This document shows positions 1-64,000 of a DNA stretch of 64,000 nucleotides, one piece after another. How positions within the stretch are numbered: the stretch's first letter is position 1; every line of letters starts with the position of its first letter. The notes beneath the pieces are model-generated. The model was not told the origin of the DNA, searched no databases, and saw only the letters and a program-made list of their open reading frames with translations. The stretch is from the NCBI GenBank assembly GCA_027490195.1, contig JAIXYN010000077.1, forward strand, positions 1 through 64,000. Reading direction: 5' to 3'. Both the position numbers and the translations under genes were made by a program. Origin of the DNA: Verrucomicrobiaceae bacterium. GTDB lineage: Bacteria; Verrucomicrobiota; Verrucomicrobiia; Verrucomicrobiales; Verrucomicrobiaceae.

Positions 1-66
1 AATCAACCCGAGAAAAAACAGGACTAGCTAGCAGGCGCTACAAACAGCGATTTGGATTCATTCGGG

Positions 67-213
67 TCACTGATCCGGTGCCGTCATCGGAAAATCCGCA
101 CTCGGCGCAGGCTGCCCGGCCATGATCGTTTTCATCTTGGCAATCAGATCAGGATGCTCCGCCGCAAATTCCCGGCTCTCAGCAGGCTCCTTCGGGAAAA
201 ACATGAGAGGCAT
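67..213 (-). pseudogene. C-terminal remnant of a sulfatase
   Basis: Reading the minus strand from 213 to the TGA at 67-69 gives about 48 residues that begin MPLMFFPKEPAESREFAAEH and finish PSADFPMTAPDQ. The order matches the tail of type I (formylglycine) sulfatases: a 'DP.E..nlA.ehPdl..kmk' helix followed by a 'S..FP' end. The frame is closed upstream by a stop at 244-246, so the catalytic domain with the C/S-x-P-x-R motif is absent. It looks like a gene remnant rather than a working gene. Family assignment is from memory of sulfatase C-termini and is moderately sure; a random reading frame is the alternative. Confidence 0.5.
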
Positions 214-246
214 TATGCGGGCATTGCCTGACGTGAAACATTGTCA

Positions 247-830
247 GTCAAAGCTAAATTGAGGTTGAGACGCAAGCGGATGAGGCGCGTGAGTGCGATG
301 AGGCTTATCAAGGTGTCAGGCGCATTGATTTCCCAAGAGGGTGCCAGGGACCGCTTGGCGGGTGGGCAGCCGATCAGGCTTCACGCCGCGAACGTTTGCG
401 CGCCTGGCGAAAGGCTGGGCTGGCTGAGCCATGCCCACTCAGCCGTCGCTGAAGCCCATGGTGTAGGAATAGGAGGCCGTCGGTGAAACGGATTGGAGGT
501 GTGTGGTTTGCGATGGTGCTGGGTGAAGGGCTTTTTCCCAGACCTTGCTTTGATCAGCGTTTTGCTGAGATTTGTCGTAGGAAAATAAATCGGCTTGCTG
601 AATCTTGTGAAAGTCGTTACCTATGGACAGCGTTTGAGTCCATGGCTCCGCCAGCGGCTTTCTACTGAAAGCGCCTTTTTTCTGACTTTCCCTGCATGAT
701 TTTTTCTTTGTCGCGTCCACACACCCCGTATGATCGGGAGAGGGCTGGCGCGTGCATGTCGGAGTCGAGTCCGTGCTGATATGATTTTTTCAGCGCGCCT
801 TTCCCAAACCCTTTTCCAGGTGCCTGCCAC
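247..830. other. gene-poor stretch upstream of infC
   Basis: No reading frame here resembles a known family. A minus-strand frame (720 to 439, 93 codons) is open and ends at a perfect 7-bp hairpin, GGCTGAG (422-428) / CTCAGCC (438-444), but there is no T-run after it and the translation is unrecognised. A plus-strand frame covers 241-486 and is also unrecognised. No tRNA, tmRNA or RNase P signature was seen. The last ~100 nt must contain the infC promoter and leader; I could not identify convincing -35/-10 elements. thrS, the usual upstream neighbour of infC, is not present. Confidence 0.4.
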
Positions 831-858
831 ATGGCGGCCTGGAGTTTTGAACACACCC

Positions 859-872
859 GGAGGTATCCTATA
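859..872 (+). promoter_or_regulatory. strong Shine-Dalgarno and AUA start of infC
   Basis: GGAGG lies at 859-863, six bases before an ATA codon at 870-872 that is in frame with IF3. The only upstream in-frame ATG (831) has just a weak AGG 10 nt before it, and translation from it would run through this ribosome-binding site. Non-AUG initiators at infC are known in other bacteria (AUU in E. coli), where IF3 discriminates against its own start codon and so regulates itself. That AUA is the start here is inference. Confidence 0.6.
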
Positions 873-1892
873 AGCAATCCATTCCAGCAGTTGAGCGGCG
901 GCAATTTTGCGCCACGTCCCCAGCAAAACCAAGGCACAGGCGGCCCACCGAGGCCTGCGGGTCCCGCCAATTCAGCGCCCGGACCAGCCGCAGGACCGCG
1001 CCCAGCGGGACCTGCCGGACCTGCGCAGGGAGCCCCAAGGCCAGCAGGACCTTCAGGACCGGCCCGCCCGGCGGGAGGTTACCAAGGATCCAGTGGTGCG
1101 TTTCGTCCCGGTGGTGGTGGCAACCGTCCCGGTGGACGGGACCGCCCGAATGGTCGTTTTGTGGATCAAACCCGCATCAATGAGCGCATCCGTGCGCCGA
1201 AGGTGCGTGTGGTCGAAGAAGATGGCCAGCATCAGCTTGGCGTCCTCCCGACTGCGCAGGCCATTCGCATCGCCAAAGAGCGTGGACTGGACTTGGTGGA
1301 AGTGGCTCCGAACGCGGACCCGCCAGTGTGCAAGATTGTCAATTACGGCAAGTACAAGTACATCCAGGAGAAGCACAAGAAGGAGGCCCACAAGCATCAG
1401 AAGGGCGGCAAGGTGAAGGAAATGAAATTCCGCATCGGCATCGACCCGCATGATTACTTGATCAAGATCACGCATGCGGAAGACTTCCTAGCGGAAGGCC
1501 ACAAGGTGCGCATCCAGTTGCAGTTCCGTGGCCGTCAGATGGCGCATCAGGAGCTGGGTCACCTGCTGGCCAAAAAGATCAAGGCCGACCTGCTGACCAT
1601 GGGGCACGTGGATCAGGATCCGCGTATGGCGGGCCGTAACATCAACATGCAGCTCAGTCCGCTGCCGGAACGTCAGCGCCAGCGCAAGTTCAAGACGCAC
1701 CTCAAAGGCGTCACGGAACATAAGGACATCGTCCACCACGAAGAGGGGCATGATCCGCGCGAGGACAAGCATGATGAGCACGATGACCACCATGATGATC
1801 ATCATGACGAGGCCAACCACGCGGAGCCGGCTCCTGCGGCTGAGGCCCCGCCAGCAAAGGCCGAAGCGCCGCCGCCTCCTGCGGCTGAATAA
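870..1892 (+). CDS. infC: translation initiation factor IF-3 with long low-complexity extensions
   Basis: IF3 binds the 30S subunit, prevents premature 50S joining and proofreads the start codon. With the AUA start at 870 the protein has 340 residues, against about 180 usually. Counting from the alternative ATG at 831, residues 24-108 are a Pro/Gly/Ala-rich arm with repeated RPAGP/GPAGPA units; residues ~112-288 are the IF3 core, starting VDQTRINERIRAPKVRVV and containing KERGLDLVEVAP and QFRGRQMAHQELG; residues 289-353 are a His/Asp/Glu tail followed by Ala/Pro repeats. The core is complete, so the gene should be functional. It is followed by its own terminator rather than by rpmI-rplT. Family is certain; the start is open. 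Confidence 0.95.
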   Translation: MSNPFQQLSGGNFAPRPQQNQGTGGPPRPAGPANSAPGPAAGPRPAGPAGPAQGAPRPAGPSGPARPAGGYQGSSGAFRPGGGGNRPGGRDRPNGRFVDQTRINERIRAPKVRVVEEDGQHQLGVLPTAQAIRIAKERGLDLVEVAPNADPPVCKIVNYGKYKYIQEKHKKEAHKHQKGGKVKEMKFRIGIDPHDYLIKITHAEDFLAEGHKVRIQLQFRGRQMAHQELGHLLAKKIKADLLTMGHVDQDPRMAGRNINMQLSPLPERQRQRKFKTHLKGVTEHKDIVHHEEGHDPREDKHDEHDDHHDDHHDEANHAEPAPAAEAPPAKAEAPPPPAAE

Positions 1893-1910
1893 CAACTCCA
1901 AAGTACCACG

Positions 1911-1940
1911 AAGGGCAGGATTCACTTCCTGCCCTTTTTA
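1911..1940 (+). terminator. Rho-independent terminator of infC
   Basis: AAGGGCAGGA (1911-1920) and TCCTGCCCTT (1927-1936) form a perfect 10-bp stem with a 6-nt loop, followed by further Ts. It lies 18 nt after the infC stop and is the clearest intrinsic terminator in the window. Confidence 0.85.
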
Positions 1941-1944
1941 TTGT

Positions 1945-2113
1945 TAGACCAAGTCTCAAAAATCTTGTCCGATTGCCCGGACGGCGGAGCGGCCCCATGG
2001 GCTGCGTTGGTCGTTTGCCTGTTATTGTTCAATAGCAGGCGGCTCTCCCGCCTTGCCACTGGGGCCGCTGCGCTCGCCGATTCAATAGGACAATCTTTTC
2101 GAGAACTGGTCTA
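1945..2113. repeat. large imperfect palindrome (MITE- or REP-like)
   Basis: The ends are TAGACCA (1945-1951) and TGGTCTA (2107-2113), exact inverted copies. The arms pair over about 55 bases with a few mismatches and short gaps, including GAGCGGCCCCA near 1987-1997 against its complement near 2060-2070. An inner hairpin pairs GCCTGTTATT with AATAGCAGGC (one mismatch) in the centre. The whole could fold into one long cruciform. The right end contains the TAG stop codon of rpe (2111-2113). No transposase is encoded. It could be a non-autonomous mobile repeat or a bidirectional terminator; no T-run is present. Confidence 0.7.
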
Positions 2114-2785
2114 GGCCACGGAGGCTGCGAGATCGCGCATCGACTGGTTCATGTCTGGCGGGCCGAAGGAGGAGGTGCCGCAGACGAAGAGGTTTGCGCC
2201 GTGCTGTTTGGCAATGGGGGCGGTGTGCGTGTATATGCCGCCATCCACTTCGAGGTGAAATTTCAAACCGTGGGCATCGCGGTAATCACGTGCGGCGGCG
2301 AGCTTTGGCATGGTTTCCTTTTCCATGAACGGCTGGCCGCCGAAGCCTGGAACGACGGTCATGACCAGCAGCAGGTCGATGTCCTGCACGAATGGCAGTG
2401 CGGCTTCAAAGGGGGTGTTGGGGTGCAGTGCGATGCCACAGTGGATTCCTGCTGCGCGGATGCGCTTCAGCGTCTCGGCCACGCCCGTGTCGTAGTTTGC
2501 CTCGACGTGGATCGTGATGTTCTGCGCTCCGGCCTTGATGAAGCGCTCCAGGTAGTGATCCGGGCGGTGGATCATGAGATGCACGTCCAGATACATGTCC
2601 GTGCATTTGCGCACGACCTGCACCATCTGCGGGCCGAAAGAGATGTTGTCCACGAAGTTTCCGTCCATCACATCCAGGTGCAGCCATTGCGCTCCGGCGG
2701 CAGCGGCACGTTTGACCTGGGCGTCGATGTTCGACCAGTCAGAGGCAAGCAGGGAAGGGAGGATGAGGTTGGTCGTGTGATCCAT
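2111..2785 (-). CDS. rpe: ribulose-phosphate 3-epimerase
   Basis: Interconverts D-ribulose 5-phosphate and D-xylulose 5-phosphate in the cytosolic pentose phosphate pathway. The 224-residue protein is the normal size and spans the whole TIM barrel. It starts NLILPSLLASDW; the metal ligands are visible as H36 and D38 (HLDVMDG), H69 (LDVHLM) and D181 (LEVDGG). MTVVPGFGGQPF is the phosphate-binding region. The last codon and stop fall within the terminal sequence of the palindromic repeat, so the C-terminus may have been set by that element. Transcribed towards infC, alone. Upstream SD is only a short AGGG directly before the ATG. Confidence 0.96.
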   Translation of the reverse strand: MDHTTNLILPSLLASDWSNIDAQVKRAAAAGAQWLHLDVMDGNFVDNISFGPQMVQVVRKCTDMYLDVHLMIHRPDHYLERFIKAGAQNITIHVEANYDTGVAETLKRIRAAGIHCGIALHPNTPFEAALPFVQDIDLLLVMTVVPGFGGQPFMEKETMPKLAAARDYRDAHGLKFHLEVDGGIYTHTAPIAKQHGANLFVCGTSSFGPPDMNQSMRDLAASVA

Positions 2786-2854
2786 GCCCTGAGATAAGGT
2801 TCAGGGTTTAAAGTTCAAGGTTTGAGTTGAAGCGGACAGCGTTTATAAGGCGCG

Positions 2855-3412
2855 GTGGACGAGCCCCTGATCATCAATCCCTTCGACGACGAACACTTCA
2901 TGCGCCAGGCGCTGCGCCAGGCGCGCAAGGCGGCGCAGCAGGACGAGGTGCCCATCGGCGCAGTGATCGTGCATCAGGGCGCCATCATTGGCCGTGCATG
3001 GAATCAGGTGGAGACGCTGAAGGACGCCACAGCCCATGCGGAAATGCTCGCATTGACTCAGGCTGAGAGCGCCCTCGGCGACTGGCGGCTCACTGAGTGC
3101 GATCTCTACGTCACCAAAGAGCCCTGCCCGATGTGTGCCGGGGCCATCATGCACTGTCGCGTGCGCCGCGTCATTTTTGGCTGCCCTGATGTCAAAGGCG
3201 GTGCCGCCGGCGGTTTCTGGAACCTGCTGCAGGCTCCGAATCTCAATCACCGCACTGAGATCACCTCTGGTGTGCTGAATGACGACTGCGTGCGCATCCT
3301 CAAGGAATTCTTTGCCGAGGCCCGCCGCCGTCGCGCGGAAGGGCTGGAGCACAAAAAGGGAGCGGCCAAAGAAGCGGCTGACGATGGGGGCCTGGTGTTT
3401 GACGGGCCGTGA
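2855..3412 (+). CDS. tadA: tRNA-specific adenosine deaminase TadA
   Basis: Deaminates adenosine 34 of tRNA-Arg(ACG) to inosine, needed to read CGA/CGC codons. The protein is 185 residues with a GTG start at 2855 preceded by AAGG at 2847-2850. The zinc site is complete: H61-A-E63 (TAHAEML) and P90-C91-x-x-C94 (EPCPMCAGA), with E63 as proton shuttle. VRRVIFGCPDVKGGAAGG is typical of TadA rather than cytidine deaminase. The last ~30 residues are a charged extension of no known role. Divergent from rpe, convergent with the next gene. A guanine-deaminase-like role is the less likely alternative. Confidence 0.93.
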   Translation: MDEPLIINPFDDEHFMRQALRQARKAAQQDEVPIGAVIVHQGAIIGRAWNQVETLKDATAHAEMLALTQAESALGDWRLTECDLYVTKEPCPMCAGAIMHCRVRRVIFGCPDVKGGAAGGFWNLLQAPNLNHRTEITSGVLNDDCVRILKEFFAEARRRRAEGLEHKKGAAKEAADDGGLVFDGP

Positions 3413-3433
3413 GGCAGTCAGGCCTCATTGCCT
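3410..3433. terminator. possible bidirectional terminator between convergent genes
   Basis: TGAGGC (3410-3415, including the tadA stop) and GCCTCA (3422-3427) form a 6-bp stem with a 6-nt loop, followed by a short pyrimidine-rich run. It sits between the convergent tadA and the next minus-strand gene. The stem is short and the T-tract poor, so the call is tentative. Confidence 0.3.
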
Positions 3434-3456
3434 TTCCACGAACTCGGGCACTGCAT

Positions 3457-3873
3457 TTACAGCCTGCCGCCGGTGATCCGCACCTGATTGAAGTCGAGCG
3501 CTTCAAAGCTCTGGTAGTCCGCATCAAAGGTCAGCACTGCCTTGCCGCCTTTTTTCGTTAGAACGACAGTGTGCGGATCTTTGACGGTGAATTTGGCGAC
3601 AAAATGAGGGTGCCGGAAAGTGCCGTCGGCCATGAAGATGCACTCGCGATCTGGCACGCCGGCGCTCACATTGCGCCAGGACCATTTCGTGCCGATCAGA
3701 AACGTGCGGACGTCCATCGTCGTGCCGCCCGGCTTCACTGGCAGCGGCTGTTCGTTTTTGGGTGGCACTGGGGAAATCCCCGCACTTGATTTCTTTGGCT
3801 CCTTCGGCTCGGCGGGTTCTGCCAGAGAGAAGGACACGGAAATCAAGAGTGCGGGCAGCAGGATGGCTTTCAT
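3457..3873 (-). CDS. small secreted protein of unknown function
   Basis: A 138-residue protein with a clear signal peptide (MKAILLPALLISVSFSLA, Ala-x-Glu cleavage region) and then a Pro/Lys/Glu-rich linker to about residue 45. The rest is a compact domain with FLIGTKWSWRN, an 'F.aDGTFRHP' strand and FEALDFNQVRI at the end. The pattern of short strands around 'W.W' and 'DG' resembles small lipocalin- or META-like beta proteins seen in Verrucomicrobia, but I cannot name the family. Probably periplasmic. Same strand as the next gene, 59 nt apart, so they may be co-transcribed. Confidence 0.7.
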   Translation of the reverse strand: MKAILLPALLISVSFSLAEPAEPKEPKKSSAGISPVPPKNEQPLPVKPGGTTMDVRTFLIGTKWSWRNVSAGVPDRECIFMADGTFRHPHFVAKFTVKDPHTVVLTKKGGKAVLTFDADYQSFEALDFNQVRITGGRL

Positions 3874-3932
3874 GGCAGGAAAGCCTTGAGCATTCGCTGC
3901 AAAACTTAGCTGTCGAGCCCAAAACTTGGGTC

Positions 3933-4556
3933 TTACGGTTCTCCTGCGAAGGTGGCAACCACGCGTGGCTCGGCGTCAGCTTTGATCGAGAAGATTTCGC
4001 AGCTCGCAGCATAGGCATCGGTGGCGTAGCGCTCGGCGAGATCGGCGGCAAATTCATCGAGGAGTTCGGCCTTGGCGGGGAAGATGTAAAGGGAGTGGCG
4101 GTCAGGTGTGACGACCCAGATCTCCTGGCCAAACAGTTCCGCGAATATCTTGGGAAGTGAGGGGGCGATGAGCAGTGTGGCGTAGAGCGGGGATTCGCCG
4201 CGATAGACCGCGTAGGCGATCCTGCCGTCTTCGCCTTTGATGAGTTCTGGCTTGAGCTGCAGGAGGCGTTTATCAGCGGCGGTCTTGGCGCGGGCGGCGA
4301 AGGATTCCACGCTGAGACCGAGTTTGGTGAAGGTTTCTAACGAGTAGGCTTCGACGCCGCTGATTACTGCGGTGCTCTCACGATAACAGGTGAACACAGT
4401 CTGCTTTGAATTGGGTAAAGTCAGAGAATAGGCCCCGCGCATGGCCTTGGGCTCAGGCATGAGTAGGAGGGATTCGAGTTTGCGATCCGAAGGGGCTGGC
4501 TGCTGGGCGGGCAGGGGATTGACCAAGAGAAGCAGGAGGCAGAAAAGAGAACGCAT
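3933..4556 (-). CDS. secreted protein of unknown function
   Basis: The frame is open as far as 4892, but the start chosen is the ATG at 4554-4556 because it gives a typical signal peptide (MRSLFCLLLLLVNPLPAQQ) and a 207-residue product. The mature part has mixed alpha/beta character with no cysteine motif beyond isolated residues and no membrane segment. Near the middle it reads KGEDGRIAYAVYRGESPLYATLLIA, then FGQEIWVVTPDRHSLYIFPA. I do not recognise the family. Likely periplasmic. It diverges from the str operon, so the 350 nt between them serve both directions. Confidence 0.65.
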   Translation of the reverse strand: MRSLFCLLLLLVNPLPAQQPAPSDRKLESLLLMPEPKAMRGAYSLTLPNSKQTVFTCYRESTAVISGVEAYSLETFTKLGLSVESFAARAKTAADKRLLQLKPELIKGEDGRIAYAVYRGESPLYATLLIAPSLPKIFAELFGQEIWVVTPDRHSLYIFPAKAELLDEFAADLAERYATDAYAASCEIFSIKADAEPRVVATFAGEP

Positions 4557-4906
4557 AGCGGTAGTGTGGCCTAATGTGGCGGTGACGCAAACGCACGCAT
4601 GGCAGCGAAGATTGGTGGGTATGGTGGCATGAGGCGCTGGAAGAACAGTGAATAAGTGAGAGGCAATGTGAATAATTATTTCAAAAAGCTTCAAAAAGAG
4701 CTTGCGGCTACTCTGAGACTCGCCAGAATGCGCGCTCCCAAGGCCCAGCCTCCTCAACGAGACTGGCAAAAATAAAGAACCTCCACGGAGGCTCTTCATT
4801 ATCGGAACCAGAACCGGAAAAGTCTGCGTGTGCTCAATGTGAGCATGGCGCGCTGTCCCCCGGAACTGGCTACGAATTAAGCCAAGGTTCACAGCTCTTT
4901 CACACC
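4557..4906. promoter_or_regulatory. divergent intergenic region, presumed str-operon promoter and leader
   Basis: 350 nt without a convincing gene. There is an AT-rich block at about 4668-4700 (AATAATTATTT followed by two CAAAAAG repeats), the most promoter-like composition nearby, and a small hairpin with CCTCC/GGAGG arms at about 4781-4792. No confident -35/-10 pair was identified. Since a ~15-kb operon starts at 4907, the main promoter is expected here (inference). Confidence 0.4.
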
Positions 4907-5311
4907 ATGCCCACCATCAATCAACTCGTCAGACACGGCCGCAAAGATAAAGCGGTAAAGTCGAAGTCTCCTGCGCTTGCAAAGTGCCCGCAGCGCCGTG
5001 GCGTCTGCCTCCAGGTGATGACCCGCACACCTAAAAAGCCCAACTCCGCTTTGCGTAAGGTGGCCAAGGTGCGTCTGACCAACGGTTTCGAAGTCATCGC
5101 CTACATCGGTGGTGAAGGCCACAATCTCCAGGAACACAGCATTGTGCTGGTGCGTGGCGGACGTGTGAAGGATTTGCCGGGTGTGCGTTACCACATCGTT
5201 CGCGGCACCCTTGACTGCCTTGGCGTTGATGCTCGTCGCCGTGGCCGTTCCAAGTATGGTGCAAAGCGTCCAAAGCCAGGTGCTGCCGCCGCTGCTGCCA
5301 AGAAGAAATAA
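4907..5311 (+). CDS. rpsL: 30S ribosomal protein S12
   Basis: Decoding-centre protein of the small subunit, which contacts helix 44 and monitors codon-anticodon pairing. 134 residues. [19 protein letters not shown] and [13 protein letters not shown], the two loops where streptomycin-resistance changes arise, are both wild-type-like (K in PKKPNS, K in RVKDLPG). The C-terminus ends in an Ala6-Lys3 tail after the usual [10 protein letters not shown]. First gene of the operon, 34 nt before rpsG. Confidence 0.98.
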
Positions 5312-5345
5312 TTTCCGCTGAATTCACTCCTAATTTTCCCACGCC

Positions 5346-5819
5346 ATGGCCCGCAGAAAACGCGTTTATAACAAAGAGGTTCGCAAGGACAGCCGCTACG
5401 ACAGCGAACTCGTTGCCACACTCATCAGCAACATCATGCTTGATGGCAAGAAGTCGCTCGCTGAGCGCATCGTCTATTCCGCCATTGAAGCGCTCAACGA
5501 CAAAACCGACAGCGTCGATCCTTTGGAGCTCTTCAATCGCGCCATTGAGAACACCAAGCCACGTGTCGAAGTCAAAGCTCGTCGTGTGGGTGGTGCCACA
5601 TATCAGGTGCCTCTCGAAGTTTCTCCTCGTCGTCAGGAATCTCTGGCCATGCGCTGGATCGTTGGATACGCCCGTGGCCGCAAAGGTCAGGCGATGCACC
5701 GCGCTCTTGCCAATGAGTTGAAGGATGCCGCACAAGGGCAGGGGAACGCCGTTCGCAAGCGTGACGATGTTCACAAGCAGGCCCAGGCCAACCGCGCCTT
5801 CGCCCACTTCCGCTTCTAA
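5346..5819 (+). CDS. rpsG: 30S ribosomal protein S7
   Basis: Head-assembly protein that binds the 3' major domain of 16S rRNA and lies at the E site. 157 residues, normal size. Typical segments are MARRKRVYNKEVRKDSRY, FNRAIENTKPRVEVKARRVGG, YQVPLEVSPRRQESLAMRWI and, at the C-terminus, DDVHKQAQANRAFAHFRF. In enteric bacteria S7 represses its own operon through the rpsL-rpsG spacer; here that spacer is only 34 nt with no obvious structure, so the same control cannot be claimed. Confidence 0.98.
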   Translation: MARRKRVYNKEVRKDSRYDSELVATLISNIMLDGKKSLAERIVYSAIEALNDKTDSVDPLELFNRAIENTKPRVEVKARRVGGATYQVPLEVSPRRQESLAMRWIVGYARGRKGQAMHRALANELKDAAQGQGNAVRKRDDVHKQAQANRAFAHFRF

Positions 5820-5864
5820 TCGTTTCACTTCACTTTTTCCGTCCACTTTACGTATTTCCGACCC

Positions 5865-8012
5865 ATGTCGAACCCCAATTCCCCCAACCGCGAATACCCA
5901 CTTGAGCGTACCCGTAACATCGGTATCTGCGCCCACATTGACGCGGGTAAGACGACCCTGACTGAGCGTATTCTGTTCTACACTGGCATGATCCACAAGA
6001 TCGGCGAAGTGCATGACGGCGCTGCGACTACAGACTGGATGGAACAGGAAAAAGAGCGTGGTATCACCATCACCTCCGCTGCTGTGACGGCACGCTGGAA
6101 GCAGCTCAAGGAAGAAGGCATCTTCAAGCTTCGTGAACTGGAAGACATCCGCGTCAATATCATCGACACCCCCGGACACGTGGACTTCACCGCTGAAGTG
6201 GAACGTTCCCTGCGTGTGCTTGACGGCGCGATCTTCGTTCTCTGCGGAGTGGCCGGTGTGCAGCCGCAGTCCGAAACCGTTTATCGTCAGGCTGAAAAGT
6301 ATCGCGTTCCTCGTATCGCTTTCGTCAACAAGATGGACCGTACGGGTGCCAACTTCGACAACGTGGTGAATGACGTTCGCGTTAAGCTGGGTGCCAATGC
6401 CTGGCCGATCCTTATCCCGATCGGTGCTGAAGACAACCTCATCGGTCAGATTGACGTGGTGAACCAGAAGGCCATCATCTACAACGACGACGAAAAGTTT
6501 GGTTCCTCCTACAAGGTGCGTGATCTTGAAGGTGCGGAAATCGCAAAAGCCAAGGAAGCTTATGACGGTCTTGTCGCTGAAATTTGCAATCAGGACGAAG
6601 AACTTGGAATGAAGTTCCTCGAAGAGCTGCCAATCACGATCAAGGAAGTCAAGGAAGCCCTTCGCCGCACGGTGATCGCTAACAAGATCATCCCTATGGC
6701 CGGTGGTTCAGCCTTCAAAAATAAGGGTGTCCAGTATTTGATCGACGCCGTTATCGACTACCTTCCAGGACCGCTCGACATTGAGCCCCAGACCGGCCAG
6801 CTCGTGGACGATCCTGACACCAAAGTCGAAGCCAATCCAGATGACTCGGGCAAATTCTGCGCCCTCGGCTTCAAGCTCTGGTCCGACAAATTCGGCCGTC
6901 TCGTTTTCTTCCGCGTCTATTCCGGCAAGGTATCCAAGGGCGATACGATCTACAATCCCCGCACCCGTAAGTCTGAGCGCGTGGGCCGTTTGATTCAGAT
7001 TCAGGCGAGCGTTCATAAGGACATCGAAACCTGCTACTCCGGTGACATCGCAGCCCTAGTGGGTGTGAAGGACGTGCGCACTGGCGACACCTTCTGTGAT
7101 GAAGATCTCGACATCCTGCTCGAACCACCAACATTCCCAGAACCGGTGATCTCGATGGCCGTTGAGCCAAAAACCAAAGGTGACCAAGAAAAGATGGGCA
7201 ATGCTCTTCAGCGCCTTTCCGAAGAAGATCCGACATTCTTCGTCAAGACCGACGAAGAAACAGGACAGGTCATCATCGCCGGCATGGGCGAGCTTCACTT
7301 GGAAATTCTTTGCGACCGCCTCAAGCGCGAGCACAAAGTGGAAACCACCACCGGCAAGCCTCAGATCGCCTACCGCGAAACCCTTACCCAGCCAGCTGAT
7401 GGCGAAGGAAAGCTGGTCAAGCAGTCCGGTGGTCGTGGTCAATACGGTCACGTTGTCATCAAGGTTCGTCCTGGTGAGAAGGGTTCCGGCATCGTCGTCG
7501 AAAACAAAGTGGTTGGCGGAACGATTCCCAAGGAGTTCATCAACCCTGCCAAGGCAGGTTGTGTGGAAGCTGCTCTTAACGGCATTATCGCTGGTTACCC
7601 AGTGATCGACATGCACATCGAACTTGTTGATGGCTCCAGCCACGATGTGGATTCCAACGAAAACGCTTTCAAGATGGCCGGTATCTTCGCCGTCAAAGAT
7701 GCGCTCAAGAAAGCCAAGTGCATCCTCCTTGAGCCGATCATGGCCGTGGAAGCCTCCACGCCAGAAGATTATCAGGGCGACATCATGGGTGACTTGAACC
7801 GTCGCCGTGGCAAGATTCAGGGCATGGACAGCCGCGGCACGACCGCCATCCTCCGCGCTGAAGTTCCTCTCGCTGAAATGTTTGGCTACTCCACCGCCAT
7901 CCGCACTCTTTCTTCCGGACGCGCCAGCTACTCCATGCAGCCTTCTCACTTCGAGCAGGTGCCGCATCAGATTGTTGAGCAGATCGTCGAGCAGCGTGGA
8001 GGCTCCAAGTAA
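5865..8012 (+). CDS. fusA: elongation factor G
   Basis: GTPase that drives translocation and, with RRF, ribosome recycling. 715 residues, five-domain layout. G1 is AHIDAGKT (23-30), G3 is DTPGHVDF (101-108), G4 is NKMDRTG (155-161). The domain IV region contains GGRGQYGHVVIKV and the C-terminal domain V has FGYSTAIRTLSSGRASYSM. The sequence is that of a canonical EF-G rather than an EF-G2 paralogue. Next gene is rpsJ after 44 nt; tuf, which follows fusA in enteric bacteria, is missing. Confidence 0.98.
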   Translation: MSNPNSPNREYPLERTRNIGICAHIDAGKTTLTERILFYTGMIHKIGEVHDGAATTDWMEQEKERGITITSAAVTARWKQLKEEGIFKLRELEDIRVNIIDTPGHVDFTAEVERSLRVLDGAIFVLCGVAGVQPQSETVYRQAEKYRVPRIAFVNKMDRTGANFDNVVNDVRVKLGANAWPILIPIGAEDNLIGQIDVVNQKAIIYNDDEKFGSSYKVRDLEGAEIAKAKEAYDGLVAEICNQDEELGMKFLEELPITIKEVKEALRRTVIANKIIPMAGGSAFKNKGVQYLIDAVIDYLPGPLDIEPQTGQLVDDPDTKVEANPDDSGKFCALGFKLWSDKFGRLVFFRVYSGKVSKGDTIYNPRTRKSERVGRLIQIQASVHKDIETCYSGDIAALVGVKDVRTGDTFCDEDLDILLEPPTFPEPVISMAVEPKTKGDQEKMGNALQRLSEEDPTFFVKTDEETGQVIIAGMGELHLEILCDRLKREHKVETTTGKPQIAYRETLTQPADGEGKLVKQSGGRGQYGHVVIKVRPGEKGSGIVVENKVVGGTIPKEFINPAKAGCVEAALNGIIAGYPVIDMHIELVDGSSHDVDSNENAFKMAGIFAVKDALKKAKCILLEPIMAVEASTPEDYQGDIMGDLNRRRGKIQGMDSRGTTAILRAEVPLAEMFGYSTAIRTLSSGRASYSMQPSHFEQVPHQIVEQIVEQRGGSK

Positions 8013-8056
8013 CGGCCCACGCGCACTGAACCCCCCGTATCCCAAGGACCATCGTC

Positions 8057-8365
8057 ATGACAAATCAACGCATCAGAATCCGCCTTCGCGCCTATGACTA
8101 TCGCGTGCTCGACAAAAGCACTGCCGACATCGTCGAAACAGCGAAGCGCACCGGCGCACGTGTTGCAGGCCCCATCCCGCTGCCTACACGCATCGAGAAG
8201 TTCACCGTGAACCGCTCACCCCACGTCGATAAGAAATCGATGGACCAGTTCGAAATCCGCACGCACAAGCGCCTGCTGGATATCGTTGACCCAACCTCCC
8301 GCACAGTGGACGAGCTCAAGAAGCTCAATCTTCCTTCCGGCGTGGACATCACCATTAAGATCTAA
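8057..8365 (+). CDS. rpsJ: 30S ribosomal protein S10
   Basis: Head protein of the 30S subunit, also the NusE partner of NusB in antitermination. 102 residues, normal size. Typical segments are [39 protein letters not shown] and [16 protein letters not shown], with a complete C-terminus [11 protein letters not shown]. It is the first gene of the S10 part of the run but follows fusA by only 44 nt without a visible promoter or terminator, so str and S10 genes are probably one transcription unit. Confidence 0.98.
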
Positions 8366-8403
8366 CTCGATCTCATTACTTTTAAACACAGGAGGACACA
8401 CTC

Positions 8404-9057
8404 ATGAGTCTCGGATTGATCGGTAAAAAACTCGGAATGACAAAGGTTTACGACGCTAAAGGCGACGCAATCTCAGTCACAGTGGTTGACGTCAGCGGCA
8501 ACACCATTCTTCAGGTGAAGCGCACAGACGGCAAGGACAAGTACAGCGCAGTTCAGGTTGGCTACGGAGATCAGTTGAAGGACTCCCGCGTCAGCAAGCC
8601 GCTGCTTGGCCATTTCAAGAAACACGGTTGCACGACAGCGAAGCGCATCGTCAAAGAATTCCGCCTCACAGGCGACGACCAACTGCCAGCCGCTGATGCC
8701 AAGATTGACGCCAGCCTTTTCAGCAATGGCCAGATCGTTGACGTGATCGGTCACACCAAAGGCAAAGGTTTCCAGGGCGTCGTCAAGCGCTGGAACTTTG
8801 CAGGTCAGCCAGCTACGCACGGTCACATGATGCACCGTCGTCCTGGTTCCATCGGTTGTCGTCTGACTCCAGGTCTCGTCTGGAAAAACCAGAAGATGCC
8901 TGGCCATGACGGCACCACTCGCTGCACCACGCAGAATCTGGTCGTCGTGCAGAGCCGTCCTGAAGAAGGCATCCTTCTCATCAAAGGTGCACTCCCCGGC
9001 AACACAGGCAGCATCGTTGTGGTGCGCCCCGGCAAAAAAGCCGTCGTTAAGAAATAA
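8404..9057 (+). CDS. rplC: 50S ribosomal protein L3
   Basis: Early-assembly 50S protein reaching the peptidyl-transferase centre. 217 residues. It starts MSLGLIGKKLGMTKVYD and contains GHTKGKGFQGVVKRWNFAG and HGHMMHRRPGSIGCRLTPG, the loop that reaches the rRNA core. The glutamine methylated by PrmB in enterics falls in the FQG segment. The start is supported by one of the best Shine-Dalgarno sites in the window, AGGAGG at 8390-8395. Confidence 0.98.
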   Translation: MSLGLIGKKLGMTKVYDAKGDAISVTVVDVSGNTILQVKRTDGKDKYSAVQVGYGDQLKDSRVSKPLLGHFKKHGCTTAKRIVKEFRLTGDDQLPAADAKIDASLFSNGQIVDVIGHTKGKGFQGVVKRWNFAGQPATHGHMMHRRPGSIGCRLTPGLVWKNQKMPGHDGTTRCTTQNLVVVQSRPEEGILLIKGALPGNTGSIVVVRPGKKAVVKK

Positions 9058-9074
9058 TTACGAGGAACTGAACC

Positions 9075-9686
9075 ATGTCCGCGACCATTCTCTCAGCCGA
9101 CGCCGCCAAGGCGGCCAACATTCAACTTACCGAGGGCTATAAAGGCTCCCAGGCTCTTAACGACACGCTGGTGGCCTACCGTGCCAACCGCCGTCAGGGC
9201 AACGCCCACACAAAAAACCGTTCTGAAGTTTCCGGCTCCGGCAAGAAACTCTGGAACCAGAAAGGAACCGGCAATGCTCGTATGGGCAGCAAGCGTTCCC
9301 CAATCTGGAGTGGTGGTGGTGTCGTCTTTGGCCCTCGCAACACGACTGTGTGGGCTAAAAAAACCACGAAAGGCACCAAGAAGCTCGCTCTGCGTGCTGC
9401 TTTGACCGCTCGTATCCTTGATGGTGAAGTGCTCACCACTGCCAGCTTCGCTGTGGCAGATGGCAAGACCAAAAGCTTCATCGCCGCCGTCAACGGCCTC
9501 ACCACCGCGAAAAACGTTCTGCTCATCGGCACTGGCTTTGATGAACTGACCTTCCGCGCTGGCCGCAATGTCCAGAACGTCCAGCTCATCTCCGCTGACG
9601 ACGTGAATGCCGAGCACCTTCTGCGCTACCGCAGTGTTGTGGTGACCGGCGCCGCCCTTGAAACTCTTGCCAAAAGGACCGCCTGA
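9075..9686 (+). CDS. rplD: 50S ribosomal protein L4
   Basis: Binds domain I of 23S rRNA and lines the exit tunnel with its extended loop. 203 residues. The loop region is clear: RRQGNAHTKNRSEVSGSGKK then WNQKGTGNARMGSKRSPIW and GGGVVFGP. In E. coli L4 also represses the S10 operon by binding a leader upstream of rpsJ; no leader of that kind is available in the 44-nt fusA-rpsJ spacer here, so that mechanism is unlikely in this arrangement. The next gene begins 2 nt after the stop. Confidence 0.97.
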   Translation: MSATILSADAAKAANIQLTEGYKGSQALNDTLVAYRANRRQGNAHTKNRSEVSGSGKKLWNQKGTGNARMGSKRSPIWSGGGVVFGPRNTTVWAKKTTKGTKKLALRAALTARILDGEVLTTASFAVADGKTKSFIAAVNGLTTAKNVLLIGTGFDELTFRAGRNVQNVQLISADDVNAEHLLRYRSVVVTGAALETLAKRTA

Positions 9687-9688
9687 TC

Positions 9689-9973
9689 ATGAAAGACCTT
9701 CATAAAGTCATCAAAAACATCCGCCTCAGCGAAAAAGCCACGCTGCTGGGAGAACAAAACAACGAGTACGTGTTCTCAGTTGATGTCGAAGCCACAAAAA
9801 TCGACATCAAACAGGCCATCGAAAAACTGTTTGGCAAAAAAGTCACCGGTGTCCGCACTGCGAACTATGACGGCAAGGCCCGTCGTGAGCGCCGCGCCGA
9901 TTACGGCCGCACCAATCACTGGAAGAAAGCGATCGTCCGCCTCAAGGCTGGCGAAAAGTTCGACCTCGCGTAA
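9689..9973 (+). CDS. rplW: 50S ribosomal protein L23
   Basis: Tunnel-exit protein and docking site for trigger factor and SRP. 94 residues. It contains IKNIRLSEKATLLGEQNNEY, FSVDVEATKIDIKQAIEKLF and the tunnel loop VTGVRTANYDGKARRERR. Starts 2 nt after rplD, implying translational coupling. Normal length, nothing unusual. Confidence 0.97.
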   Translation: MKDLHKVIKNIRLSEKATLLGEQNNEYVFSVDVEATKIDIKQAIEKLFGKKVTGVRTANYDGKARRERRADYGRTNHWKKAIVRLKAGEKFDLA

Positions 9974-10009
9974 ACCCAGGCCAGTAACCCTTTAACTTAT
10001 CCTACCGTC

Positions 10010-10849
10010 ATGGCGCTGAAAACATTCAAGCCTACTACGCCCACCAATCGCTACAAAGAGTGGAACTCCTTCGAGGAGATCACCAAGCATTCGCCGGAGA
10101 AAAGCCTCACCGTGGCTCTCCGCAAATCCGGTGGCCGTAACAACACTGGTCGCATCACCTGCCGTCACATCGGTGGTGGTCACGACAAGCGTTATCGTCT
10201 CATCGACTTCAAGCGCTCACGCCGTGATGAAGCAGCTAAAGTGGTCGGCATCGAATACGATCCGAATCGCTCTGCTCGCATCGCCCTCATCGAATACAAG
10301 GACGGCCAGCGTGCTTACATCCTCGCACCAAATGCCCTGACAGTGGGTGCCTCGGTGATGGCTGGTGAAAAAGCAGCTCCTGAACTGGGCAACGCACTTC
10401 CTCTGAGCAAGATCCCTCTTGGTACCTCGATTCACAACATCGAACTCTCCCCAGGCAAAGGCGGCGTCGTCGCCCGTGCTGCAGGACAGGCCGCTGTGCT
10501 CTCCAACCGTGAAGGTGACTTCGCCCTGGTGCGCATGCCTTCTGGAGAAATCCGCAAGATCCTCGCTGTCTGCTACGCCACGATTGGGCAGGTCGGCAAC
10601 GTCGAGCATATGAACGTTGTCAGCGCCAAGGCGGGCCGCACCCGCTGGCAGGGCACTCGCCCAACCGTCCGCGGCATGTGTATGAACCCGATCGACCATC
10701 CGAACGGTGGTGGTGAAGGTCGTTCCAAGTCCGGTGGTGGTCGTCAGCACCTGCTTAGCCCTTGGGGCCACGCGAAGGGTGAGAAGACCCGCAACAAGAA
10801 GAAGGCGACAAACAAGCTCATCATTCAGAGCCGTCACGCCAAGAAGTAA
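10010..10849 (+). CDS. rplB: 50S ribosomal protein L2
   Basis: Required for subunit association and peptidyl transfer. 279 residues. Starts [18 protein letters not shown]; the central RNA-binding part has [20 protein letters not shown], and the C-terminal part has [20 protein letters not shown] with the conserved histidine (PIDHPNGGG) near the peptidyl-transferase centre, then [16 protein letters not shown]. Complete and canonical. Slightly longer spacing (36 nt) to rplW. Confidence 0.98.
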
Positions 10850-10873
10850 TCCATTCCTCACTCAAGCACTCTC

Positions 10874-11152
10874 ATGGCACGCTCCCTCAAAAAAGGTCCT
10901 TTCGTTCAGCAAGCCCTCCTCGACAAGGTGGACAAGCTTAACGACGCCAAGCAGAAACGCCCCATCAAGACTTGGGCCCGTTCCTCAATGGTCACTCCTG
11001 ACCTCGTCGGTCACACGTTTCTGGTTCACAACGGCAAGGACTTCGTCTCTGTCTATGTGACTGAAAATATGGTGGGTCACCGCCTCGGTGAATTCTCCTT
11101 GACCCGTCTGTTCAAGTCCCACGGTGCCGTCACCGTTAAGGCTGCCAAGTAA
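10874..11152 (+). CDS. rpsS: 30S ribosomal protein S19
   Basis: Head protein that forms a complex with S13 and contacts A-site tRNA. 92 residues. It starts [20 protein letters not shown] and contains [20 protein letters not shown] and [15 protein letters not shown]. In almost all bacteria the next gene is rplV; here an unrelated secreted protein gene begins 22 nt downstream. Confidence 0.98.
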
Positions 11153-11174
11153 TTCCTGCGCTCCGAGCCATTTC

Positions 11175-11957
11175 ATGTCACTCCGCAATTCCATCACCTG
11201 CACCACGTTCTCGCTGCTTCTCGCAGTGGGTGTGTCAGGACTGCGTGGTGCGGATGACAGGCTCGAAAATCAGGAACTGCATATCTCGCTCCAAGTCGCC
11301 GCCGCCAAGATCCAAGCTCAAGATGCTCAGCTTCTTGCTGCCAAGGATAAAAACGACGCGCTGGCTCAGAGTGCCGCTGCCGCCAATGCTGAAACCAACG
11401 AGCTTAAGGACCGCTACGAAAAGTTGCGCGGTCTGCTTGAAGGTCTCGGCGTCGGGGCACTTGAAAACACCAAAGATCAAACCCAGGAGCGTCTGCTCGC
11501 TGCTCTCAGCGACCTGCGCATCATGAAAGAGCAGCGCGATGAACTCGCCAACGCCCTGATTGAATTGGCTGAATCGGGCATGGGCCTGATGAAGTCCTCT
11601 CAGAATGCTGATCCTGCCGCCGCCGACCGCTTGAACAAGGCTATTACCACTGCCGATGCCGCGCTTGTCAAAGCCGGTGGTGGTCAAAATGGCCAGGCCG
11701 TTGGTGACTTGCAAAACGCCCGAGTCGTCAGCCTGAAGAGTGAATTCGGTATCGCCGTTCTCTCCATTGGTTCCAAAGATGGGGTGAAGCCTGGAATGCC
11801 CTTTGAAATTTACCGCGAAGACAAGCCCATCGCGAAAGTCCTTGTCACTGAAGTCCGCAACTCTGTTTGTGGTGCCGTAGTCCAGGAACTGGCCACTGCC
11901 AATGATCCCGTCCGCGTCGGTGACCGGGGTCGCGTCGATCTCAACAAATCTCTCTAA
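11175..11957 (+). CDS. secreted coiled-coil protein inserted in the S10 operon
   Basis: 260 residues, start ATG at 11175; the frame opens further upstream but this start gives a good signal peptide (RNSITCTTFSLLLAVGVSGL, ending RGA). Residues ~28-130 are Ala/Glu/Gln/Lys-rich and helical with heptad-like spacing (coiled coil). The last ~75 residues form a beta-rich domain with SEFGIAVLSIGSKDGVKPGM, FEIYREDKPIAKVLVTEV and VRVGDRGRVDLNKSL, resembling a small barrel of the kind at the C-terminus of flagellar protein FlgT (weak impression). Probably periplasmic. It lies 22 nt after rpsS and 26 nt before rplV on the same strand, so it must be co-transcribed with ribosomal genes. Function unknown. 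Confidence 0.85.
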   Translation: MSLRNSITCTTFSLLLAVGVSGLRGADDRLENQELHISLQVAAAKIQAQDAQLLAAKDKNDALAQSAAAANAETNELKDRYEKLRGLLEGLGVGALENTKDQTQERLLAALSDLRIMKEQRDELANALIELAESGMGLMKSSQNADPAAADRLNKAITTADAALVKAGGGQNGQAVGDLQNARVVSLKSEFGIAVLSIGSKDGVKPGMPFEIYREDKPIAKVLVTEVRNSVCGAVVQELATANDPVRVGDRGRVDLNKSL

Positions 11958-11983
11958 CGAAGTCAAGAACCCCCCCTCGCTTT

Positions 11984-12421
11984 ATGTCCGTCCGTTCCGT
12001 CCTCAAATACGCCAGGATCTCCTCGCAGAAAGCCCGTCAGGTCACACGTGCCATCACCGGCATGCCCGTCTCCCAGGCGCTGAGCGTTCTCGACTTCACT
12101 CCAAAGAAAGCCGCCTTCCTTGTCGGCAAGACTCTCCGTTCCGCCATCGCGAATGCCGAGAACAACCACGAGCAGGATGCTTCTGAATTCATCGTTCAGT
12201 CTGCCATTGCCACTCCCGGTCCGGTTCTTAGCCGCATCATGCCACGTGCACGTGGTTCAGCCGCTCCGATCAAGAAGCGCATGACTCATATCACTGTCAT
12301 CATCGGCGCACCAAAGGCTGAAGAAGCCAAAGCCGAAGGTGAGAAGAAGGCTCCGAAATCCGCACGCCGGAATGCACCTGCCGTCAAGAAGGCAGCCAAA
12401 GCCAAGAAAGCTTCTGAATAA
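11984..12421 (+). CDS. rplV: 50S ribosomal protein L22 with Lys/Ala tail
   Basis: Binds all 23S rRNA domains and lines the tunnel with a beta hairpin. 145 residues versus about 110 usually. Core: KYARISSQKARQVTRAITGM, FLVGKTLRSAIANAENNHEQ and the tunnel loop PRARGSAAPIKKRMTHITVI. The last ~35 residues are an added Lys/Ala/Glu tail (KAEEAKAEGEKKAPKSARRN and on) outside the conserved fold. Erythromycin-resistance positions in the loop look wild type. Confidence 0.97.
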   Translation: MSVRSVLKYARISSQKARQVTRAITGMPVSQALSVLDFTPKKAAFLVGKTLRSAIANAENNHEQDASEFIVQSAIATPGPVLSRIMPRARGSAAPIKKRMTHITVIIGAPKAEEAKAEGEKKAPKSARRNAPAVKKAAKAKKASE

Positions 12422-12454
12422 CCGCAACGCCCCCCAACCGCACCTCTTCACTTT

Positions 12455-13252
12455 ATGGGACAGAAAGTAAATCCGATCGGCTTCCGCCTCGCAGTCACCA
12501 AAGACTGGCGCTCCAAGTGGTACGCACCTGAAAAAGAATACGCAGACTCGCTCCACAGCGATCTCGCTATTCGTAGCTACCTGAAGGAAAAACTCATGCA
12601 GGCGGCGATCTCGAAGATCGTGATCGAGCGTGCATGGAATCAGGTCCGCGTGACCCTTCACACCGCTCGTCCGGGTCTCGTCATTGGCCGTAAAGGTCAG
12701 GAAATCGACGTCATGAGCCAGAAGGTCTCCGAAATGTGCGGCGGTAAGCAGGTCAAGATCGACATCTTCGAAATCAAGCAGCCTGAACTTGACGCCCAGC
12801 TCGTCGCTGAAGCCGTTGCAGTTCAACTTGAGCGCCGTATTTCTTTCCGCCGCGCCATGAAGCGCTCCGTGCAGACCGCCATGGACATGGGTGCAGACGG
12901 CATTCGTCTCCGCTGCGCCGGCCGTCTTGGTGGTGCTGACATCGCCCGTGCTGAGTGGTATCGCCAGGGCAAGGTGCCTCTTCAGACCCTGCGTATCCCG
13001 ATCGATTATGGTTTCGCAGAAGCCCGCACCGTTTATGGAATCATCGGCGTCAAGTGCTGGATGAACCGTGGCAATGCTCCCGAAGGCGTTTCCCGTCCCC
13101 AAGGTGACCGCCGTCCACGCAGAGATGACCGTCGCCCAGGCGGTGGCGCTCCAGGGGCTCCTGGTCCTCGTGGTGGTGATCGTCGTGGCCCACAAGGCGG
13201 CGGTGGTGGTTATGGTGGCGGTGCTCCATCTCCGGCCCCAGCCCAAGCATAA
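12455..13252 (+). CDS. rpsC: 30S ribosomal protein S3 with Gly/Arg-rich tail
   Basis: Forms the mRNA entry tunnel with S4 and S5. 265 residues versus about 210-230 usually. It starts MGQKVNPIGFRLAVTKDWRS, has the KH signature RPGLVIGRKGQEIDVMSQKV (residues ~75-95), and the C-terminal domain with GIRLRCAGRLGGADIARAEW. The last ~45 residues form a disordered tail rich in Arg, Gly, Pro and Asp (PQGDRRPRRDDRRPGG and GGGGYGGG). Similar tails occur on several proteins in this run. Confidence 0.98.
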   Translation: MGQKVNPIGFRLAVTKDWRSKWYAPEKEYADSLHSDLAIRSYLKEKLMQAAISKIVIERAWNQVRVTLHTARPGLVIGRKGQEIDVMSQKVSEMCGGKQVKIDIFEIKQPELDAQLVAEAVAVQLERRISFRRAMKRSVQTAMDMGADGIRLRCAGRLGGADIARAEWYRQGKVPLQTLRIPIDYGFAEARTVYGIIGVKCWMNRGNAPEGVSRPQGDRRPRRDDRRPGGGAPGAPGPRGGDRRGPQGGGGGYGGGAPSPAPAQA

Positions 13253-13298
13253 AAACTGCTCCTCTTTTAACTAACCCCTTTCTACCGGACCTAGACGT

Positions 13299-13721
13299 AT
13301 GGCCCTTCTTCCAAGCAGAGTAAAATATCGTAAATCGCAGCGCGGCAACCGTGGCGGCAACGCCACCAGCGGCAACAAGTTGGACTTTGGTGACTTCGGT
13401 CTCCAGACCCTTGAGCGTGGCTGGATCAAAAACATCCACATCGAAGCTTGCCGTGTCGCAATCACCCGCTTCCTGAAGCGCAAAGGTAAAGTTTTCTGCC
13501 GCATTTTCCCCCACAAGCCAGTCACCCAGCGTCCACCGGAAGTCCGAATGGGTAAGGGTAAAGGCGCTCCAGAATTCTGGGTCGCAGTGGTGCTTCCTGG
13601 GCACATGCTGTTTGAAATCTCCGGTGTGAACGAAGCCACCGCTCGTGAAGCCTGCCGTTTGGCCAACACGAAGCTGGGCCTGCGCTGCCGCTTCGTCAGC
13701 CGCGAAAGCCTGCACAATTAA
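13299..13721 (+). CDS. rplP: 50S ribosomal protein L16
   Basis: Late-assembly protein that organises the A-site tRNA cleft. 140 residues, normal size. It starts MALLPSRVKYRKSQRGNRGG and contains RVAITRFLKRKGKVFCRIFP, KPVTQRPPEVRMGKGKGAPE (with the arginine hydroxylated by YcfD in some bacteria) and FEISGVNEATAREACRLANT. Complete. Confidence 0.97.
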   Translation: MALLPSRVKYRKSQRGNRGGNATSGNKLDFGDFGLQTLERGWIKNIHIEACRVAITRFLKRKGKVFCRIFPHKPVTQRPPEVRMGKGKGAPEFWVAVVLPGHMLFEISGVNEATAREACRLANTKLGLRCRFVSRESLHN

Positions 13722-13745
13722 TTAAAGCGAACCGCGAACTGAATT

Positions 13746-13964
13746 ATGAAGATCAAAGAACTCCGTGAATCGACTGTGGAAGAACTCTCCGCACGCCGTC
13801 GCGAACTGAAGCAGGAAGCGCTGAATCTGCGTGTGCAGCAGAGCGCAGGTGGCGGTCAGCTCGAAAATCCAGCCCGTCTGACCCATATCCGCCGCGAAAT
13901 CGCCCGGATTGAAACCATCATCACCGAGCGCACCCGCGCTGCGGCTGCCAAGAAGGCCGCCTGA
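13746..13964 (+). CDS. rpmC: 50S ribosomal protein L29
   Basis: Small two-helix protein near the tunnel exit, next to L23. 72 residues. It has MKIKELRESTVEELSARRRE and ENPARLTHIRREIARIETII, with a short Ala/Lys C-terminal tail. Position between rplP and rpsQ is canonical. Confidence 0.96.
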   Translation: MKIKELRESTVEELSARRRELKQEALNLRVQQSAGGGQLENPARLTHIRREIARIETIITERTRAAAAKKAA

Positions 13965-13999
13965 TCCGGTCATCAACCCCCTGAAGCATTTTAAATATC

Positions 14000-14284
14000 A
14001 TGAGCGAGACCACCGCAGAAGCCCCTGCAGCCACCGAAAAACCAGCCGTGCGCAAGACGCGCGTCGGCGTCGTGGTGTCCGATAAAATGACGAAGACCAT
14101 CGTCGTTAAAGTCGAACGCCGCGTTCCGCATCCAATCTTCAAGAAGATTGTGCGCAAAACCTCCAAGTTCTATGCCCACGACGAAAACAGCGTGGCCAAA
14201 GAAGGTGACAAGGTGCTCATCGCCGAAACCCGCCCGCTCTCCAAGCTGAAGCGCTGGGAACTGATCGAAGTGCAGAAGCACTAG
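14000..14284 (+). CDS. rpsQ: 30S ribosomal protein S17
   Basis: OB-fold primary binding protein of the 5' domain of 16S rRNA. 94 residues with a ~17-residue Glu/Ala/Pro-rich N-terminal extension before the core ([34 protein letters not shown]). The C-terminal [17 protein letters not shown] is typical. An upstream in-frame start was not needed. Ends TAG. Confidence 0.97.
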
Positions 14285-14328
14285 TCGTATTTTTTTGAAC
14301 CCCCTAACCTGACCAGGAGAAACAGTTT

Positions 14329-14697
14329 ATGTTGCAAATGGAGTCCTCAATCCCGGTGGCTGACAACACCGGTGCCCGACTGGCCACGATGATCGGCGTG
14401 CTCGGCAAGAAAAACACCCGCTTCGCCTATGTTGGCGATATCATCACTGCCCACGTTCGTGAGTCCACCCCGACTGCCGCCGTGAAAAAAGGTGAAGTCG
14501 TCCGTGCTGTGATCGTGCGCACCTCGCATCCGATCCGCCGCGTTGATGGTTCGATCCTTCGCTTTGACCGCAATGCGATGGTTATCATCGACAAAGACAA
14601 CAATCCGCGTGGCACACGCATCTTTGGCCCAGTGGCCCGTGAACTGCGCGACAAGAACTTCATGAAGATCGTTTCCCTTGCACCCGAAGTGCTGTAA
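14329..14697 (+). CDS. rplN: 50S ribosomal protein L14
   Basis: Sits at the 50S face contacting helix 44 of 16S rRNA, and is the RsfS docking site. 122 residues, canonical. It starts [20 protein letters not shown] and contains [20 protein letters not shown], then [16 protein letters not shown]. Supported by a good SD (AGGAG at about 14316-14320). Only 5 nt to rplX. Confidence 0.98.
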
Positions 14698-14702
14698 TTC
14701 CA

Positions 14703-14987
14703 ATGAGCAATACCAAGACCCACGTTAAAAAAGGCGACAATGTCGTCGTCATTTCCGGAGCAGCCAAAGGCGCCCAAGGAGTCGTCCTGGCAGTGCAGAC
14801 TGGCAAAAACCGGGTTCTCGTTGAAGGCGTGCGCATGATCAAGAAAGCGATCAAGCCGACCCAGCAAAATCAAGCCGGTGGTTTCCAAGAACAAGAAGCC
14901 CCGATCCACATCTCCAATGTCAAGCGCGTTGATGCGCCTGTGAAAGAGAAGAAAAAGAAAGTTGCGAAGAAGAAAGCTAAGGCTTAA
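14703..14987 (+). CDS. rplX: 50S ribosomal protein L24
   Basis: Assembly initiator with a KOW motif. 94 residues. KOW region: [20 protein letters not shown], then [20 protein letters not shown] and [13 protein letters not shown]. Ends in a Lys-rich tail ([14 protein letters not shown]). It is followed by an unusually long 89-nt gap before rplE. Confidence 0.97.
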
Positions 14988-15011
14988 ATCGACGCCCCCC
15001 ATTTGCCTCCC

Positions 15012-15051
15012 CCCTCGTCATCGTCGCTCCGCACGGTGCGATCATCGAGGG
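15012..15051 (+). promoter_or_regulatory. structured leader ahead of rplE
   Basis: The rplX-rplE gap (14988-15076) is much longer than the other gaps in the ribosomal run. It contains a hairpin with CCCTCG (15012-15017) pairing CGAGGG (15046-15051), an internal loop, then TCGC (15024-15027) with GCGA (15038-15041) and CC/GG capped by a four-base loop. In E. coli the S8 repressor site of the spc operon lies at the start of rplE, so a ribosomal-protein autoregulation site is plausible. I cannot show S8 recognition from the sequence. Confidence 0.4.
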
Positions 15052-15076
15052 AAAGGCGGCACAGCCAAACTGAATC

Positions 15077-15661
15077 ATGGAACATATCCTACAGACCCTC
15101 TATAAAGAAAAACGCACTGAGCTTAAAACCACGCTCGGTCTCGCCAACATCCATCAGGTCCCTCAGCTCCAAAAAATCGTCGTGAACTGCGCCATTGGCA
15201 GTCAGGCAGAGCGTAAGCAGGCGATCGAAGATGCCGTGAATGAAGTGACTCTCATTACCGGCCAGAAGCCTATCATCACCAAGAGCAAGAAGGCCATCGC
15301 CAACTTCAAACTTCGTGAAGGTGAAAACGTCGGTGTCAAAGTCACCCTTCGCGGAAGCAAGATGTATGACTTCATGATGCGTCTCGTCCGCACCGCCATT
15401 CCTCGTATCCGTGACTTCCGTGGTGTCGCCCCCCGTGCCTTTGACGGTCGTGGCAACTACACCCTCGGTGTTGCTGAACAGTCGATCTTCCCGGAAATCG
15501 AGCTCGACAAGATTAAGCGTCAGCTTGGTTTTGACATCACTTTCGTCACCAGCACGAACAATGATGACCATGCGCGCGAAATGCTCCGCACCCTGGGCAT
15601 GCCATTCCGCACTCGCGTCGCTCAGGCTAAGAAGGAAGATGGCACTGAAGCCGCCGCATAA
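15077..15661 (+). CDS. rplE: 50S ribosomal protein L5
   Basis: Part of the 5S RNP (5S rRNA, L5, L18) in the central protuberance. 194 residues. Segments: VPQLQKIVVNCAIGSQAERK, TGQKPIITKSKKAIANFKLR, LRGSKMYDFMMRLVRTAIPR and DFRGVAPRAFDGRGNYTLGV. C-terminal KKEDGTEAAA is a short extension. In most bacteria rpsN follows; here rpsH follows after 27 nt. Confidence 0.98.
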   Translation: MEHILQTLYKEKRTELKTTLGLANIHQVPQLQKIVVNCAIGSQAERKQAIEDAVNEVTLITGQKPIITKSKKAIANFKLREGENVGVKVTLRGSKMYDFMMRLVRTAIPRIRDFRGVAPRAFDGRGNYTLGVAEQSIFPEIELDKIKRQLGFDITFVTSTNNDDHAREMLRTLGMPFRTRVAQAKKEDGTEAAA

Positions 15662-15688
15662 CCCTAACACCCGGACACACTCAGCGTC

Positions 15689-16078
15689 ATGACCGACCCG
15701 ATCGCAGATTTTCTTACCCGCATCCGCAACGCCTGCTCAGCGCAGCAGGAGCAGGTGCTCATTCCCTTCTCCAAGATGAAGGCCGAACTCTCCCGCATCT
15801 TGCAGGAAGAAGGCTACATTTGGAGCTACGAAGTGGACACCAACGCCACTCATCCTCGCCTCAAGCTCAAGCTCAAGTATCAGGACAAGACCCCAGTCAT
15901 TCGTAAGATTGATCGCGTCAGCATGCCTGGTCTGCGCAAGTATGTCGGCAGCACTGAGATTCCTCGCGTCCTTGGTGGCCTGGGCATCTCTATCCTCTCC
16001 ACTCCAAAGGGCCTCATGACTGGTGCCAAGGCCCGCAAGGCCAAAGTGGGCGGTGAACTCCTCGCCACAGTCTGGTAA
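15689..16078 (+). CDS. rpsH: 30S ribosomal protein S8
   Basis: Binds helix 21 of 16S rRNA and in enteric bacteria represses the spc operon. 129 residues. It starts MTDPIADFLTRIRNACSAQQ, continues with PFSKMKAELSRILQEEGYI, and ends with the conserved LGGLGISILSTPKGLMTGAK and GGELLATVW. It directly follows rplE because rpsN is missing from the gap. Confidence 0.98.
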   Translation: MTDPIADFLTRIRNACSAQQEQVLIPFSKMKAELSRILQEEGYIWSYEVDTNATHPRLKLKLKYQDKTPVIRKIDRVSMPGLRKYVGSTEIPRVLGGLGISILSTPKGLMTGAKARKAKVGGELLATVW

Positions 16079-16099
16079 CCCCCAACCGTCACAACCATT

Positions 16100-16639
16100 A
16101 TGTCACGCGTAGGCAAACAAATCATTTCCATTCCAGACAAGGTCACCATCAAAGTTGGTGACGACCGCTCAGTGCAGGTCAAAGGCCCGAAAGGCGAACT
16201 CGGCTGGACTCTCCCGCTCGGTGTTAAAGTCAATTCGGACGCAAAGACCATCAATGTCACCCGCGATTCTGAAGACCGTAAAGTGCGTGCCCTGCATGGC
16301 ACCACCCAGCGTCTGATCTCGAACATGCTCATCGGCGTCAGCCAGGGCTACACCCGCAACCTTGAGATTCACGGCGTCGGTTTCCGCGCTGCGGTCAAAG
16401 GAACTAACATCGATCTTCAGCTTGGTCAGTCCCATGATCGCCTTCACCCCATTCCAACGGGCGTTAAGGTGACCGTCACGGAAAACACCAAGATCGCTAT
16501 CGAAGGTATCGACAAACAGGTTGTCGGCCAGCTCGCTGCTGACATTCGTGCTTACTACCCGCCGGAGCCTTATAAAGCCAAGGGCGTGCGCTACGTGGGC
16601 GAACAAATCCGCCGTAAAGCCGGCAAATCCGTCAAATAA
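16100..16639 (+). CDS. rplF: 50S ribosomal protein L6
   Basis: Lies near the sarcin-ricin loop and factor-binding site. 179 residues, two repeated RNA-binding domains. It starts MSRVGKQIISIPDKVTIKVG, and the second domain carries QVVGQLAADIRAYYPPEPYK then GKGVRYVGEQIRRK-like end. Canonical. Confidence 0.98.
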   Translation: MSRVGKQIISIPDKVTIKVGDDRSVQVKGPKGELGWTLPLGVKVNSDAKTINVTRDSEDRKVRALHGTTQRLISNMLIGVSQGYTRNLEIHGVGFRAAVKGTNIDLQLGQSHDRLHPIPTGVKVTVTENTKIAIEGIDKQVVGQLAADIRAYYPPEPYKAKGVRYVGEQIRRKAGKSVK

Positions 16640-16657
16640 TTTCCGGAGATACTCATC

Positions 16658-17014
16658 ATGGCTCTTACCAATCGCAAAGACATCCGCGCTCGTATTCACA
16701 AGCGCATCCGCCGCAAACTCAGCGGCACCGCCGAGCGTCCCCGCCTCGCAGTTTACTTCTCCAACACGAACGTTTACGCTCAGGTCATCGACGACACTGC
16801 CGGCAAGACGATCGTTTCGGCTTCCACCAAGGAAAAAGGCTACGGCGCTGGCAAGGCCAACGTCGAGCACGCCACAAAAATTGGCTCCCTCCTCGCGGAG
16901 CGTGCCATGGCAAAAAACATCACCGAAGTGGTCTTCGACCGTGCCGGTTTCATTTATCATGGCAAGGTGAAAGCTCTTGCAGATGCCGCCCGTGAAAAGG
17001 GTCTGAAATTCTAA
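16658..17014 (+). CDS. rplR: 50S ribosomal protein L18
   Basis: 5S rRNA-binding protein of the central protuberance. 118 residues. It has [20 protein letters not shown], then [15 protein letters not shown] and, at the end, [20 protein letters not shown] with GLKF. Good SD (GGAG) before the start. Canonical length. Confidence 0.98.
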
Positions 17015-17033
17015 AACCGTCTCACGCAAATTT

Positions 17034-17636
17034 ATGGCCGAAGAAACAGTAGTTATCGATCCCTCAGCCGCCGCACCAGCGGAGGCTCCAGCACACGCAG
17101 CTCCTTCTCCCTCCTACGGTGGATTCCGTGGGCGTGATGATCGTGGGCCGCGCGAGACGGATGGTGTCGAAAAAGTCGTTCACATCAATCGATGCGCCAA
17201 AGTGGTCAAAGGTGGTCGTCGCTTCAGCTTCAGCGCACTCGTCGTTTCCGGCGATGCTAAGGGCAAAGTGGGCTGCGGTTTTGGCAAGGCCAATGAAGTC
17301 TCCGACGCCATCAAGAAGGCTACAGAAGCTTCCCGCAAGAACATGTTCTCCATCTGCCTCAAGGACAGCACCATTCCTCATGAAGTGGTGGGCTCCCATG
17401 GTGGTGGACACATCCTTCTCAAGCCTGCCACAGCAGGTACCGGCATCATTGCTGGTGGCGGCGCGCGCGCCGTGCTTGAAGCCGCAGGCGTTAAAGACGT
17501 GATCGGTAAATCCCTTGGTTCCAGCAACCACGCCAACGTGGTTCGCGCCACACTTGCTGCGCTTACCGCCCTGCGCCCCGCCGATGAAATCCTCCGCGCT
17601 CGCGGCAAGGAAATCAAAGAGCGCAAGGCCCTCTGA
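17034..17636 (+). CDS. rpsE: 30S ribosomal protein S5
   Basis: Part of the mRNA entry site and of decoding fidelity. 200 residues versus about 166, with a ~45-residue N-terminal Ala/Pro/Gly extension ([20 protein letters not shown]). The core then runs [20 protein letters not shown], then [40 protein letters not shown] and [16 protein letters not shown]. The spectinomycin loop (VVKGGRRFS) is wild-type-like. rpmD (L30), which usually follows, is absent. Confidence 0.98.
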
Positions 17637-17665
17637 TTGAACCCCTTTTTCCTTTTTTAATTTCC

Positions 17666-18109
17666 ATGCAACTCCAAGACGTCAAACCCCGCCCCGGTGC
17701 CAAAAAGCGCCGCAAGCGCATCGGCTGTGGCGAAAGCTCCGGTCACGGTAAAACCTCCGGCAAAGGCAACAAAGGTCAGATGGCCCGCGCAGGTCGTGGC
17801 ATCCGTCCCGGCTTTGAAGGTGGTCAGATGCCAATGCATCGCCGTCTGCCAAAGAAGGGCTTTAACAACAAACAGTTCAAGGACGTCTTCGAAGTCGTGA
17901 ACGTTGGTGAACTCAACGCAGCCTTCCAGGATGGTTCTGTGATCAATGAAGCCGCACTGCGTGAATCTGGTCTGGTGAGCCGCAACTGCGATTTCATCAA
18001 GATTCTCGGCACGGGTGAACTTTCCCTCAAGCTCACCATCGAAGGCGCAAAAGTCAGCGCCACGGCCCGTGAAAAGATTGAGAAAGCCGGCGGCTCCATC
18101 GCTGCCTGA
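17666..18109 (+). CDS. rplO: 50S ribosomal protein L15
   Basis: Late-assembly protein. 147 residues. It starts MQLQDVKPRPGAKKRRKRIG, has the Gly/Lys-rich arm GCGESSGHGKTSGKGNKGQM and RPGFEGGQMPMHRRLPKKGF, then a globular C-terminal domain that ends KIEKAGGSIAA. It follows rpsE with a 29-nt gap, without rpmD. Confidence 0.98.
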   Translation: MQLQDVKPRPGAKKRRKRIGCGESSGHGKTSGKGNKGQMARAGRGIRPGFEGGQMPMHRRLPKKGFNNKQFKDVFEVVNVGELNAAFQDGSVINEAALRESGLVSRNCDFIKILGTGELSLKLTIEGAKVSATAREKIEKAGGSIAA

Positions 18110-18134
18110 TTTTTCTGACCCAACCAACCTCTTT

Positions 18135-18182
18135 GATGGGCCGGTCTCCGCGCAGCGAATGCTGTCAGGAAGCAGGCCCATC
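18135..18182 (+). promoter_or_regulatory. structured 94-nt leader of secY
   Basis: Between rplO and secY, GATGGGCC (18135-18142) pairs perfectly with GGCCCATC (18175-18182). Inside the 32-nt loop there is a second small hairpin, CAGC-GAAT-GCTG (about 18153-18164). No T-run follows, so it is not a standard terminator. It may adjust secY expression relative to the ribosomal genes or protect an mRNA end; function is inference. Confidence 0.4.
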
Positions 18183-18203
18183 TTCGCTTAGAGCCTCTCT
18201 CTC

Positions 18204-19706
18204 ATGATCTCTGCTTTCGCCAATAGCTTTAAAGTCCCCGAACTTCGCTCGCGCATTCTTTTCACCCTGGCGATGATTGTCATCGTCCGTATCGGCACGT
18301 CCATCACGCTTCCGGGTGTTGATGCTACTGTGCTGAATGCCTGGATTGAGAACAAGGCGGGGGACAATGCCTCCGGTGCCTCTCAGGTCGCCGCACTGCT
18401 CAACATCTTCAGCGGTGGTGGCTTGCAAAACTGCGCTATTTTCGCCTTGGGCATCATGCCCTACATCAGTGCCAGCATCATGCTGCAGCTGCTGACCGCT
18501 GTCTGGCCTCCGCTCAGCAAGCTCGCCCGTGAGGAAGGTGGTCGTCAAAAGATCACGCAGTACACCCGTATTGCCACCATTATTCTTTGCGTCTTTCAAG
18601 CCACACTTCTTGCCCAATCTCTCCACGATCCGGCGCAGAACTATCTGATGGCCGGCTTGCAGGATGCTATCGATAAATTAGGCGGAAGACCTCTAGTTCC
18701 TGGCTACGGGATTGGTTTCGTTTTCACCAGTGTAATCACCATCACTGCCGGTACGATGCTCATGATGTGGCTTGGGGAGCAGATCACGGACCGTGGTATT
18801 GGCAACGGCGTCTCGATCCTCATTTGCGTGAACATCGTTTCCGATCTTCCCGGTGCTCTGATTCAGGTTTGGCAGACCTTTGTGGGCAGCATCAAGGCCA
18901 GCCCAGCCAGCGCTTTCACTCTCGTCCTGCTCATGGGATTCATGATTATTGTTATCGCCGGTGTCATTGCCTTGACCCAGGCAACTCGACGAATTGCCAT
19001 CACCTACGCCAAGCGCGTTGTCGGCCGCAAGGTCTATGGTGGTCAGACACAGTATCTGCCGCTGAAGATCAATTATTCTGGCGTTATGCCGATCATCTTC
19101 GCCCAGGCCATCCTGCTCTTTCCTTCCACCATTTTGGCTTCGCTCTTTAAAGATGTGAACTGGATCCAGCGCATGGCGCTTTTCATCAGCAGTGGCTGGG
19201 TTTATTATGTGGCTTCCTCTCTGCTGATCTTCTTCTTCAGCTACTTCTGGGTCGCCACCATGTTCCAGCCCACGCAGATTTCCGAAGATCTCAAAAAGAG
19301 CGGTGGCTACGTTCCTGGCATCCGTCCAGGTAAGCCGACTGCCGACTTCCTCGACTTCACCATGAGCCGTCTCACCTTCGCAGGTGCGATCTTCCTCACC
19401 GGGCTTTATGTGATGCCGGGAATCGTCAGCAGTTCCATGAAAATTTCCAGTTCGGCTGCACAGTTCTTCGGCGGCACCAGCCTGCTGATCCTTGTGGGTG
19501 TGGTGCTTGATGTCATGCGCCAAGTCGAAACGCATTTGCTGCAGAGCCACTATGACGGCTTCCTCAAGAAGGGACGTATCCGTGGTCGTGTGGATCGCAT
19601 CCAGCAGGGAGCGCGCGCTGTGGACTCAACTACTGTCGTTTGGCTTTGGGTCGCTCTCGCTATCATGGTCTTGGTTGGCGTCGTGTACAAACTCGCTCTT
19701 AAGTGA
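18204..19706 (+). CDS. secY: preprotein translocase subunit SecY with extra C-terminal helix
   Basis: Central pore of the Sec translocon in the inner membrane. 500 residues versus about 435-445. The ten canonical helices are recognisable, from VPELRSRILFTLAMIVIV near the N-terminus through IFALGIMPYISASIMLQLL (helix 2 region) and SGVMPIIFAQAILLFPSTI (helix 7). The normal cytosolic C-tail motif (THLLQSHYDGFLKKGRIRGR) is followed here by about 34 more residues, ending in a strongly hydrophobic stretch (~475-498, VVWLWVALAIMVLVGVVYKL). That would put the C-terminus outside the cytosol. The stop overlaps a GTG of the next frame. Family certain. Confidence 0.97.
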   Translation: MISAFANSFKVPELRSRILFTLAMIVIVRIGTSITLPGVDATVLNAWIENKAGDNASGASQVAALLNIFSGGGLQNCAIFALGIMPYISASIMLQLLTAVWPPLSKLAREEGGRQKITQYTRIATIILCVFQATLLAQSLHDPAQNYLMAGLQDAIDKLGGRPLVPGYGIGFVFTSVITITAGTMLMMWLGEQITDRGIGNGVSILICVNIVSDLPGALIQVWQTFVGSIKASPASAFTLVLLMGFMIIVIAGVIALTQATRRIAITYAKRVVGRKVYGGQTQYLPLKINYSGVMPIIFAQAILLFPSTILASLFKDVNWIQRMALFISSGWVYYVASSLLIFFFSYFWVATMFQPTQISEDLKKSGGYVPGIRPGKPTADFLDFTMSRLTFAGAIFLTGLYVMPGIVSSSMKISSSAAQFFGGTSLLILVGVVLDVMRQVETHLLQSHYDGFLKKGRIRGRVDRIQQGARAVDSTTVVWLWVALAIMVLVGVVYKLALK

Positions 19707-19723
19707 GCTTCATCCAGCGCGTC

Positions 19724-20557
19724 ATGGCTTTTGTAAAATCGGGGAGCATCCCCATCCGCCACGGCGCGCAGCAGCAGGGTATCCGTAGGGCTTGTCAGGT
19801 CGCACGGGATGTGCTGATCAAGACCGCCTCTCAGGTGCACATTGGGGTGACAACCGCTGAAGTTGATCGCTATGCCGCCGCTGAAATGAAAGCATGCGGT
19901 GCCATCAGCGCCTTCTTGGGCTATGGTCGCGCCAAGTTCCCGGGCCACATCTGCATTTCCATCAATGAAGAGGTCGTCCATGGCATCGGTGGTCCGCGAG
20001 TGATTCAGGATGGGGACATCGTGAAAATTGATGTCGGAGTTCATTACGACGGCTGGGTCGGAGACAATGCCCTGACAGTGCCTGTTGGCAATGTGGTCAA
20101 AGAAACGCTGCACCTTCTCGCTGCCACGGAAGAATCACTTCTTAATGCTGTCAAATTCGCTCGCGACGGGTGGATGTTAGGTGATCTGTGCCACAGCGTC
20201 GAGCACCACGTCACGCAGTATGGCTACAGTGTTGTGCGCGAGTTCGTCGGCCATGGCGTCGGACGAAAGCTGCATGAGGAGCCGCAGGTGCCTAACTACG
20301 GAAAGAAGGGGGATCGTCCGCGACTCAAAGCCGGTATGACTCTGGCCGTCGAACCCATGATCAACATGGGCACAGGGAAGACGCGTATCCTTGATGATAA
20401 ATGGACGGTGGTCACCTTGGATCGCAAACCCTCTGCACACTTCGAGCATGTGGTTCTTGTCACGGCTGATGAGCCTGAAATCTTGACCGCACGGGACCGC
20501 ATGTTTCCAATGGGAACAGCGGATCTTACGCCTAGACCGGTCTCAGAGCTGGGCTGA
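19724..20557 (+). CDS. map: methionine aminopeptidase type I
   Basis: Removes the initiator methionine from nascent proteins. With the ATG at 19724 it has 277 residues; a GTG at 19703 overlapping the secY stop would add seven. The five metal ligands are present: D103 (KIDVG), D114 (GDN), H177 (GHGVG), E210 (AVEPM) and E241 (FEHVV), and H86 (VVHG) is the substrate-contacting histidine. adk, usually between secY and map, is missing, and the genes that normally follow (infA, rpmJ, rpsM, rpsK, rpoA, rplQ) are not here. Confidence 0.97.
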   Translation: MAFVKSGSIPIRHGAQQQGIRRACQVARDVLIKTASQVHIGVTTAEVDRYAAAEMKACGAISAFLGYGRAKFPGHICISINEEVVHGIGGPRVIQDGDIVKIDVGVHYDGWVGDNALTVPVGNVVKETLHLLAATEESLLNAVKFARDGWMLGDLCHSVEHHVTQYGYSVVREFVGHGVGRKLHEEPQVPNYGKKGDRPRLKAGMTLAVEPMINMGTGKTRILDDKWTVVTLDRKPSAHFEHVVLVTADEPEILTARDRMFPMGTADLTPRPVSELG

Positions 20558-20636
20558 TTTTTGCTTCAAGGGAGGCCTAAATTGAATGGGCTTGGAGCCT
20601 GCTGGGCCTAGGTGTTCAGGTCTCTTGAGACATTGA

Positions 20637-20678
20637 TTTTTGTTTGTTCTACAGCACTTTTTGTTTGTTCTACAGCAC
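20637..20678 (+). repeat. perfect 21-bp tandem duplication in the RND operon leader
   Basis: Two identical 21-bp units (20637-20657 and 20658-20678), each a T5GTTTGTTC core ending TACAGCAC, lie about 95-135 nt before the adaptor gene. Just upstream is the palindrome GTCTC-TT-GAGAC (20620-20631). Paired sites in an efflux-operon leader suggest a regulator binding region, but no regulator gene is adjacent. The duplication is plain in the sequence; the role is inference. Confidence 0.6.
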
Positions 20679-20772
20679 TGATACTGAACTGCTTCTAAGC
20701 ACATGTGAGATTCGTTATTTTGCGTGCGATTGAATACTGGCTGTGTTGCATGGTCGTGTTCTGATTTTTGAC

Positions 20773-22026
20773 ATGAACGATATGAATCCTTCTTCCAATC
20801 CGTCATCCCCGAAGGGGCGCGCCGGATGTTTTGTGATCATCCTCATCGTACTTGCCGGCGGTGGCTGGCTATGGATGCACCGGCCTGAAGCCGCTGCGGG
20901 GGGAGCTGCAGGGGGCAGAGGTGGCTCACGCAGTGGGACTGCCGCAGTGACCGTAGCGGAGGTAAAGCAGGAGGATTTTGAGGAATGGGTGAGTCTCTCA
21001 GGCACTGTCACGCCTCTGGCTGTGGTGGTGGTGCGTAGTCGGGTGGACGGGCAGCTCGATAAGGTGCGTTTTGTAGAAGGGCAGATGGTTAACGCTGGAG
21101 ATCTGCTTGCGGAGATTGACCCTCGTCCGTTTCAGGTGACGCTGGATCAGGCCAAAGGACAGCTGGCCCGGGACGAGGCCTTGCTCGCCAATGCGAAAAA
21201 GGATCTTGATCGCTACACCGAACTGCTCAAGCAGGACTCCATCGCCAAACAACAGGTGGACACTCAGACATCATTGGTGCGGCAGTATGAAGCTGCCTTA
21301 ATTTCTGATCGTGCCACAGTGGCGAGCGCGGAATTGCAGCTCAGCTACACCAAGGTCACGGCTCCGCTCACGGGGCGTGTTGGTTTGCGTCAGGTGGATG
21401 CCGGCAACATGATCCGTGCCTCCGATGCGAACGGTCTGGTCATCATCACGCAGATGGATCCCATCGGCCTGATCTCCGCCATTCCCCAGGAGCGCGTGGC
21501 TGCAGTGCGCAAACGACTTGCTGGCAGCGAACCTGTGTTGGTCGAGGCAGTGGACAAGGAGATGAACAAACTGTTGGGGAGCGGAAAGCTGCTGACGACC
21601 GACAATCAGATTGATGTCACCTCCGGCACATTGAAGCTGAAGGCTCAGTTGCCCAATGCCGATGGCTTGCTCTTTCCAAATCAATTTGTCATCACCCGAG
21701 TGCTGGTGGACACCAAGGTGAATGCCACGGTGGCCCCTGCAAATGCCATCCAGCGTGGGGCAAAAGGTGCCTATGCCTATCTCCTAAAGGAAGACAGCAC
21801 CGTGACTTTACATGATGTGGTCACCGGTCCCATCCAAGGAGAGCGCGTTCTTATCACTGAAGGATTGAAGCCCGGAGACAAAGTGATCACCCAGGGGGTG
21901 GATCGTTTGCGTGATGGCGCCAAAGTGGAGGTCATCACGCCTGGCAAGTCTGCTCTAGGGGAGCGCCCCAAAGGAGACATGGTCAAAGGGGAAGGGAAGG
22001 GTGGCAAAGGCGCGCCTCTACCTTGA
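20773..22026 (+). CDS. RND efflux periplasmic adaptor (MdtA/AcrA family)
   Basis: Membrane-fusion protein that links an inner-membrane RND pump to an outer-membrane channel. The start at 20773 gives 417 residues (an ATG at 20743 would add ten). One N-terminal membrane anchor (CFVIILIVLAGGGWLWM) is followed by a Gly-rich linker. Then come the lipoyl half (VVRSRVDGQLDKVRFVEGQM), a helical hairpin (~120-170) and the second lipoyl half (LSYTKVTAPLTGRVGLRQVD). The beta-barrel and membrane-proximal domains follow, and the protein ends in a Lys/Gly-rich tail. First gene of a four-gene operon, 28 nt before the first pump. Substrate cannot be read from sequence. Confidence 0.93.
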   Translation: MNDMNPSSNPSSPKGRAGCFVIILIVLAGGGWLWMHRPEAAAGGAAGGRGGSRSGTAAVTVAEVKQEDFEEWVSLSGTVTPLAVVVVRSRVDGQLDKVRFVEGQMVNAGDLLAEIDPRPFQVTLDQAKGQLARDEALLANAKKDLDRYTELLKQDSIAKQQVDTQTSLVRQYEAALISDRATVASAELQLSYTKVTAPLTGRVGLRQVDAGNMIRASDANGLVIITQMDPIGLISAIPQERVAAVRKRLAGSEPVLVEAVDKEMNKLLGSGKLLTTDNQIDVTSGTLKLKAQLPNADGLLFPNQFVITRVLVDTKVNATVAPANAIQRGAKGAYAYLLKEDSTVTLHDVVTGPIQGERVLITEGLKPGDKVITQGVDRLRDGAKVEVITPGKSALGERPKGDMVKGEGKGGKGAPLP

Positions 22027-22054
22027 TGGCTGAAGTCCGCATGAAGAATGACGC

Positions 22055-25000
22055 ATGAATCCCTCTCGCATCTTCATCGAGCGCCCCGTCGCCACCACCT
22101 TGCTGATGGTGGCGGTTTTGCTTGTCGGCGGGCTTGCCTACCGCCTGCTGCCGGTGGCGGCATTGCCGCAGGTGGATTATCCGACGATTCAGGTCGTGAC
22201 ACTCTATCCTGGTGCTGGACCGGAGGTGATGACTTCCTCAATCACAGCACCCTTGGAGCGTCAGTTTGGCCAGATGCCCGGCCTCGCGCAGATGTATTCG
22301 ATCAGCAGTGGCGGCTCATCTGTGATCACGCTGCGGTTTACGCTCGGGCTGCGCTTGGACATTGCCGAGCAGAGCGTGCAGGCGGCGATCAATGCCGCCG
22401 CGACGCTGCTCCCAACGGACCTGCCCAATCCGCCCACCTACAACAAGGTCAATCCTGCTGATGCGCCCATCATCTCGCTGGCGCTGACCTCGCAGACACT
22501 GCCTCTGATCAAGGTGCAGGACGCCGCCGAAACTCGATTGGTGCCCAAGGTGTCGCAGATTTCCGGCGTGGGCTTGGTCTCACTCAGCGGCGGCATGCGG
22601 CCTGCGGTGCGCATCCGCGCCAATCCCGTGGCACTCTCTTCACGTGGCCTGAGTACGGAGGATCTGCGCAACGCCATTGCGATGGGAAATGTGAACCAGC
22701 CCAAGGGCGGTTTTGACAATGCCACGCGCAGCAGCACGGTTGATGCAAACGACCAGCTGCTCTCCGTCGATGACTATCGGAATCTCGTGATCGCCTGGCG
22801 CAATGGTGCCGCTGTGCGAGTGATCGATGTCGCTGACGTTGTGGATGATGCCGAAAACATGCGCCTCGCGGCGTGGGCGGACGTGAAGCCCTCGAAGCAA
22901 GTGCAGCCAGCAGTTATCGTCAACGTGCAGCGACAGCCGGGGGCCAACGTCATTGAAGTGGCCGACCGCATCAAGACGCTGCTCCCGAAGCTGAAGGAGA
23001 ATCTCCCGCAGGCGGTGGATGTTCAGCTTCTTACCGATCGGACCGCCACGATCCGTGCCTCTGTTGAGGATGTGCAATACGAGCTGCTGCTTTCCATCTT
23101 CCTCGTTGTGGCAGTGATCTTTGTCTTCCTGCGCAGTCTGCGTGCGACCTTGATCCCTGCGGTCGCGGTGCCGCTCTCACTTGTCGGAACCTTTGCCGTG
23201 ATGTGGCTGTGTGGTTTCAGTCTGAACAATCTGACCCTCATGGCGCTGACCATCGCGACCGGATTCGTCGTAGACGACGCCATCGTGATGATCGAAAACA
23301 TCGCACGCTACATTGAGAACGGTGAGGCACCGATGCCGGCCGCCCTCAAAGGGGCGCGTCAGATCGGTTTCACCATCATTTCACTTACCCTGTCGCTGAT
23401 TGCTGTGCTGATTCCGCTGCTCTTTATGCAGGATGTGGTGGGCCGGCTGTTTCGTGAGTTTGCCATCACGCTGGCCATTTCCATTGTGATCTCGGCGGTG
23501 GTCTCGCTCACTTTGACGCCGATGATGTGTGCCCGTTTGCTGAGACATGGCGAGGAAGGGCCTATAGCGAAAATGGTGTCGCGTGGTTTTGATGCGATTA
23601 TCAGGCTCTATGGGCATGCGCTGCGTGTCGTGCTAGATCATGGTGCGACAACGATGCTGGTTTTTGCTGCCACGCTCGTAGCGACCGGACTGCTGTATCA
23701 AAGCGTCTCAAAGGGCTTCTTCCCATTGCAAGACACTGGCCTCATCCAGGGCTTTGTGGAGGCTCCGCAAAGCGTGTCATTCGCAGCGCTGGGGCAGCGG
23801 CAGCAGGAGCTTTCAAAACTGGTGATGGAGTACCCTGCGGTGAAAAGCGTGTCGTCATTCATCGGCGTGGATGGCGTGAACACCACACCCAACACGGGAC
23901 GCATGCTGATCAATCTCGTGCCGAGGCATGACCGGGATGCGTCTGCAGCGCAGGTCGTCCGCCGGCTGCAGGACAAGGCCATTCGTCGGCCCGGCGTGCA
24001 GTTGTATTTGCAGCCGGTGCAGGATTTGAACATCGAGGACCGTGTGAGCCGGACCCAGTTTCAATACACGCTGCAGTCTCCCAGCATTGCATCATTGCAG
24101 TTGTGGACGCACAAATTGGTGGAGGAACTGCGAAAATCAGCCTTGCTGGCGGATGTGGCAGACGACTTGCTGGACAAAGGTCTGCAGGCGCGTGTGGTGA
24201 TCGACCGTGAAACAGCGAGCCGCCTTGGCGTGACTGTCGCCGCCATCGATGCGGCGCTCTACAATGCCTTTGGGCAGCGGCTTGTTTCGACCATTTTCAC
24301 CCAGAGCGGGCAGTATCGAGTGGTGCTCGAGCATGGGTTAGAGTTCCAGTCAGGACTCTCCGCCTTTGACCAAGTGCGCGTGCCATCCACCAATGGACAG
24401 CAGGTGCTGCTAAGCACGATGGCCAAAATCATCGAAGAGCCGGCCACTCTGGCCATAGCTCATCAGGATCAGTTTCCTGCTGCGACCGTATCCTTCAATC
24501 TGGCACCCAAGACCTCGCTGGGAGCTGCAGTGGCGGAAATCGAGCGCATCAAAGATGACATCGACATGCCCGAAAGCATTGAGACTGCCTTTGCCGGCAC
24601 GGCGCTCGCGTTTCAAGGCGCGCTAAGCAATCAACTGCTGCTCATCCTTGCAGCCGTCGTCGTCATGTATCTGGTGCTTGGGATCCTTTATGAGAGCTTC
24701 ATCCATCCGCTGACGATTCTTTCGACGCTACCTTCTGCTGCGGTGGGAGCCCTGCTGGCGCTGGAGCTGACGCACACTGAACTCGGTGTCATGGCCATCA
24801 TCGGCATCGTCTTGTTGATCGGCATCGTGAAAAAGAACGCCATCATGATGATCGACTTCGCCATCGAGGCTGAGCGCGAGCACAACATGCCGCCACGTGA
24901 GGCCATTTATCAGGCCTGCCTGCTGCGCTTCCGCCCGATCCTCATGACCACCCTGGCCGCCTTGCTCGGTGCACTGCCGCTCATGATTGGCGGTGGGGAG

Positions 25001-25162
25001 GGCTCTGAACTGCGCCATCCTCTGGGGCTCACGATGGTGGGCGGTTTGCTCGTCAGCCAACTGCTCACCCTCTTCACCACGCCGGTGATTTATCTGATGT
25101 TTGACCGCTTTGCGCCTTCACGAAGGGAAGAGACGGCGGCTGAAATTCCTGCCATTGCATGA
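22055..25162 (+). CDS. RND multidrug efflux pump subunit, MdtB-like
   Basis: Proton-driven inner-membrane transporter of the HAE1 family, 1035 residues. It starts with the typical [20 protein letters not shown] first helix. Proton-relay residues are present: D407-D408 in helix 4 ([13 protein letters not shown]) and K926/K927 in helix 10 ([14 protein letters not shown]). Two large periplasmic loops with [10 protein letters not shown] and the usual repeat symmetry are intact. It is followed by a second pump with ATGA overlap (25159-25162), the MdtB-MdtC arrangement in which the two proteins form a mixed trimer. Substrates of MdtABC in E. coli include bile salts and novobiocin; here unknown. Confidence 0.95.
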
Positions 25163-28100
25163 GTTTTACCGACATCTTCATCCACCGTCCCGTGGCGACC
25201 ACGCTCGCCACGCTGGCGGTCGCGTTGTCGGGTATCCTGGCGTACGTGAATCTGCCGGTTTCGCCTTTGCCGCAGGTGGACATGCCTTCGATTTCCGTCT
25301 CGGCCTCTCTGCCAGGTGCCAGTCCCGAGACCATGGCCGCCACAGTGGCCACACCGCTGGAGCGCACGCTGGGCCGCATTGCCGGGATCACGGAGATGAC
25401 CTCATCCTCCTCGCAGGGCAGTACGAGCATCAGCCTGCAGTTTGACATCAGCCGTGATGTGGATAGCGCTGCTCGGGACGTGCAGGCCGCCATCAATGCG
25501 GCGCGCAGTTTGCTGCCAACGGGCATGCCCGGCAATCCGACCTACCGCAAAATGAACATGTCGGACTCGCCGATCATGATCATGGCACTGACTTCGGACG
25601 TTGCCACCTCAGGGCAGATGTATGATGTCGGTTCGACGGTGATTGCGCAGAAGATTTCACAAATCGATGGCGTGGGCAGTGTCAGCGTCGGTGGCAGTTC
25701 GCTGCCCGCCGTGCGCGTCAGCATGAACATGCCGGCCATGACGCGGGCGAACCTCACCATGGAAGATGTTCGCACCGCTATCTCTGCGGCGAACGTGAAC
25801 CGGCCCAAGGGCTTGATCGAGGATGATGATCGACGCTGGCAGGTGCTGGCGAGCGATCAAATGGACAAGGCTGAAGAGTACGAAAATGTCATCGTCAGCT
25901 ACGTCAATGGTGCGGCAGTTCGACTGGCGGACCTTGGTGAGGTGACGGATTCTGTGCAGGACGCCTACAACTACGGCAGCACCAACGGCAAGGTGTCCGT
26001 GTCGCTCGTCGTCTTCCGGCAGGCGGGAGCAAACATCATTGAGGTGGTGGACAAGATCAAAGCCATGATGCCGAAACTCCGTGCGATGGCTCCTGCTTCG
26101 ATGGATCTGGACATCACCATGGAACGTACGGTGACCATCCGTGCCTCGATTGATGATGTGCAGTACTCGCTGCTGATAGCTACCTTGCTCGTCATCCTGG
26201 TGGTGTTTGCCTTTTTGCGCCGATTGCGGGCCACCTTGATTCCTGGCGTGGCGGTGCCGGTGTCCCTCCTTGGGACTTTTGGTGTCATGTATCTCTGTGG
26301 CTACAGCCTGGACAATCTTTCTCTGATGGCCCTCACGGTCAGCACCGGCTTTGTGGTCGATGATGCGGTCGTTGTGCTGGAAAACATCACCCGCCATGTC
26401 GAGAATGGAATGCCCGTGATGGAGGCGGCACGCCGGGGTACGCGTGAAGTGACCTTCACGGTCATATCGATGAGCGTCTCTCTGATTGCCGTATTCATTC
26501 CCATCCTGCTCATGGGCGGACTCATGGGGCTGTTGTTCAGGGAGTTCGCCGTGGTGCTCTCCGTGGCCATTGCCGTTTCGCTCGTGGTTTCACTCACCAC
26601 CACGCCGATGATGTGCGCACGGTTGCTGAGCGCAGAAAAAGAAGGTCACAAACCGGGTTTTTTTGCGCTGCTGTCAGATGGTGTTTTTCAATGGATCCAG
26701 TCATTTTATGCCCACACGCTGCACATCGCCCTGCGGCATTACTGGCTCACGCTCACGGCGCTCATCGGCATCGTCGTTCTGACCGGATGGCTGTATGTGA
26801 CGATCCCCAAGGGCTTTTTCCCGCAGCAGGATGCGGGCCTGCTTATTGGCAGCATCAGTGCGGATCAGAACATCTCGTTCCAGGCCATGCGTGACAAAGT
26901 CATCGAGATCGCAAAGATTGCGCAGGCCGATCCAGCGGTTGAAAAAGTGAACGCTAGCTGCGGTTCTGACTCACGCATGGGCGGGCCGAAAAACAGCGGT
27001 AGGGTCTACATCTCGCTTAAACCGATGGGGAAGCGGGATTCAGTCGATGTCGTGCTGGCACGTTTCCGTGGCAAGCTGTCAAAAATCGCAGGTGCCACGC
27101 TGATGCTGATGCCATCGCAGGATTTACGCATTGGCGGACGCTCAAGTCGTGCCTTGTATCAATACACGCTGCAAGCCGGTGACGTGGAGACTCTGCGCAA
27201 ATGGGAGCCGAAGGTGCGCCAGGCACTGCTAGGCCTCAGGGAACTCGTGGATGTGAACAGTGATTTCGAGGACAAGGGCACCGTCACCAGGCTCGTCATT
27301 GACCGCGAAGCCTGCGCGCGCGTGGGCGTGAGCATGCAGGCGGTGGACGGTGTGTTGAACAGCTCATTTGGTCAGCGCATGATTTCCACGATCTATGCGC
27401 CGTTGAATCAATATCGTGTGATTTTGGAGTCATCGAAGAACGACGATCCCGGTGCGTTTGATCAGGTGATGGTGCGTGCTGCTTCCGGCAAGCTTGTGCC
27501 ATTGAACCAGCTAGCGCGTTGGGAGTACGCACCTGCTGCGCTGTCCATCAGTCATCAGGGGCAGTTCGCGGCGCTGACCTTTTCCTTCAACATCCCACCC
27601 GGCGTGGCGTTTGCAGACGCCACCGAAGCCATCAACAATGCCGTGGGGAAACTGCAAATTCCGGAAGATGTTCAGCGCGTTTATGCTGGCACGGCTGGCG
27701 CCTTTCAGGCTTCGCTGGACAGTCAGCCGGTACTGATTCTTACGGCCCTGCTCGTCATCTACCTTGTACTGGGCATTCTCTATGAGAGCTTTCTACATCC
27801 GCTGACGATCCTCTCAACACTGCCTTCCGCAGGTGCGGGGGCCTTGCTTGCCCTGTATGTCTGCGGCATGGATTTTACCGTGATGGCAATGATCGGCATT
27901 TTCTTGCTCATCGGCATTGTGAAAAAGAACGCCATCATGATGATCGACTTTGCCCTGCAAACCGAGCGTGAACGAGGGCTTGATTCATTCCAGGCCATCT
28001 TTGAAGCCTGCCAGATGCGCTTGCGTCCCATTTTGATGACGACCTGCGCTGCCTTGCTGGGGGCTTTACCATTGGCGCTCGGCACCGGCGTTGGCTCTGA

Positions 28101-28275
28101 GCTGCGCAGACCGCTCGGCGTTGCCGTTGTTGGCGGTTTGATTGTCAGTCAACTTCTCACGCTCTATACCACCCCTGTGGTGTACCTCTTCCTCGATGGT
28201 CTGAGGCTGCGCTTGCTGAAAAAACATCGCGGTGCTCCGGCCATGATTGCTGCTTCTGCTCCTGTCACTCTATGA
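25159..28275 (+). CDS. RND multidrug efflux pump subunit, MdtC-like
   Basis: Second HAE1 pump, 1038 residues, starting [20 protein letters not shown]. The proton-relay residues are D401-D402 ([13 protein letters not shown]) and K922/K923 ([15 protein letters not shown]), so neither pump copy is inactivated at these positions. It overlaps both neighbours by ATGA and is clearly a paralogue of the preceding gene. Probably a heterotrimer with it, sharing one adaptor and one outer-membrane channel (by analogy with MdtBC). Confidence 0.95.
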
Positions 28276-29678
28276 AACGCCTTTTTGCCATCACGCTCAT
28301 GATTGCCGCCCCAGGCTGCAGTTTAAGTCCGAAGAAGCAGGCTCCAGCGATGAATCTGCCAACCAACTTCAAGGAGAGCCGCGGCTGGAAAGTTGCACAG
28401 CCCGCCGATCATCTGCCGCGTGGGAACTGGTGGACCATCTTCCATGACAGCGATCTGGACGCCATCATGCAAAGCCTGGAGGTTTCGAATCAATCATTGC
28501 AGTCCGCCGTTGCGAAGGCGCAGCAGACCTCCGCATTGCTCACGGCTGCCAAGCTTGCTTTCCTGCCGACGGCTTCTGCTACGAGCGACTACACGGTGAA
28601 CAAGAGCGGTGCACTCGGCGGGACTGGTAACCCCAACTCAATCAACGCCGCCCGGAGTGGCTCGGGCGTGAAGGAGATTCAATCCGTGGGAGGCACGACC
28701 AACTGGGAACTGGATCTTTGGGGGCGACTGCGGCATAACGCCAAGGCCACCAAGGCGGACGTCGAAGCGGTGCAGGCGGATGTGGAGTCCACCCGGCTCA
28801 CCCTGCAAACGCAGGCGGCGCAGAGCTATTTTTCACTGCGCGCTGCAGATGCTCAAAGGCTGTTGCTTGAGCGCCAAGTGGCCAGTTTTGCCAAGTCGCT
28901 GCAGCTTACGCAAAACCGCAAAGCCCAAGGGGTGGCCTCCGAGGCGGATGTCGCTCTCGCAGCAACGCAGCTTGCGACATCGCGTGCCGCCTTGATCGAA
29001 ACCGGGGTGGTGCGGGCGACGATGGAGCATGCTCTGGCCGTTCTAACGGGCCGTGCCCCCGCCGATTTCGGTTTGAAGCCAGCTACTCTCACCTCGCACA
29101 TTCCTGCGCTGCCAGCCACTGCTCCATCGACGCTGCTTCAGCGCCGTCCTGACATTGCCGCTGGCGAGCGCCGTGTGGCTGCCGCCAACGAACGTATTGG
29201 TGCCGCCATCGCCGCCTTTTTTCCCACGATCTCTTTGGGGGCCGCCACTGGCTGGCGCGCCGTGGCCAACCTGCTTGCGCAGGGCAACAATTTCTGGTCG
29301 TTTGGTCCTGACGCCACCTTTGCGATTCTTGACAGCGGTCAGCGTCTGGCGGCCAAGGCTCAGGCAGATGCCACCTGGAGGCAGGCTGTCGCGGACTACC
29401 GTCAGGCCGTGCTAACGGCCATGCGGGAATCTGAAGATGCATTGTCAACGCTGCGCATTCTTGCTGCTGAAACTGAAGCGCAAAATGAGGTCGTGCGTGC
29501 CGCCCGGGAGAGTGAGCGCATTGCCAGCAACCAGTATGAAGCTGGCACCTTGAGCTACATCAATGTTGCCACAGCCCAGGCTACGGCTCTGAATGCCGAG
29601 CGCAGTGCCATTGACCTGCGCTCGCGTCGTCTGAACGCCACCGTGGCCTTGATCAAAGCGTTGGGTGGTGGGTGGTGA
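28272..29678 (+). CDS. outer-membrane efflux lipoprotein (NodT/OprM type)
   Basis: Channel that completes the tripartite pump. 468 residues with a short signal peptide and lipobox-like IAAPGC (Cys16), so probably lipid-anchored. Two outer-membrane-efflux repeats follow; each has the long Ala/Gln-rich helices typical of TolC-like proteins (LEVSNQSLQSAVAKAQQTSA and, later, AGTLSYINVATAQATALNAE). TTNWELDLWGRLRHNAKATK and LLQRRPDIAAGERRVAAANE are diagnostic of the NodT subfamily. ATGA overlap with the pump gene. No clear terminator is seen in the 166 nt after it. Confidence 0.94.
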   Translation: MKRLFAITLMIAAPGCSLSPKKQAPAMNLPTNFKESRGWKVAQPADHLPRGNWWTIFHDSDLDAIMQSLEVSNQSLQSAVAKAQQTSALLTAAKLAFLPTASATSDYTVNKSGALGGTGNPNSINAARSGSGVKEIQSVGGTTNWELDLWGRLRHNAKATKADVEAVQADVESTRLTLQTQAAQSYFSLRAADAQRLLLERQVASFAKSLQLTQNRKAQGVASEADVALAATQLATSRAALIETGVVRATMEHALAVLTGRAPADFGLKPATLTSHIPALPATAPSTLLQRRPDIAAGERRVAAANERIGAAIAAFFPTISLGAATGWRAVANLLAQGNNFWSFGPDATFAILDSGQRLAAKAQADATWRQAVADYRQAVLTAMRESEDALSTLRILAAETEAQNEVVRAARESERIASNQYEAGTLSYINVATAQATALNAERSAIDLRSRRLNATVALIKALGGGW

Positions 29679-29844
29679 GCATGGGCAATTGCTGCCAACT
29701 TCTTATCATTCGGACGACTGCCGGCCGCGTGTGATGTACAAACCAGCTTGATTCTCGGATTCAAAACGACTGCTCTGGGGGGCGAATTCATGACGAAAGA
29801 ATGTCGAGGCTTGAATCGCAGGTGTGGATCGTTATGAGATTCGC

Positions 29845-30225
29845 ATGGAACTCATCAACAACACACCCCAGGTGCCGGCGGCGGTCGGTCCTTATTCCCA
29901 AGCGGTGAAGCATGGTGGCCTGCTGTTTTGCTCAGGCCAGATTCCCATCGATCCGGCAGCGGGAAAGATCGTGGCGACGGATGTGGAGGGCCAGACGAAC
30001 CAGGTGCTGGCCAACATCCGCGCGCTGCTGGAGGCGCAGGGGCTGACACTGAGCTCTGTCATCAAAGCGACCGTATTTCTGCAAAACATGGCCGACTTTC
30101 CGAAGGTTAATCCCCTCTATGAGGCGGCGTTTGCCGGGCACAAACCTGCTCGTTCGACCGTGGCCGTGGCAGGACTGCCGCTGGGCGCTCTGGTGGAGAT
30201 CGAAGTGATCGCGGCGCTGTCTTGA
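29845..30225 (+). CDS. ridA: RidA family 2-iminobutanoate/2-iminopropanoate deaminase
   Basis: Hydrolyses reactive enamine/imine intermediates released by PLP enzymes such as threonine dehydratase; cytosolic trimer. With the ATG at 29845 the protein has 126 residues, the normal size (a GTG at 29824 would add seven). Diagnostic segments are PAAVGPYSQAVKHGGLLFCS, GQIPIDPAAGKI and, at the end, ARSTVAVAGLPLGALVEIEV with the catalytic arginine (PARSTV). Single gene, convergent with the SUMF1 protein; the short spacer has only a weak 5-bp hairpin (30227-30244). Confidence 0.93.
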   Translation: MELINNTPQVPAAVGPYSQAVKHGGLLFCSGQIPIDPAAGKIVATDVEGQTNQVLANIRALLEAQGLTLSSVIKATVFLQNMADFPKVNPLYEAAFAGHKPARSTVAVAGLPLGALVEIEVIAALS

Positions 30226-30294
30226 GTCGCGGGATAAAACGCGATCAAGAGTACCTCCAGAACCTTGTGCGGCTGACCTGCTGGTGGGCGCAGT

Positions 30295-31980
30295 TTAAGG
30301 TGTGCCAAAATCCAGCACACAGCGGAAGCCCAGATCTGCGCGGGCGACATTCTTGAGCGCATGCGAACGGGCTGATGTCAGCAGGGCATCTTTGTCAAAG
30401 CTCAGCCAACTGCCGCCACGGATGACGCGCTCTTCTGGCGCACCGGGCCACGCATCCGCGCACCATTCAGACACATTGCCGCCCATTTCATAAAGGCCTA
30501 GGGCGTTCCTACGTGCGCTGTCCACTGGCGCGGTGTAGGAGTAGTTGTCAGTTGTACCGGAGATTTTAGTGGCATCCAGATTGGCTGCGAGTGCTGGCGG
30601 CTTCCAATCATCCGCCTTTGGCGTCCAAGGGTAGTGTTTTTTGTCGGCGAGATTCCGCGCGGCAGGATCGGCACCGGTTTCATTTTTCAATCCGGCAGCC
30701 AGGCTCCACTCAGTATCGCTCGGCAGACGGTAGGCTGCGGTGGCAGGGATGAGCTTGCTTGCGCGGTCGCGTTCGGTCAGCCAGGCGCAGAAAGCCATGG
30801 CATCCTCCCAGGAGACGCCAGCGGCAGGATGATTTCCTCCAAGCAGGAAGGAGGGTTTTTTGCTCCAAGATCCTCCGGTATCGCGCAGCCAGGCTTCGAA
30901 ATCACGCACACTGGTCTCCGTAGCGCCTATGAGTGGTCCGCTTTTTTCCTGCAGAGGGACAAATTGCATGCCCAGCGCATTGATGAAGGGGCTGCCATCC
31001 GCCAACGCCGGTTTCAGACTGGCAGGGTCGGGCAGGCCGTCATTATCGCCCTTGCCTTGCATTTTCTTGCGCAGCGCCTCCACCGCATTTGCGTCCACCT
31101 TGCGGTTTTCAGTCATCGCCTTCATGCGCTCATCCAACGCCTGCTTTTTCTCCGCATCGGAGGCGGCCAGCAGACTGGCGGTGCGGCGTTTGTCGTCAAA
31201 CACACAGCGGAAGCCGATGGTGGGTGCGCGTAGATCAGCCGGTACGACGTATTTATAGCCCGATGTGAGGCACTCCGCACGGAAATAGGCCCAGGAGCCG
31301 CCGCGCAGGATACCCATCGGTTGTGCCCGGATCTCCACTGGCTGGGTCCATTCCCAAACATTGCCCGCGAGATCATACAGTCCCTCCTGAGTCGGGGTGA
31401 AACTTCCCACCGGCGCGGTGAATGCATGGCCATCTTTAGCGTAGCCGGGAATCTCGCCATCAGCAAAATTGCCAGCCTTCGCGGGCGGCGGCCAGTCCTG
31501 CCCCCAAGGATAGATTTGGTCGTCCAGCAGTTGGTCTTCCGCGGAGAGGCTGATCTTCTTTCGACCACGGGCCAGACCCACGGCTGAGTCCCATTCTTCC
31601 GGCGTCGGCAGGCGGTAGCTCTGGGAGCTGTCAATCAGACGCTTTCCGCGTTCGGTTTCGGTGAGCCAATTGCAGTAAGCCACGGCATCCTGCAAGTTGA
31701 CCCCCACCACGGGATGTTCCGGCGATTGTTCGAAGTGCGTCTGGTACGACCACGGATACTTTTTCTGCCGCAGAAACTCATTCCATTCCGAGAGACGTGT
31801 CTCATAGATGGCAAACTGCACCGTGGTGCCTGGAACACTTGCAAAAGGCGTGCCGAGGCTGCTCACTCGCGGTGCATTCGGGGTGGCACCTTCAGGTTTG
31901 AGGCTGGTCTGTCCCCGGGCGGCAAAACACGCGGCCAGGCCGAGAATAAGGGCAGGCAAAAGGGAAGGGGAACGGCGCAT
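30295..31980 (-). CDS. secreted protein with two SUMF1 (formylglycine-generating-like) domains
   Basis: 561 residues from the ATG at 31980, with a signal peptide (RRSPSLLPALILGLAACFAA; the LAAC could be a lipobox). Two copies of the SUMF1/FGE fold follow, roughly residues 45-260 and 325-560. Each has VGVNLQDAVAYCNWLTETER or AAGVSWEDAMAFCAWLTERD, a 'YRLPT/S..EW..A.G' segment, and ends 'G.Y.M/L.GNV.EW' then 'RGGSW' and 'GFR'. True FGE enzymes activate sulfatases, but most bacterial duplicates with this fold are binding or structural proteins. Cell-envelope location is likely; catalytic role is unproven. Confidence 0.88.
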   Translation of the reverse strand: MRRSPSLLPALILGLAACFAARGQTSLKPEGATPNAPRVSSLGTPFASVPGTTVQFAIYETRLSEWNEFLRQKKYPWSYQTHFEQSPEHPVVGVNLQDAVAYCNWLTETERGKRLIDSSQSYRLPTPEEWDSAVGLARGRKKISLSAEDQLLDDQIYPWGQDWPPPAKAGNFADGEIPGYAKDGHAFTAPVGSFTPTQEGLYDLAGNVWEWTQPVEIRAQPMGILRGGSWAYFRAECLTSGYKYVVPADLRAPTIGFRCVFDDKRRTASLLAASDAEKKQALDERMKAMTENRKVDANAVEALRKKMQGKGDNDGLPDPASLKPALADGSPFINALGMQFVPLQEKSGPLIGATETSVRDFEAWLRDTGGSWSKKPSFLLGGNHPAAGVSWEDAMAFCAWLTERDRASKLIPATAAYRLPSDTEWSLAAGLKNETGADPAARNLADKKHYPWTPKADDWKPPALAANLDATKISGTTDNYSYTAPVDSARRNALGLYEMGGNVSEWCADAWPGAPEERVIRGGSWLSFDKDALLTSARSHALKNVARADLGFRCVLDFGTP

Positions 31981-32196
31981 GGAAATCGGTAAGTGCAAAA
32001 AGGGCCGAGTTCATCCAAAAAAGCTCGGGGTGACACAATGGCTCACATTTTGCCGGAGAAAAGCGTATGCTGCCAGCACTGCTTAGTGTCAAACTGTTAA
32101 CAAACTGGGGAACTTTATTCTTTGCGCTGGGAATCAGCATGGTACAGTCACCTCCCTTTTTGAGAAATGCCGTCCCAACCCCGGCAACCCATCCCG

Positions 32197-32223
32197 GCCG
32201 CCATTTAAGCGACCAATGGCGGC
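32197..32223 (+). promoter_or_regulatory. leader hairpin at the head of the polysaccharide cluster
   Basis: GCCGCCATT (32197-32205) and AATGGCGGC (32215-32223) form a perfect 9-bp stem with a 9-nt loop, 25 nt before the carbamoyltransferase start. A T-run (GTCTTTTTC) comes only about 14 nt after the stem, so it is not a canonical terminator, but it could act as an attenuator or antitermination site for the long cluster downstream. The rest of the 31981-32248 gap must hold the cluster promoter; none could be assigned with confidence. Confidence 0.45.
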
Positions 32224-32248
32224 AGCTTGGCCGCGTCTTTTTCACTGC

Positions 32249-34012
32249 ATGATCGTACTTGGACTCAATGCTTATCATGGCGACTCCGCCGCCGCACTTG
32301 TCAAAGATGGCAGGCTTGTAGCCGCCGCTGAAGAAGAACGATTTCGTCGCATCAAACACTGGGCTGGCCTGCCCACAGAGGCCATGAAGTGGTGCCTCGC
32401 GGATGCCGGACTCAAGCTGGGTGACGTCGATCACATCGCCATCAACCGCAATCCCAAGGTCAACAACCTGCGTCGTGCCCTCTATGTGCTGCGCAAACGG
32501 CCAAGCCTCGGGTTGATTCTCAAACGACTTGGCAATATCAAGCGAGCAGGCAGCTTTGAGGACGCGGTTCAGGCGGCTTTTTCCGGCGACAAGCTCCGTG
32601 CGCAGGTTCATCGCGTTGAGCATCACCTCGCACATCTTGCTTCAGGATTCCTCGTTTCAGATTTTGATGAAGCTGTATGCTTGTCGGTGGATGGGTTTGG
32701 CGACTTCGCCAGTTCGGCCTGGGGCATGGGGAGGGGGAATGACATCCAGATCGATGGGCGCATCTTTTTTCCCCATTCATTGGGCCTGTTCTACACCGTC
32801 ATCACCCAGTTTATCGGCTTCCCTTATTTTGGAGATGAATACAAAGTCATGGGGCTCGCTCCGTACGGCGAGCCAAAGTATCTCAAAGAAATGCGCGAAC
32901 TGGTGCAGGTGCAAAGCGACGGCACCTTCAAGCTGAACTTGAAATACTTCCGTCATCACACCGATGACGTGCACTATACCTGGGACAACTGCTGTCCAGA
33001 AGTCGGCACCCTCTACAAGCGGGAGCCCATGGAGGCCTTGCTCGGGCCGCAGCGTGAAAAGGGTGCAGCGCTGGAGCAAAAGCACCGCGACATCGCCCGC
33101 AGTGCCCAGGCCATGTATGAGGAAGCCCTTTTCGCCATGTTGCAGACGTTGCATGCGCGCTATCGGTGCGACAATCTCGCCCTTTCTGGCGGCTGCGCCA
33201 TGAACTCCGTGGCCAACGGCAAGGTGTACCTCAACTCACCCTTTAAACGCATGTACCTCCCCGCCTCCGCTGGCGATGCAGGTGGTGCCATCGGTTCTGC
33301 GTTCGTAGTCGCACGTCAGCTTGAAAGGACTTCTGACACCACTGTCCGCTCCAAGCGTTTCGTCATGGACCATGCCTATGTGGGCCCGCAGGCGAGCGAT
33401 GCAGAGATCAAAGACCTGCTGGATTTACGAAAGGCAGACATCGTGGCTGAACATTGCACCGTGCGTCGTCTTGATGATGAAGCCGAACTTTGCCGCCTCA
33501 CCGCCACTGCCATCACCGAAGGCAAAGTCATCGGCTGGTTCCAAGGCCGCATGGAATGGGGCCCGCGAGCTCTGGGCAACCGCTCCATCCTCGGCGATCC
33601 GCGTCGTGCCGACATGAAAGACATCCTCAATCTCAAGATCAAGAGGCGTGAATCCTTCCGCCCCTTTGCGCCTAGTGTTTTGCGTGAGTACGTCAGTGAA
33701 TGGTTCGAACAAGACGATGACGTGCCTTTCATGATGGAGGTCTTTCAGGTGCGTGTGGATAAGCGCGCGCAAATCCCCGCCACCACGCATGTGGATGGTT
33801 CTGGCCGACTGCAGACCGTCCATCAGGACACCAATCCGCGCTACCACCGTCTGATTGAAAGCTACCGCCAGATCACGGGTGTGCCCATGGTGCTGAACAC
33901 CAGTTTCAATGAAAATGAACCCGTCGTCTGCACGCCGCAGGAGGCCCTGGACTGCTTCCTGCGCACCAAGATGGATGTGTTGGTGCTCAATGACTGGATC
34001 GTTACGAGATGA
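32249..34012 (+). CDS. NodU/CmcH-family carbamoyltransferase
   Basis: Transfers a carbamoyl group from carbamoyl phosphate (via carbamoyl-adenylate) to a hydroxyl, typically of a sugar. 587 residues from the ATG at 32249, which gives the standard start MIVLGLNAYHGDSAAALVKD. The N-terminal Kae1-like domain carries VEHHLAHLASGF near residue 125 (metal-binding histidines) and FGDEYKVMGLAPYG. The C-terminal YrdC-like domain has GWFQGRMEWGPRALGNRSIL, the family signature. As the first gene of a glycan cluster it likely decorates a sugar of the polymer. Overlaps the next gene by ATGA. Confidence 0.93.
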   Translation: MIVLGLNAYHGDSAAALVKDGRLVAAAEEERFRRIKHWAGLPTEAMKWCLADAGLKLGDVDHIAINRNPKVNNLRRALYVLRKRPSLGLILKRLGNIKRAGSFEDAVQAAFSGDKLRAQVHRVEHHLAHLASGFLVSDFDEAVCLSVDGFGDFASSAWGMGRGNDIQIDGRIFFPHSLGLFYTVITQFIGFPYFGDEYKVMGLAPYGEPKYLKEMRELVQVQSDGTFKLNLKYFRHHTDDVHYTWDNCCPEVGTLYKREPMEALLGPQREKGAALEQKHRDIARSAQAMYEEALFAMLQTLHARYRCDNLALSGGCAMNSVANGKVYLNSPFKRMYLPASAGDAGGAIGSAFVVARQLERTSDTTVRSKRFVMDHAYVGPQASDAEIKDLLDLRKADIVAEHCTVRRLDDEAELCRLTATAITEGKVIGWFQGRMEWGPRALGNRSILGDPRRADMKDILNLKIKRRESFRPFAPSVLREYVSEWFEQDDDVPFMMEVFQVRVDKRAQIPATTHVDGSGRLQTVHQDTNPRYHRLIESYRQITGVPMVLNTSFNENEPVVCTPQEALDCFLRTKMDVLVLNDWIVTR

Positions 34013-34668
34013 GTCGTTTTTTAAATATTCCCGAAGGTCATTCTGTTCAGTTTGGCTCGGGTTTGTGCGCTCCAGATTCCTGGCAGAATTTCGATGTGAG
34101 TCCTACGCTTCTCCTTTCTCGCATGCCGATGGTTTCATCGCTCCTCAAGTTGCCGAAATGGCCTCGAAACGTGCGCTTTGGCAATGTTGTGAGTGGATTG
34201 CCGCTGAGTAAGTCATCCTGTGCACGTGTCTATAGCGACCAAGTATTGGAGCATCTCTCGCTCGAAAGCTTGCGTCGTGCTCTGCGCAACGTTTTTGATA
34301 TGATGATGCCTGGGGGCGTCTTCCGCTCTTTCACGCCCGATCTAAAACATAGCATCCGCCTTTATGAAAAAGCCGTCGCTGGTGGAAATGCGTCTGAAGC
34401 AGCTAGCATTTTTGTTCGTGCCATCGGCATGGGAGTGGAAAGCACATCCTCGTTTCGTGACAAGCTTCGCGAGCATTTTGGCAACAGCCGCCACCTTTGG
34501 ATCTGGGATGAGCAAAGCATCCGCCGTGAGCTAGAAGCGGCAGGGTTTGGCGATTTTCGCCGAGCGCTCTATCTCGATAGCGGTGACTCTTTGTTCGATA
34601 GTATCGAAAGCCATTCGGAATGGCGGCATGAGCAGCTCGCACTCGGTTTTGAGGTTCGAAAAGCATAA
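34009..34668 (+). CDS. SAM-dependent methyltransferase, type 11-like
   Basis: 219 residues. It begins with the pattern VQFGSGLCAPDSWQNFDVSP, the shape of predicted methyltransferases that open with a 'hlGcG....gw.N.D.sp' motif I, then NVRFGNVVSGLPLSKSSCAR and SDQVLEHLSLESLRRALRNV with the VLEHL motif typical of methyltransf_11. MMPGGVFRSFTPDL is motif post-III. Serine replaces the usual acidic or Cys residues in motif I. Start overlaps the carbamoyltransferase stop. Substrate presumably a sugar or glycolipid of the cluster. Confidence 0.8.
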   Translation: MSRFLNIPEGHSVQFGSGLCAPDSWQNFDVSPTLLLSRMPMVSSLLKLPKWPRNVRFGNVVSGLPLSKSSCARVYSDQVLEHLSLESLRRALRNVFDMMMPGGVFRSFTPDLKHSIRLYEKAVAGGNASEAASIFVRAIGMGVESTSSFRDKLREHFGNSRHLWIWDEQSIRRELEAAGFGDFRRALYLDSGDSLFDSIESHSEWRHEQLALGFEVRKA

Positions 34669-34677
34669 CGTTCGTTC

Positions 34678-35565
34678 ATGAAGGGCATCATTTTAGCTGG
34701 TGGCACGGGCTCGCGGCTCTATCCGCTGACTTTGGTCTCGAGCAAGCAGTTGCAGCCGGTCTATGACAAGCCCATGGTATACTACCCGCTCACGGTGCTC
34801 ATCGCCTCGGGCATTCGTGAGCTCTGCCTCATCTCCACGCCGCAGGATCTGCCACGCTTCCAGCAGTTGCTTGGGGACGGCTCGCAATGGGGCATCGCCA
34901 TTGAATACCGCGAACAGGCTAGGCCCGAAGGCATCGCGCAGGCATTCCTCATCGCGGCAGCATTCATAGGCCAGGGCCCCGTGACACTCATTCTCGGTGA
35001 CAACATTTTCTTTGGAGGGGATGCTTTTCCTCGTGCCTTTGCCGAATTTAAATCCGGTGCCACCATTTTTGCCTACCATGTCAATGACCCTGAGCGCTAC
35101 GGCGTGGTGGAGTTTGACGCCGAAGGCCGTGCCGTCTCACTCGAAGAAAAGCCTGCACATCCGCGCAGCAATTATGCCGTGCCCGGCGTCTACCTCTACG
35201 ATAACGACGTCGTTGCCATCGCGCGGAGCTTGCAGCCATCATCCCGTGGCGAACTCGAAATCACCGACGTGAACAAAGAATACCTGCGCCGCGGCACCCT
35301 ACGCGTCCAGCGCCTCAGCCGTGGCACAGCCTGGCTGGATGCAGGCACCAGCAGCAGCCTGCATGAAGCCTCCGCCTACGTGCAGACCATCGAAAAACGC
35401 CAAGGGATGAAGCTCGGCTGTCCGGAAGAAGCCGCTTTGCATCGTGGCTTTCTTTCCCTCGGCGACTTTGAAAACCTCGTGACGGGACTGCCTCAGTGCG
35501 AGTACCGCGACTACCTCGCCGACGTTGCCGTCGAAGTGAAACGTGTGGGTCTTAAAAGCGCCTGA
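34678..35565 (+). CDS. rfbA: glucose-1-phosphate thymidylyltransferase
   Basis: Makes dTDP-glucose from glucose 1-phosphate and dTTP, the entry to dTDP-6-deoxyhexoses. 295 residues, normal size. MKGIILAGGTGSRLYPLT carries the nucleotide-binding GGTGSR (8-13); VYDKPMVYYPL has the catalytic lysine; ILGDNIFFGG and GVVEFDAEGRAVSLEEKP are characteristic, as is the C-terminal RGTAWLDAGTSSSLHEAS. Paired with rfbB 735 nt downstream, with a methyltransferase gene between them. rfbC and rfbD are not in the window. Confidence 0.97.
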   Translation: MKGIILAGGTGSRLYPLTLVSSKQLQPVYDKPMVYYPLTVLIASGIRELCLISTPQDLPRFQQLLGDGSQWGIAIEYREQARPEGIAQAFLIAAAFIGQGPVTLILGDNIFFGGDAFPRAFAEFKSGATIFAYHVNDPERYGVVEFDAEGRAVSLEEKPAHPRSNYAVPGVYLYDNDVVAIARSLQPSSRGELEITDVNKEYLRRGTLRVQRLSRGTAWLDAGTSSSLHEASAYVQTIEKRQGMKLGCPEEAALHRGFLSLGDFENLVTGLPQCEYRDYLADVAVEVKRVGLKSA

Positions 35566-35572
35566 AACTTTC

Positions 35573-36304
35573 ATGATTCCCCATCCAGTGCTGTCCCATC
35601 GTTATGCTCAGCCCGACGAAAGGCAGGGCTATGTCAAAGAGCTCTTCGATCAAGGTGCCAAGCATTACGATCCCTTGGTCGGCTGGGGATTCTTCGGGAC
35701 GGGCAATCTCTACCGCAGAACGGCGCAGAGCCGCCACGGCCTGCGGCCTGGCATGCAGCACCTCGATGTAGCCTGCGGCACTGGCCTCGTGGCCGTGGCC
35801 GCCAGTCAGGTGCTCGGTGGCGATAGTACCATCACCTGTGTGGAGCCCAGCGACGGCATGCTGGCCGTGGCCAAGGGAAAGCTGCCAAACGCACGCTTCA
35901 TCCAGAGCCGTGCGGAGAGCATGCCGATCGAGGACAACGCCTACGACTTCCTCACCGTGGGCTACGCACTGCGCCACTTCGCCGATTTGGAGGTCACCTT
36001 CCATGAATTTCACCGAGTACTCAAGCCCGGTGGTCGCGTTCTTATCTTGGAGGCCACACGTCCCAAGGGCAGGATCGGCTCGGCGCTCTTCAAGCTCTAC
36101 TTCGGCATTGTGTATCCCTTCTTCGCCCGCCTGATCACCCGCAGCCAAAAGGCGGAGGAGATGATGGTGTATTTTTGGGAGACCATGGACACCTGTGTGC
36201 GTCCTGAGGCCGTCGTCTCCGCCCTCAAGTCCGCCGGTTTCCAAGAAGCCCGGCGCATTCCCCTCATGGGTATTTTCAGCGAATACGCTGCCGTCAAAGC
36301 ATGA
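35573..36304 (+). CDS. UbiE-like class I methyltransferase
   Basis: 243 residues from the ATG at 35573 (an upstream in-frame start lies inside rfbA). Motif I is MQHLDVACGTGLVAVAASQV, the acidic motif II is CVEPSDGMLAVAKGKLP, and DFLTVGYALRHFADLEVTFH plus FHRVLKPGGRVLILEATRPK resemble UbiE/COQ5. The C-terminal third lacks the UbiE signature for quinones, and its place between rfbA and rfbB suggests a sugar or lipid-carrier substrate rather than quinone methylation. ATGA overlap with rfbB. Confidence 0.85.
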   Translation: MIPHPVLSHRYAQPDERQGYVKELFDQGAKHYDPLVGWGFFGTGNLYRRTAQSRHGLRPGMQHLDVACGTGLVAVAASQVLGGDSTITCVEPSDGMLAVAKGKLPNARFIQSRAESMPIEDNAYDFLTVGYALRHFADLEVTFHEFHRVLKPGGRVLILEATRPKGRIGSALFKLYFGIVYPFFARLITRSQKAEEMMVYFWETMDTCVRPEAVVSALKSAGFQEARRIPLMGIFSEYAAVKA

Positions 36305-37314
36305 TGAATCTCCTCATCACCGGTGGCGCTGGATTCATCGGGTCCAATTTCATCAGGCAAGTAATTGACCGGTCTGAGATCACGAAACTTGTCAATCTCG
36401 ACAGCCTCACCTATGCCGGCAATCTCGAAAATCTCGACGGCATCCATGGCATCCACCCGCGCTATGTCTTTGAGAAGGTCGACCTGCGGGACCAGGCGGA
36501 AGTCCTGCGTGTCGTCTGCCAGCATGACATCACCCACGTCGTACACCTCGCCGCCGAGTCGCATGTGGATCGCAGCATCGCTGCCCCCGCCGACTTCATC
36601 ACCACCAACATCAACGGCACCTTCCATCTCCTCGAAGCCTGCCGCACCCATTGGCACTGCCCGTCTTCTCGGTTTCTTCACGTCTCCACGGACGAAGTCT
36701 ATGGTTCCCTGGGGCCCACGGACCCCGCCTTCAATGAGACCACATCCTGCGCACCGAATTCGCCCTACTCCGCCAGCAAGGCCGCCAGCGACATGCTCGT
36801 GCGCAGCTACCACCACACTTACGGCCTGCCTGCCGTCATCACGCGCTGCTCGAACAATTACGGCCCGTATCAGTTCCCCGAGAAGCTCATCCCCGTCGTT
36901 ATTCAGAGTGTGCTGAACCGCCAATCCATCCCCGTTTATGGCGACGGCCTGAACGTGCGCGACTGGCTCCATGTCGGCGATCATTGTCAGGCATTGTGGA
37001 CTGTTCTCACCTGCGGCAGAGTCGGCGAAGCCTACAACATCGGCGGGCAGAACGAACTGACCAACCTGCACCTCGTGCGGCAGATCTGCGATGTGATAGA
37101 TGAACTGAACCCCTCTCTTGGTGGGAACTCGCGCAGCCTCATCACCTTCGTCACTGATCGTCCCGGCCATGACCGGCGCTACGCCATCGACTCCTCTAAA
37201 ATCCAGCGCGAACTCGGCTGGAAGCCCGCGCATACCTTCGAAGCTGGCATCCACGAGACGGTTGCGTGGTATCTGGATCATCAGAATGAGGCTGGATTAC
37301 CAGCTCATGGTTAG
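36301..37314 (+). CDS. rfbB: dTDP-glucose 4,6-dehydratase
   Basis: Converts dTDP-glucose to dTDP-4-keto-6-deoxyglucose; extended SDR enzyme with bound NAD. 337 residues. Rossmann motif TGGAGFIGSN (7-16), HLAAESHVDRSI, catalytic STDEVYGSLG and YSASKAASDMLVRSYHHTYG with Tyr-x3-Lys, then RCSNNYGPYQFPEKLIPVVI and VRDWLHVGDHCQAL. All diagnostic of RfbB. It starts at a double ATG (36301/36304); the first overlaps the preceding stop. Confidence 0.97.
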   Translation: MMNLLITGGAGFIGSNFIRQVIDRSEITKLVNLDSLTYAGNLENLDGIHGIHPRYVFEKVDLRDQAEVLRVVCQHDITHVVHLAAESHVDRSIAAPADFITTNINGTFHLLEACRTHWHCPSSRFLHVSTDEVYGSLGPTDPAFNETTSCAPNSPYSASKAASDMLVRSYHHTYGLPAVITRCSNNYGPYQFPEKLIPVVIQSVLNRQSIPVYGDGLNVRDWLHVGDHCQALWTVLTCGRVGEAYNIGGQNELTNLHLVRQICDVIDELNPSLGGNSRSLITFVTDRPGHDRRYAIDSSKIQRELGWKPAHTFEAGIHETVAWYLDHQNEAGLPAHG

Positions 37315-37337
37315 CTGCATGCAGACTCTTTCATTCA

Positions 37338-38168
37338 ATGCACCGTCTCCTCAGCCTGTTGCGCCATCCGCAGCCCCTGCGTTTTCTGGTCGCCCAGTTT
37401 TTCTGGCGCACTGGTTTGGGGCGGCGGCTCACCTTTCCTCTGCGTGGATTTCGGTTGCATTTGCATCCAGCCAACCTCGCCTGGCAGCTCTGGATGTACC
37501 GCCACCAGCGGGACCACGACATGGACCTCATTCGTTCCCTCCTCAGACCGGGGGACACCATGATTGACGTCGGCGCCAACATCGGCTTCACCGCCATCGA
37601 AGGGGCTCAAGCTGTTGGCACCAGTGGCAGGGTTTATGCCATCGAGCCGCACCCTTTCATTCATCGCTTCCTGAGTGAAAATCTCACGCTCAATCAACTC
37701 GGGCTGCCGCAGGTGCAAACCTACGCCGTGGCCGTCGCCGACCAACCCAGTGACACGGGCGTGCAGTTTACCAATGACCGCCGCGACGACATGAATTTCA
37801 TGCTTCCCAAGTCAGACATCCCTCAGCCCGACATCGGCAGGACAAGCATTACCGTAGCCGTCACCACCCTGGATGCCATGTTTCCAGACCTCCCGCAATG
37901 CGATCTCCTGAAGATCGATGTCGAAGGCGCAGAACTCTCTGTGCTGCGAGGAGCCTCCTCCTTGCTCACGCGTACCCGTCAGATTCTTATCGAAGCCGGA
38001 GATCCCAACTCCCTCCGCCACGGCTCCAGATCTGGCGATCTTCTGACACATCTCGAAACCGCTGGATTCGCAGTGCGCGCCATGGATGGAGGCTTCGGAA
38101 AAGATTCCCCCGTCCAGATTGAAAACTACCGCGAGCATGTTGGAAACTGGCTGGCAGTTCGCTCGTGA
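37338..38168 (+). CDS. FkbM-family methyltransferase (1)
   Basis: 276 residues. N-terminal ~70 residues are basic and aromatic (GRRLTFPLRGFRLHLHPANL). The SAM domain starts with GDTMIDVGANIGFTAIEGAQ (motif I), then YAIEPHPFIHRFLSENLTLN, and ends with the FkbM hallmark LKIDVEGAELSVLRGASSLL and an 'iLIEAG' strand. FkbM proteins O-methylate sugar hydroxyls, among other targets. Fits an O-methylated sugar in the polymer. First of several FkbM-like genes in the cluster. Confidence 0.88.
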   Translation: MHRLLSLLRHPQPLRFLVAQFFWRTGLGRRLTFPLRGFRLHLHPANLAWQLWMYRHQRDHDMDLIRSLLRPGDTMIDVGANIGFTAIEGAQAVGTSGRVYAIEPHPFIHRFLSENLTLNQLGLPQVQTYAVAVADQPSDTGVQFTNDRRDDMNFMLPKSDIPQPDIGRTSITVAVTTLDAMFPDLPQCDLLKIDVEGAELSVLRGASSLLTRTRQILIEAGDPNSLRHGSRSGDLLTHLETAGFAVRAMDGGFGKDSPVQIENYREHVGNWLAVRS

Positions 38169-38192
38169 AGGTCGGTGGAGGCCTGAGAAAAA

Positions 38193-38780
38193 ATGAAGCT
38201 ACGCAACCTTCTCCGCCCGTTTTATGTCGCGGGTCGCATCCAGAACTGGCTCTATGAGAGACGCCATCCCGATCATCCTTGGCTGGCTCCTAAGGCCATC
38301 ACCTGGCTGGAGCAAAATCTCCGGCCCGACATGCGTGGCTTCGAGTGGGGCAGCGGTCGCAGTACACTGTGGCTGGCCAGACGTCTCGCCTCCCTCACCA
38401 GCATCGAGAGCGATGCCTCTTGGTTTGCCCAAGTAACCCGCATGGTGCAGGTTTCCGGCCTCACCAACGTCGATCTGCGTCACATCCCGCTCAATCATCC
38501 GGAGCCAGAGACCTACGCCTTCGATTACCCGCAACTTCCGACCAATCCTTCGGCCATTCTTGCATACGATGATTCGCACTTCGACTTCGTGGTTGTGGAC
38601 GGCTGGTACCGCCCCGTTTGCGCCAGGGCGGCGCTCTGCAAGCTTAAGCCCGGCGGCATCCTCCTCATCGACAACACCGACTGGAATGACGCGCCGCAAG
38701 TCCATGTTCCCAAGGATTGGCCGCGGGTGCATCGGAGCCGGAATGTGTTGACGGAGACCTCCATTTGGAGAAAGCCCTGA
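38193..38780 (+). CDS. class I methyltransferase-like protein
   Basis: 195 residues. It has [20 protein letters not shown], a motif I variant in which Trp-Gly-Ser-Gly replaces D-x-G-x-G, then SIESDASWF (motif II acidic residue), [20 protein letters not shown] and [14 protein letters not shown]. The order matches class I SAM methyltransferases of the kind near glycan clusters. The substrate is unknown. 24 nt after the FkbM gene. It overlaps the open frame of the next gene, but the true start of that gene lies downstream. Confidence 0.75.
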
Positions 38781-38803
38781 TTCCTAACACCTCAATTTCT
38801 CAG

Positions 38804-39850
38804 ATGAAACTTCTCGTCACCGGTTCATCCGGACTTATTGGATCCGAAGTCGTTACATACTTCAGCAATCTCGGCTGGGAAGTGCATGGTGTGGATAATA
38901 ACATGCGTGCGGATTTCTTTGGCCCGCAGGGCGATACACGCTGGAATCAGGAGCGGCTCAAAGCGCAGTTTAAAGCCTTCCAGCATCACGAGCTGGACAT
39001 CCGCGACCGCAAAGCAGTCCTGAACTGCCTTGAAACGTTACGGCCTGATATGATCGTCCACACTGCGGCACAGCCCAGCCACGATCTCGCGGCCTCCCGT
39101 CCTTTCGATGACTTTGACACCAACGCCACTGGCACTCTCAACATGCTGGAGGCCACACGGCTGCATGCGCCCGAGGCCGTGTTCATCCATATGAGCACCA
39201 ATAAAGTTTATGGAGACCGGCCCAACAGCATCAAACTGAAGGAACTCGCCACCCGCTGGGACTACGACGATGCTAGTTATGAAAATGGCATCACCGAGGA
39301 ATTTTCCATCGATCAAAGCAAGCACAGCCTCTTTGGGGCGTCCAAAGTGGCCGCCGACGTGCTCGTGCAGGAGTATGGCCGCTACTTCGGCATGAAATGC
39401 TGCGCTCTGCGTGGCGGCTGCCTGACAGGCCCCAATCATAGCGGTGTCGAGCTGCACGGTTTCCTCAGCTACCTCATCAAATGCAACCTCTCTGGCCGAC
39501 TCTACAAAGTCTTCGGTTACAAAGGCAAGCAGGTGCGGGACAACATCCACAGTCTTGATGTCGTCCGTTTCATGCACGAGTTCTACAAAGCTCCACGGAG
39601 CGGCGAGGTTTACAACATTGGCGGTGGCCGTGATAACAGCATCTCCATCCTCGAAGCATTCGAAAGAATCGCAGTCATCTCCGGCAAGGCCATGAAATAC
39701 GAGTACGTCGATCTAAACCGCGCTGGTGATCACATCTGCTACATCAGTGACCTCACCAAGATGCAGCAGCATTACCCAGCCTGGGGAATCACCAAAACCC
39801 TCGATGACGTGTTCGTTGAGATCCACGCAGCCAGCCTCATCTCTCGCTAA
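38804..39850 (+). CDS. NAD-dependent epimerase, CDP-paratose/tyvelose 2-epimerase-like (1)
   Basis: 348 residues from the ATG at 38804, which places the Rossmann motif [12 protein letters not shown] at residues 5-16 as usual. Extended SDR features: [40 protein letters not shown] and [20 protein letters not shown]. The expected Tyr-x3-Lys appears as F-G-A-S-K ([13 protein letters not shown]), so phenylalanine replaces the catalytic tyrosine. The protein resembles the 'CDP-paratose 2-epimerase' group found beside glycosyltransferases; the real sugar is unproven. Confidence 0.85.
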
Positions 39851-39870
39851 GGCCTCGAGAACGGATTCAT

Positions 39871-40923
39871 ATGCGCATACTCATCACTGGCGGAGCAGGA
39901 TTCATCGGTTCCAATCTGGCCCTTCACCTTCGTGGCGTGCTGGCAGATGCTGAGATCGTCTGCATGGATAATCTCTATCGCAGTGGCTCTGAACTCAACA
40001 TTCCGCGCCTCCGCGCTGCTAACATCCGATTTCAGCACGGCGACATTCGCCAGACTGGCGATTTTCCGCCCGGCGCGTTTGACTTCCTCATTGAATGCTC
40101 AGCCGAGCCCTCGGTGCTCGCTGGCCAGGATGGCTCTCCAGAGTATCTGTTTCACACCAACGTCACGGGTGCGTTTCATTGTCTGGAAGCCGCCCGGCGA
40201 ATGGGTGCGCGTCTCATTTTTCTTTCCACCAGCCGAGTCTATCCCATCGCCGCACTCGAGAATCATGGTTGGGAAGAGAAGGAGGGTCGGTTTGCCTGGC
40301 TCGATCAAGGAACACCTGGCATCAGTTCAAGAGGCGTTTCGGAGGACGCGCCACTGACCGGTGCTCGCTCATTGTATGGCTTCACCAAGCTGGCTGCGGA
40401 ACAGATGATTGAGGAATACCGGGAAACCTATGGCCTCAAAGCCGTCGTGAACCGCTGCGGCGTTGTCGCCGGACCGTGGCAGTTTGGAAAGGTTGATCAG
40501 GGCGTAATAGCCCTGTGGGTCATGGCGCATGTCTTTGGCCGCAAGCTTGCCTACATCGGCTACGGCGGAGGTGGCAAGCAAGTTCGCGACGTTTTGCACG
40601 TCGCCGATCTTTGCGACCTCATCGCCGATCAGGTCACTCGCTTTGATTCATGGGAAGGCTGGCTCGGCAACGTGGCCGGCGGTTTAGAGAACAGCGTTTC
40701 GCTGCGTGAGCTCACTGCCCTCTGCCAGGAAGTCACCGGCGCGAAGATCGAAATCAGCTCCAACGCTGAAACACGCCCTTCAGATCTCCGCCTGTTCATC
40801 GCGGACTGCACTCGCCTATTTGCCCGCACCTCCTGGCGTCCTCGCCGCGACGTCCTTTACCTTGTGGAAGACACCTTTGCATGGGTGAAGGCGAACAGCG
40901 ATGATCTGCTACGCCTAGCCTGA
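39871..40923 (+). CDS. NAD-dependent epimerase, CDP-paratose/tyvelose 2-epimerase-like (2)
   Basis: 350 residues. Rossmann motif ITGGAGFIGSNLALHLRG (5-22), SAEPSVLAGQDGSPEYLFHT, FLSTSRVYPIAALENHGW and an intact S-x-YGFTK (Tyr-x3-Lys). RCGVVAGPWQFGKVDQGVIA and YGGGGKQVRDVLHVADLCDL match the same epimerase group as the preceding gene, though the two are clearly diverged. 20 nt after it. Likely acts in the same nucleotide-sugar pathway, possibly as the catalytically competent partner (inference). Confidence 0.87.
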   Translation: MRILITGGAGFIGSNLALHLRGVLADAEIVCMDNLYRSGSELNIPRLRAANIRFQHGDIRQTGDFPPGAFDFLIECSAEPSVLAGQDGSPEYLFHTNVTGAFHCLEAARRMGARLIFLSTSRVYPIAALENHGWEEKEGRFAWLDQGTPGISSRGVSEDAPLTGARSLYGFTKLAAEQMIEEYRETYGLKAVVNRCGVVAGPWQFGKVDQGVIALWVMAHVFGRKLAYIGYGGGGKQVRDVLHVADLCDLIADQVTRFDSWEGWLGNVAGGLENSVSLRELTALCQEVTGAKIEISSNAETRPSDLRLFIADCTRLFARTSWRPRRDVLYLVEDTFAWVKANSDDLLRLA

Positions 40924-40934
40924 GATTTGCACCT

Positions 40935-41717
40935 ATGGACACAGAACCCACACCACCGGCCGCGGAGTCGCTCAAGCTCCTCAGCATAGTCCTGCCAGCA
41001 CGCGACGAGGAGGGCTGCATTGCCTCCACGGTGGAGCACCTGCATCTCGAACTCGAACTCAACGGGGTTCCCCACGAGATCATCGTGGTCGATGACGGTA
41101 GTTCCGACTCGACCTGGAAAATCTTAGAAGCCCTGTCGCAAAAAATCACTCAGCTCCACCCGGTGCAGAATCTCGGGCTGCATGGTTTCGGTCGCGCCAT
41201 CATCAAAGGACTCGATTCCATGCAGGGGGATGCTGCCGTCATCATGATGGCCGATGAGTCGGACGATGCACGTGATGTGGTGAGGTATTGGAAACTTCTC
41301 AATGAAGGCTGGGACTGCGTGTTCGGCAGCCGCTTCATGAAAGGCGGTGGTGTCATCGATTACCCGTGGCTGAAGCTGAAAATCAACCGGCTTGCGAACT
41401 GGTTCATCCGCCTGCTCTTCAACATCAATCTCAACGACACAACGAACGCCTTCAAAGCCTACCGCAAAACCGTCATCGACGGCTGCCGCCCCTTCCTCTC
41501 GCCTCATTTTAATATCACCGTTGAGCTGCCGCTGAAAGCCATCGTACGCTGCTTCACCTGGACCACGATACCCATCACATGGAAGAACCGCCGAACCGGA
41601 GAGGCGAAGCTCAAAATAAAAGAAATGGGCAGCCGCTACTTTTTTATCGTCGCGTACGTGTGGTTTGAAAAGTATTTCAGCCGCGGTGACTACAAGACGC
41701 CAGTCCAGAAACCATGA
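40935..41717 (+). CDS. family 2 glycosyltransferase, dolichol-phosphate-mannose-synthase-like
   Basis: 260 residues. GT2 fold: SIVLPARDEEGCIASTVEHL, VVDDGSSDSTWKILE (nucleotide-binding Asp), then VIMMADESDDARDVVRYWKL in place of the DPM1 D-A-D-x-x-D pattern, and FGSRFMKGGGVIDYPWLKLK. The C-terminal third is moderately hydrophobic (NRLANWFIRLLFNINLNDTT) without strong membrane anchors. Probably charges a polyprenyl phosphate with a sugar for the membrane GT-C enzyme encoded next. Overlaps that gene by ATGA. Confidence 0.88.
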   Translation: MDTEPTPPAAESLKLLSIVLPARDEEGCIASTVEHLHLELELNGVPHEIIVVDDGSSDSTWKILEALSQKITQLHPVQNLGLHGFGRAIIKGLDSMQGDAAVIMMADESDDARDVVRYWKLLNEGWDCVFGSRFMKGGGVIDYPWLKLKINRLANWFIRLLFNINLNDTTNAFKAYRKTVIDGCRPFLSPHFNITVELPLKAIVRCFTWTTIPITWKNRRTGEAKLKIKEMGSRYFFIVAYVWFEKYFSRGDYKTPVQKP

Positions 41718-43054
41718 CTTTAACGGTCGAATCATTGGCTGCAAAAACCGGCATCAAGCAATTTCTTGAGCGCGGATTCCTGGTCTTGACCCTGCTGTTC
41801 TGGATTCCTACCACCGCAACTATCCTTTTGAGTGCCGGTCAAGAAAACCAAAACGACGAGCGTCTCTGGCACCTCCCGCCGATCCGACAAATCGGCCCTA
41901 ACTGGCCTAACGTGAACCTTGTCACCGATTCTTTCTCCGCAAGCCCCCCAGGCTACCATTGGGTACTTGCAGGGTTATCGCGCCTGGTAGGCCAAAACCT
42001 GGAGACTCTGAGGTTGATGAATGCTGGGATTGGATTTCTTCTGGTCGCAATGCTCTACGCCTGGTTGCGCTCCAGGGCATCCGAATTGGACAGCACCCTT
42101 CTTCTGGCACCACTTGCTGCGTCCAATTTCATCATCAAATCGGCCGCATGGGTGCTAACCGACAACGCGGGACTCCTTTGCGCGGCTGCGTCTGTGCTGC
42201 TGGCGTTACGAACGAGACGCAGTCGCGGCAGCCGTATTATTGCTTCCTTCCTCGCGGGTGTCACCCTGCTGGTGCGGCAGATCAATGCATGGATCCTCTT
42301 GCCGTTGTTTGTTAGCAACCTTTTCGTCCGCCAAGGCGGCGACGAAAGTGAAGCTGACGCACCTACTCGCTTCGCTGTGGATGCAAAAGGCATCTTGGGC
42401 GTCGTCTCCCTCATCATCCCTGTCGCCGTATTGGGGTGGATGTTCACAAGCTGGCACGGCTTGGTGCCGCCGCAGTGGCGCTCCGCTAATGTAGGGCTTA
42501 CCACCTGTCCGCAGGCCTACCTCTTCACTTTGCAGGCACTCGTTCTTCCGTTCTTTCTGGGGCGGGATGTTGTGGCTGTCAGGCACTGGCTCGCGGAAGT
42601 GCCATGGGTGTTGGCGGGTGCGCTTGCTGGGCTGGGCGTATCAGTCGCCACAGCCACTTCCTTCGACTACGAATCAGGCCGCTGGGGTGGCTATCTATGG
42701 AGCGTGGCGCAACGGTTGCCTGTTCTCTGGGATCGTTCGAGTTTCTTCATCGTCCTCGCCCCGCTCGGATGTGCGCTCGTCGTCATGATTTGGCGCGCGA
42801 TCATCAGAAGGGGGCACATGATGGAAGCGTCCATCTGGATTGCATCGGTCACTGCCTGGGCAGGATCGCTTCTTGTTTGCCGCCAAGTCTTTCAACGTTA
42901 TTTTGAACCCACGATTCTGGTTTTTGTGGCACTTGGTGTTGCACTGAGCATGCGTGAAAGCTTGGCGCGCAGCACCCGTGCTAAGCTCATGGTTCTTGCC
43001 ACAGTGCAGACGATGTTCACTTTCATGACCGTAATTCTGCCATTGGTTCGGTGA
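41714..43054 (+). CDS. polytopic GT-C glycosyltransferase-like membrane protein
   Basis: 446 residues with about ten predicted membrane helices (for example FLVLTLLFWIPTTATILLSA at the N-terminus). The first periplasmic loop reads NDERLWHLPPIRQIGPNWPN and then SASPPGYHWVLAGLSRLVGQ, resembling the acidic first loop and 'TPPG.Y' segment of Alg10-type (GT59) polyprenyl-phosphate-glucose enzymes. Coupled by ATGA to a DPM1-like enzyme that could supply its lipid-linked sugar. The resemblance is motif-level only; ArnT/PMT-like is the alternative. Confidence 0.65.
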   Translation: MTLTVESLAAKTGIKQFLERGFLVLTLLFWIPTTATILLSAGQENQNDERLWHLPPIRQIGPNWPNVNLVTDSFSASPPGYHWVLAGLSRLVGQNLETLRLMNAGIGFLLVAMLYAWLRSRASELDSTLLLAPLAASNFIIKSAAWVLTDNAGLLCAAASVLLALRTRRSRGSRIIASFLAGVTLLVRQINAWILLPLFVSNLFVRQGGDESEADAPTRFAVDAKGILGVVSLIIPVAVLGWMFTSWHGLVPPQWRSANVGLTTCPQAYLFTLQALVLPFFLGRDVVAVRHWLAEVPWVLAGALAGLGVSVATATSFDYESGRWGGYLWSVAQRLPVLWDRSSFFIVLAPLGCALVVMIWRAIIRRGHMMEASIWIASVTAWAGSLLVCRQVFQRYFEPTILVFVALGVALSMRESLARSTRAKLMVLATVQTMFTFMTVILPLVR

Positions 43055-43134
43055 AGTCTAAGCCTGCAAAAGTTTCACCTCTTTCGCACAGATGAATGTT
43101 TGCCGGAGTGAAAGTGCGCCAAAAGTCCTCTTGA

Positions 43135-44424
43135 TTGAAAACAGAACGTTCTTGGCTGCAAAAATGGAGCCTTCGTTTCCTGAGCGTCGCGGGCACTCAG
43201 TTAGCAGTGCAACTACTCAATGGAATCGTGGCATTTGCGCTCGTTCGTACACTTTCCAAGCAGGAGTTCGCTTGGTTTACGATCGCTTCCGGCATGGGTG
43301 CGGTACTGAGTTCCCTCAACGATGGAGGAATCGCTACAGCGGTCACTGCCAAAGGAGGAGAAGTATGGATGGACCGCGGGAAGTTCTCCGCGCTAATCTA
43401 CTGCGCCAACAGGCTTCTGACCTGGACATCATTATTCACAGCCTGCGTTGTCACCCCTATCTTAGCTTGGATGCTGCACGAGAGGGCGGCCAACGCTCCG
43501 ACGATTGCCGCCATCGTGCTTCTGGTTGCCGGGCCGCAGTGGATTGCAACCCGAACCACCGTTCTGGCTACAGTCAGCCGGTTGAACTCACATTTGAGGC
43601 AGTTGCAGGTTGCGGAGATTGTCGCGGCGTGCATCAGAACCGCTATCACTCTCGGAGCGGCTGCTTTGGGATTCATCAACATCCATACAGCACTACTGGC
43701 GGTGACCGTGGCCACCTTGGTTTATGCGGTTCTCATCAGACGGCAGGTTTTGCCCATGTTGGATGCAAACGTAAATGGGGCGGAAGAGGCGGAGTTCGGT
43801 CGGGGAATCCGCACCGTCATGCGTCAAATGTACCCCAACAACGTTTTTCACTGTGTGCAAAGCCAGCTGGCGATGGGTTTGTTAAGCGTGCTGGGGGGCA
43901 CATCGGAGGTGGCGGACTTGGGCGCGCTAAGCAGACTGAGTTTCTTCGCCAATTTGATTGCCGCTCCGCTCAACTACATCATCGGTCCCGCTTTTGCGCG
44001 TTGTTCAGACGGTCTGCGGCTTACCTGGTTGTTTTCCTGGGTGCTGGGCGTCTATGTCAGCATCCTAGCCGTCTTCATTGGGTTGGTTGCATGGCAGGCA
44101 GACACGGTGCTTTTGCTCCTCGGCCCAAAATACAGTCACTTGCATATAGAACTGATTTTAGTTGCCACCGCCATCGCCATTGTGTTCGTCAGCCAGATCT
44201 TCTGGTCCTTGAACTTCTCTCGTGGATGGGTGCAAGTCGTGTGGCTAAACATACCCATGGTGCTTTCCGCACAGTTCGCCTCGGCGCTGCTGCTAGATGT
44301 GACCACCGTTCGAGGGGCGGTTCTTCTGAACATGGTCACCGCTCTGCCGACACTTCTGCTCGGCGTGGGTGTTGCGGTAACTGGGCTGCGTCGGCTTTGC
44401 CGTGTGTCCCCGGTTGAGCATTGA
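43135..44424 (+). CDS. Wzx-like polysaccharide flippase
   Basis: 429 residues, hydrophobic throughout with about twelve membrane segments, of the MATE/MOP polysaccharide-export type. It starts at a TTG (43135) because the codon before it is a TGA stop; the N-terminal part has TQLAVQLLNGIVAFALVRTL then FAWFTIASGMGAVLSSLNDG, typical of the first helices of O-antigen flippases. It probably turns lipid-linked repeat units across the inner membrane. 80 nt after the GT-C gene. No strong SD. Confidence 0.75.
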   Translation: MKTERSWLQKWSLRFLSVAGTQLAVQLLNGIVAFALVRTLSKQEFAWFTIASGMGAVLSSLNDGGIATAVTAKGGEVWMDRGKFSALIYCANRLLTWTSLFTACVVTPILAWMLHERAANAPTIAAIVLLVAGPQWIATRTTVLATVSRLNSHLRQLQVAEIVAACIRTAITLGAAALGFINIHTALLAVTVATLVYAVLIRRQVLPMLDANVNGAEEAEFGRGIRTVMRQMYPNNVFHCVQSQLAMGLLSVLGGTSEVADLGALSRLSFFANLIAAPLNYIIGPAFARCSDGLRLTWLFSWVLGVYVSILAVFIGLVAWQADTVLLLLGPKYSHLHIELILVATAIAIVFVSQIFWSLNFSRGWVQVVWLNIPMVLSAQFASALLLDVTTVRGAVLLNMVTALPTLLLGVGVAVTGLRRLCRVSPVEH

Positions 44425-44528
44425 TCCAGGCCAGACTCTCCCCCACGCCTCACACGGCCCTCAGTCTTTTATCGTCCCTTCGCTTTTGAGCTAGGAAACC
44501 CAGAACAAATTACGACTCTCGTCATACA

Positions 44529-45338
44529 ATGATCGCAGGCAAGCTTCTTCTAATGGCGCTCTACAGGCCTCTCCAACGTCGGTTCTCCGCCTTCCGCTCG
44601 CGTCGTCATTGGCGCAGGATGGCAGCAATTCTCGCAAAACTGCACACGCATCTTAAGGGCAGGGTGCTTTCGGGGCCGTTTGGTGGACTGATTTATCCTC
44701 TTGAACTGGGCCAGCCTGATCGCTGCCCCATGTTGCTCGGCGTCTATGAACAGGAATTGCATTCCACCCTCGAACGGCTGCGCCGCCGGACGTTCACTCA
44801 GATCATCGACATCGGATGCGCCGAAGGTTACTACGCCGCAGGTCTTGCATTGCTGTTTCCCAAGGCGCAGATTTATGCATTTGACATCGACAAGCATGCG
44901 CAGGCCAGATGCCAGACGATGTGTGCAGCCAACGCCTTGGAACAGAAGGTGAATATAATGGGCGAATGCACGCCCGCCTGGCTGGAAAAAAACCTGGACG
45001 ACAAGTGCCTGGTTTTTTGTGATTGTGAGGGAGGTGAACTCTCCGTCCTGCAGCCCGCGCTGGCCCCAGTGCTGAAAACAGTAACGATCATCATCGAGCT
45101 TCATGACAACATTTGCCCGGGACTCTCAGAGCAGTTGCTTCCACGATTTTCAGAAAGCCATCAGTTGGAACTGATCTCCCAGAATCCAGTTCGCGACACG
45201 AGCCGGCTCAGCGGCTGTGGTCTCGATAAAGCGGAGCTGGCAGACGCGGTGCGTGAATACCGCACGGGCATTCAACAATGGGCCGTCCTTGAGCCCCGCT
45301 GTTCTCATGGTGAATCGGGAGAGCTCCAAAATGAATGA
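44529..45338 (+). CDS. methyltransferase, FkbM-like (2)
   Basis: 269 residues. Basic N-terminus (RRFSAFRSRRHWRRM), then FTQIIDIGCAEGYYAAGLAL (motif I), YAFDIDKHAQARCQTMCAAN (motif II) and CLVFCDCEGGELSVLQPALA, the FkbM-type 'D.EG.E..vL' in which Cys-Asp-Cys replaces K-I-D. VTIIIELHDNICPG follows. Probably a sugar or lipid O-methyltransferase. Preceded by a 104-nt gap with no recognisable structure. Confidence 0.75.
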   Translation: MIAGKLLLMALYRPLQRRFSAFRSRRHWRRMAAILAKLHTHLKGRVLSGPFGGLIYPLELGQPDRCPMLLGVYEQELHSTLERLRRRTFTQIIDIGCAEGYYAAGLALLFPKAQIYAFDIDKHAQARCQTMCAANALEQKVNIMGECTPAWLEKNLDDKCLVFCDCEGGELSVLQPALAPVLKTVTIIIELHDNICPGLSEQLLPRFSESHQLELISQNPVRDTSRLSGCGLDKAELADAVREYRTGIQQWAVLEPRCSHGESGELQNE

Positions 45339-46521
45339 CCGCCTCCGCATTTTGCATGTGACTCACATGCCATTTGACCTGAACCTTGGAGGGCCCAAGG
45401 CATGCATCGAATTGATGAACCAGATAAGCTCGAAGATGGGCTGGACCGTTGATTGGTTTAGCGGGTCAGACGCCCCGCTTCCCTCATCCTATCTTGCCCG
45501 CCGTTTTGTTGGAAATCTATTTCGCTTCTATGCGGTCGCCCATGTGCGGCAGGTGGCTCATGATTACGATGTCATCATCGCGGAACAAGGCAGCCTGCCG
45601 CGGTCCAAAAAATCTCTTGGATTCAAGGGGCTTCTGATTGTCAGATCAAGTGGTTTGACCCCCCTGCTTTATCAGGGGGATCAGCGCCTGCTCCGGCAGT
45701 CTGAAATCTCAGCCATCAAGCTTTCATCGCGACTTGCTAACGCTGTGTCGTCTGTTTTGTCAGGAGGCCTGTCTCCCTTCAACCGTTCATTGGAGTATGC
45801 CGATCTTGCAGTATTGCTGAACCCAAATGAGGCGGAATATGTTACCAGACATGCCTGGACTAAACGGCCTCCCCTTGTCATACCGAACGGCCTTCCACGC
45901 GAAACTCTTGTCCGGCTGGCTCAGTGCGCCAGAGAGCGCAAAAGGGTGGGAATGACTCCCAAAGTTGTCTTTATTGGCAGATGGAGCCCTTTGAAAGGAG
46001 CCAATGTCCTGCCGGACATCGTGCGCTTGATCCGTCAGGAAGTTCCAGGGTGCTGCTTCAAGCTTGTCGGCGTTGGAACAGAACCGGGCAGGATACTGCC
46101 CCGCTTCGCACCGGACGACCGGCCATTCATGACAATAGTGCCTCAATATGACAATACAATTCTGAGCACCATTTTGGCGGACTGTACCATTGGAATGTTT
46201 CCCAGTCATGTAGAGGGCTTTGGACTCGCAGTGCTGGAGAAACTAGCCGCAGGTATTCCCTGTGTGTGTTTCGATATCCCCGGGCCTCGTGAGATTATTT
46301 CGAGTCAATTGGCGGATTTATTGGTGCCTTATCCAGATGCGTCTTTGATGGCTCAGCGCATCGTGGCATTGATTCGTGAATCTGCTCTTGCCCAGGAAGA
46401 ACGGGTGCAGCGATGCATTGAAGCTGCGGCGCGGTTTGATCTTGAGGCAATTGGTGATCAATGGATCAATGCAATTGTCGAGACCCGGAAGCAAATTCAG
46501 CTGAACGAGATGCTAGGTTGA
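45331..46521 (+). CDS. family 4 glycosyltransferase (1)
   Basis: 396 residues from the ATG at 45331, which overlaps the preceding stop by 8 nt; upstream in-frame starts lie inside the methyltransferase gene. GT-B fold: RILHVTHMPFDLNLGGPKAC at the N-terminus, PKVVFIGRWSPLKGANVLPD at the start of the donor domain, and MFPSHVEGFGLAVLEKLAAG with the E-x7-E donor-binding motif. Retaining, nucleotide-sugar dependent. Acceptor and sugar cannot be read from sequence. Confidence 0.9.
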   Translation: MNDRLRILHVTHMPFDLNLGGPKACIELMNQISSKMGWTVDWFSGSDAPLPSSYLARRFVGNLFRFYAVAHVRQVAHDYDVIIAEQGSLPRSKKSLGFKGLLIVRSSGLTPLLYQGDQRLLRQSEISAIKLSSRLANAVSSVLSGGLSPFNRSLEYADLAVLLNPNEAEYVTRHAWTKRPPLVIPNGLPRETLVRLAQCARERKRVGMTPKVVFIGRWSPLKGANVLPDIVRLIRQEVPGCCFKLVGVGTEPGRILPRFAPDDRPFMTIVPQYDNTILSTILADCTIGMFPSHVEGFGLAVLEKLAAGIPCVCFDIPGPREIISSQLADLLVPYPDASLMAQRIVALIRESALAQEERVQRCIEAAARFDLEAIGDQWINAIVETRKQIQLNEMLG

Positions 46522-46569
46522 CGGCAATGGCTGGACGTCCTGACACTATATTCATTTATTACAAATACT

Positions 46570-47280
46570 GTGAAATGGTTCTATCAAAAACTCAATTCAG
46601 TTGCAGGAAGAGTCATGCCCATACTTCCTGGGCGCTTGCAACTCGGTTTCATTCATCGCATTCTGCAACTGAGTTCCGCTCAGGAGGAGGAAGTGCCTCA
46701 TCTGGCCAAAATTGGCCCTTGCAGAGGTATCGCAATTGATGTGGGTGCGAATTACGGCCTGTATTCATTACCTCTGTCGAAGCTCTACTCCAAAGTGATT
46801 GCATTTGAGCCGAATCCACAGGTATCTGCGCCCCTCGTTAATGCCCGGCTCTCAAATGTGACAGTGATTCATGAGGGACTCTCTTCTGCGCCCGGGGCTG
46901 CCACCCTGTACGTTCCCGTGTCTCAGGGAGTCGTTCTTCATGGGTGGGCCAGTCTTAATGATAGGAATTGCCCCGAAGCGACCACGCATGAAAGGATTTC
47001 AATTGTCCTCAAGACACTGGACAGTATGGAACTTAAAGATGTGGGATTCGTCAAAATTGATGTGGAAGGCCATGAACTCGAGGTTCTGCATGGAGGAGCA
47101 GTGACTATTCAGCGTGATCACCCACATCTGCTGATTGAGGTCAAGGACGAACACCGTTCCCAGGTCCGCGCACTGCTCTCAGAGTGGGGGTATTTGGAGA
47201 CGACTCTTCAGGAGGTCGCGGGGAGACCAGGGTCACCGGACAATCTGATTTTTATTCCGAGTCTGCGAGGCCAGCCGTGA
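46570..47280 (+). CDS. FkbM-family methyltransferase (3)
   Basis: 236 residues from a GTG at 46570 (a later in-frame ATG at 46615 is the alternative). RGIAIDVGANYGLYSLPLSK is motif I, VIAFEPNPQVSAPLVNARLS motif II, and VGFVKIDVEGHELEVLHGGA the FkbM signature; HLLIEVKDEHRSQV follows. The opening 60 nt are only about 38% GC, well below the cluster average, which may point to separate origin. Likely O-methylates a sugar. Confidence 0.87.
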   Translation: MKWFYQKLNSVAGRVMPILPGRLQLGFIHRILQLSSAQEEEVPHLAKIGPCRGIAIDVGANYGLYSLPLSKLYSKVIAFEPNPQVSAPLVNARLSNVTVIHEGLSSAPGAATLYVPVSQGVVLHGWASLNDRNCPEATTHERISIVLKTLDSMELKDVGFVKIDVEGHELEVLHGGAVTIQRDHPHLLIEVKDEHRSQVRALLSEWGYLETTLQEVAGRPGSPDNLIFIPSLRGQP

Positions 47281-47373
47281 AGCGTCTTCGAATTTGTTCC
47301 GCCTTGTGAAGAAAGTCTCGGAGACCGTCATAACGGACAAATAGAACTTTAAAAAGACTGCAAAAAGCCGACC

Positions 47374-48192
47374 ATGATTCCTTTATTTTTGCTACGGTTC
47401 TTAGCTCCGTTGCTTCGCATTTTGCCAGAGAGATTGGCAACCGTGCTTTACTACAGGCTATTCTCTAAACGATCTGGTGAATTGGGTGAAGTATTTGAGT
47501 CGGCCTCCTTGAAATTGGCTGCTCAGGTGCGGATGCGATTGAAGAACGGAGATGCTGCACATAGCCCAATGGCGTTTCTGGGTATCTACGAACCAGAACT
47601 TTCGCGTGAGATTTGGAATTTGGCCCACAACCCGGGAGGAACCTTGCTCGATGTCGGTGCCAACTATGGCTACTTTTCCCTGCTCTGGTGCGCGGCACGT
47701 CCCGATAACACCGCAGTGGCTGTTGAAGCATCTCCCCGAAACTTGAATGGCCTGCGCCACAATATTGATGCAAATGATTTTTGTGGACGCATTGAGCTTC
47801 TTCCTTGGGCTGCTTCAGATACGGAGGGCGAGGTATGCTTCGACTTGGGCCCCGAGGAGCAGACGGGCTGGGGCGGAATCACACAGGATAAATCCGACCA
47901 TTTGGTGAAAGTGCAATGCCACCGGCTGGATGAGCAGTTGCGTGAACGAACATTCACCGTTCTGAAGATTGACTGTGAGGGGGCGGATGCGCTGGTGATC
48001 AAAGGTTCTGAAGGTCTCTTGGCTGCAGGGTCAATAGGCCATCTCTTTTTCGAGGAGAACCTCTCACGGATGGGGGAACTCGGACTTTCTTCCGGGTCAT
48101 CCCAACGCACTCTGGAGAATCATGGATTTCGAGTTGAAATGTTGGGAAGGCCTGACTCAAATGAATATTACGCTTGGAAAGACATTGACTGA
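47374..48192 (+). CDS. FkbM-family methyltransferase (4)
   Basis: 272 residues. A hydrophobic, basic N-terminus (IPLFLLRFLAPLLRILPERL) may associate with the membrane. GGTLLDVGANYGYFSLLWCA is motif I, VAVEASPRNLNGLRHNIDAN motif II, and FTVLKIDCEGADALVIKGSE the FkbM signature (Cys in place of Val). Overlaps the next gene by one base (TGATG). Same spacing class as its FkbM neighbour, possibly an old duplication that has diverged strongly. Confidence 0.87.
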   Translation: MIPLFLLRFLAPLLRILPERLATVLYYRLFSKRSGELGEVFESASLKLAAQVRMRLKNGDAAHSPMAFLGIYEPELSREIWNLAHNPGGTLLDVGANYGYFSLLWCAARPDNTAVAVEASPRNLNGLRHNIDANDFCGRIELLPWAASDTEGEVCFDLGPEEQTGWGGITQDKSDHLVKVQCHRLDEQLRERTFTVLKIDCEGADALVIKGSEGLLAAGSIGHLFFEENLSRMGELGLSSGSSQRTLENHGFRVEMLGRPDSNEYYAWKDID

Positions 48193-49400
48193 TGCAAGTC
48201 GTGCGCCCAGCCTATTTTCTCACGCATCCAATCCAGTACCAGTCGCCATTGATCCGGCATCTGCGTTCGGGTGGATTGGATTTGCATGTGGTTTACGGCA
48301 ACGACGCGACAGCTCGGACCTACCATGATTCGGGATTCGGACGGGAACTGACCTGGGATATGCCTCTTCTGGAGGGGTATCCCAACACCGTGCTCAACTC
48401 GTCGGATCCGAAGGGCTCGACGAAGGAACAGCGGGCGTATTTTGCTCGCCAGATTGGTGCTCTGATGGATCAGGAGCGCATTGACGCCGCTTGGGTGCAT
48501 GGCTGGTCGCATCCCTTCACACAAGCGGCTTGGGCGGAAGCCACGCGTCGAAAAATTCCCTTAATGCTCCGTGGTGAAACCTTCCTTGGCTGCGTTCGTG
48601 GCGGCTGGCTCCGGCGAAAATTGCACAGGATGGTATTTAGCCGCAAGTTCCGTGAGATTTCCGCCTTTCTTGCGGTCGGAACCCTAAACCATCGACTCTA
48701 TCGGGCCTACGGTGTTCCCGAGGAGCGGATTTTCCCGGTGCCCTACGTCGTGGACAATGTCTTTTTCCAATCGCGGGCCGCTGATAAGCGTCCTAATCGG
48801 GAGAATCTGCGGGCTGAGCTGGGTATCGAAGCTGGAAGACTGGTTGTCTTATTCTGCGGCAAATTGATTGATGTGAAGGATCCTGCGACGCTGATCCGTG
48901 CGATGGGCCAGTTTTCCGGGAGGCCCAATTCGGCAAAAGAGGAGGACCGCTCTCCGGTGCTGCTGATAGCGGGGGACGGTCGGTTGAGACCCGAACTGGA
49001 ACAACTGGCAGGCCAGATGGCGCCTGGTCGGGTGAAATTTCTCGGCTTTCGCAATCAAACGGATCTGCCAGCGCTCTATGACCTGTGTGATCTTTTTGTG
49101 CTGCCCTCGGTATTTGAACCGTGGGGGCTCGTGGTGAATGAGGTGATGAATGCGGGCAGGCCGGTGATTGTCAGCGACATGGTGGGAGCGGGGCACGATC
49201 TGGTGAAGCCCGGCATCAACGGTGATGTGTTCCAGGCGGGTATCGTGGAGGATCTTCAGGCCCGAATGCGCCCCTGGCTGGAGGATGCCGACCTGCGATC
49301 TCGGGGCGGGCGGGAGAGCCTGGAAATTATCAATGGCTGGGGCTTTGATCAGAGCCTCGCTGGATTGCAATCTGCCATCAATACTTTGAACCTACCATGA
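48192..49400 (+). CDS. family 4 glycosyltransferase (2)
   Basis: 402 residues. It opens RPAYFLTHPIQYQSPLIRHL, a pattern of GT4 enzymes with the 'thp.qy..pl' start, and has GRLVVLFCGKLIDVKDPATL, LLIAGDGRLRPELEQLAGQM, LFVLPSVFEPWGLVVNEVMN with E-x7-E, and VSDMVGAGHDLVKPGINGDV. Retaining GT-B enzyme, cytosolic or membrane-peripheral. ATGA overlap with the next gene. Confidence 0.92.
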   Translation: MQVVRPAYFLTHPIQYQSPLIRHLRSGGLDLHVVYGNDATARTYHDSGFGRELTWDMPLLEGYPNTVLNSSDPKGSTKEQRAYFARQIGALMDQERIDAAWVHGWSHPFTQAAWAEATRRKIPLMLRGETFLGCVRGGWLRRKLHRMVFSRKFREISAFLAVGTLNHRLYRAYGVPEERIFPVPYVVDNVFFQSRAADKRPNRENLRAELGIEAGRLVVLFCGKLIDVKDPATLIRAMGQFSGRPNSAKEEDRSPVLLIAGDGRLRPELEQLAGQMAPGRVKFLGFRNQTDLPALYDLCDLFVLPSVFEPWGLVVNEVMNAGRPVIVSDMVGAGHDLVKPGINGDVFQAGIVEDLQARMRPWLEDADLRSRGGRESLEIINGWGFDQSLAGLQSAINTLNLP

Positions 49401-50599
49401 ATGGCATTGCTCTGGCCTACTCTGGGGTTCATCAGATGTTTCAACTTGCTTTGGCAGCGCATGAAATCGGAGAACTGGATGGTTTTTTCGCGTCGGTTAT
49501 CGATGGCGAAGGAAGGTTTGGGCGGCGCCTTGGGCGGCTGGCACCTGCCGGCACGGTGCGGCCATTGGGATGGGAGCGTCTGCCAACCGCGAAGGTGTGG
49601 GAGTATCCCTGGCCTTTGCTGATCAACCGGGTGCTCAAAAAGTATCATCCTGCGCGCATCACCGAACATCGTTGGAGCAACGCCTGGTTTGACCGCGCGG
49701 CAGCCCGCTGGCTGCGACACCGTCCTGCGCAAATCTTTGCAGGGGCGGAGACCTGTGCTCTGGAAAGTCTGTGCCAGGCGGGAAAGATGGGCATGAAGCG
49801 CGTGCTGGACTGTCCGGGGATTCCCGCCCAGGTGCTGGATGCGGAGGCGCGCCGTGCTGCCGCCGCTTTTGGGGTCAATATTTCCTCCAGTTCCAACAGT
49901 CTGGCGATGACGAGACGAAAACAACTGGAACTCGCGCAGGCGGAGGTGGTCTTGTGCTGTTCCGAATTCCAGCGCACTCATCTGTTGGCATTGAATCCTG
50001 GGATCAAAAGAGCCGAAGTCATTTCGCTTTGGGCCGATGTGGACTTTTGGAGCGATGTCGCTTCAGAACGCCTCCGCTCGCGTCATGGAGAACCGCTGCG
50101 AGTTTTGTATGCCGGAGCCTTGAGCTTAAAGAAAGGCGTGCCCTACTTGCTTGAGGCAGTGGAGCCTATGGCCTCGCAAGTTACCCTCACGTTGGTGGGG
50201 GAGTTGTCACCGGAAATGCCGCATATTTTGAAGCGCTTTCGTTCGCATCGCTCTCTGCCGTATCTGCCGAAGAACGAACTGAGGGGGCTGTACCGGGAGC
50301 ACGATGTGCTGGTGTTGCCTACGCTTGGGGACTCGTTTGGTTTTGTCATGGTAGAAGCGATGGCCTCAGGCCTGCCGGTGATTGCGAGTCAAAACGCCGG
50401 AGCACCCGTGCCGGACGAAGGTTGGCGTGTGCCACCGCATGATGCGGAGGCTATTCGCCACCGGCTGCTTGCATACCATGCGGACCGCGAGAAACTGAAT
50501 CAGGACGGGAAGCTGGCGGCTTCATTTGCCGCCCAGTTCACCCCGGAGCGTTACCGTGCCAGGGCGGGGGAGTTGTTCAAAGAACTGCTGAAGGCATGA
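49397..50599 (+). CDS. family 4 glycosyltransferase (3)
   Basis: 400 residues. The N-terminal half has GIALAYSGVHQMFQLALAAH and CCSEFQRTHLLALNPGIKRA; the donor half has RVLYAGALSLKKGVPYLLEA and VLPTLGDSFGFVMVEAMASG, in which Asp stands at the first position of the E-x7-E motif. Other GT4 enzymes tolerate this, so activity is plausible. Coupled to both neighbours by ATGA overlaps, as part of a run of four GT genes or GT-like genes. Confidence 0.9.
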   Translation: MNGIALAYSGVHQMFQLALAAHEIGELDGFFASVIDGEGRFGRRLGRLAPAGTVRPLGWERLPTAKVWEYPWPLLINRVLKKYHPARITEHRWSNAWFDRAAARWLRHRPAQIFAGAETCALESLCQAGKMGMKRVLDCPGIPAQVLDAEARRAAAAFGVNISSSSNSLAMTRRKQLELAQAEVVLCCSEFQRTHLLALNPGIKRAEVISLWADVDFWSDVASERLRSRHGEPLRVLYAGALSLKKGVPYLLEAVEPMASQVTLTLVGELSPEMPHILKRFRSHRSLPYLPKNELRGLYREHDVLVLPTLGDSFGFVMVEAMASGLPVIASQNAGAPVPDEGWRVPPHDAEAIRHRLLAYHADREKLNQDGKLAASFAAQFTPERYRARAGELFKELLKA

Positions 50600-51687
50600 A
50601 TGTTCTCCAAATTCTCCCGCGCGTTCCTCCCGCAGTCTGTGGCATTGGAGATTACTCATGGAATCTCGCCCGGCAACTCCGTGACGTGCACGACATTCAC
50701 TGCAGCTTTCTGGCGGCTGGCACGGGCACGGTCGAGACGGCGGGGGAAACCGAGTTTCCGGTGTTCCGTCTGTCCGAACTCAGCACGTCCGAACTGGTGA
50801 AGTTCCTGGAATACAGGCGGAAAGATTTCGACGCGGTCATTCTGCATATGTCGACCTATGGTTATCAAAAACGTGGCGTGCCGCTGTGGCTTGCCTCCGC
50901 TTGGCGTCAGCTGTCGCAGATGAAAGAGGCTCCGCCTCGAATCACCATGTTTCACGAATTGTATGCTTCCGGCCCTATGTCCAGTTCCGCCTTCTGGCTG
51001 CAGCCGCTGCAAAAGCGTGTGCTGCGTGATGTGGCCTGCGCCTCCAATGCCCTGCGTACGAATCGCCAGCCGTATGCGGACTGGCTTCAGCACCTGCCCG
51101 GGCTGAAGGCTCCGGAGGTGGTGGTCATGCCGGTGTATTCCAATTTCGGCGAGCCTGCTGAGCTGCCCCGCTGGGAGGACAGGGAACCGGCAATGGTGCT
51201 GTTTGCTTGGGGCATTCACAGCGGGGAGAGTCTGCAAACTGTCTTGAGAAAAGCGGCGGACTGCGGCCATCATTTCGGCATTCAACGTCTTCATCTCATC
51301 GGCGGCAAGGAACTGCTGTTGGAAGCTCCCCCGGGCATCGAACTGGTGAGGCATGGATTCATGCAGGCGGAGGCTGTCTCCGGCCTGTTCAGTTCCTGCC
51401 GCATGGCTTACACAGCATACAGTCCGGAACATTTTGGTAAATCGACCCTCATGGCTGCCTTTGCGGCGCATGGTCTGGTGGTCGTCACCCAGGGAAAAAC
51501 ACCTTTTCTCCCGGATGGTCTACAGGATGGGGTGCACGTCTTGAACGAGTCATCCCTGGGAGCTATTTCCAGCGGAGATACTCGGCATCTTGCGGCCATA
51601 AGCAAGGCTGTGCACCAGTGGTATCAGGAGCATTCGCTGAGCAAAAACGCCCGCAGTTATGCTGACCAGATTCGCACTTTGGTGTGA
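50596..51687 (+). CDS. divergent glycosyltransferase-like protein
   Basis: 363 residues. The N-terminus NVLQILPRVPPAVCGIGDYS is that of GT4 proteins of the 'P...GIGDYt' kind. The donor domain is much degenerated: LHLIGGKELLLEAPPGIELV, then SPEHFGKSTLMAAFAAHGLV, where neither glutamate of E-x7-E is present. It may be inactive or have an accessory role. ATGA overlap with the preceding GT; 45 nt to the acyltransferase. Confidence 0.7.
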   Translation: MNVLQILPRVPPAVCGIGDYSWNLARQLRDVHDIHCSFLAAGTGTVETAGETEFPVFRLSELSTSELVKFLEYRRKDFDAVILHMSTYGYQKRGVPLWLASAWRQLSQMKEAPPRITMFHELYASGPMSSSAFWLQPLQKRVLRDVACASNALRTNRQPYADWLQHLPGLKAPEVVVMPVYSNFGEPAELPRWEDREPAMVLFAWGIHSGESLQTVLRKAADCGHHFGIQRLHLIGGKELLLEAPPGIELVRHGFMQAEAVSGLFSSCRMAYTAYSPEHFGKSTLMAAFAAHGLVVVTQGKTPFLPDGLQDGVHVLNESSLGAISSGDTRHLAAISKAVHQWYQEHSLSKNARSYADQIRTLV

Positions 51688-51732
51688 AACGCGCTCTCTT
51701 GACGCCGCCTGGAGGCACGGTCCTTTTCAAAC

Positions 51733-52332
51733 ATGCTTTCGCTCCTGATTTATCTCTACAACCAACGTGGCCGCCCGCCGTGGGGCGGACGGAGGTGGTT
51801 CAAAGCCTGGGCCAAACGCCTGCAGCAGCTGCCCAATCTGCTCAAGCAGGGTTGGTTTCATGCCCGGTTGCGCCGCATGGGGGCCAAGGTTCATCCGATG
51901 GCGTTTTTCTCAGACGCCCGACAGATTTCGGGACAGTTGAGCCAGCTCACCATTGGCGAGCACTGTTTCGTGGGCCGCGCCGAACTGGCCGTGCATGCAA
52001 CACTGACTCTGGGTGCCTGCGTTTGCATCAATGACGGAGTGAAGATCCTGACCGCAAGCCATGATGTGATGGATGCTCAGTGGCGGACGGTGGCGAAACC
52101 GATTGTCATTAAAGACCATGTCTGGATCGCCACCAATGCGCTCATTCTGCCAGGGGTGACCCTGGGGCGCGGCGCGGTGGTGGCCGCCGGAGCCGTGGTG
52201 GTCAAAGATGTGCCTCCTCTGGGGATTGTAGCTGGTAATCCGGCGCGTTTGCTGGATAAATGCCGGGTGGATCATCTCGACTACCAGCCCACGAATTCTC
52301 TGGCTTTGTTTCGCGCATGGCGGTCTTACTAG
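51733..52332 (+). CDS. left-handed beta-helix acetyltransferase (hexapeptide repeat)
   Basis: 199 residues. After a basic N-terminal part, hexapeptide repeats run from about residue 70 to 180: LTIGEHCFVGRAELAVHATL, LTLGACVCINDGVKILTASH (His as likely catalytic base), VIKDHVWIATNALILPGVTL, LGRGAVVAAGAVVVKDVPPL and GIVAGNPARLL. The layout is that of WcaF/colanic-acid-type sugar O-acetyltransferases using acetyl-CoA. GGAGG at 51711-51715 lies a rather distant 17 nt from the start. Fits polymer O-acetylation. Confidence 0.88.
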   Translation: MLSLLIYLYNQRGRPPWGGRRWFKAWAKRLQQLPNLLKQGWFHARLRRMGAKVHPMAFFSDARQISGQLSQLTIGEHCFVGRAELAVHATLTLGACVCINDGVKILTASHDVMDAQWRTVAKPIVIKDHVWIATNALILPGVTLGRGAVVAAGAVVVKDVPPLGIVAGNPARLLDKCRVDHLDYQPTNSLALFRAWRSY

Positions 52333-52356
52333 CTCCGATTTGACTCTAATACCGAT

Positions 52357-53829
52357 ATGACTTGGACCTTTCTTGCCGCCAAGCTGCCGCTGCCCACCTT
52401 GTTCTTGTTTGGGGGCTTTGGGGCTCTGATGATCATTTCCTGGAGCTATTCCAACTGGCGGACTGCGGTCAAGGTTGCTTTCGTTGCAGTGCTGATGGAG
52501 GGAGCCATTCGGAAGTGGATTCTGCCCTCGGGGGAGGAACTGGTGTATTTCCTCAAGGATGTGTTTTTGTTTGGGGCTTATCTGAAGTTTTTCTTTTCTC
52601 CCGATCCTGAAATGCGGGCCTATAGGCTGCGGGTGCCAGGGGGGCTGATTTTCCTCCTGTGTGCCGCAGTCGCATTCAGTGCGCTCAATCCCAACATTGG
52701 TTCAACTCTGCTGGCCGTCTATGGGCTGAAAATTTATTTCATGTATGTGCCGATGGTTTTCATGATGCCCTATTTGTTCCGCAACCAGCAGGAAATGCTC
52801 AAGCAGATGACCTGGTATGCTTTTCTGGCCATTCCCGTCTGTGTGCTGGGCTTTCTCCAATACACCTCCGACCGTTTCAGTGTGATCAACACGTTTGCGT
52901 CGGGCATGAGTGAAACGGGGGCAGTGGGGTTTGGCGTGGGAGACCGGGCGCGAGTCACCGGCACTTTTTCTTACATCACCGGGCACACTACTTTTGTGAT
53001 CATCTTCTTCGCCTTTGTGCTGGCGCTACTCTCTCTGCGAGAGGCGAGGTGGAAGGCCGTGCATTTATTCTTTGTGCTGCCACTGCTGGTGGGCAACGCC
53101 CTCATGAACGGCGCTCGTTCCTCCATTGTCACCATGGCGTTTGTAGGCGCGGGATTTGCAGTGGCTGCGATGAGCGGACGTCTGGCCACCTCACGCAATT
53201 TTCTCATGACCCTCATTGCCGGTGCGATCTTGGCTCTGGGAGGTGCCACTTACTTCTTTGCGGATGCTCTTCTTCACTGGGGAACTCGGTACAACACTGC
53301 CGGTGACACGATGGTTGGCCGCACGGTTGATCATCCGATGGCTGCAATAAGCCTTGCCCTTAAAGAGGGGGGCGCTTTCGGCTATGGCATTGGCACGGCA
53401 CATCCCGCCACCGCCGCGATTCGTACCAAGCTGGCCATCCTGCCGATGAAGAACAAAATTACACCCATGGACAATGAACTGGGCCAGATCATGGCGGAAC
53501 TCGGCGTGTTTGGCTTTGTTGGATGGTATGGTCTGCGACTTCTCCTGGTTGTGCTGGCATGGAAATCCTACCAGCTAGCCCCGCCAGGTATTATCCGTGC
53601 GCTATGTCTGGCGATTTTGCTCATCAGCGGGCCATTCCTGATCATGTCGGTGGTTTATAATCACACAGCCAACTTTTTCATCTTTGCCTTGTCTGGTTTC
53701 GCTTTGATTCCCTTCATTGAACCCACCGTGCAGCGGCGGTTTGCTCCGCGTGGACGCGGAGTGGCGGTGGTTCGCCCTCAAAACGGCCCGTTACTGAGTG
53801 ACAAAAGCGTTGCAGGCAACGGGCGCTGA
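52357..53829 (+). CDS. O-antigen polymerase/ligase-like membrane protein (Wzy/WaaL type)
   Basis: 490 residues with about ten or more membrane helices and one large loop between about residues 300 and 385. That loop has TAGDTMVGRTVDHPMAAISL, FGYGIGTAHPATAAIRTKL and DNELGQIMAELGVFGFVGWY, the 'n..l.ilaElGi.G' pattern of Wzy_C/O-antigen ligase proteins. ALMNGARSSIVTMAFVGAGF precedes it. Probably polymerises the repeat unit outside the inner membrane; distinguishing polymerase from ligase is not possible by sequence alone. Confidence 0.78.
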   Translation: MTWTFLAAKLPLPTLFLFGGFGALMIISWSYSNWRTAVKVAFVAVLMEGAIRKWILPSGEELVYFLKDVFLFGAYLKFFFSPDPEMRAYRLRVPGGLIFLLCAAVAFSALNPNIGSTLLAVYGLKIYFMYVPMVFMMPYLFRNQQEMLKQMTWYAFLAIPVCVLGFLQYTSDRFSVINTFASGMSETGAVGFGVGDRARVTGTFSYITGHTTFVIIFFAFVLALLSLREARWKAVHLFFVLPLLVGNALMNGARSSIVTMAFVGAGFAVAAMSGRLATSRNFLMTLIAGAILALGGATYFFADALLHWGTRYNTAGDTMVGRTVDHPMAAISLALKEGGAFGYGIGTAHPATAAIRTKLAILPMKNKITPMDNELGQIMAELGVFGFVGWYGLRLLLVVLAWKSYQLAPPGIIRALCLAILLISGPFLIMSVVYNHTANFFIFALSGFALIPFIEPTVQRRFAPRGRGVAVVRPQNGPLLSDKSVAGNGR

Positions 53830-53855
53830 AAGAGGTTTAGCAAGGATGATGTTGA

Positions 53856-54773
53856 ATGAACTACATGCGTGACTCTGGCACCTGTCCGGTCACGGCCATC
53901 GTGCCCGCCTGTCGGCGTCAGGACAAACTTTTGGAAACACTCCGCCGAATCCAAAGCTGCCATCCCGCGCCAGCTGAAATTCTGGTGCATGTGGATGGCG
54001 GGGATTCGGTGATTGTGGAAGCCATACGAATGTTTGATCCGGGCATCCGGGTTCTTGTCAGTGACCAACTGCTGGGCCCGGGCGGATCGCGCAACCGGCT
54101 GATCGCGGCAGCAGAGCATGAACTCGTGGCTAATTTTGATGATGATTCGTTCCCTGCTAATCTCGGCTACTTTACCCGGGTGATGGACCTGGCTAAGCAT
54201 TTTCCAGAGGCCGCAATTTTTAGTGCCGCCAGCCACGCCAAAGAGTGGCAGAATCCAAACTTCCAACGAATCGCCGTGCCTTCCGGCTGTGGTTGCGTAT
54301 TTCGCCGGAGTTGGTTTCAACTTACAAAGGGCTTTGTGCCTTTGCCCACCGCCTACAATATGGAGGAAGTGGACATCGGGCTGCAATTGCATGCGCTGGG
54401 AGGAATGATCGTTCATGATCCTCTCCTGCGGGTGGTGCATGACAATGTTCTAATGCGCGAGGTGGATGCAGGCACCAATGCTCTGGTGCTGGCGAACACA
54501 GCTTTGTTCTCTTACCTGCGCTATCCTGTATGGCTCTGGCCGGTGGGAGCCTGGAGTGTGTTGAACCGACTGGTTCTGCTTCTTTGCTGGGGGTGGACAG
54601 CAGGCATTTTAGAGGGCCTGCGCATGGTGCCTGACCATCTGCACAAGCACAAACGATACCGCCGCGAGATCAACAGTCCGAGCATCTTTTCCTGGCTGCT
54701 GTTGAGACGCTTGCCGAAAAATCTGGGAGATGCCCGAATTTTTACCGACGGCGCGACATCTTCAATCAAATGA
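53856..54773 (+). CDS. family 2 glycosyltransferase (2)
   Basis: 305 residues. GT2 fold: TAIVPACRRQDKLLETLRRI, AEILVHVDGGDSVIVEAIRM, GGSRNRLIAAAEHELVANFD with DDDS forming the metal-binding site (FDDDSFP, ~residue 90), and a C-terminal hydrophobic stretch (WPVGAWSVLNRLVLLLCWGW) that may anchor it. Inverting, nucleotide-sugar dependent. In the frame of the next gene, upstream starts overlap this gene, but the SAM gene start chosen lies after its stop. Confidence 0.87.
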   Translation: MNYMRDSGTCPVTAIVPACRRQDKLLETLRRIQSCHPAPAEILVHVDGGDSVIVEAIRMFDPGIRVLVSDQLLGPGGSRNRLIAAAEHELVANFDDDSFPANLGYFTRVMDLAKHFPEAAIFSAASHAKEWQNPNFQRIAVPSGCGCVFRRSWFQLTKGFVPLPTAYNMEEVDIGLQLHALGGMIVHDPLLRVVHDNVLMREVDAGTNALVLANTALFSYLRYPVWLWPVGAWSVLNRLVLLLCWGWTAGILEGLRMVPDHLHKHKRYRREINSPSIFSWLLLRRLPKNLGDARIFTDGATSSIK

Positions 54774-54786
54774 AATTTCTTCAATC

Positions 54787-55581
54787 ATGAGACTGATACA
54801 GAAGTTGGTACGAATATTTTATCCGCTTGGGGCAACCCGTGTTGTGGTGCGCGGTCCATTGAAGGGGCGACGATTTGTGGTTGTCCCAGGAATGGGGGCG
54901 ACGTATGCCTTTGCCGGTGACAGCATCAATTGGAGATTCCTTGCCCAACATGTAAATGAAGGCAATGTTGTTTACGACATAGGAGGTAATTGCGGACAGA
55001 TGGCGCTTTACTTTTCAGAGTGGTCGGGGCTTGGCGGCGCTGTCTATACCTTTGAGCCTGCTCCGCATAATGTGGAAACTTTGCGTAAGAATGTTCAACT
55101 GAACCAGCTGCGCCATGTTGAGATCGTGGCCGCAGCGGTGGCGTCCGACTCAGTGCCGCGCACCTTTTGCTTCGACTCGAATTTGCATACGATGGGAACT
55201 CTGCGTGAAGTAATGATCAAGCCTGAGGCGTGGGCAACGGCCTTTGAGGTTCCATGCGTGACTTTGGATGAGTTTCTCGCTGGTGGCAGACGTCCGCCTC
55301 AGGTGATCAAAATCGATGTGGAGGGTTCCGGACTTGGAGTCATTGAAGGAGCAGCCAAGTTGATCGGGGCATTTTTGCCGAAGATTTATTTTGAACTGCA
55401 TGCGGCAAATGAGAATGCTCCGGAACTTCAAGCAGTAAGAATGTTGCGGGAGCGCTGGGGCTACCGGTTGTTTGATTTGAATGGCGTTGAGCAGAAGAAT
55501 CCGGTCCCCATGTGGGGGGGCGCTTTATGGTGTGTGCCTGTTACGGGAGTCAGGGACCAGGCCGGTCATAGGAATGGATGA
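54787..55581 (+). CDS. FkbM-family methyltransferase (5)
   Basis: 264 residues from the ATG at 54787; upstream in-frame starts fall inside the GT2 gene. NVVYDIGGNCGQMALYFSEW is motif I, YTFEPAPHNVETLRKNVQLN motif II, and PPQVIKIDVEGSGLGVIEGA the FkbM signature, with Ser-Gly at the usual Ala-Glu. Terminal FDLNGVEQKNPVPMWGGALW. Probably acts on a sugar hydroxyl. 21 nt or so before the next FkbM gene. Confidence 0.87.
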   Translation: MRLIQKLVRIFYPLGATRVVVRGPLKGRRFVVVPGMGATYAFAGDSINWRFLAQHVNEGNVVYDIGGNCGQMALYFSEWSGLGGAVYTFEPAPHNVETLRKNVQLNQLRHVEIVAAAVASDSVPRTFCFDSNLHTMGTLREVMIKPEAWATAFEVPCVTLDEFLAGGRRPPQVIKIDVEGSGLGVIEGAAKLIGAFLPKIYFELHAANENAPELQAVRMLRERWGYRLFDLNGVEQKNPVPMWGGALWCVPVTGVRDQAGHRNG

Positions 55582-55626
55582 CTCGAATTCCAGCACCCAA
55601 GCATGGGTTTTGGGAGAGTAACGAAA

Positions 55627-56460
55627 ATGGGATTCATCAAAATAACCTCCGCATTTAAGCATGCCTTTGATGAAGGTCGGCAGGCGGCTGAGAAGGCCGC
55701 AGATACTGATTCAGCGCGGCGATTGCGTTTCGATTATTTTTGGACCCGATTGTTGCGTCTGGTACAACTGCCTGGTTACAACAAAGCGCGACGGGTGAAC
55801 CTCTGTGGTATGTATATGAGCTATCGATTCAATAGGGGTGATCTGCAGAGTCTGCGTGAAGTGTTCATGGAGGAAGTGTACTCCTGTGACCTGCCCTTTG
55901 CCCCCCGAACTCTTCTCGATTTGGGTGCCAATATTGGTCTGGCATCGCTTTGGTTCTCCCAGCAAGCCAAAGCCAGCCAAATTTCAGAGCTTTTTCTGTT
56001 GGCCGTGGAACCCGATTCTAGAAATGCATCGGTGGTCGAAATCAACTTTCGCGACAACCTCGTTTCGGGCGAGGTGGTGCGGGCGGCGGTGGGCCAGAGG
56101 TCCGGGGAAGCATGGTTTGAAGCGCGGGCTGAGTCAAATCTGGGACGTGTTTCCAGCGAAGCCTTAAAAGGCACAAAGATCCGCGTGCCGGTGGTTGGCA
56201 TTCGAGACCTGCTGGATCGCTTTCCTGAGGGGCGGGTCGATCTAGTGAAGATGGACATCGAAGGCGGGGAAGAGGTGCTGCTGAGTCATGACACGGACTG
56301 GCTCGCGAGAGTGAAGGCCCTCATCGTGGAGTGGCACGATGACCGGGCGGATTCTCGTCCGCTCATCCGGAATGTCGAAGCGGCGGGTTTTGTCCACCGG
56401 CGGATCAACGAGGGTCGGCAGGACAATCTCAGTTTGTTTTATCGGTTGGCTGACAGTTAG
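55627..56460 (+). CDS. FkbM-family methyltransferase (6)
   Basis: 277 residues from the ATG at 55627, chosen because GGGAG (55612-55616) stands about 10 nt before it; an in-frame ATG at 55603 would add eight residues. PRTLLDLGANIGLASLWFSQ is motif I, AVEPDSRNASVVEINFRDNL motif II, and VDLVKMDIEGGEEVLLSHDT the FkbM signature. ALIVEWHDDRADSRPLIRN follows. Directly after another FkbM gene but not closely similar to it. Confidence 0.88.
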   Translation: MGFIKITSAFKHAFDEGRQAAEKAADTDSARRLRFDYFWTRLLRLVQLPGYNKARRVNLCGMYMSYRFNRGDLQSLREVFMEEVYSCDLPFAPRTLLDLGANIGLASLWFSQQAKASQISELFLLAVEPDSRNASVVEINFRDNLVSGEVVRAAVGQRSGEAWFEARAESNLGRVSSEALKGTKIRVPVVGIRDLLDRFPEGRVDLVKMDIEGGEEVLLSHDTDWLARVKALIVEWHDDRADSRPLIRNVEAAGFVHRRINEGRQDNLSLFYRLADS

Positions 56461-56507
56461 GCCCAAGGTCTATCAGATTGAACCCCTCTCAAACCGGCTT
56501 CCCTTTC

Positions 56508-57491
56508 ATGAAACGTGCGCTTATCACCGGCATCACCGGCCAGGATGGATTCTATCTGGCGGAATACCTGCTGGGCCTTGGGTACGAGGTGCATGGGCTG
56601 GCGCGACAAACCGGGCTTGAGCACATCCGGAGCAATCTGCTGCAAGATGTGCCGCCAGAGCTTTACCAGCGCTGTCAGCTTCATGCGGTGAGTCTGGATA
56701 ATTTTCCCGGTCTCTACCGTTTGATTTCCAAGACGCCGTTTGATGAATGCTACCACCTTGCGGCCTCAAGTTTCGTTGGCGAACGGCTGGCGGATGGCTA
56801 TCAGACCATTCAAAACAACATAGCCAGCACTCATTATCTGCTTGCGGCCTTGAACGAATTCCAGCCGAAGTGCCGGTTCTATTTTGCCGGATCCAGCGAA
56901 ATGTTTGGCCGCCCCAAGATGGCGCCGCAGACCGAAGATACGCCGCTCAACCCGCGCAGCGCCTATGGCATCAGCAAGGTGGCGGGCTACCATCTGGCGA
57001 GAAATTACCGCGAAAGCTATGGGATGTTCTGCGGCGTGGGCATTCTGTACAATCACGAAAGTCCAAGACGGCGTCCGGAGTTTGTGACACGCAAGATTTC
57101 AATGGCCGCCGCACGCATTTCCCTGGGAGCAACGGACAAGCTACAGTTGGGCAATGTGGAAGGCCGCCGCGACTGGGGATATGCACCGGACTACGTCAAA
57201 GCCATGCATGCGATTCTCAACCACGATGAACCCAAGGACTTCGTTGTGGCCACGGGCATTTTGCATAGCGTGGCAGACATCTGCGAGGCTGCTTTTTCAC
57301 ATGTTGGATTGGAATGGAGAGATCATGTGGTCACCAGCGAGACCTTTTACCGGAATGAAGAGGATGTGCCGCTGGTGGGATCTGCGTTGAAGATCGAACG
57401 TGAAATTGGCTGGCGGCCGATCACACCCTTCAAGAAGATCATTTGTCAGATGGTGGACGCGGATCTGGCGCGGTTGAAGCAGCCCACATGA
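56508..57491 (+). CDS. gmd: GDP-mannose 4,6-dehydratase
   Basis: Converts GDP-mannose to GDP-4-keto-6-deoxymannose, precursor of GDP-fucose, rhamnose or perosamine. 327 residues from the ATG at 56508 (a TTG at 56478 would add ten), slightly short for the family. Motifs: ITGITGQDGFYLAEYLLGLG (Phe replaces the usual Ser), SSEMFG (129-134), Y153-G-I-S-K157, NHESPRRRPEFVTRKIS and GNVEGRRDWGYAPDYVKAMH. The NADP-contacting HLAASSFVGERL region differs from E. coli Gmd. No GDP-fucose synthase or Rmd is in the window. Confidence 0.88.
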   Translation: MKRALITGITGQDGFYLAEYLLGLGYEVHGLARQTGLEHIRSNLLQDVPPELYQRCQLHAVSLDNFPGLYRLISKTPFDECYHLAASSFVGERLADGYQTIQNNIASTHYLLAALNEFQPKCRFYFAGSSEMFGRPKMAPQTEDTPLNPRSAYGISKVAGYHLARNYRESYGMFCGVGILYNHESPRRRPEFVTRKISMAAARISLGATDKLQLGNVEGRRDWGYAPDYVKAMHAILNHDEPKDFVVATGILHSVADICEAAFSHVGLEWRDHVVTSETFYRNEEDVPLVGSALKIEREIGWRPITPFKKIICQMVDADLARLKQPT

Positions 57492-57590
57492 CTAAGCTGG
57501 GCTGGCTCTCCTGGTCCTTGAAAAAACTTTACCCCATGCCTGGCTGCCTGCTTTTACAGCAACGGACAGAGTGCAGCCAACGAACCTTCG

Positions 57591-59873
57591 ATGAATTCTG
57601 ATCAGTCAGACAGACAGCCGTTACCGGTGGTCTTCATATCGAAAATTCCCTCACCGTATATGGTGGAACTGTTCGATGAACTGGCGCGCCAGGGCGATTG
57701 TTTGCCGTTTGTGATTTATCTCAGCGGCTCCATCTCTGACCGCCCCTGGGATCGGTTGCCGATCCATCATGACCATCTCATTCTTGATTCTACGGAAGGA
57801 GGATGGAAAGAGGCCATGCCAAGGATCTTGGAGGCACCGCTTGTGGTTTTCTCATATTACACAAGTCCGTTCGCCTTGGTTGCATTGCATCGCCGTGCCC
57901 TGACTGGCGCACCCATGGTTTACTGGGGAGAACGACCGGGATTCCTGCGCCTCGGCTGGTTTGGACGGCTGGTGCGGCGTTTCTTGCTGCGTCCTCTGCG
58001 CAATAAAAAGGTGCCCATTTGGGGCGTCGGTGAGTTTGGACTGGAAGGTTACCGACAGGAATATGGGGATGAGCGAACTTATCTCAATTTGTCATATGCT
58101 TCGAACTTGGAGCCACACCTAGCAGTCAATCGTCCGAGGGAAAATGCCGAGCAGGAGCTGAGATTCGTGTTCTCAGGTGCCTTTGTACCCCGCAAAGGAG
58201 TGACCTGCCTCGCACGCGCCTTCGTCACGCTAGCGCAGGAAGACGCACGTCTGAAACTGGTGTTGCTGGGAGACGGTCCGCTGCGCGAGAAACTGGAGCA
58301 TATCCTGGAGCCGGTGAAGCGGCAGGTGACCTGGAAGGGGTTTGTCAAATGGCGTGACCTGCCTCGGGAGTACTCCGCAGGAGATGTTCTCTGCCTGCCT
58401 TCGCGGTACGACGGCTGGGGCATGGTCGTGGTGGAGGCGTTGGCGTCTGGCATGCCGGTTATCGCGACTAGTCAGGTCGGTGCCGCGCGTGAACTTATCC
58501 GCACAGGTGAAACCGGCTGGCTTGTACCGCCCAATGATGAAAAGGCGCTGGTGGATGCGTTACGCGCTGCTGCGGCAGCCGGGGTGGCACGCTTGTCGGA
58601 AATGGGTGAGCGAGGCAGGCAATCTGCGGCCTTCTATGATGTGAAGCCTCTCGCAAAAAGGCTGGTGGATGCGGCGGAGGGCATCTTGCGGCAGAACTGG
58701 ATTGTCTGGGAGCGTCCACGAGCGTGCCGTTTGCTGCCGCGGCGCGTGGTCCTTCTTGCCAACTATCTTCCAGACAAGCAGTTCAGCATGCAGCGTTACG
58801 CAGCCCTGCTTGAAAAAGGGCTGGCCTCCCAAGGTCTGGAGGTGATCACCCTCAGGCCTCCGGTCCTTGCAGGACGTCTGCTGCCGTTGTTCCGCATTTT
58901 TCGCAAGCAATTCGGTTACCTGGATAAGTTCATCCTCTATCCCTTCATGTTGCGTGCGCTGGCCGTGAAATGGTCACACAGTGACAATGAACTGGTACAT
59001 CTATTGGACCAGGGCAATGGAGTTTACCTTCAGGCCCTTGCAGGTGTCCGCCATCTGGTGACTTGTCACGATTTGATTGCCGCCAAGGCGGGTTCAGGCA
59101 GGTCAACTGCCATCCATTCTGCGGGTCTGGTCGGTAAAGAGTCGGCCTATCAGAAAATGAACATGGGTGCTCTTACAAAAGCTTCATGGTATGCTTGTGT
59201 TTCTGAGGCCACGCGGGAGGACTGCATCCGAGTTCTTGGGGTGCTGCGGGAGCGTTGCGAGGTTATCTACAACCCTCTGGATCCCTTCTTTCTCCAGCCG
59301 GCGGGAGAGCGCCCAGATCAGCTTCCGCCACGCTTTCTCGTGCACGTAGGGAACTCCAGTTGGTACAAAAATCGTTCCGGACTCTTTCGAATTTATGGCG
59401 AGCTTCGCAAGCTTGGCTGCGAACTGCCTCTGGTGGTGATGGGGGCTGCCATCACTGCAGAAGAGCGAAAATGGATGCAGCGCCTTGATGTCGAGCGGCA
59501 TGTGATCCTTGTCGTCCAGCCTGAAGATGCTGCGATTCGCGCCGCTTATGCGCATGCTGTCGCATTGATTTTCCCTTCACTCGAAGAAGGCTTCGGCTGG
59601 CCGGTGTTGGAATCCCAGGCCCAGGGCTGCCCTGTCTTTACCACGGGCTGCCGACCTATGACCGAAGCCGGAGGCACCACGGCCTCATACATCGATCCCA
59701 ATGATCCTGTCGGCGCGGCTGCCGAGATCATGCGCCAGATCGCAAAGGGCGGACGTGACGCTGACTCGGTGGCAGCGAGAAAAGATCACGCGGCGAGTTT
59801 CACGATGGAACGATTTATCAACGGCTACCTGGATCTTTACGAGAAGATCATGATCTCAAAGATCGCAAATTAA
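57591..59873 (+). CDS. two-domain glycosyltransferase (GT4-GT4 fusion)
   Basis: 760 residues containing two complete GT-B units. The first (~1-372) opens PVVFISKIPSPYMVELFDEL, has RFVFSGAFVPRKGVTCLARA and LCLPSRYDGWGMVVVEALAS (Asp for the first Glu). The second (~384-760) opens RRVVLLANYLPDKQFSMQRY and has FLVHVGNSSWYKNRSGLFRI and IFPSLEEGFGWPVLESQAQG with a full E-x7-E, of the mannosyl/glucosyl 'EGFG.PvlE' type. One polypeptide could add two successive sugars. Preceded by a 99-nt gap; overlaps the next gene by one base (TAATG). Confidence 0.9.
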   Translation: MNSDQSDRQPLPVVFISKIPSPYMVELFDELARQGDCLPFVIYLSGSISDRPWDRLPIHHDHLILDSTEGGWKEAMPRILEAPLVVFSYYTSPFALVALHRRALTGAPMVYWGERPGFLRLGWFGRLVRRFLLRPLRNKKVPIWGVGEFGLEGYRQEYGDERTYLNLSYASNLEPHLAVNRPRENAEQELRFVFSGAFVPRKGVTCLARAFVTLAQEDARLKLVLLGDGPLREKLEHILEPVKRQVTWKGFVKWRDLPREYSAGDVLCLPSRYDGWGMVVVEALASGMPVIATSQVGAARELIRTGETGWLVPPNDEKALVDALRAAAAAGVARLSEMGERGRQSAAFYDVKPLAKRLVDAAEGILRQNWIVWERPRACRLLPRRVVLLANYLPDKQFSMQRYAALLEKGLASQGLEVITLRPPVLAGRLLPLFRIFRKQFGYLDKFILYPFMLRALAVKWSHSDNELVHLLDQGNGVYLQALAGVRHLVTCHDLIAAKAGSGRSTAIHSAGLVGKESAYQKMNMGALTKASWYACVSEATREDCIRVLGVLRERCEVIYNPLDPFFLQPAGERPDQLPPRFLVHVGNSSWYKNRSGLFRIYGELRKLGCELPLVVMGAAITAEERKWMQRLDVERHVILVVQPEDAAIRAAYAHAVALIFPSLEEGFGWPVLESQAQGCPVFTTGCRPMTEAGGTTASYIDPNDPVGAAAEIMRQIAKGGRDADSVAARKDHAASFTMERFINGYLDLYEKIMISKIAN

Positions 59874-62347
59874 TGTCAAAGAGAGTTTGCATGAAGGTGC
59901 TTCACACAATTCATTCGCTGAATCCATTGCATGGCGGGACCTCTTATGGATTGAGAGGAATGGTGGATGGTCTGTTGAAAGCAGGGGTGGAGACTGAGAT
60001 CCTTGTTTTGGACGACGAAGCCAGCCCATGGTTCGCAAATTGGCCTTGTGCGGTCCATGCGGCAGGCCGTGGCATCGGCCACTTTGGCTTCAGCAGGAAG
60101 TTTGACGTCCTGCTGGAACGCATCGTAAGAGGTTTTGACCATGTCGTGGTGCATGGCCTATGGCAATATCATGGCCAGGCAACGCGAAGGGAATGCCTCA
60201 AAGCCGGGATTCCTTACGAGGTCTTTCCGCACGGCATGCTGGATCAATGGTTTTCCAGGGTTTACTTGGGAAAGCATCTGTTGAAACAGCTCTACTGGGG
60301 GGCGTTGGAGAACAGGCTTTTGAGAGACGCCGCCGCAGTTTTTTTCACCACCCAAGAAGAGTTCGAAGCCGGGAGAGACACCTTTTTCCCTTTCGCAGTT
60401 CGTCCGGCCATTGCTCCATTTGGCATCCAGCCACCCGAGCTTTCGACCGAGGAATACAAGACCGGTTTTCATCGCCGTGTTTCAGGTTTCTCAGGGAAGC
60501 GAACCTTGCTTTTTCTCAGCAGGCTTCATCCCAAAAAGGGCTGCGATCTGCTGATCGAGGGGTTTGCCCGCTGGCAGGCATCCTTGCCTGTTGAAAGACA
60601 AAATGACTGGCATTTGCGCATCGTCGGTCCGCCAGACTCTGACGCTTATCTGGAGCATTTGAAATCCGTGGCGGCCATGCACAAACTGACGGAGCGTGGG
60701 CTGATCACCTTCGTCGGAAATGTGGATGGCGAGAACAAGTGGCAGGAGATCAGCCAAGCTGATGCGCTGGTGCTGCCTTCGCACCAGGAAAATTTTGGCG
60801 TTATCATTGCCGAGGCTCTGGCCTGCGGGGTGCCTGTGCTCATTTCAAACAAAGTCAATGGATGGAATGCCATTCAGGAAGCTGGAGCGGGACTGGCCGA
60901 ACAGGACACCGTGGAAGGGGTGGTGCGCCTGCTCAACCGCTGGGAACGGCTGCCTCCGGATGCTGGCGTGTCAATGCGCCGCGCGGCCAGGCAGTTTTTT
61001 GCCACCCGAATGTCAGCTGAAGTGGGAGTGCAGGCGTTTTTGAGCACCGTTCGAAGGCTTCAAACGGAAGACCTTCCTCAGAGATTCAGTGCTGAAGTCG
61101 AGGCCGAGACTCGTGCTCGTCTCGAACGGCCTCTGAAGGTTCTTCATGTCTGTTCCTCGATTTCACCCTCCAGCGGTGGCCCCAGTTTCGCGCTGCCCCT
61201 GATGGCGAATGGCTTGGCACAACACGGCGTTCAGGTCGATGTGGTCACGACAGACGACGACGGACCTGGCAAGCGACTCCGCAGTGTGATTCATGGGGAG
61301 CCGGTGACATGTGGCGATCACAACGTGCGTTATTTTCCGAAGCAGACAGAGCTTTATCGATTTTCGTGGTCCATGGCATGCTGGCTGTTACGAAACATGC
61401 CAGATTATGATTTTGTTCACATTCATGGGCTGTTTGCATTTCCATCACTTGCGACTGCCGCAGCCGCTCGCATTTGGCACGTGCCTTATGCAATTCGGCC
61501 GCTGGGAGTTTTGCAGCGGTGGGGCATGGAGAATCATCGTCCCCGGCTAAAAAAGTTGTCTTTGTTTCTGGTCGAAAAGCCCATGATCGAGAATGCCAGC
61601 TTTGTTCACTACACTTGCGATGCGGAAATGGAGGAGGCGAGGGCTCTCGGGATTTGCTCTCATTGGGTTGTGCTGCCTCTAGGAATCAACCCAGCGAACT
61701 ATGTAAGGCTTCCATCAAAAGACTATTTTCATTCTGTTTTTCCTCGAACGGCAGAAGGCAAAATCATTCTTTTTTTATCCCGGGTTGATCCAAAAAAAGG
61801 CGTGGAGCTGCTGATAGACGCGTTGCCTCAAGTTTTGGCGCGAAATCCTGATGCGATTCTGGCAGTCGCTGGTGTGGGTGATTCCGATTACATCTACTCA
61901 CTGAAAAAGCGCGCGGAAAATCTGGGCGTCAGTGGCAGGATCGTCTGGTGCGGTTTCGTCATCGGAGACCTGAAATTATCGGCTTTCCGTGCGGCACGTT
62001 TGTTTGTCCTTCCTTCTTATTCGGAGAACTTCGGTCTGGCTCTTCTGGAGGCCATGGTCTGTGGCACCGCCTGTGTCGCGAGCAGTCAGGTCGGGCTGGC
62101 AGAAACACAAGAAGCACGTGAAACCCTAGCCGTTTGTGACACCAATGTTGAATCCCTGACGTCTTCGATCTGCAGTTTGCTCGAGGATGACCTTTTGTGC
62201 GAGAAACTCGGGGCTCAAGCACGCGCTCTCGCGCTGAAGCGCTATTCCATGGGCGACATGATGCTGCGTTTGAAGCAAGTTTACGAACTGATTGCCAGAG
62301 GACGAACTGTCTTACCTCTCCCACCTATTGAACCAATCCAAAAGTGA
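59873..62347 (+). CDS. two-domain glycosyltransferase with internally repeated GT4 units
   Basis: 824 residues, again two complete GT-B units, but here the halves look like duplicates of each other: residues ~7-35 read KVLHTIHSLNPLHGGTSYGL and ~422-450 read KVLHVCSSISPSSGGPSFAL. The two donor domains both have 'LFLSR..PKKG..LLI' (LLFLSRLHPKKGCDLLIEGF; IILFLSRVDPKKGVELLIDA) and full E-x7-E motifs (SHQENFGVIIAEALACG; SYSENFGLALLEAMVCG). The start could also be the ATG at 59891. It likely transfers two related sugars, or the same sugar twice. Confidence 0.9.
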   Translation: MSKRVCMKVLHTIHSLNPLHGGTSYGLRGMVDGLLKAGVETEILVLDDEASPWFANWPCAVHAAGRGIGHFGFSRKFDVLLERIVRGFDHVVVHGLWQYHGQATRRECLKAGIPYEVFPHGMLDQWFSRVYLGKHLLKQLYWGALENRLLRDAAAVFFTTQEEFEAGRDTFFPFAVRPAIAPFGIQPPELSTEEYKTGFHRRVSGFSGKRTLLFLSRLHPKKGCDLLIEGFARWQASLPVERQNDWHLRIVGPPDSDAYLEHLKSVAAMHKLTERGLITFVGNVDGENKWQEISQADALVLPSHQENFGVIIAEALACGVPVLISNKVNGWNAIQEAGAGLAEQDTVEGVVRLLNRWERLPPDAGVSMRRAARQFFATRMSAEVGVQAFLSTVRRLQTEDLPQRFSAEVEAETRARLERPLKVLHVCSSISPSSGGPSFALPLMANGLAQHGVQVDVVTTDDDGPGKRLRSVIHGEPVTCGDHNVRYFPKQTELYRFSWSMACWLLRNMPDYDFVHIHGLFAFPSLATAAAARIWHVPYAIRPLGVLQRWGMENHRPRLKKLSLFLVEKPMIENASFVHYTCDAEMEEARALGICSHWVVLPLGINPANYVRLPSKDYFHSVFPRTAEGKIILFLSRVDPKKGVELLIDALPQVLARNPDAILAVAGVGDSDYIYSLKKRAENLGVSGRIVWCGFVIGDLKLSAFRAARLFVLPSYSENFGLALLEAMVCGTACVASSQVGLAETQEARETLAVCDTNVESLTSSICSLLEDDLLCEKLGAQARALALKRYSMGDMMLRLKQVYELIARGRTVLPLPPIEPIQK

Positions 62348-63347
62348 AGGCCGTGTATTCGCGATTGAAGCCGCAAAGTTCATGGCGGCCTATTGCGTGG
62401 CTTTGATTCACCTGGCGCCTTGCACTGAAAAGGCGGAGCTGATCACCAACGTACTCCGCCTTTTTCCGGTGTACTATTTCTACGCCTCTGCCGTTCATTT
62501 CACCATTCGCAGGGTGCTGAGGAGAGATGGCAGTGTCTCAGCGGGGCTGAGTTGGAACCGCTTGATAAGGCCCTATGTAGCATGGACTGTTCTCTACCTG
62601 CTTCTTCGCTGCGCAAAAAATGGCGGGATTTCTCCTGCACATGGCTGGGTGGAGTGGCTTGGTCTTCTGTTCATGGGGCAGAGCGCCGTGCATATGTACT
62701 TTTTGCCCCAGCTTGTCTATTTCCAGGGCGTCGCGGGGGCATCAGCTTTGCTGTGCGCGGGCTTGCTGAAGAAACGATTTCATTCGGCGGCCGCCTGCTG
62801 GCTGGCAGCTGCGTTTGTGGCCTCCATTTTTATCGGGCGAGCTGGCTATTTTGGATGGAATCACACCTTTCTCGCGGGCTTGGTATACGCATTTCTGGGA
62901 GCAATTTCGGTGTGGCTCGATGATCGGGTCGGCAAGGCATGGATTGCAGTTTTTGCACCGGCAGCTTTAGTATTGATTGTGCTTTCACTGATCGCCGGAT
63001 TTGGCATTGAACTCCCGGCGTTCTACTACCTTTTGAATGGCCCGGTTTTCGGTTGTTGCACTCTGCTCGTGCTGCTCCGCATGCATGCGGTTAATCCATC
63101 GCGATGGGTGGAACGATTGGTGAGCTGCTACTTTGGCATCTATCTGGCACACCACGCCATCGAGGAGGGCTTGGAGATGATCTTCGATAGGCTTGGTCAT
63201 TCATTGACGCCCTACGACGTGTCTTCGCGATTAGGCTTCGCTCTGATTGCATTCTGCGGCGGTATCATGGTCACCTTGACGATCCGCTTATCGCCCTTTC
63301 TCGCCTGGTGGATGTTAGGTGAGAGGCGGCGGGCTGATTCTGTGTGA
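62292..63347 (+). CDS. acyltransferase family 3 membrane protein
   Basis: 351 residues if translation starts at the TTG at 62292, which overlaps the GT gene by 56 nt; a TTG at 62328 is the alternative and no ATG precedes the conserved part. About ten membrane helices. GRVFAIEAAKFMAAYCVALI followed by HLAP has the conserved His of the family, and FYASAVHFTIRRVLRRDG and NRLIRPYVAWTVLYLLLRCA are typical. Such proteins O-acylate membrane-linked or exported sugars. Consistent with polymer acetylation or succinylation. Start uncertain. Confidence 0.78.
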   Translation: MPEDELSYLSHLLNQSKSEGRVFAIEAAKFMAAYCVALIHLAPCTEKAELITNVLRLFPVYYFYASAVHFTIRRVLRRDGSVSAGLSWNRLIRPYVAWTVLYLLLRCAKNGGISPAHGWVEWLGLLFMGQSAVHMYFLPQLVYFQGVAGASALLCAGLLKKRFHSAAACWLAAAFVASIFIGRAGYFGWNHTFLAGLVYAFLGAISVWLDDRVGKAWIAVFAPAALVLIVLSLIAGFGIELPAFYYLLNGPVFGCCTLLVLLRMHAVNPSRWVERLVSCYFGIYLAHHAIEEGLEMIFDRLGHSLTPYDVSSRLGFALIAFCGGIMVTLTIRLSPFLAWWMLGERRRADSV

Positions 63348-63384
63348 CATGATTTAAAGCCTAAATCCCCTGACTCTCATCTCC

Positions 63385-64000
63385 ATGGACATCACCGTCA
63401 TGATCCTCACTTTCAATGAGGCTCCAAACATCAGGCGAACGCTGGAAAAACTGACTTGGGCGGGTGATATCGTCGTGATTGATAGCGGCAGCACCGACGG
63501 GACTTTGGACATTCTGCGGGAGCACGCAAACGTGCGCGTGCTCACACGTGTTTTCGACACATTTGCAAATCAGTGCAACTACGGACTGGAGCATGTGCGG
63601 ACGGAATGGGTTCTGTCACTCGATGCTGACTATGTGCTCACTCCGGCTTTCGTGGACGAACTGCACAACTTGGAGCCTCGGGAAGGGCAGGCAGGGTGGA
63701 AAGCGCAGTTTATTTACTGTGTACATGGCCGGCGCCTGCGTTCGTCATTATACCCTCCCCGAAGTGTTTTGTATCGCCGCAAGCTGGCATGCTACGAAGA
63801 CGACGGGCATGGACATCGGGTGAACCTGAAAGGCAGCGTGCAGATGCTCAAATCGTCGATTCTGCATGATGACCGCAAGCCTTTGAGCCGTTGGTTTGCC
63901 GCCCAAATCACCTATGCGAATCATGAAGCGCTCAAACTGGGCGTTGCCAGCCCTCAGGAATTGAACCGTGCAGACCGCATCAGACGAATGATCTGGTGCG
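63385..64000 (+). CDS. family 2 glycosyltransferase (3), partial
   Basis: Open from the ATG at 63385 to the right edge (205 codons, no stop). TVMILTFNEAPNIRRTLEKL, IVVIDSGSTDGTLDILREHA, then NQCNYGLEHVRTEWVLSLDA with DAD-type D-A-D metal site (LDADYVLTP). The arrangement resembles the WaaE/KdtX group of LPS core glucosyltransferases. The C-terminus lies outside the window. Confidence 0.85.
   Translation, partial: MDITVMILTFNEAPNIRRTLEKLTWAGDIVVIDSGSTDGTLDILREHANVRVLTRVFDTFANQCNYGLEHVRTEWVLSLDADYVLTPAFVDELHNLEPREGQAGWKAQFIYCVHGRRLRSSLYPPRSVLYRRKLACYEDDGHGHRVNLKGSVQMLKSSILHDDRKPLSRWFAAQITYANHEALKLGVASPQELNRADRIRRMIWC

Follow-up and report, generated by a model that had tools for sequence, protein, structure and literature searches.

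Where does translation of infC, the gene of initiation factor IF3, begin in this genome, and could the start codon itself serve to control IF3? These questions were examined in the window, a stretch of 64,000 nucleotides of a Verrucomicrobiaceae bacterium, which is part of contig C39 in a draft genome assembled into 101 contigs (6,981,573 bases in all). An earlier note on this DNA had proposed that the gene probably starts at AUA, with GGAGG (859-863) lying six bases before ATA 870 and inside the frame opened by an upstream ATG at 831. The letters of the window bear out this arrangement: GGAGG is followed by a 6-nt spacer and by ATA (870-872), and ATG 831, 13 codons 5' of ATA in the infC frame, is the only in-frame ATG, GTG or TTG found from the upstream stop to ATA.

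The infC gene of the window

The product of this frame was identified as IF3 by its match to TIGR00168 (194.9 bits) and by IF3_N and IF3_C domains that both scored above their curated cut-offs (Table 1). The frame is closed by TAA at 1890-1892, and the C-terminal tail of the protein (1662-1889) is rich in His, Asp and Glu, then in Pro and Ala. The closest titled record was that of a Prosthecobacter sp. MAG, with 99% identity over the IF3 core; the other near IF3 records were mostly titled Prosthecobacter, Verrucomicrobiaceae or Verrucomicrobia, and two were titled Akkermansia muciniphila.

Positions 1-2100 were also scanned for expression signals. The terminator consensus was found at 5 sites, versus a mean of 2.3 in shuffled sequences, and the promoter scan returned none on the plus strand and a single site on the minus strand. 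When the same region was searched with Rfam for a known leader, a sub-threshold match to mir-598 was obtained on the minus strand (26.1 bits, for a gathering score of 69), which was taken as chance.

Table 1. Features of the infC region, in positions of the window.
Feature	Position	Strand	Basis or remark
Shine-Dalgarno sequence GGAGG (GGAGGT including base 864)	859-863	+	6 nt 5' of the start codon; 61 of 62 family loci; anti-Shine-Dalgarno in relatives
Very probable infC start codon ATA (AUA)	870-872	+	family comparison
infC, translation initiation factor IF3, 340 aa counted from AUA, TAA stop included	870-1892	+	
Upstream in-frame ATG, judged non-start	831-833	+	831-type ATG present in 5 of 62 family loci, one of which (L006) has a TAA after it
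IF3 N-terminal extension, Pro/Gly/Ala/Arg-rich, about 100 aa	873-1175	+	precedes IF3_N; length differs among relatives
IF3 N-terminal domain (PF05198)	1176-1388	+	domain match
IF3 C-terminal domain (PF00707)	1410-1661	+	domain match
Intrinsic-terminator-like hairpin 3' of infC	1910-1937	+	consensus scan only

Position of the start codon in the family

Among 68 genomes of the family that were searched, 63 contained IF3 and 5 gave no IF3 match. Of the 63 loci fetched, 62 could be read at the start, L031 being cut by the contig end; L018 and L031, which both run into a contig end, were excluded from the counts of family frames without ATG, GTG or TTG that are given out of 61. At the position of ATA 870, every one of the 62 loci carried an AUH codon, i.e. 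AU followed by any base but G (33 ATA, 26 ATT and 3 ATC), and ATG, GTG or TTG never occurred there. GGAGG was located 6 nt upstream of this codon in 58 loci and 7 nt upstream in 3, and was absent in one (L059). As the 16S search in the window's own genome bin found none, the anti-Shine-Dalgarno sequence was read from relatives, where CACCTCC was present in 10 of 10 16S loci from 7 genomes.

What is conserved in the family is the class of the start codon and not AUA itself. The earlier note had looked to conservation of ATA and GGAGG beside variable codons at 831-869: GGAGG and an AUH codon are indeed kept, and the upstream codons vary and are interrupted by stops, whereas ATA is not fixed, ATT and ATC being able to take its place.

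Two other start sites had to be weighed at this point. Translation from ATG 831 would make 870-872 an internal Ile codon, and the reading frame runs on uninterrupted from 831 in the window; the same holds for L011, L016 and L046, which also have an ATG at this offset. However, ATG was found in just 5 of the 62 family loci at this place, which holds 30 different triplets (the comparison was made at a fixed offset of -13 codons, with no alignment, and the positions need not be homologous in distant members). In L006, an 831-type ATG is followed by an in-frame TAA (TAT changed to TAA) two codons before its ATA, so that this upstream ATG is unable to serve as a start. A stop two codons 5' of the AUH codon was present in frame in 12 of the 62 loci, and 48 of the 62 contain no in-frame ATG, GTG or TTG 5' of the AUH codon. 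Moreover, any Shine-Dalgarno sequence before 831 is at best weak (AGGT, by eye), and the use of Ile codons at the 870 site differs from that in the gene body. A start at ATG 831 was rejected on the family offsets and on the TAA of L006, and we give it very little credence.

Translation might also begin further downstream, for example at a TTG at codon +7, which is found in the window and in several relatives, or at a GTG inside the Pro/Gly-rich extension. This is very unlikely: from the upstream stop to the IF3 core, no in-frame ATG, GTG or TTG was present in 18 of 61 family loci, and GGAGG precedes the AUH codon in all family loci but one. In 13 of those 18 loci, the start is the sole AUH codon of the whole stop-to-core stretch. 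The family sequences thus argue strongly for AUA 870, and not ATG 831, as the very probable start of infC; the AUA start put forward in the earlier note is supported by the 62 AUH codons of the 62 loci, with GGAGG before 61 of them.

Codon use and changes along the IF3 tree

The start AUH codon does not behave as an ordinary Ile codon, because Ile codon use at the start differs from that of the gene bodies. In the bodies of the 62 family infC genes, ATC was counted 677 times, ATT 158 times and ATA 7 times; ATA represents 0.8% of these Ile codons versus 53% of the codons at the start position. The remainder of the window infC frame contains 12 ATC, 2 ATT and no ATA. The binomial probability of observing so many ATA at the start is about 7e-52, and that of so few ATC about 3e-38, both values being uncorrected for relatedness, which is taken into account by the count of changes on a tree. 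In a quick, single-model tree built from 147 IF3 proteins of the order, the start codon was found to change at least 28 times, and at least 12 times within the family alone. Only 1 change between AUH and any other codon was counted on the same tree, which is unrooted.

Start codons in the order, class and phylum

Of the 104 order genomes outside the family that had an IF3 match, 85 were examined, five of which came from the class and phylum search; that search supplied 84 class and phylum genomes, and 63 of these were examined. In total, 211 of 213 loci were used after two duplicates had been dropped; in G218, which has two IF3 matches, the stronger one was read. Starts outside the family were assigned automatically, by motif or by the best Shine-Dalgarno sequence, a procedure that by design favours the result; that of L109 was set to ATA by reading the sequence (automatic call, ATC). 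With these assignments, AUH was obtained in 128 of the 147 assigned genomes of the order (54 ATA, 36 ATT and 38 ATC) and GTG in the other 19. The 63 wider genomes gave 40 AUH (23 ATT, 10 ATC and 7 ATA), 12 ATG, 2 TTG and 1 CTG, with 8 left without assignment. A figure free of this bias is given by the frames that contain no ATG, GTG or TTG at all before the IF3 core, which amount to 66 of 209.

The 19 GTG starts belong to a single genus of the window's order (g12; L064-L077, L165, L166, L168, L169 and L173), where they were found in 19 of the 19 genomes examined out of 23; they were assigned by motif and mostly have no recognisable Shine-Dalgarno sequence. An AUH codon with no visible Shine-Dalgarno sequence was met in 7 of 9 loci of family f4 and in some loci of f2, f3 and f6. 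In f2, f3 and f4, many frames also have an ATG immediately 5' of the IF3 core, with no Shine-Dalgarno sequence there in the loci listed, so that individual genes of these families may start at ATG.

Other arrangements were observed at class level. In 12 relatives of families f7 and f9 (L170, L174, L176-L178, L180, L181, L183, L185 and L187-L189), infC apparently starts at an ATG before which no Shine-Dalgarno sequence was found. In L147 (G184), neither ATG, GTG or TTG nor ATA, ATT or ATC occurs before the IF3 core, and the best candidate is a CTG placed after AGGAG.

A candidate ACG start in one order of Bacteroidota

A further lead came from seven Bacteroidota IF3 loci that contain no in-frame ATG, GTG or TTG before the IF3 core. 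In the order to which G262 belongs, IF3 was found in 14 of 16 genomes, and each of the 14 infC genes has an in-frame ACG after GGAGG, with a spacer of 4 nt in 8 and of 5 nt in 6 (L304-L310, L328, L329, L340/L372 and L368-L371). These records carry diverse titles: Bacteroidetes or Bacteroidota, and Ignavibacteria for some. In 12 of the 14 loci, there is no ATG, GTG or TTG from the upstream stop to the core; the other two are L329, where an ATG stands five codons 5' of ACG and a GTG lies beyond it, and L371, where the leader contains an ATG seven codons 3' of ACG. In L368, an ATT two codons after ACG offers an alternative start.

The codon two positions after ACG encodes Thr in 10 of 14 genes (5 ACG, 2 ACT, 2 ACC and 1 ACA), and the first codon is ACG in 14 of 14. 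As 38 of the 76 Thr codons of the gene bodies in this order are ACG, the chance of 14 out of 14 would be about 6e-5 under independence of the genes, a condition that does not hold here. By eye, the frame that ends just before infC is thrS-like in the three loci read (L304, L308 and L369). Over the class, 46 of 64 loci have no ATG, GTG or TTG before the core, the ACG loci included, and the other genomes mostly carry AUH, ATG or TTG at the start place (by eye). The leader of L272, a locus titled Ectothiorhodospiraceae, is identical by eye to that of L368, and a scan of viral contigs for ACG-type IF3 returned 1 locus.

The initiator tRNA of these genomes was examined as well. In G262, where 30 of 45 tRNA matches were taken as loci, the two tRNA-Met(CAT) genes among these have elongator-type anticodon stems, and for this reason the initiator was sought by a stem-loop pattern allowing either a CAT or a CGT anticodon. 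Thirteen matches were obtained in 11 of the 14 genomes, all with CAT, the pattern giving no match in G258, G322 and G323; a reversed control pattern matched once (G263). For all 13 pattern-matched loci, the ARAGORN prediction was tRNA-Met(CAT).

Initiation at ACG occurs in E. coli constructs. A literature search for a natural bacterial ACG start gave nothing among the matches listed, judged by titles and abstract openings. If true, the ACG start would be a natural bacterial start codon lacking the central U, and an exception. On balance, we lean towards the view that what selection requires at the start of infC is a codon rejected by IF3, whichever codon this may be; repeated exchanges of AUA, AUU and AUC with no AUG among them would satisfy this in Verrucomicrobiales, and ACG in one order of Ignavibacteria-like Bacteroidota.

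Proposed feedback of IF3 on its own translation

Our preferred reading is that infC starts at AUA and that this codon, being of a kind rejected by IF3, provides a homeostatic feedback. The strong GGAGGU Shine-Dalgarno sequence would bring the 30S subunit to AUA 870, where the initiator tRNA (anticodon CAU) would presumably read AUA despite a third-position mismatch. Start complexes of this mismatched kind are destabilised by IF3, and the IF3 of the window would be expected to reject AUA in this way. Since IF3 would destabilise the AUA start complexes, it would repress its own translation when plentiful, and translation would rise when IF3 is scarce; selection would then act against AUG at the infC start. 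The start position, the conserved Shine-Dalgarno sequence and the long-term retention of AUH, all provided by comparative genomics, are consistent with this scheme. We consider the combined reading probable, and place it no higher because it includes the inferred feedback and because the rival readings must fit beside it.

The IF3 proteins themselves were compared with one gene per start type, at residues Y75, R99, K110, R112, R116, R131, R147 and R168, which we take to be involved in start-codon discrimination by E. coli IF3. The window IF3 keeps Y75, R99, K110, R131 and R168, and has T, D and K in place of R112, R116 and R147, respectively. At R131, the ATT and ATC examples, both from other AUH genes, have K; at R99, S is found in the ATG example and H in the ACG one, and the GTG example has N in place of R168. 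With one gene per start type, a clear pattern linking these residues to the start codon was absent.

It may instead be supposed that AUA is the start and merely keeps IF3 expression low, with no feedback, as a weak start cuts the yield by itself. In S. aureus, the AUU and AUA starts of cvfC1, ccpN and citZ gave about 10% of an AUG reporter, ccpN reaching up to 30% in rich medium (PMC13009471). Yet a merely weak start could be obtained with GUG or UUG and a poor Shine-Dalgarno sequence, whereas the family keeps a strong Shine-Dalgarno sequence together with a codon of the class that is described as subject to discrimination by IF3. This point is not decisive, and it leaves low expression as an unlikely explanation when taken alone. 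Against the feedback reading stand the changed residues R112, R116 and R147 and the K at R131 in the two other AUH examples, the existence of other reasons for keeping a weak start, the relatives that manage without AUH (GTG, ATG, TTG), and the AUH codons that lack GGAGG (L059) or a visible Shine-Dalgarno sequence (7 of 9 loci of f4 and some of f2, f3 and f6).

Relation to known systems

Control by IF3 through an unusual start codon is already known, and ribosome profiling has shown an AUA start of infC in S. aureus. In a 2017 mBio paper, E. coli infC is described with an ATT start and IF3 feedback (PMC5472188), and AUH-type start codons are presented as subject to IF3 discrimination in a review (PMC4611024). 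The record of E. coli K-12 infC reads ATT with GGAGG upstream, so that both genes combine a non-AUG codon of the IF3-rejected kind with GGAGG; the codon is AUU in E. coli and AUA in the window. The surroundings differ, E. coli infC lying between thrS and rpmI-rplT, whereas that of the window is followed by the terminator-like hairpin and, by eye, by an rpe-like ORF on the other strand.

A further parallel comes from S. aureus, in which retapamulin-enriched ribosomes were found at the AUA start of infC and the authors suggest autoregulation (PMC13009471, 2026). There, as in the window, AUA follows an extended Shine-Dalgarno sequence; however, S. aureus belongs to another phylum and its start was mapped experimentally, that of the window by comparison only. 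AUA at infC, which the earlier note had called rare, appears less so, being reported for S. aureus in PMC13009471 and constituting the likely start in three Clostridia loci (L275, L279 and L291), which contain no in-frame ATG, GTG or TTG before the core. In Streptomyces, the start codons are ATC for infC and GTC for sigR, and the effect of IF3 on sigR has been studied in vivo; these genes share with the window an IF3-sensitive non-canonical start, with different codons (PMC5472188). A plastid infC is given a GTG start in PMC3667073, and the reference list of PMC9845219 includes a 2020 arXiv survey on genes that favour non-AUG starts. Searches for infC, non-AUG starts and initiation factors in Verrucomicrobia or Prosthecobacter gave nothing for the phylum, judged by titles and abstract openings; among the matches listed for AUA or ATA infC starts, only PMC13009471 was on point, and none dealt with Verrucomicrobia.

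Significance

Gene callers limited to ATG, GTG and TTG would assign a wrong 5' end to an essential gene in the majority of the genomes studied here; in the window, the error would amount to 13 residues. Through its repeated AUH swaps and the few lineages outside this class (GTG, ATG, TTG and apparently ACG), infC may be considered as a natural record of what IF3 rejects. The existence of AUH and non-AUH lineages would allow the feedback idea to be tested with their IF3 proteins and with reporters. For the organism of the window, a Prosthecobacter-like bacterium, the analysis suggests that the cell is probably able to register how much IF3 it has and to restrain its production.
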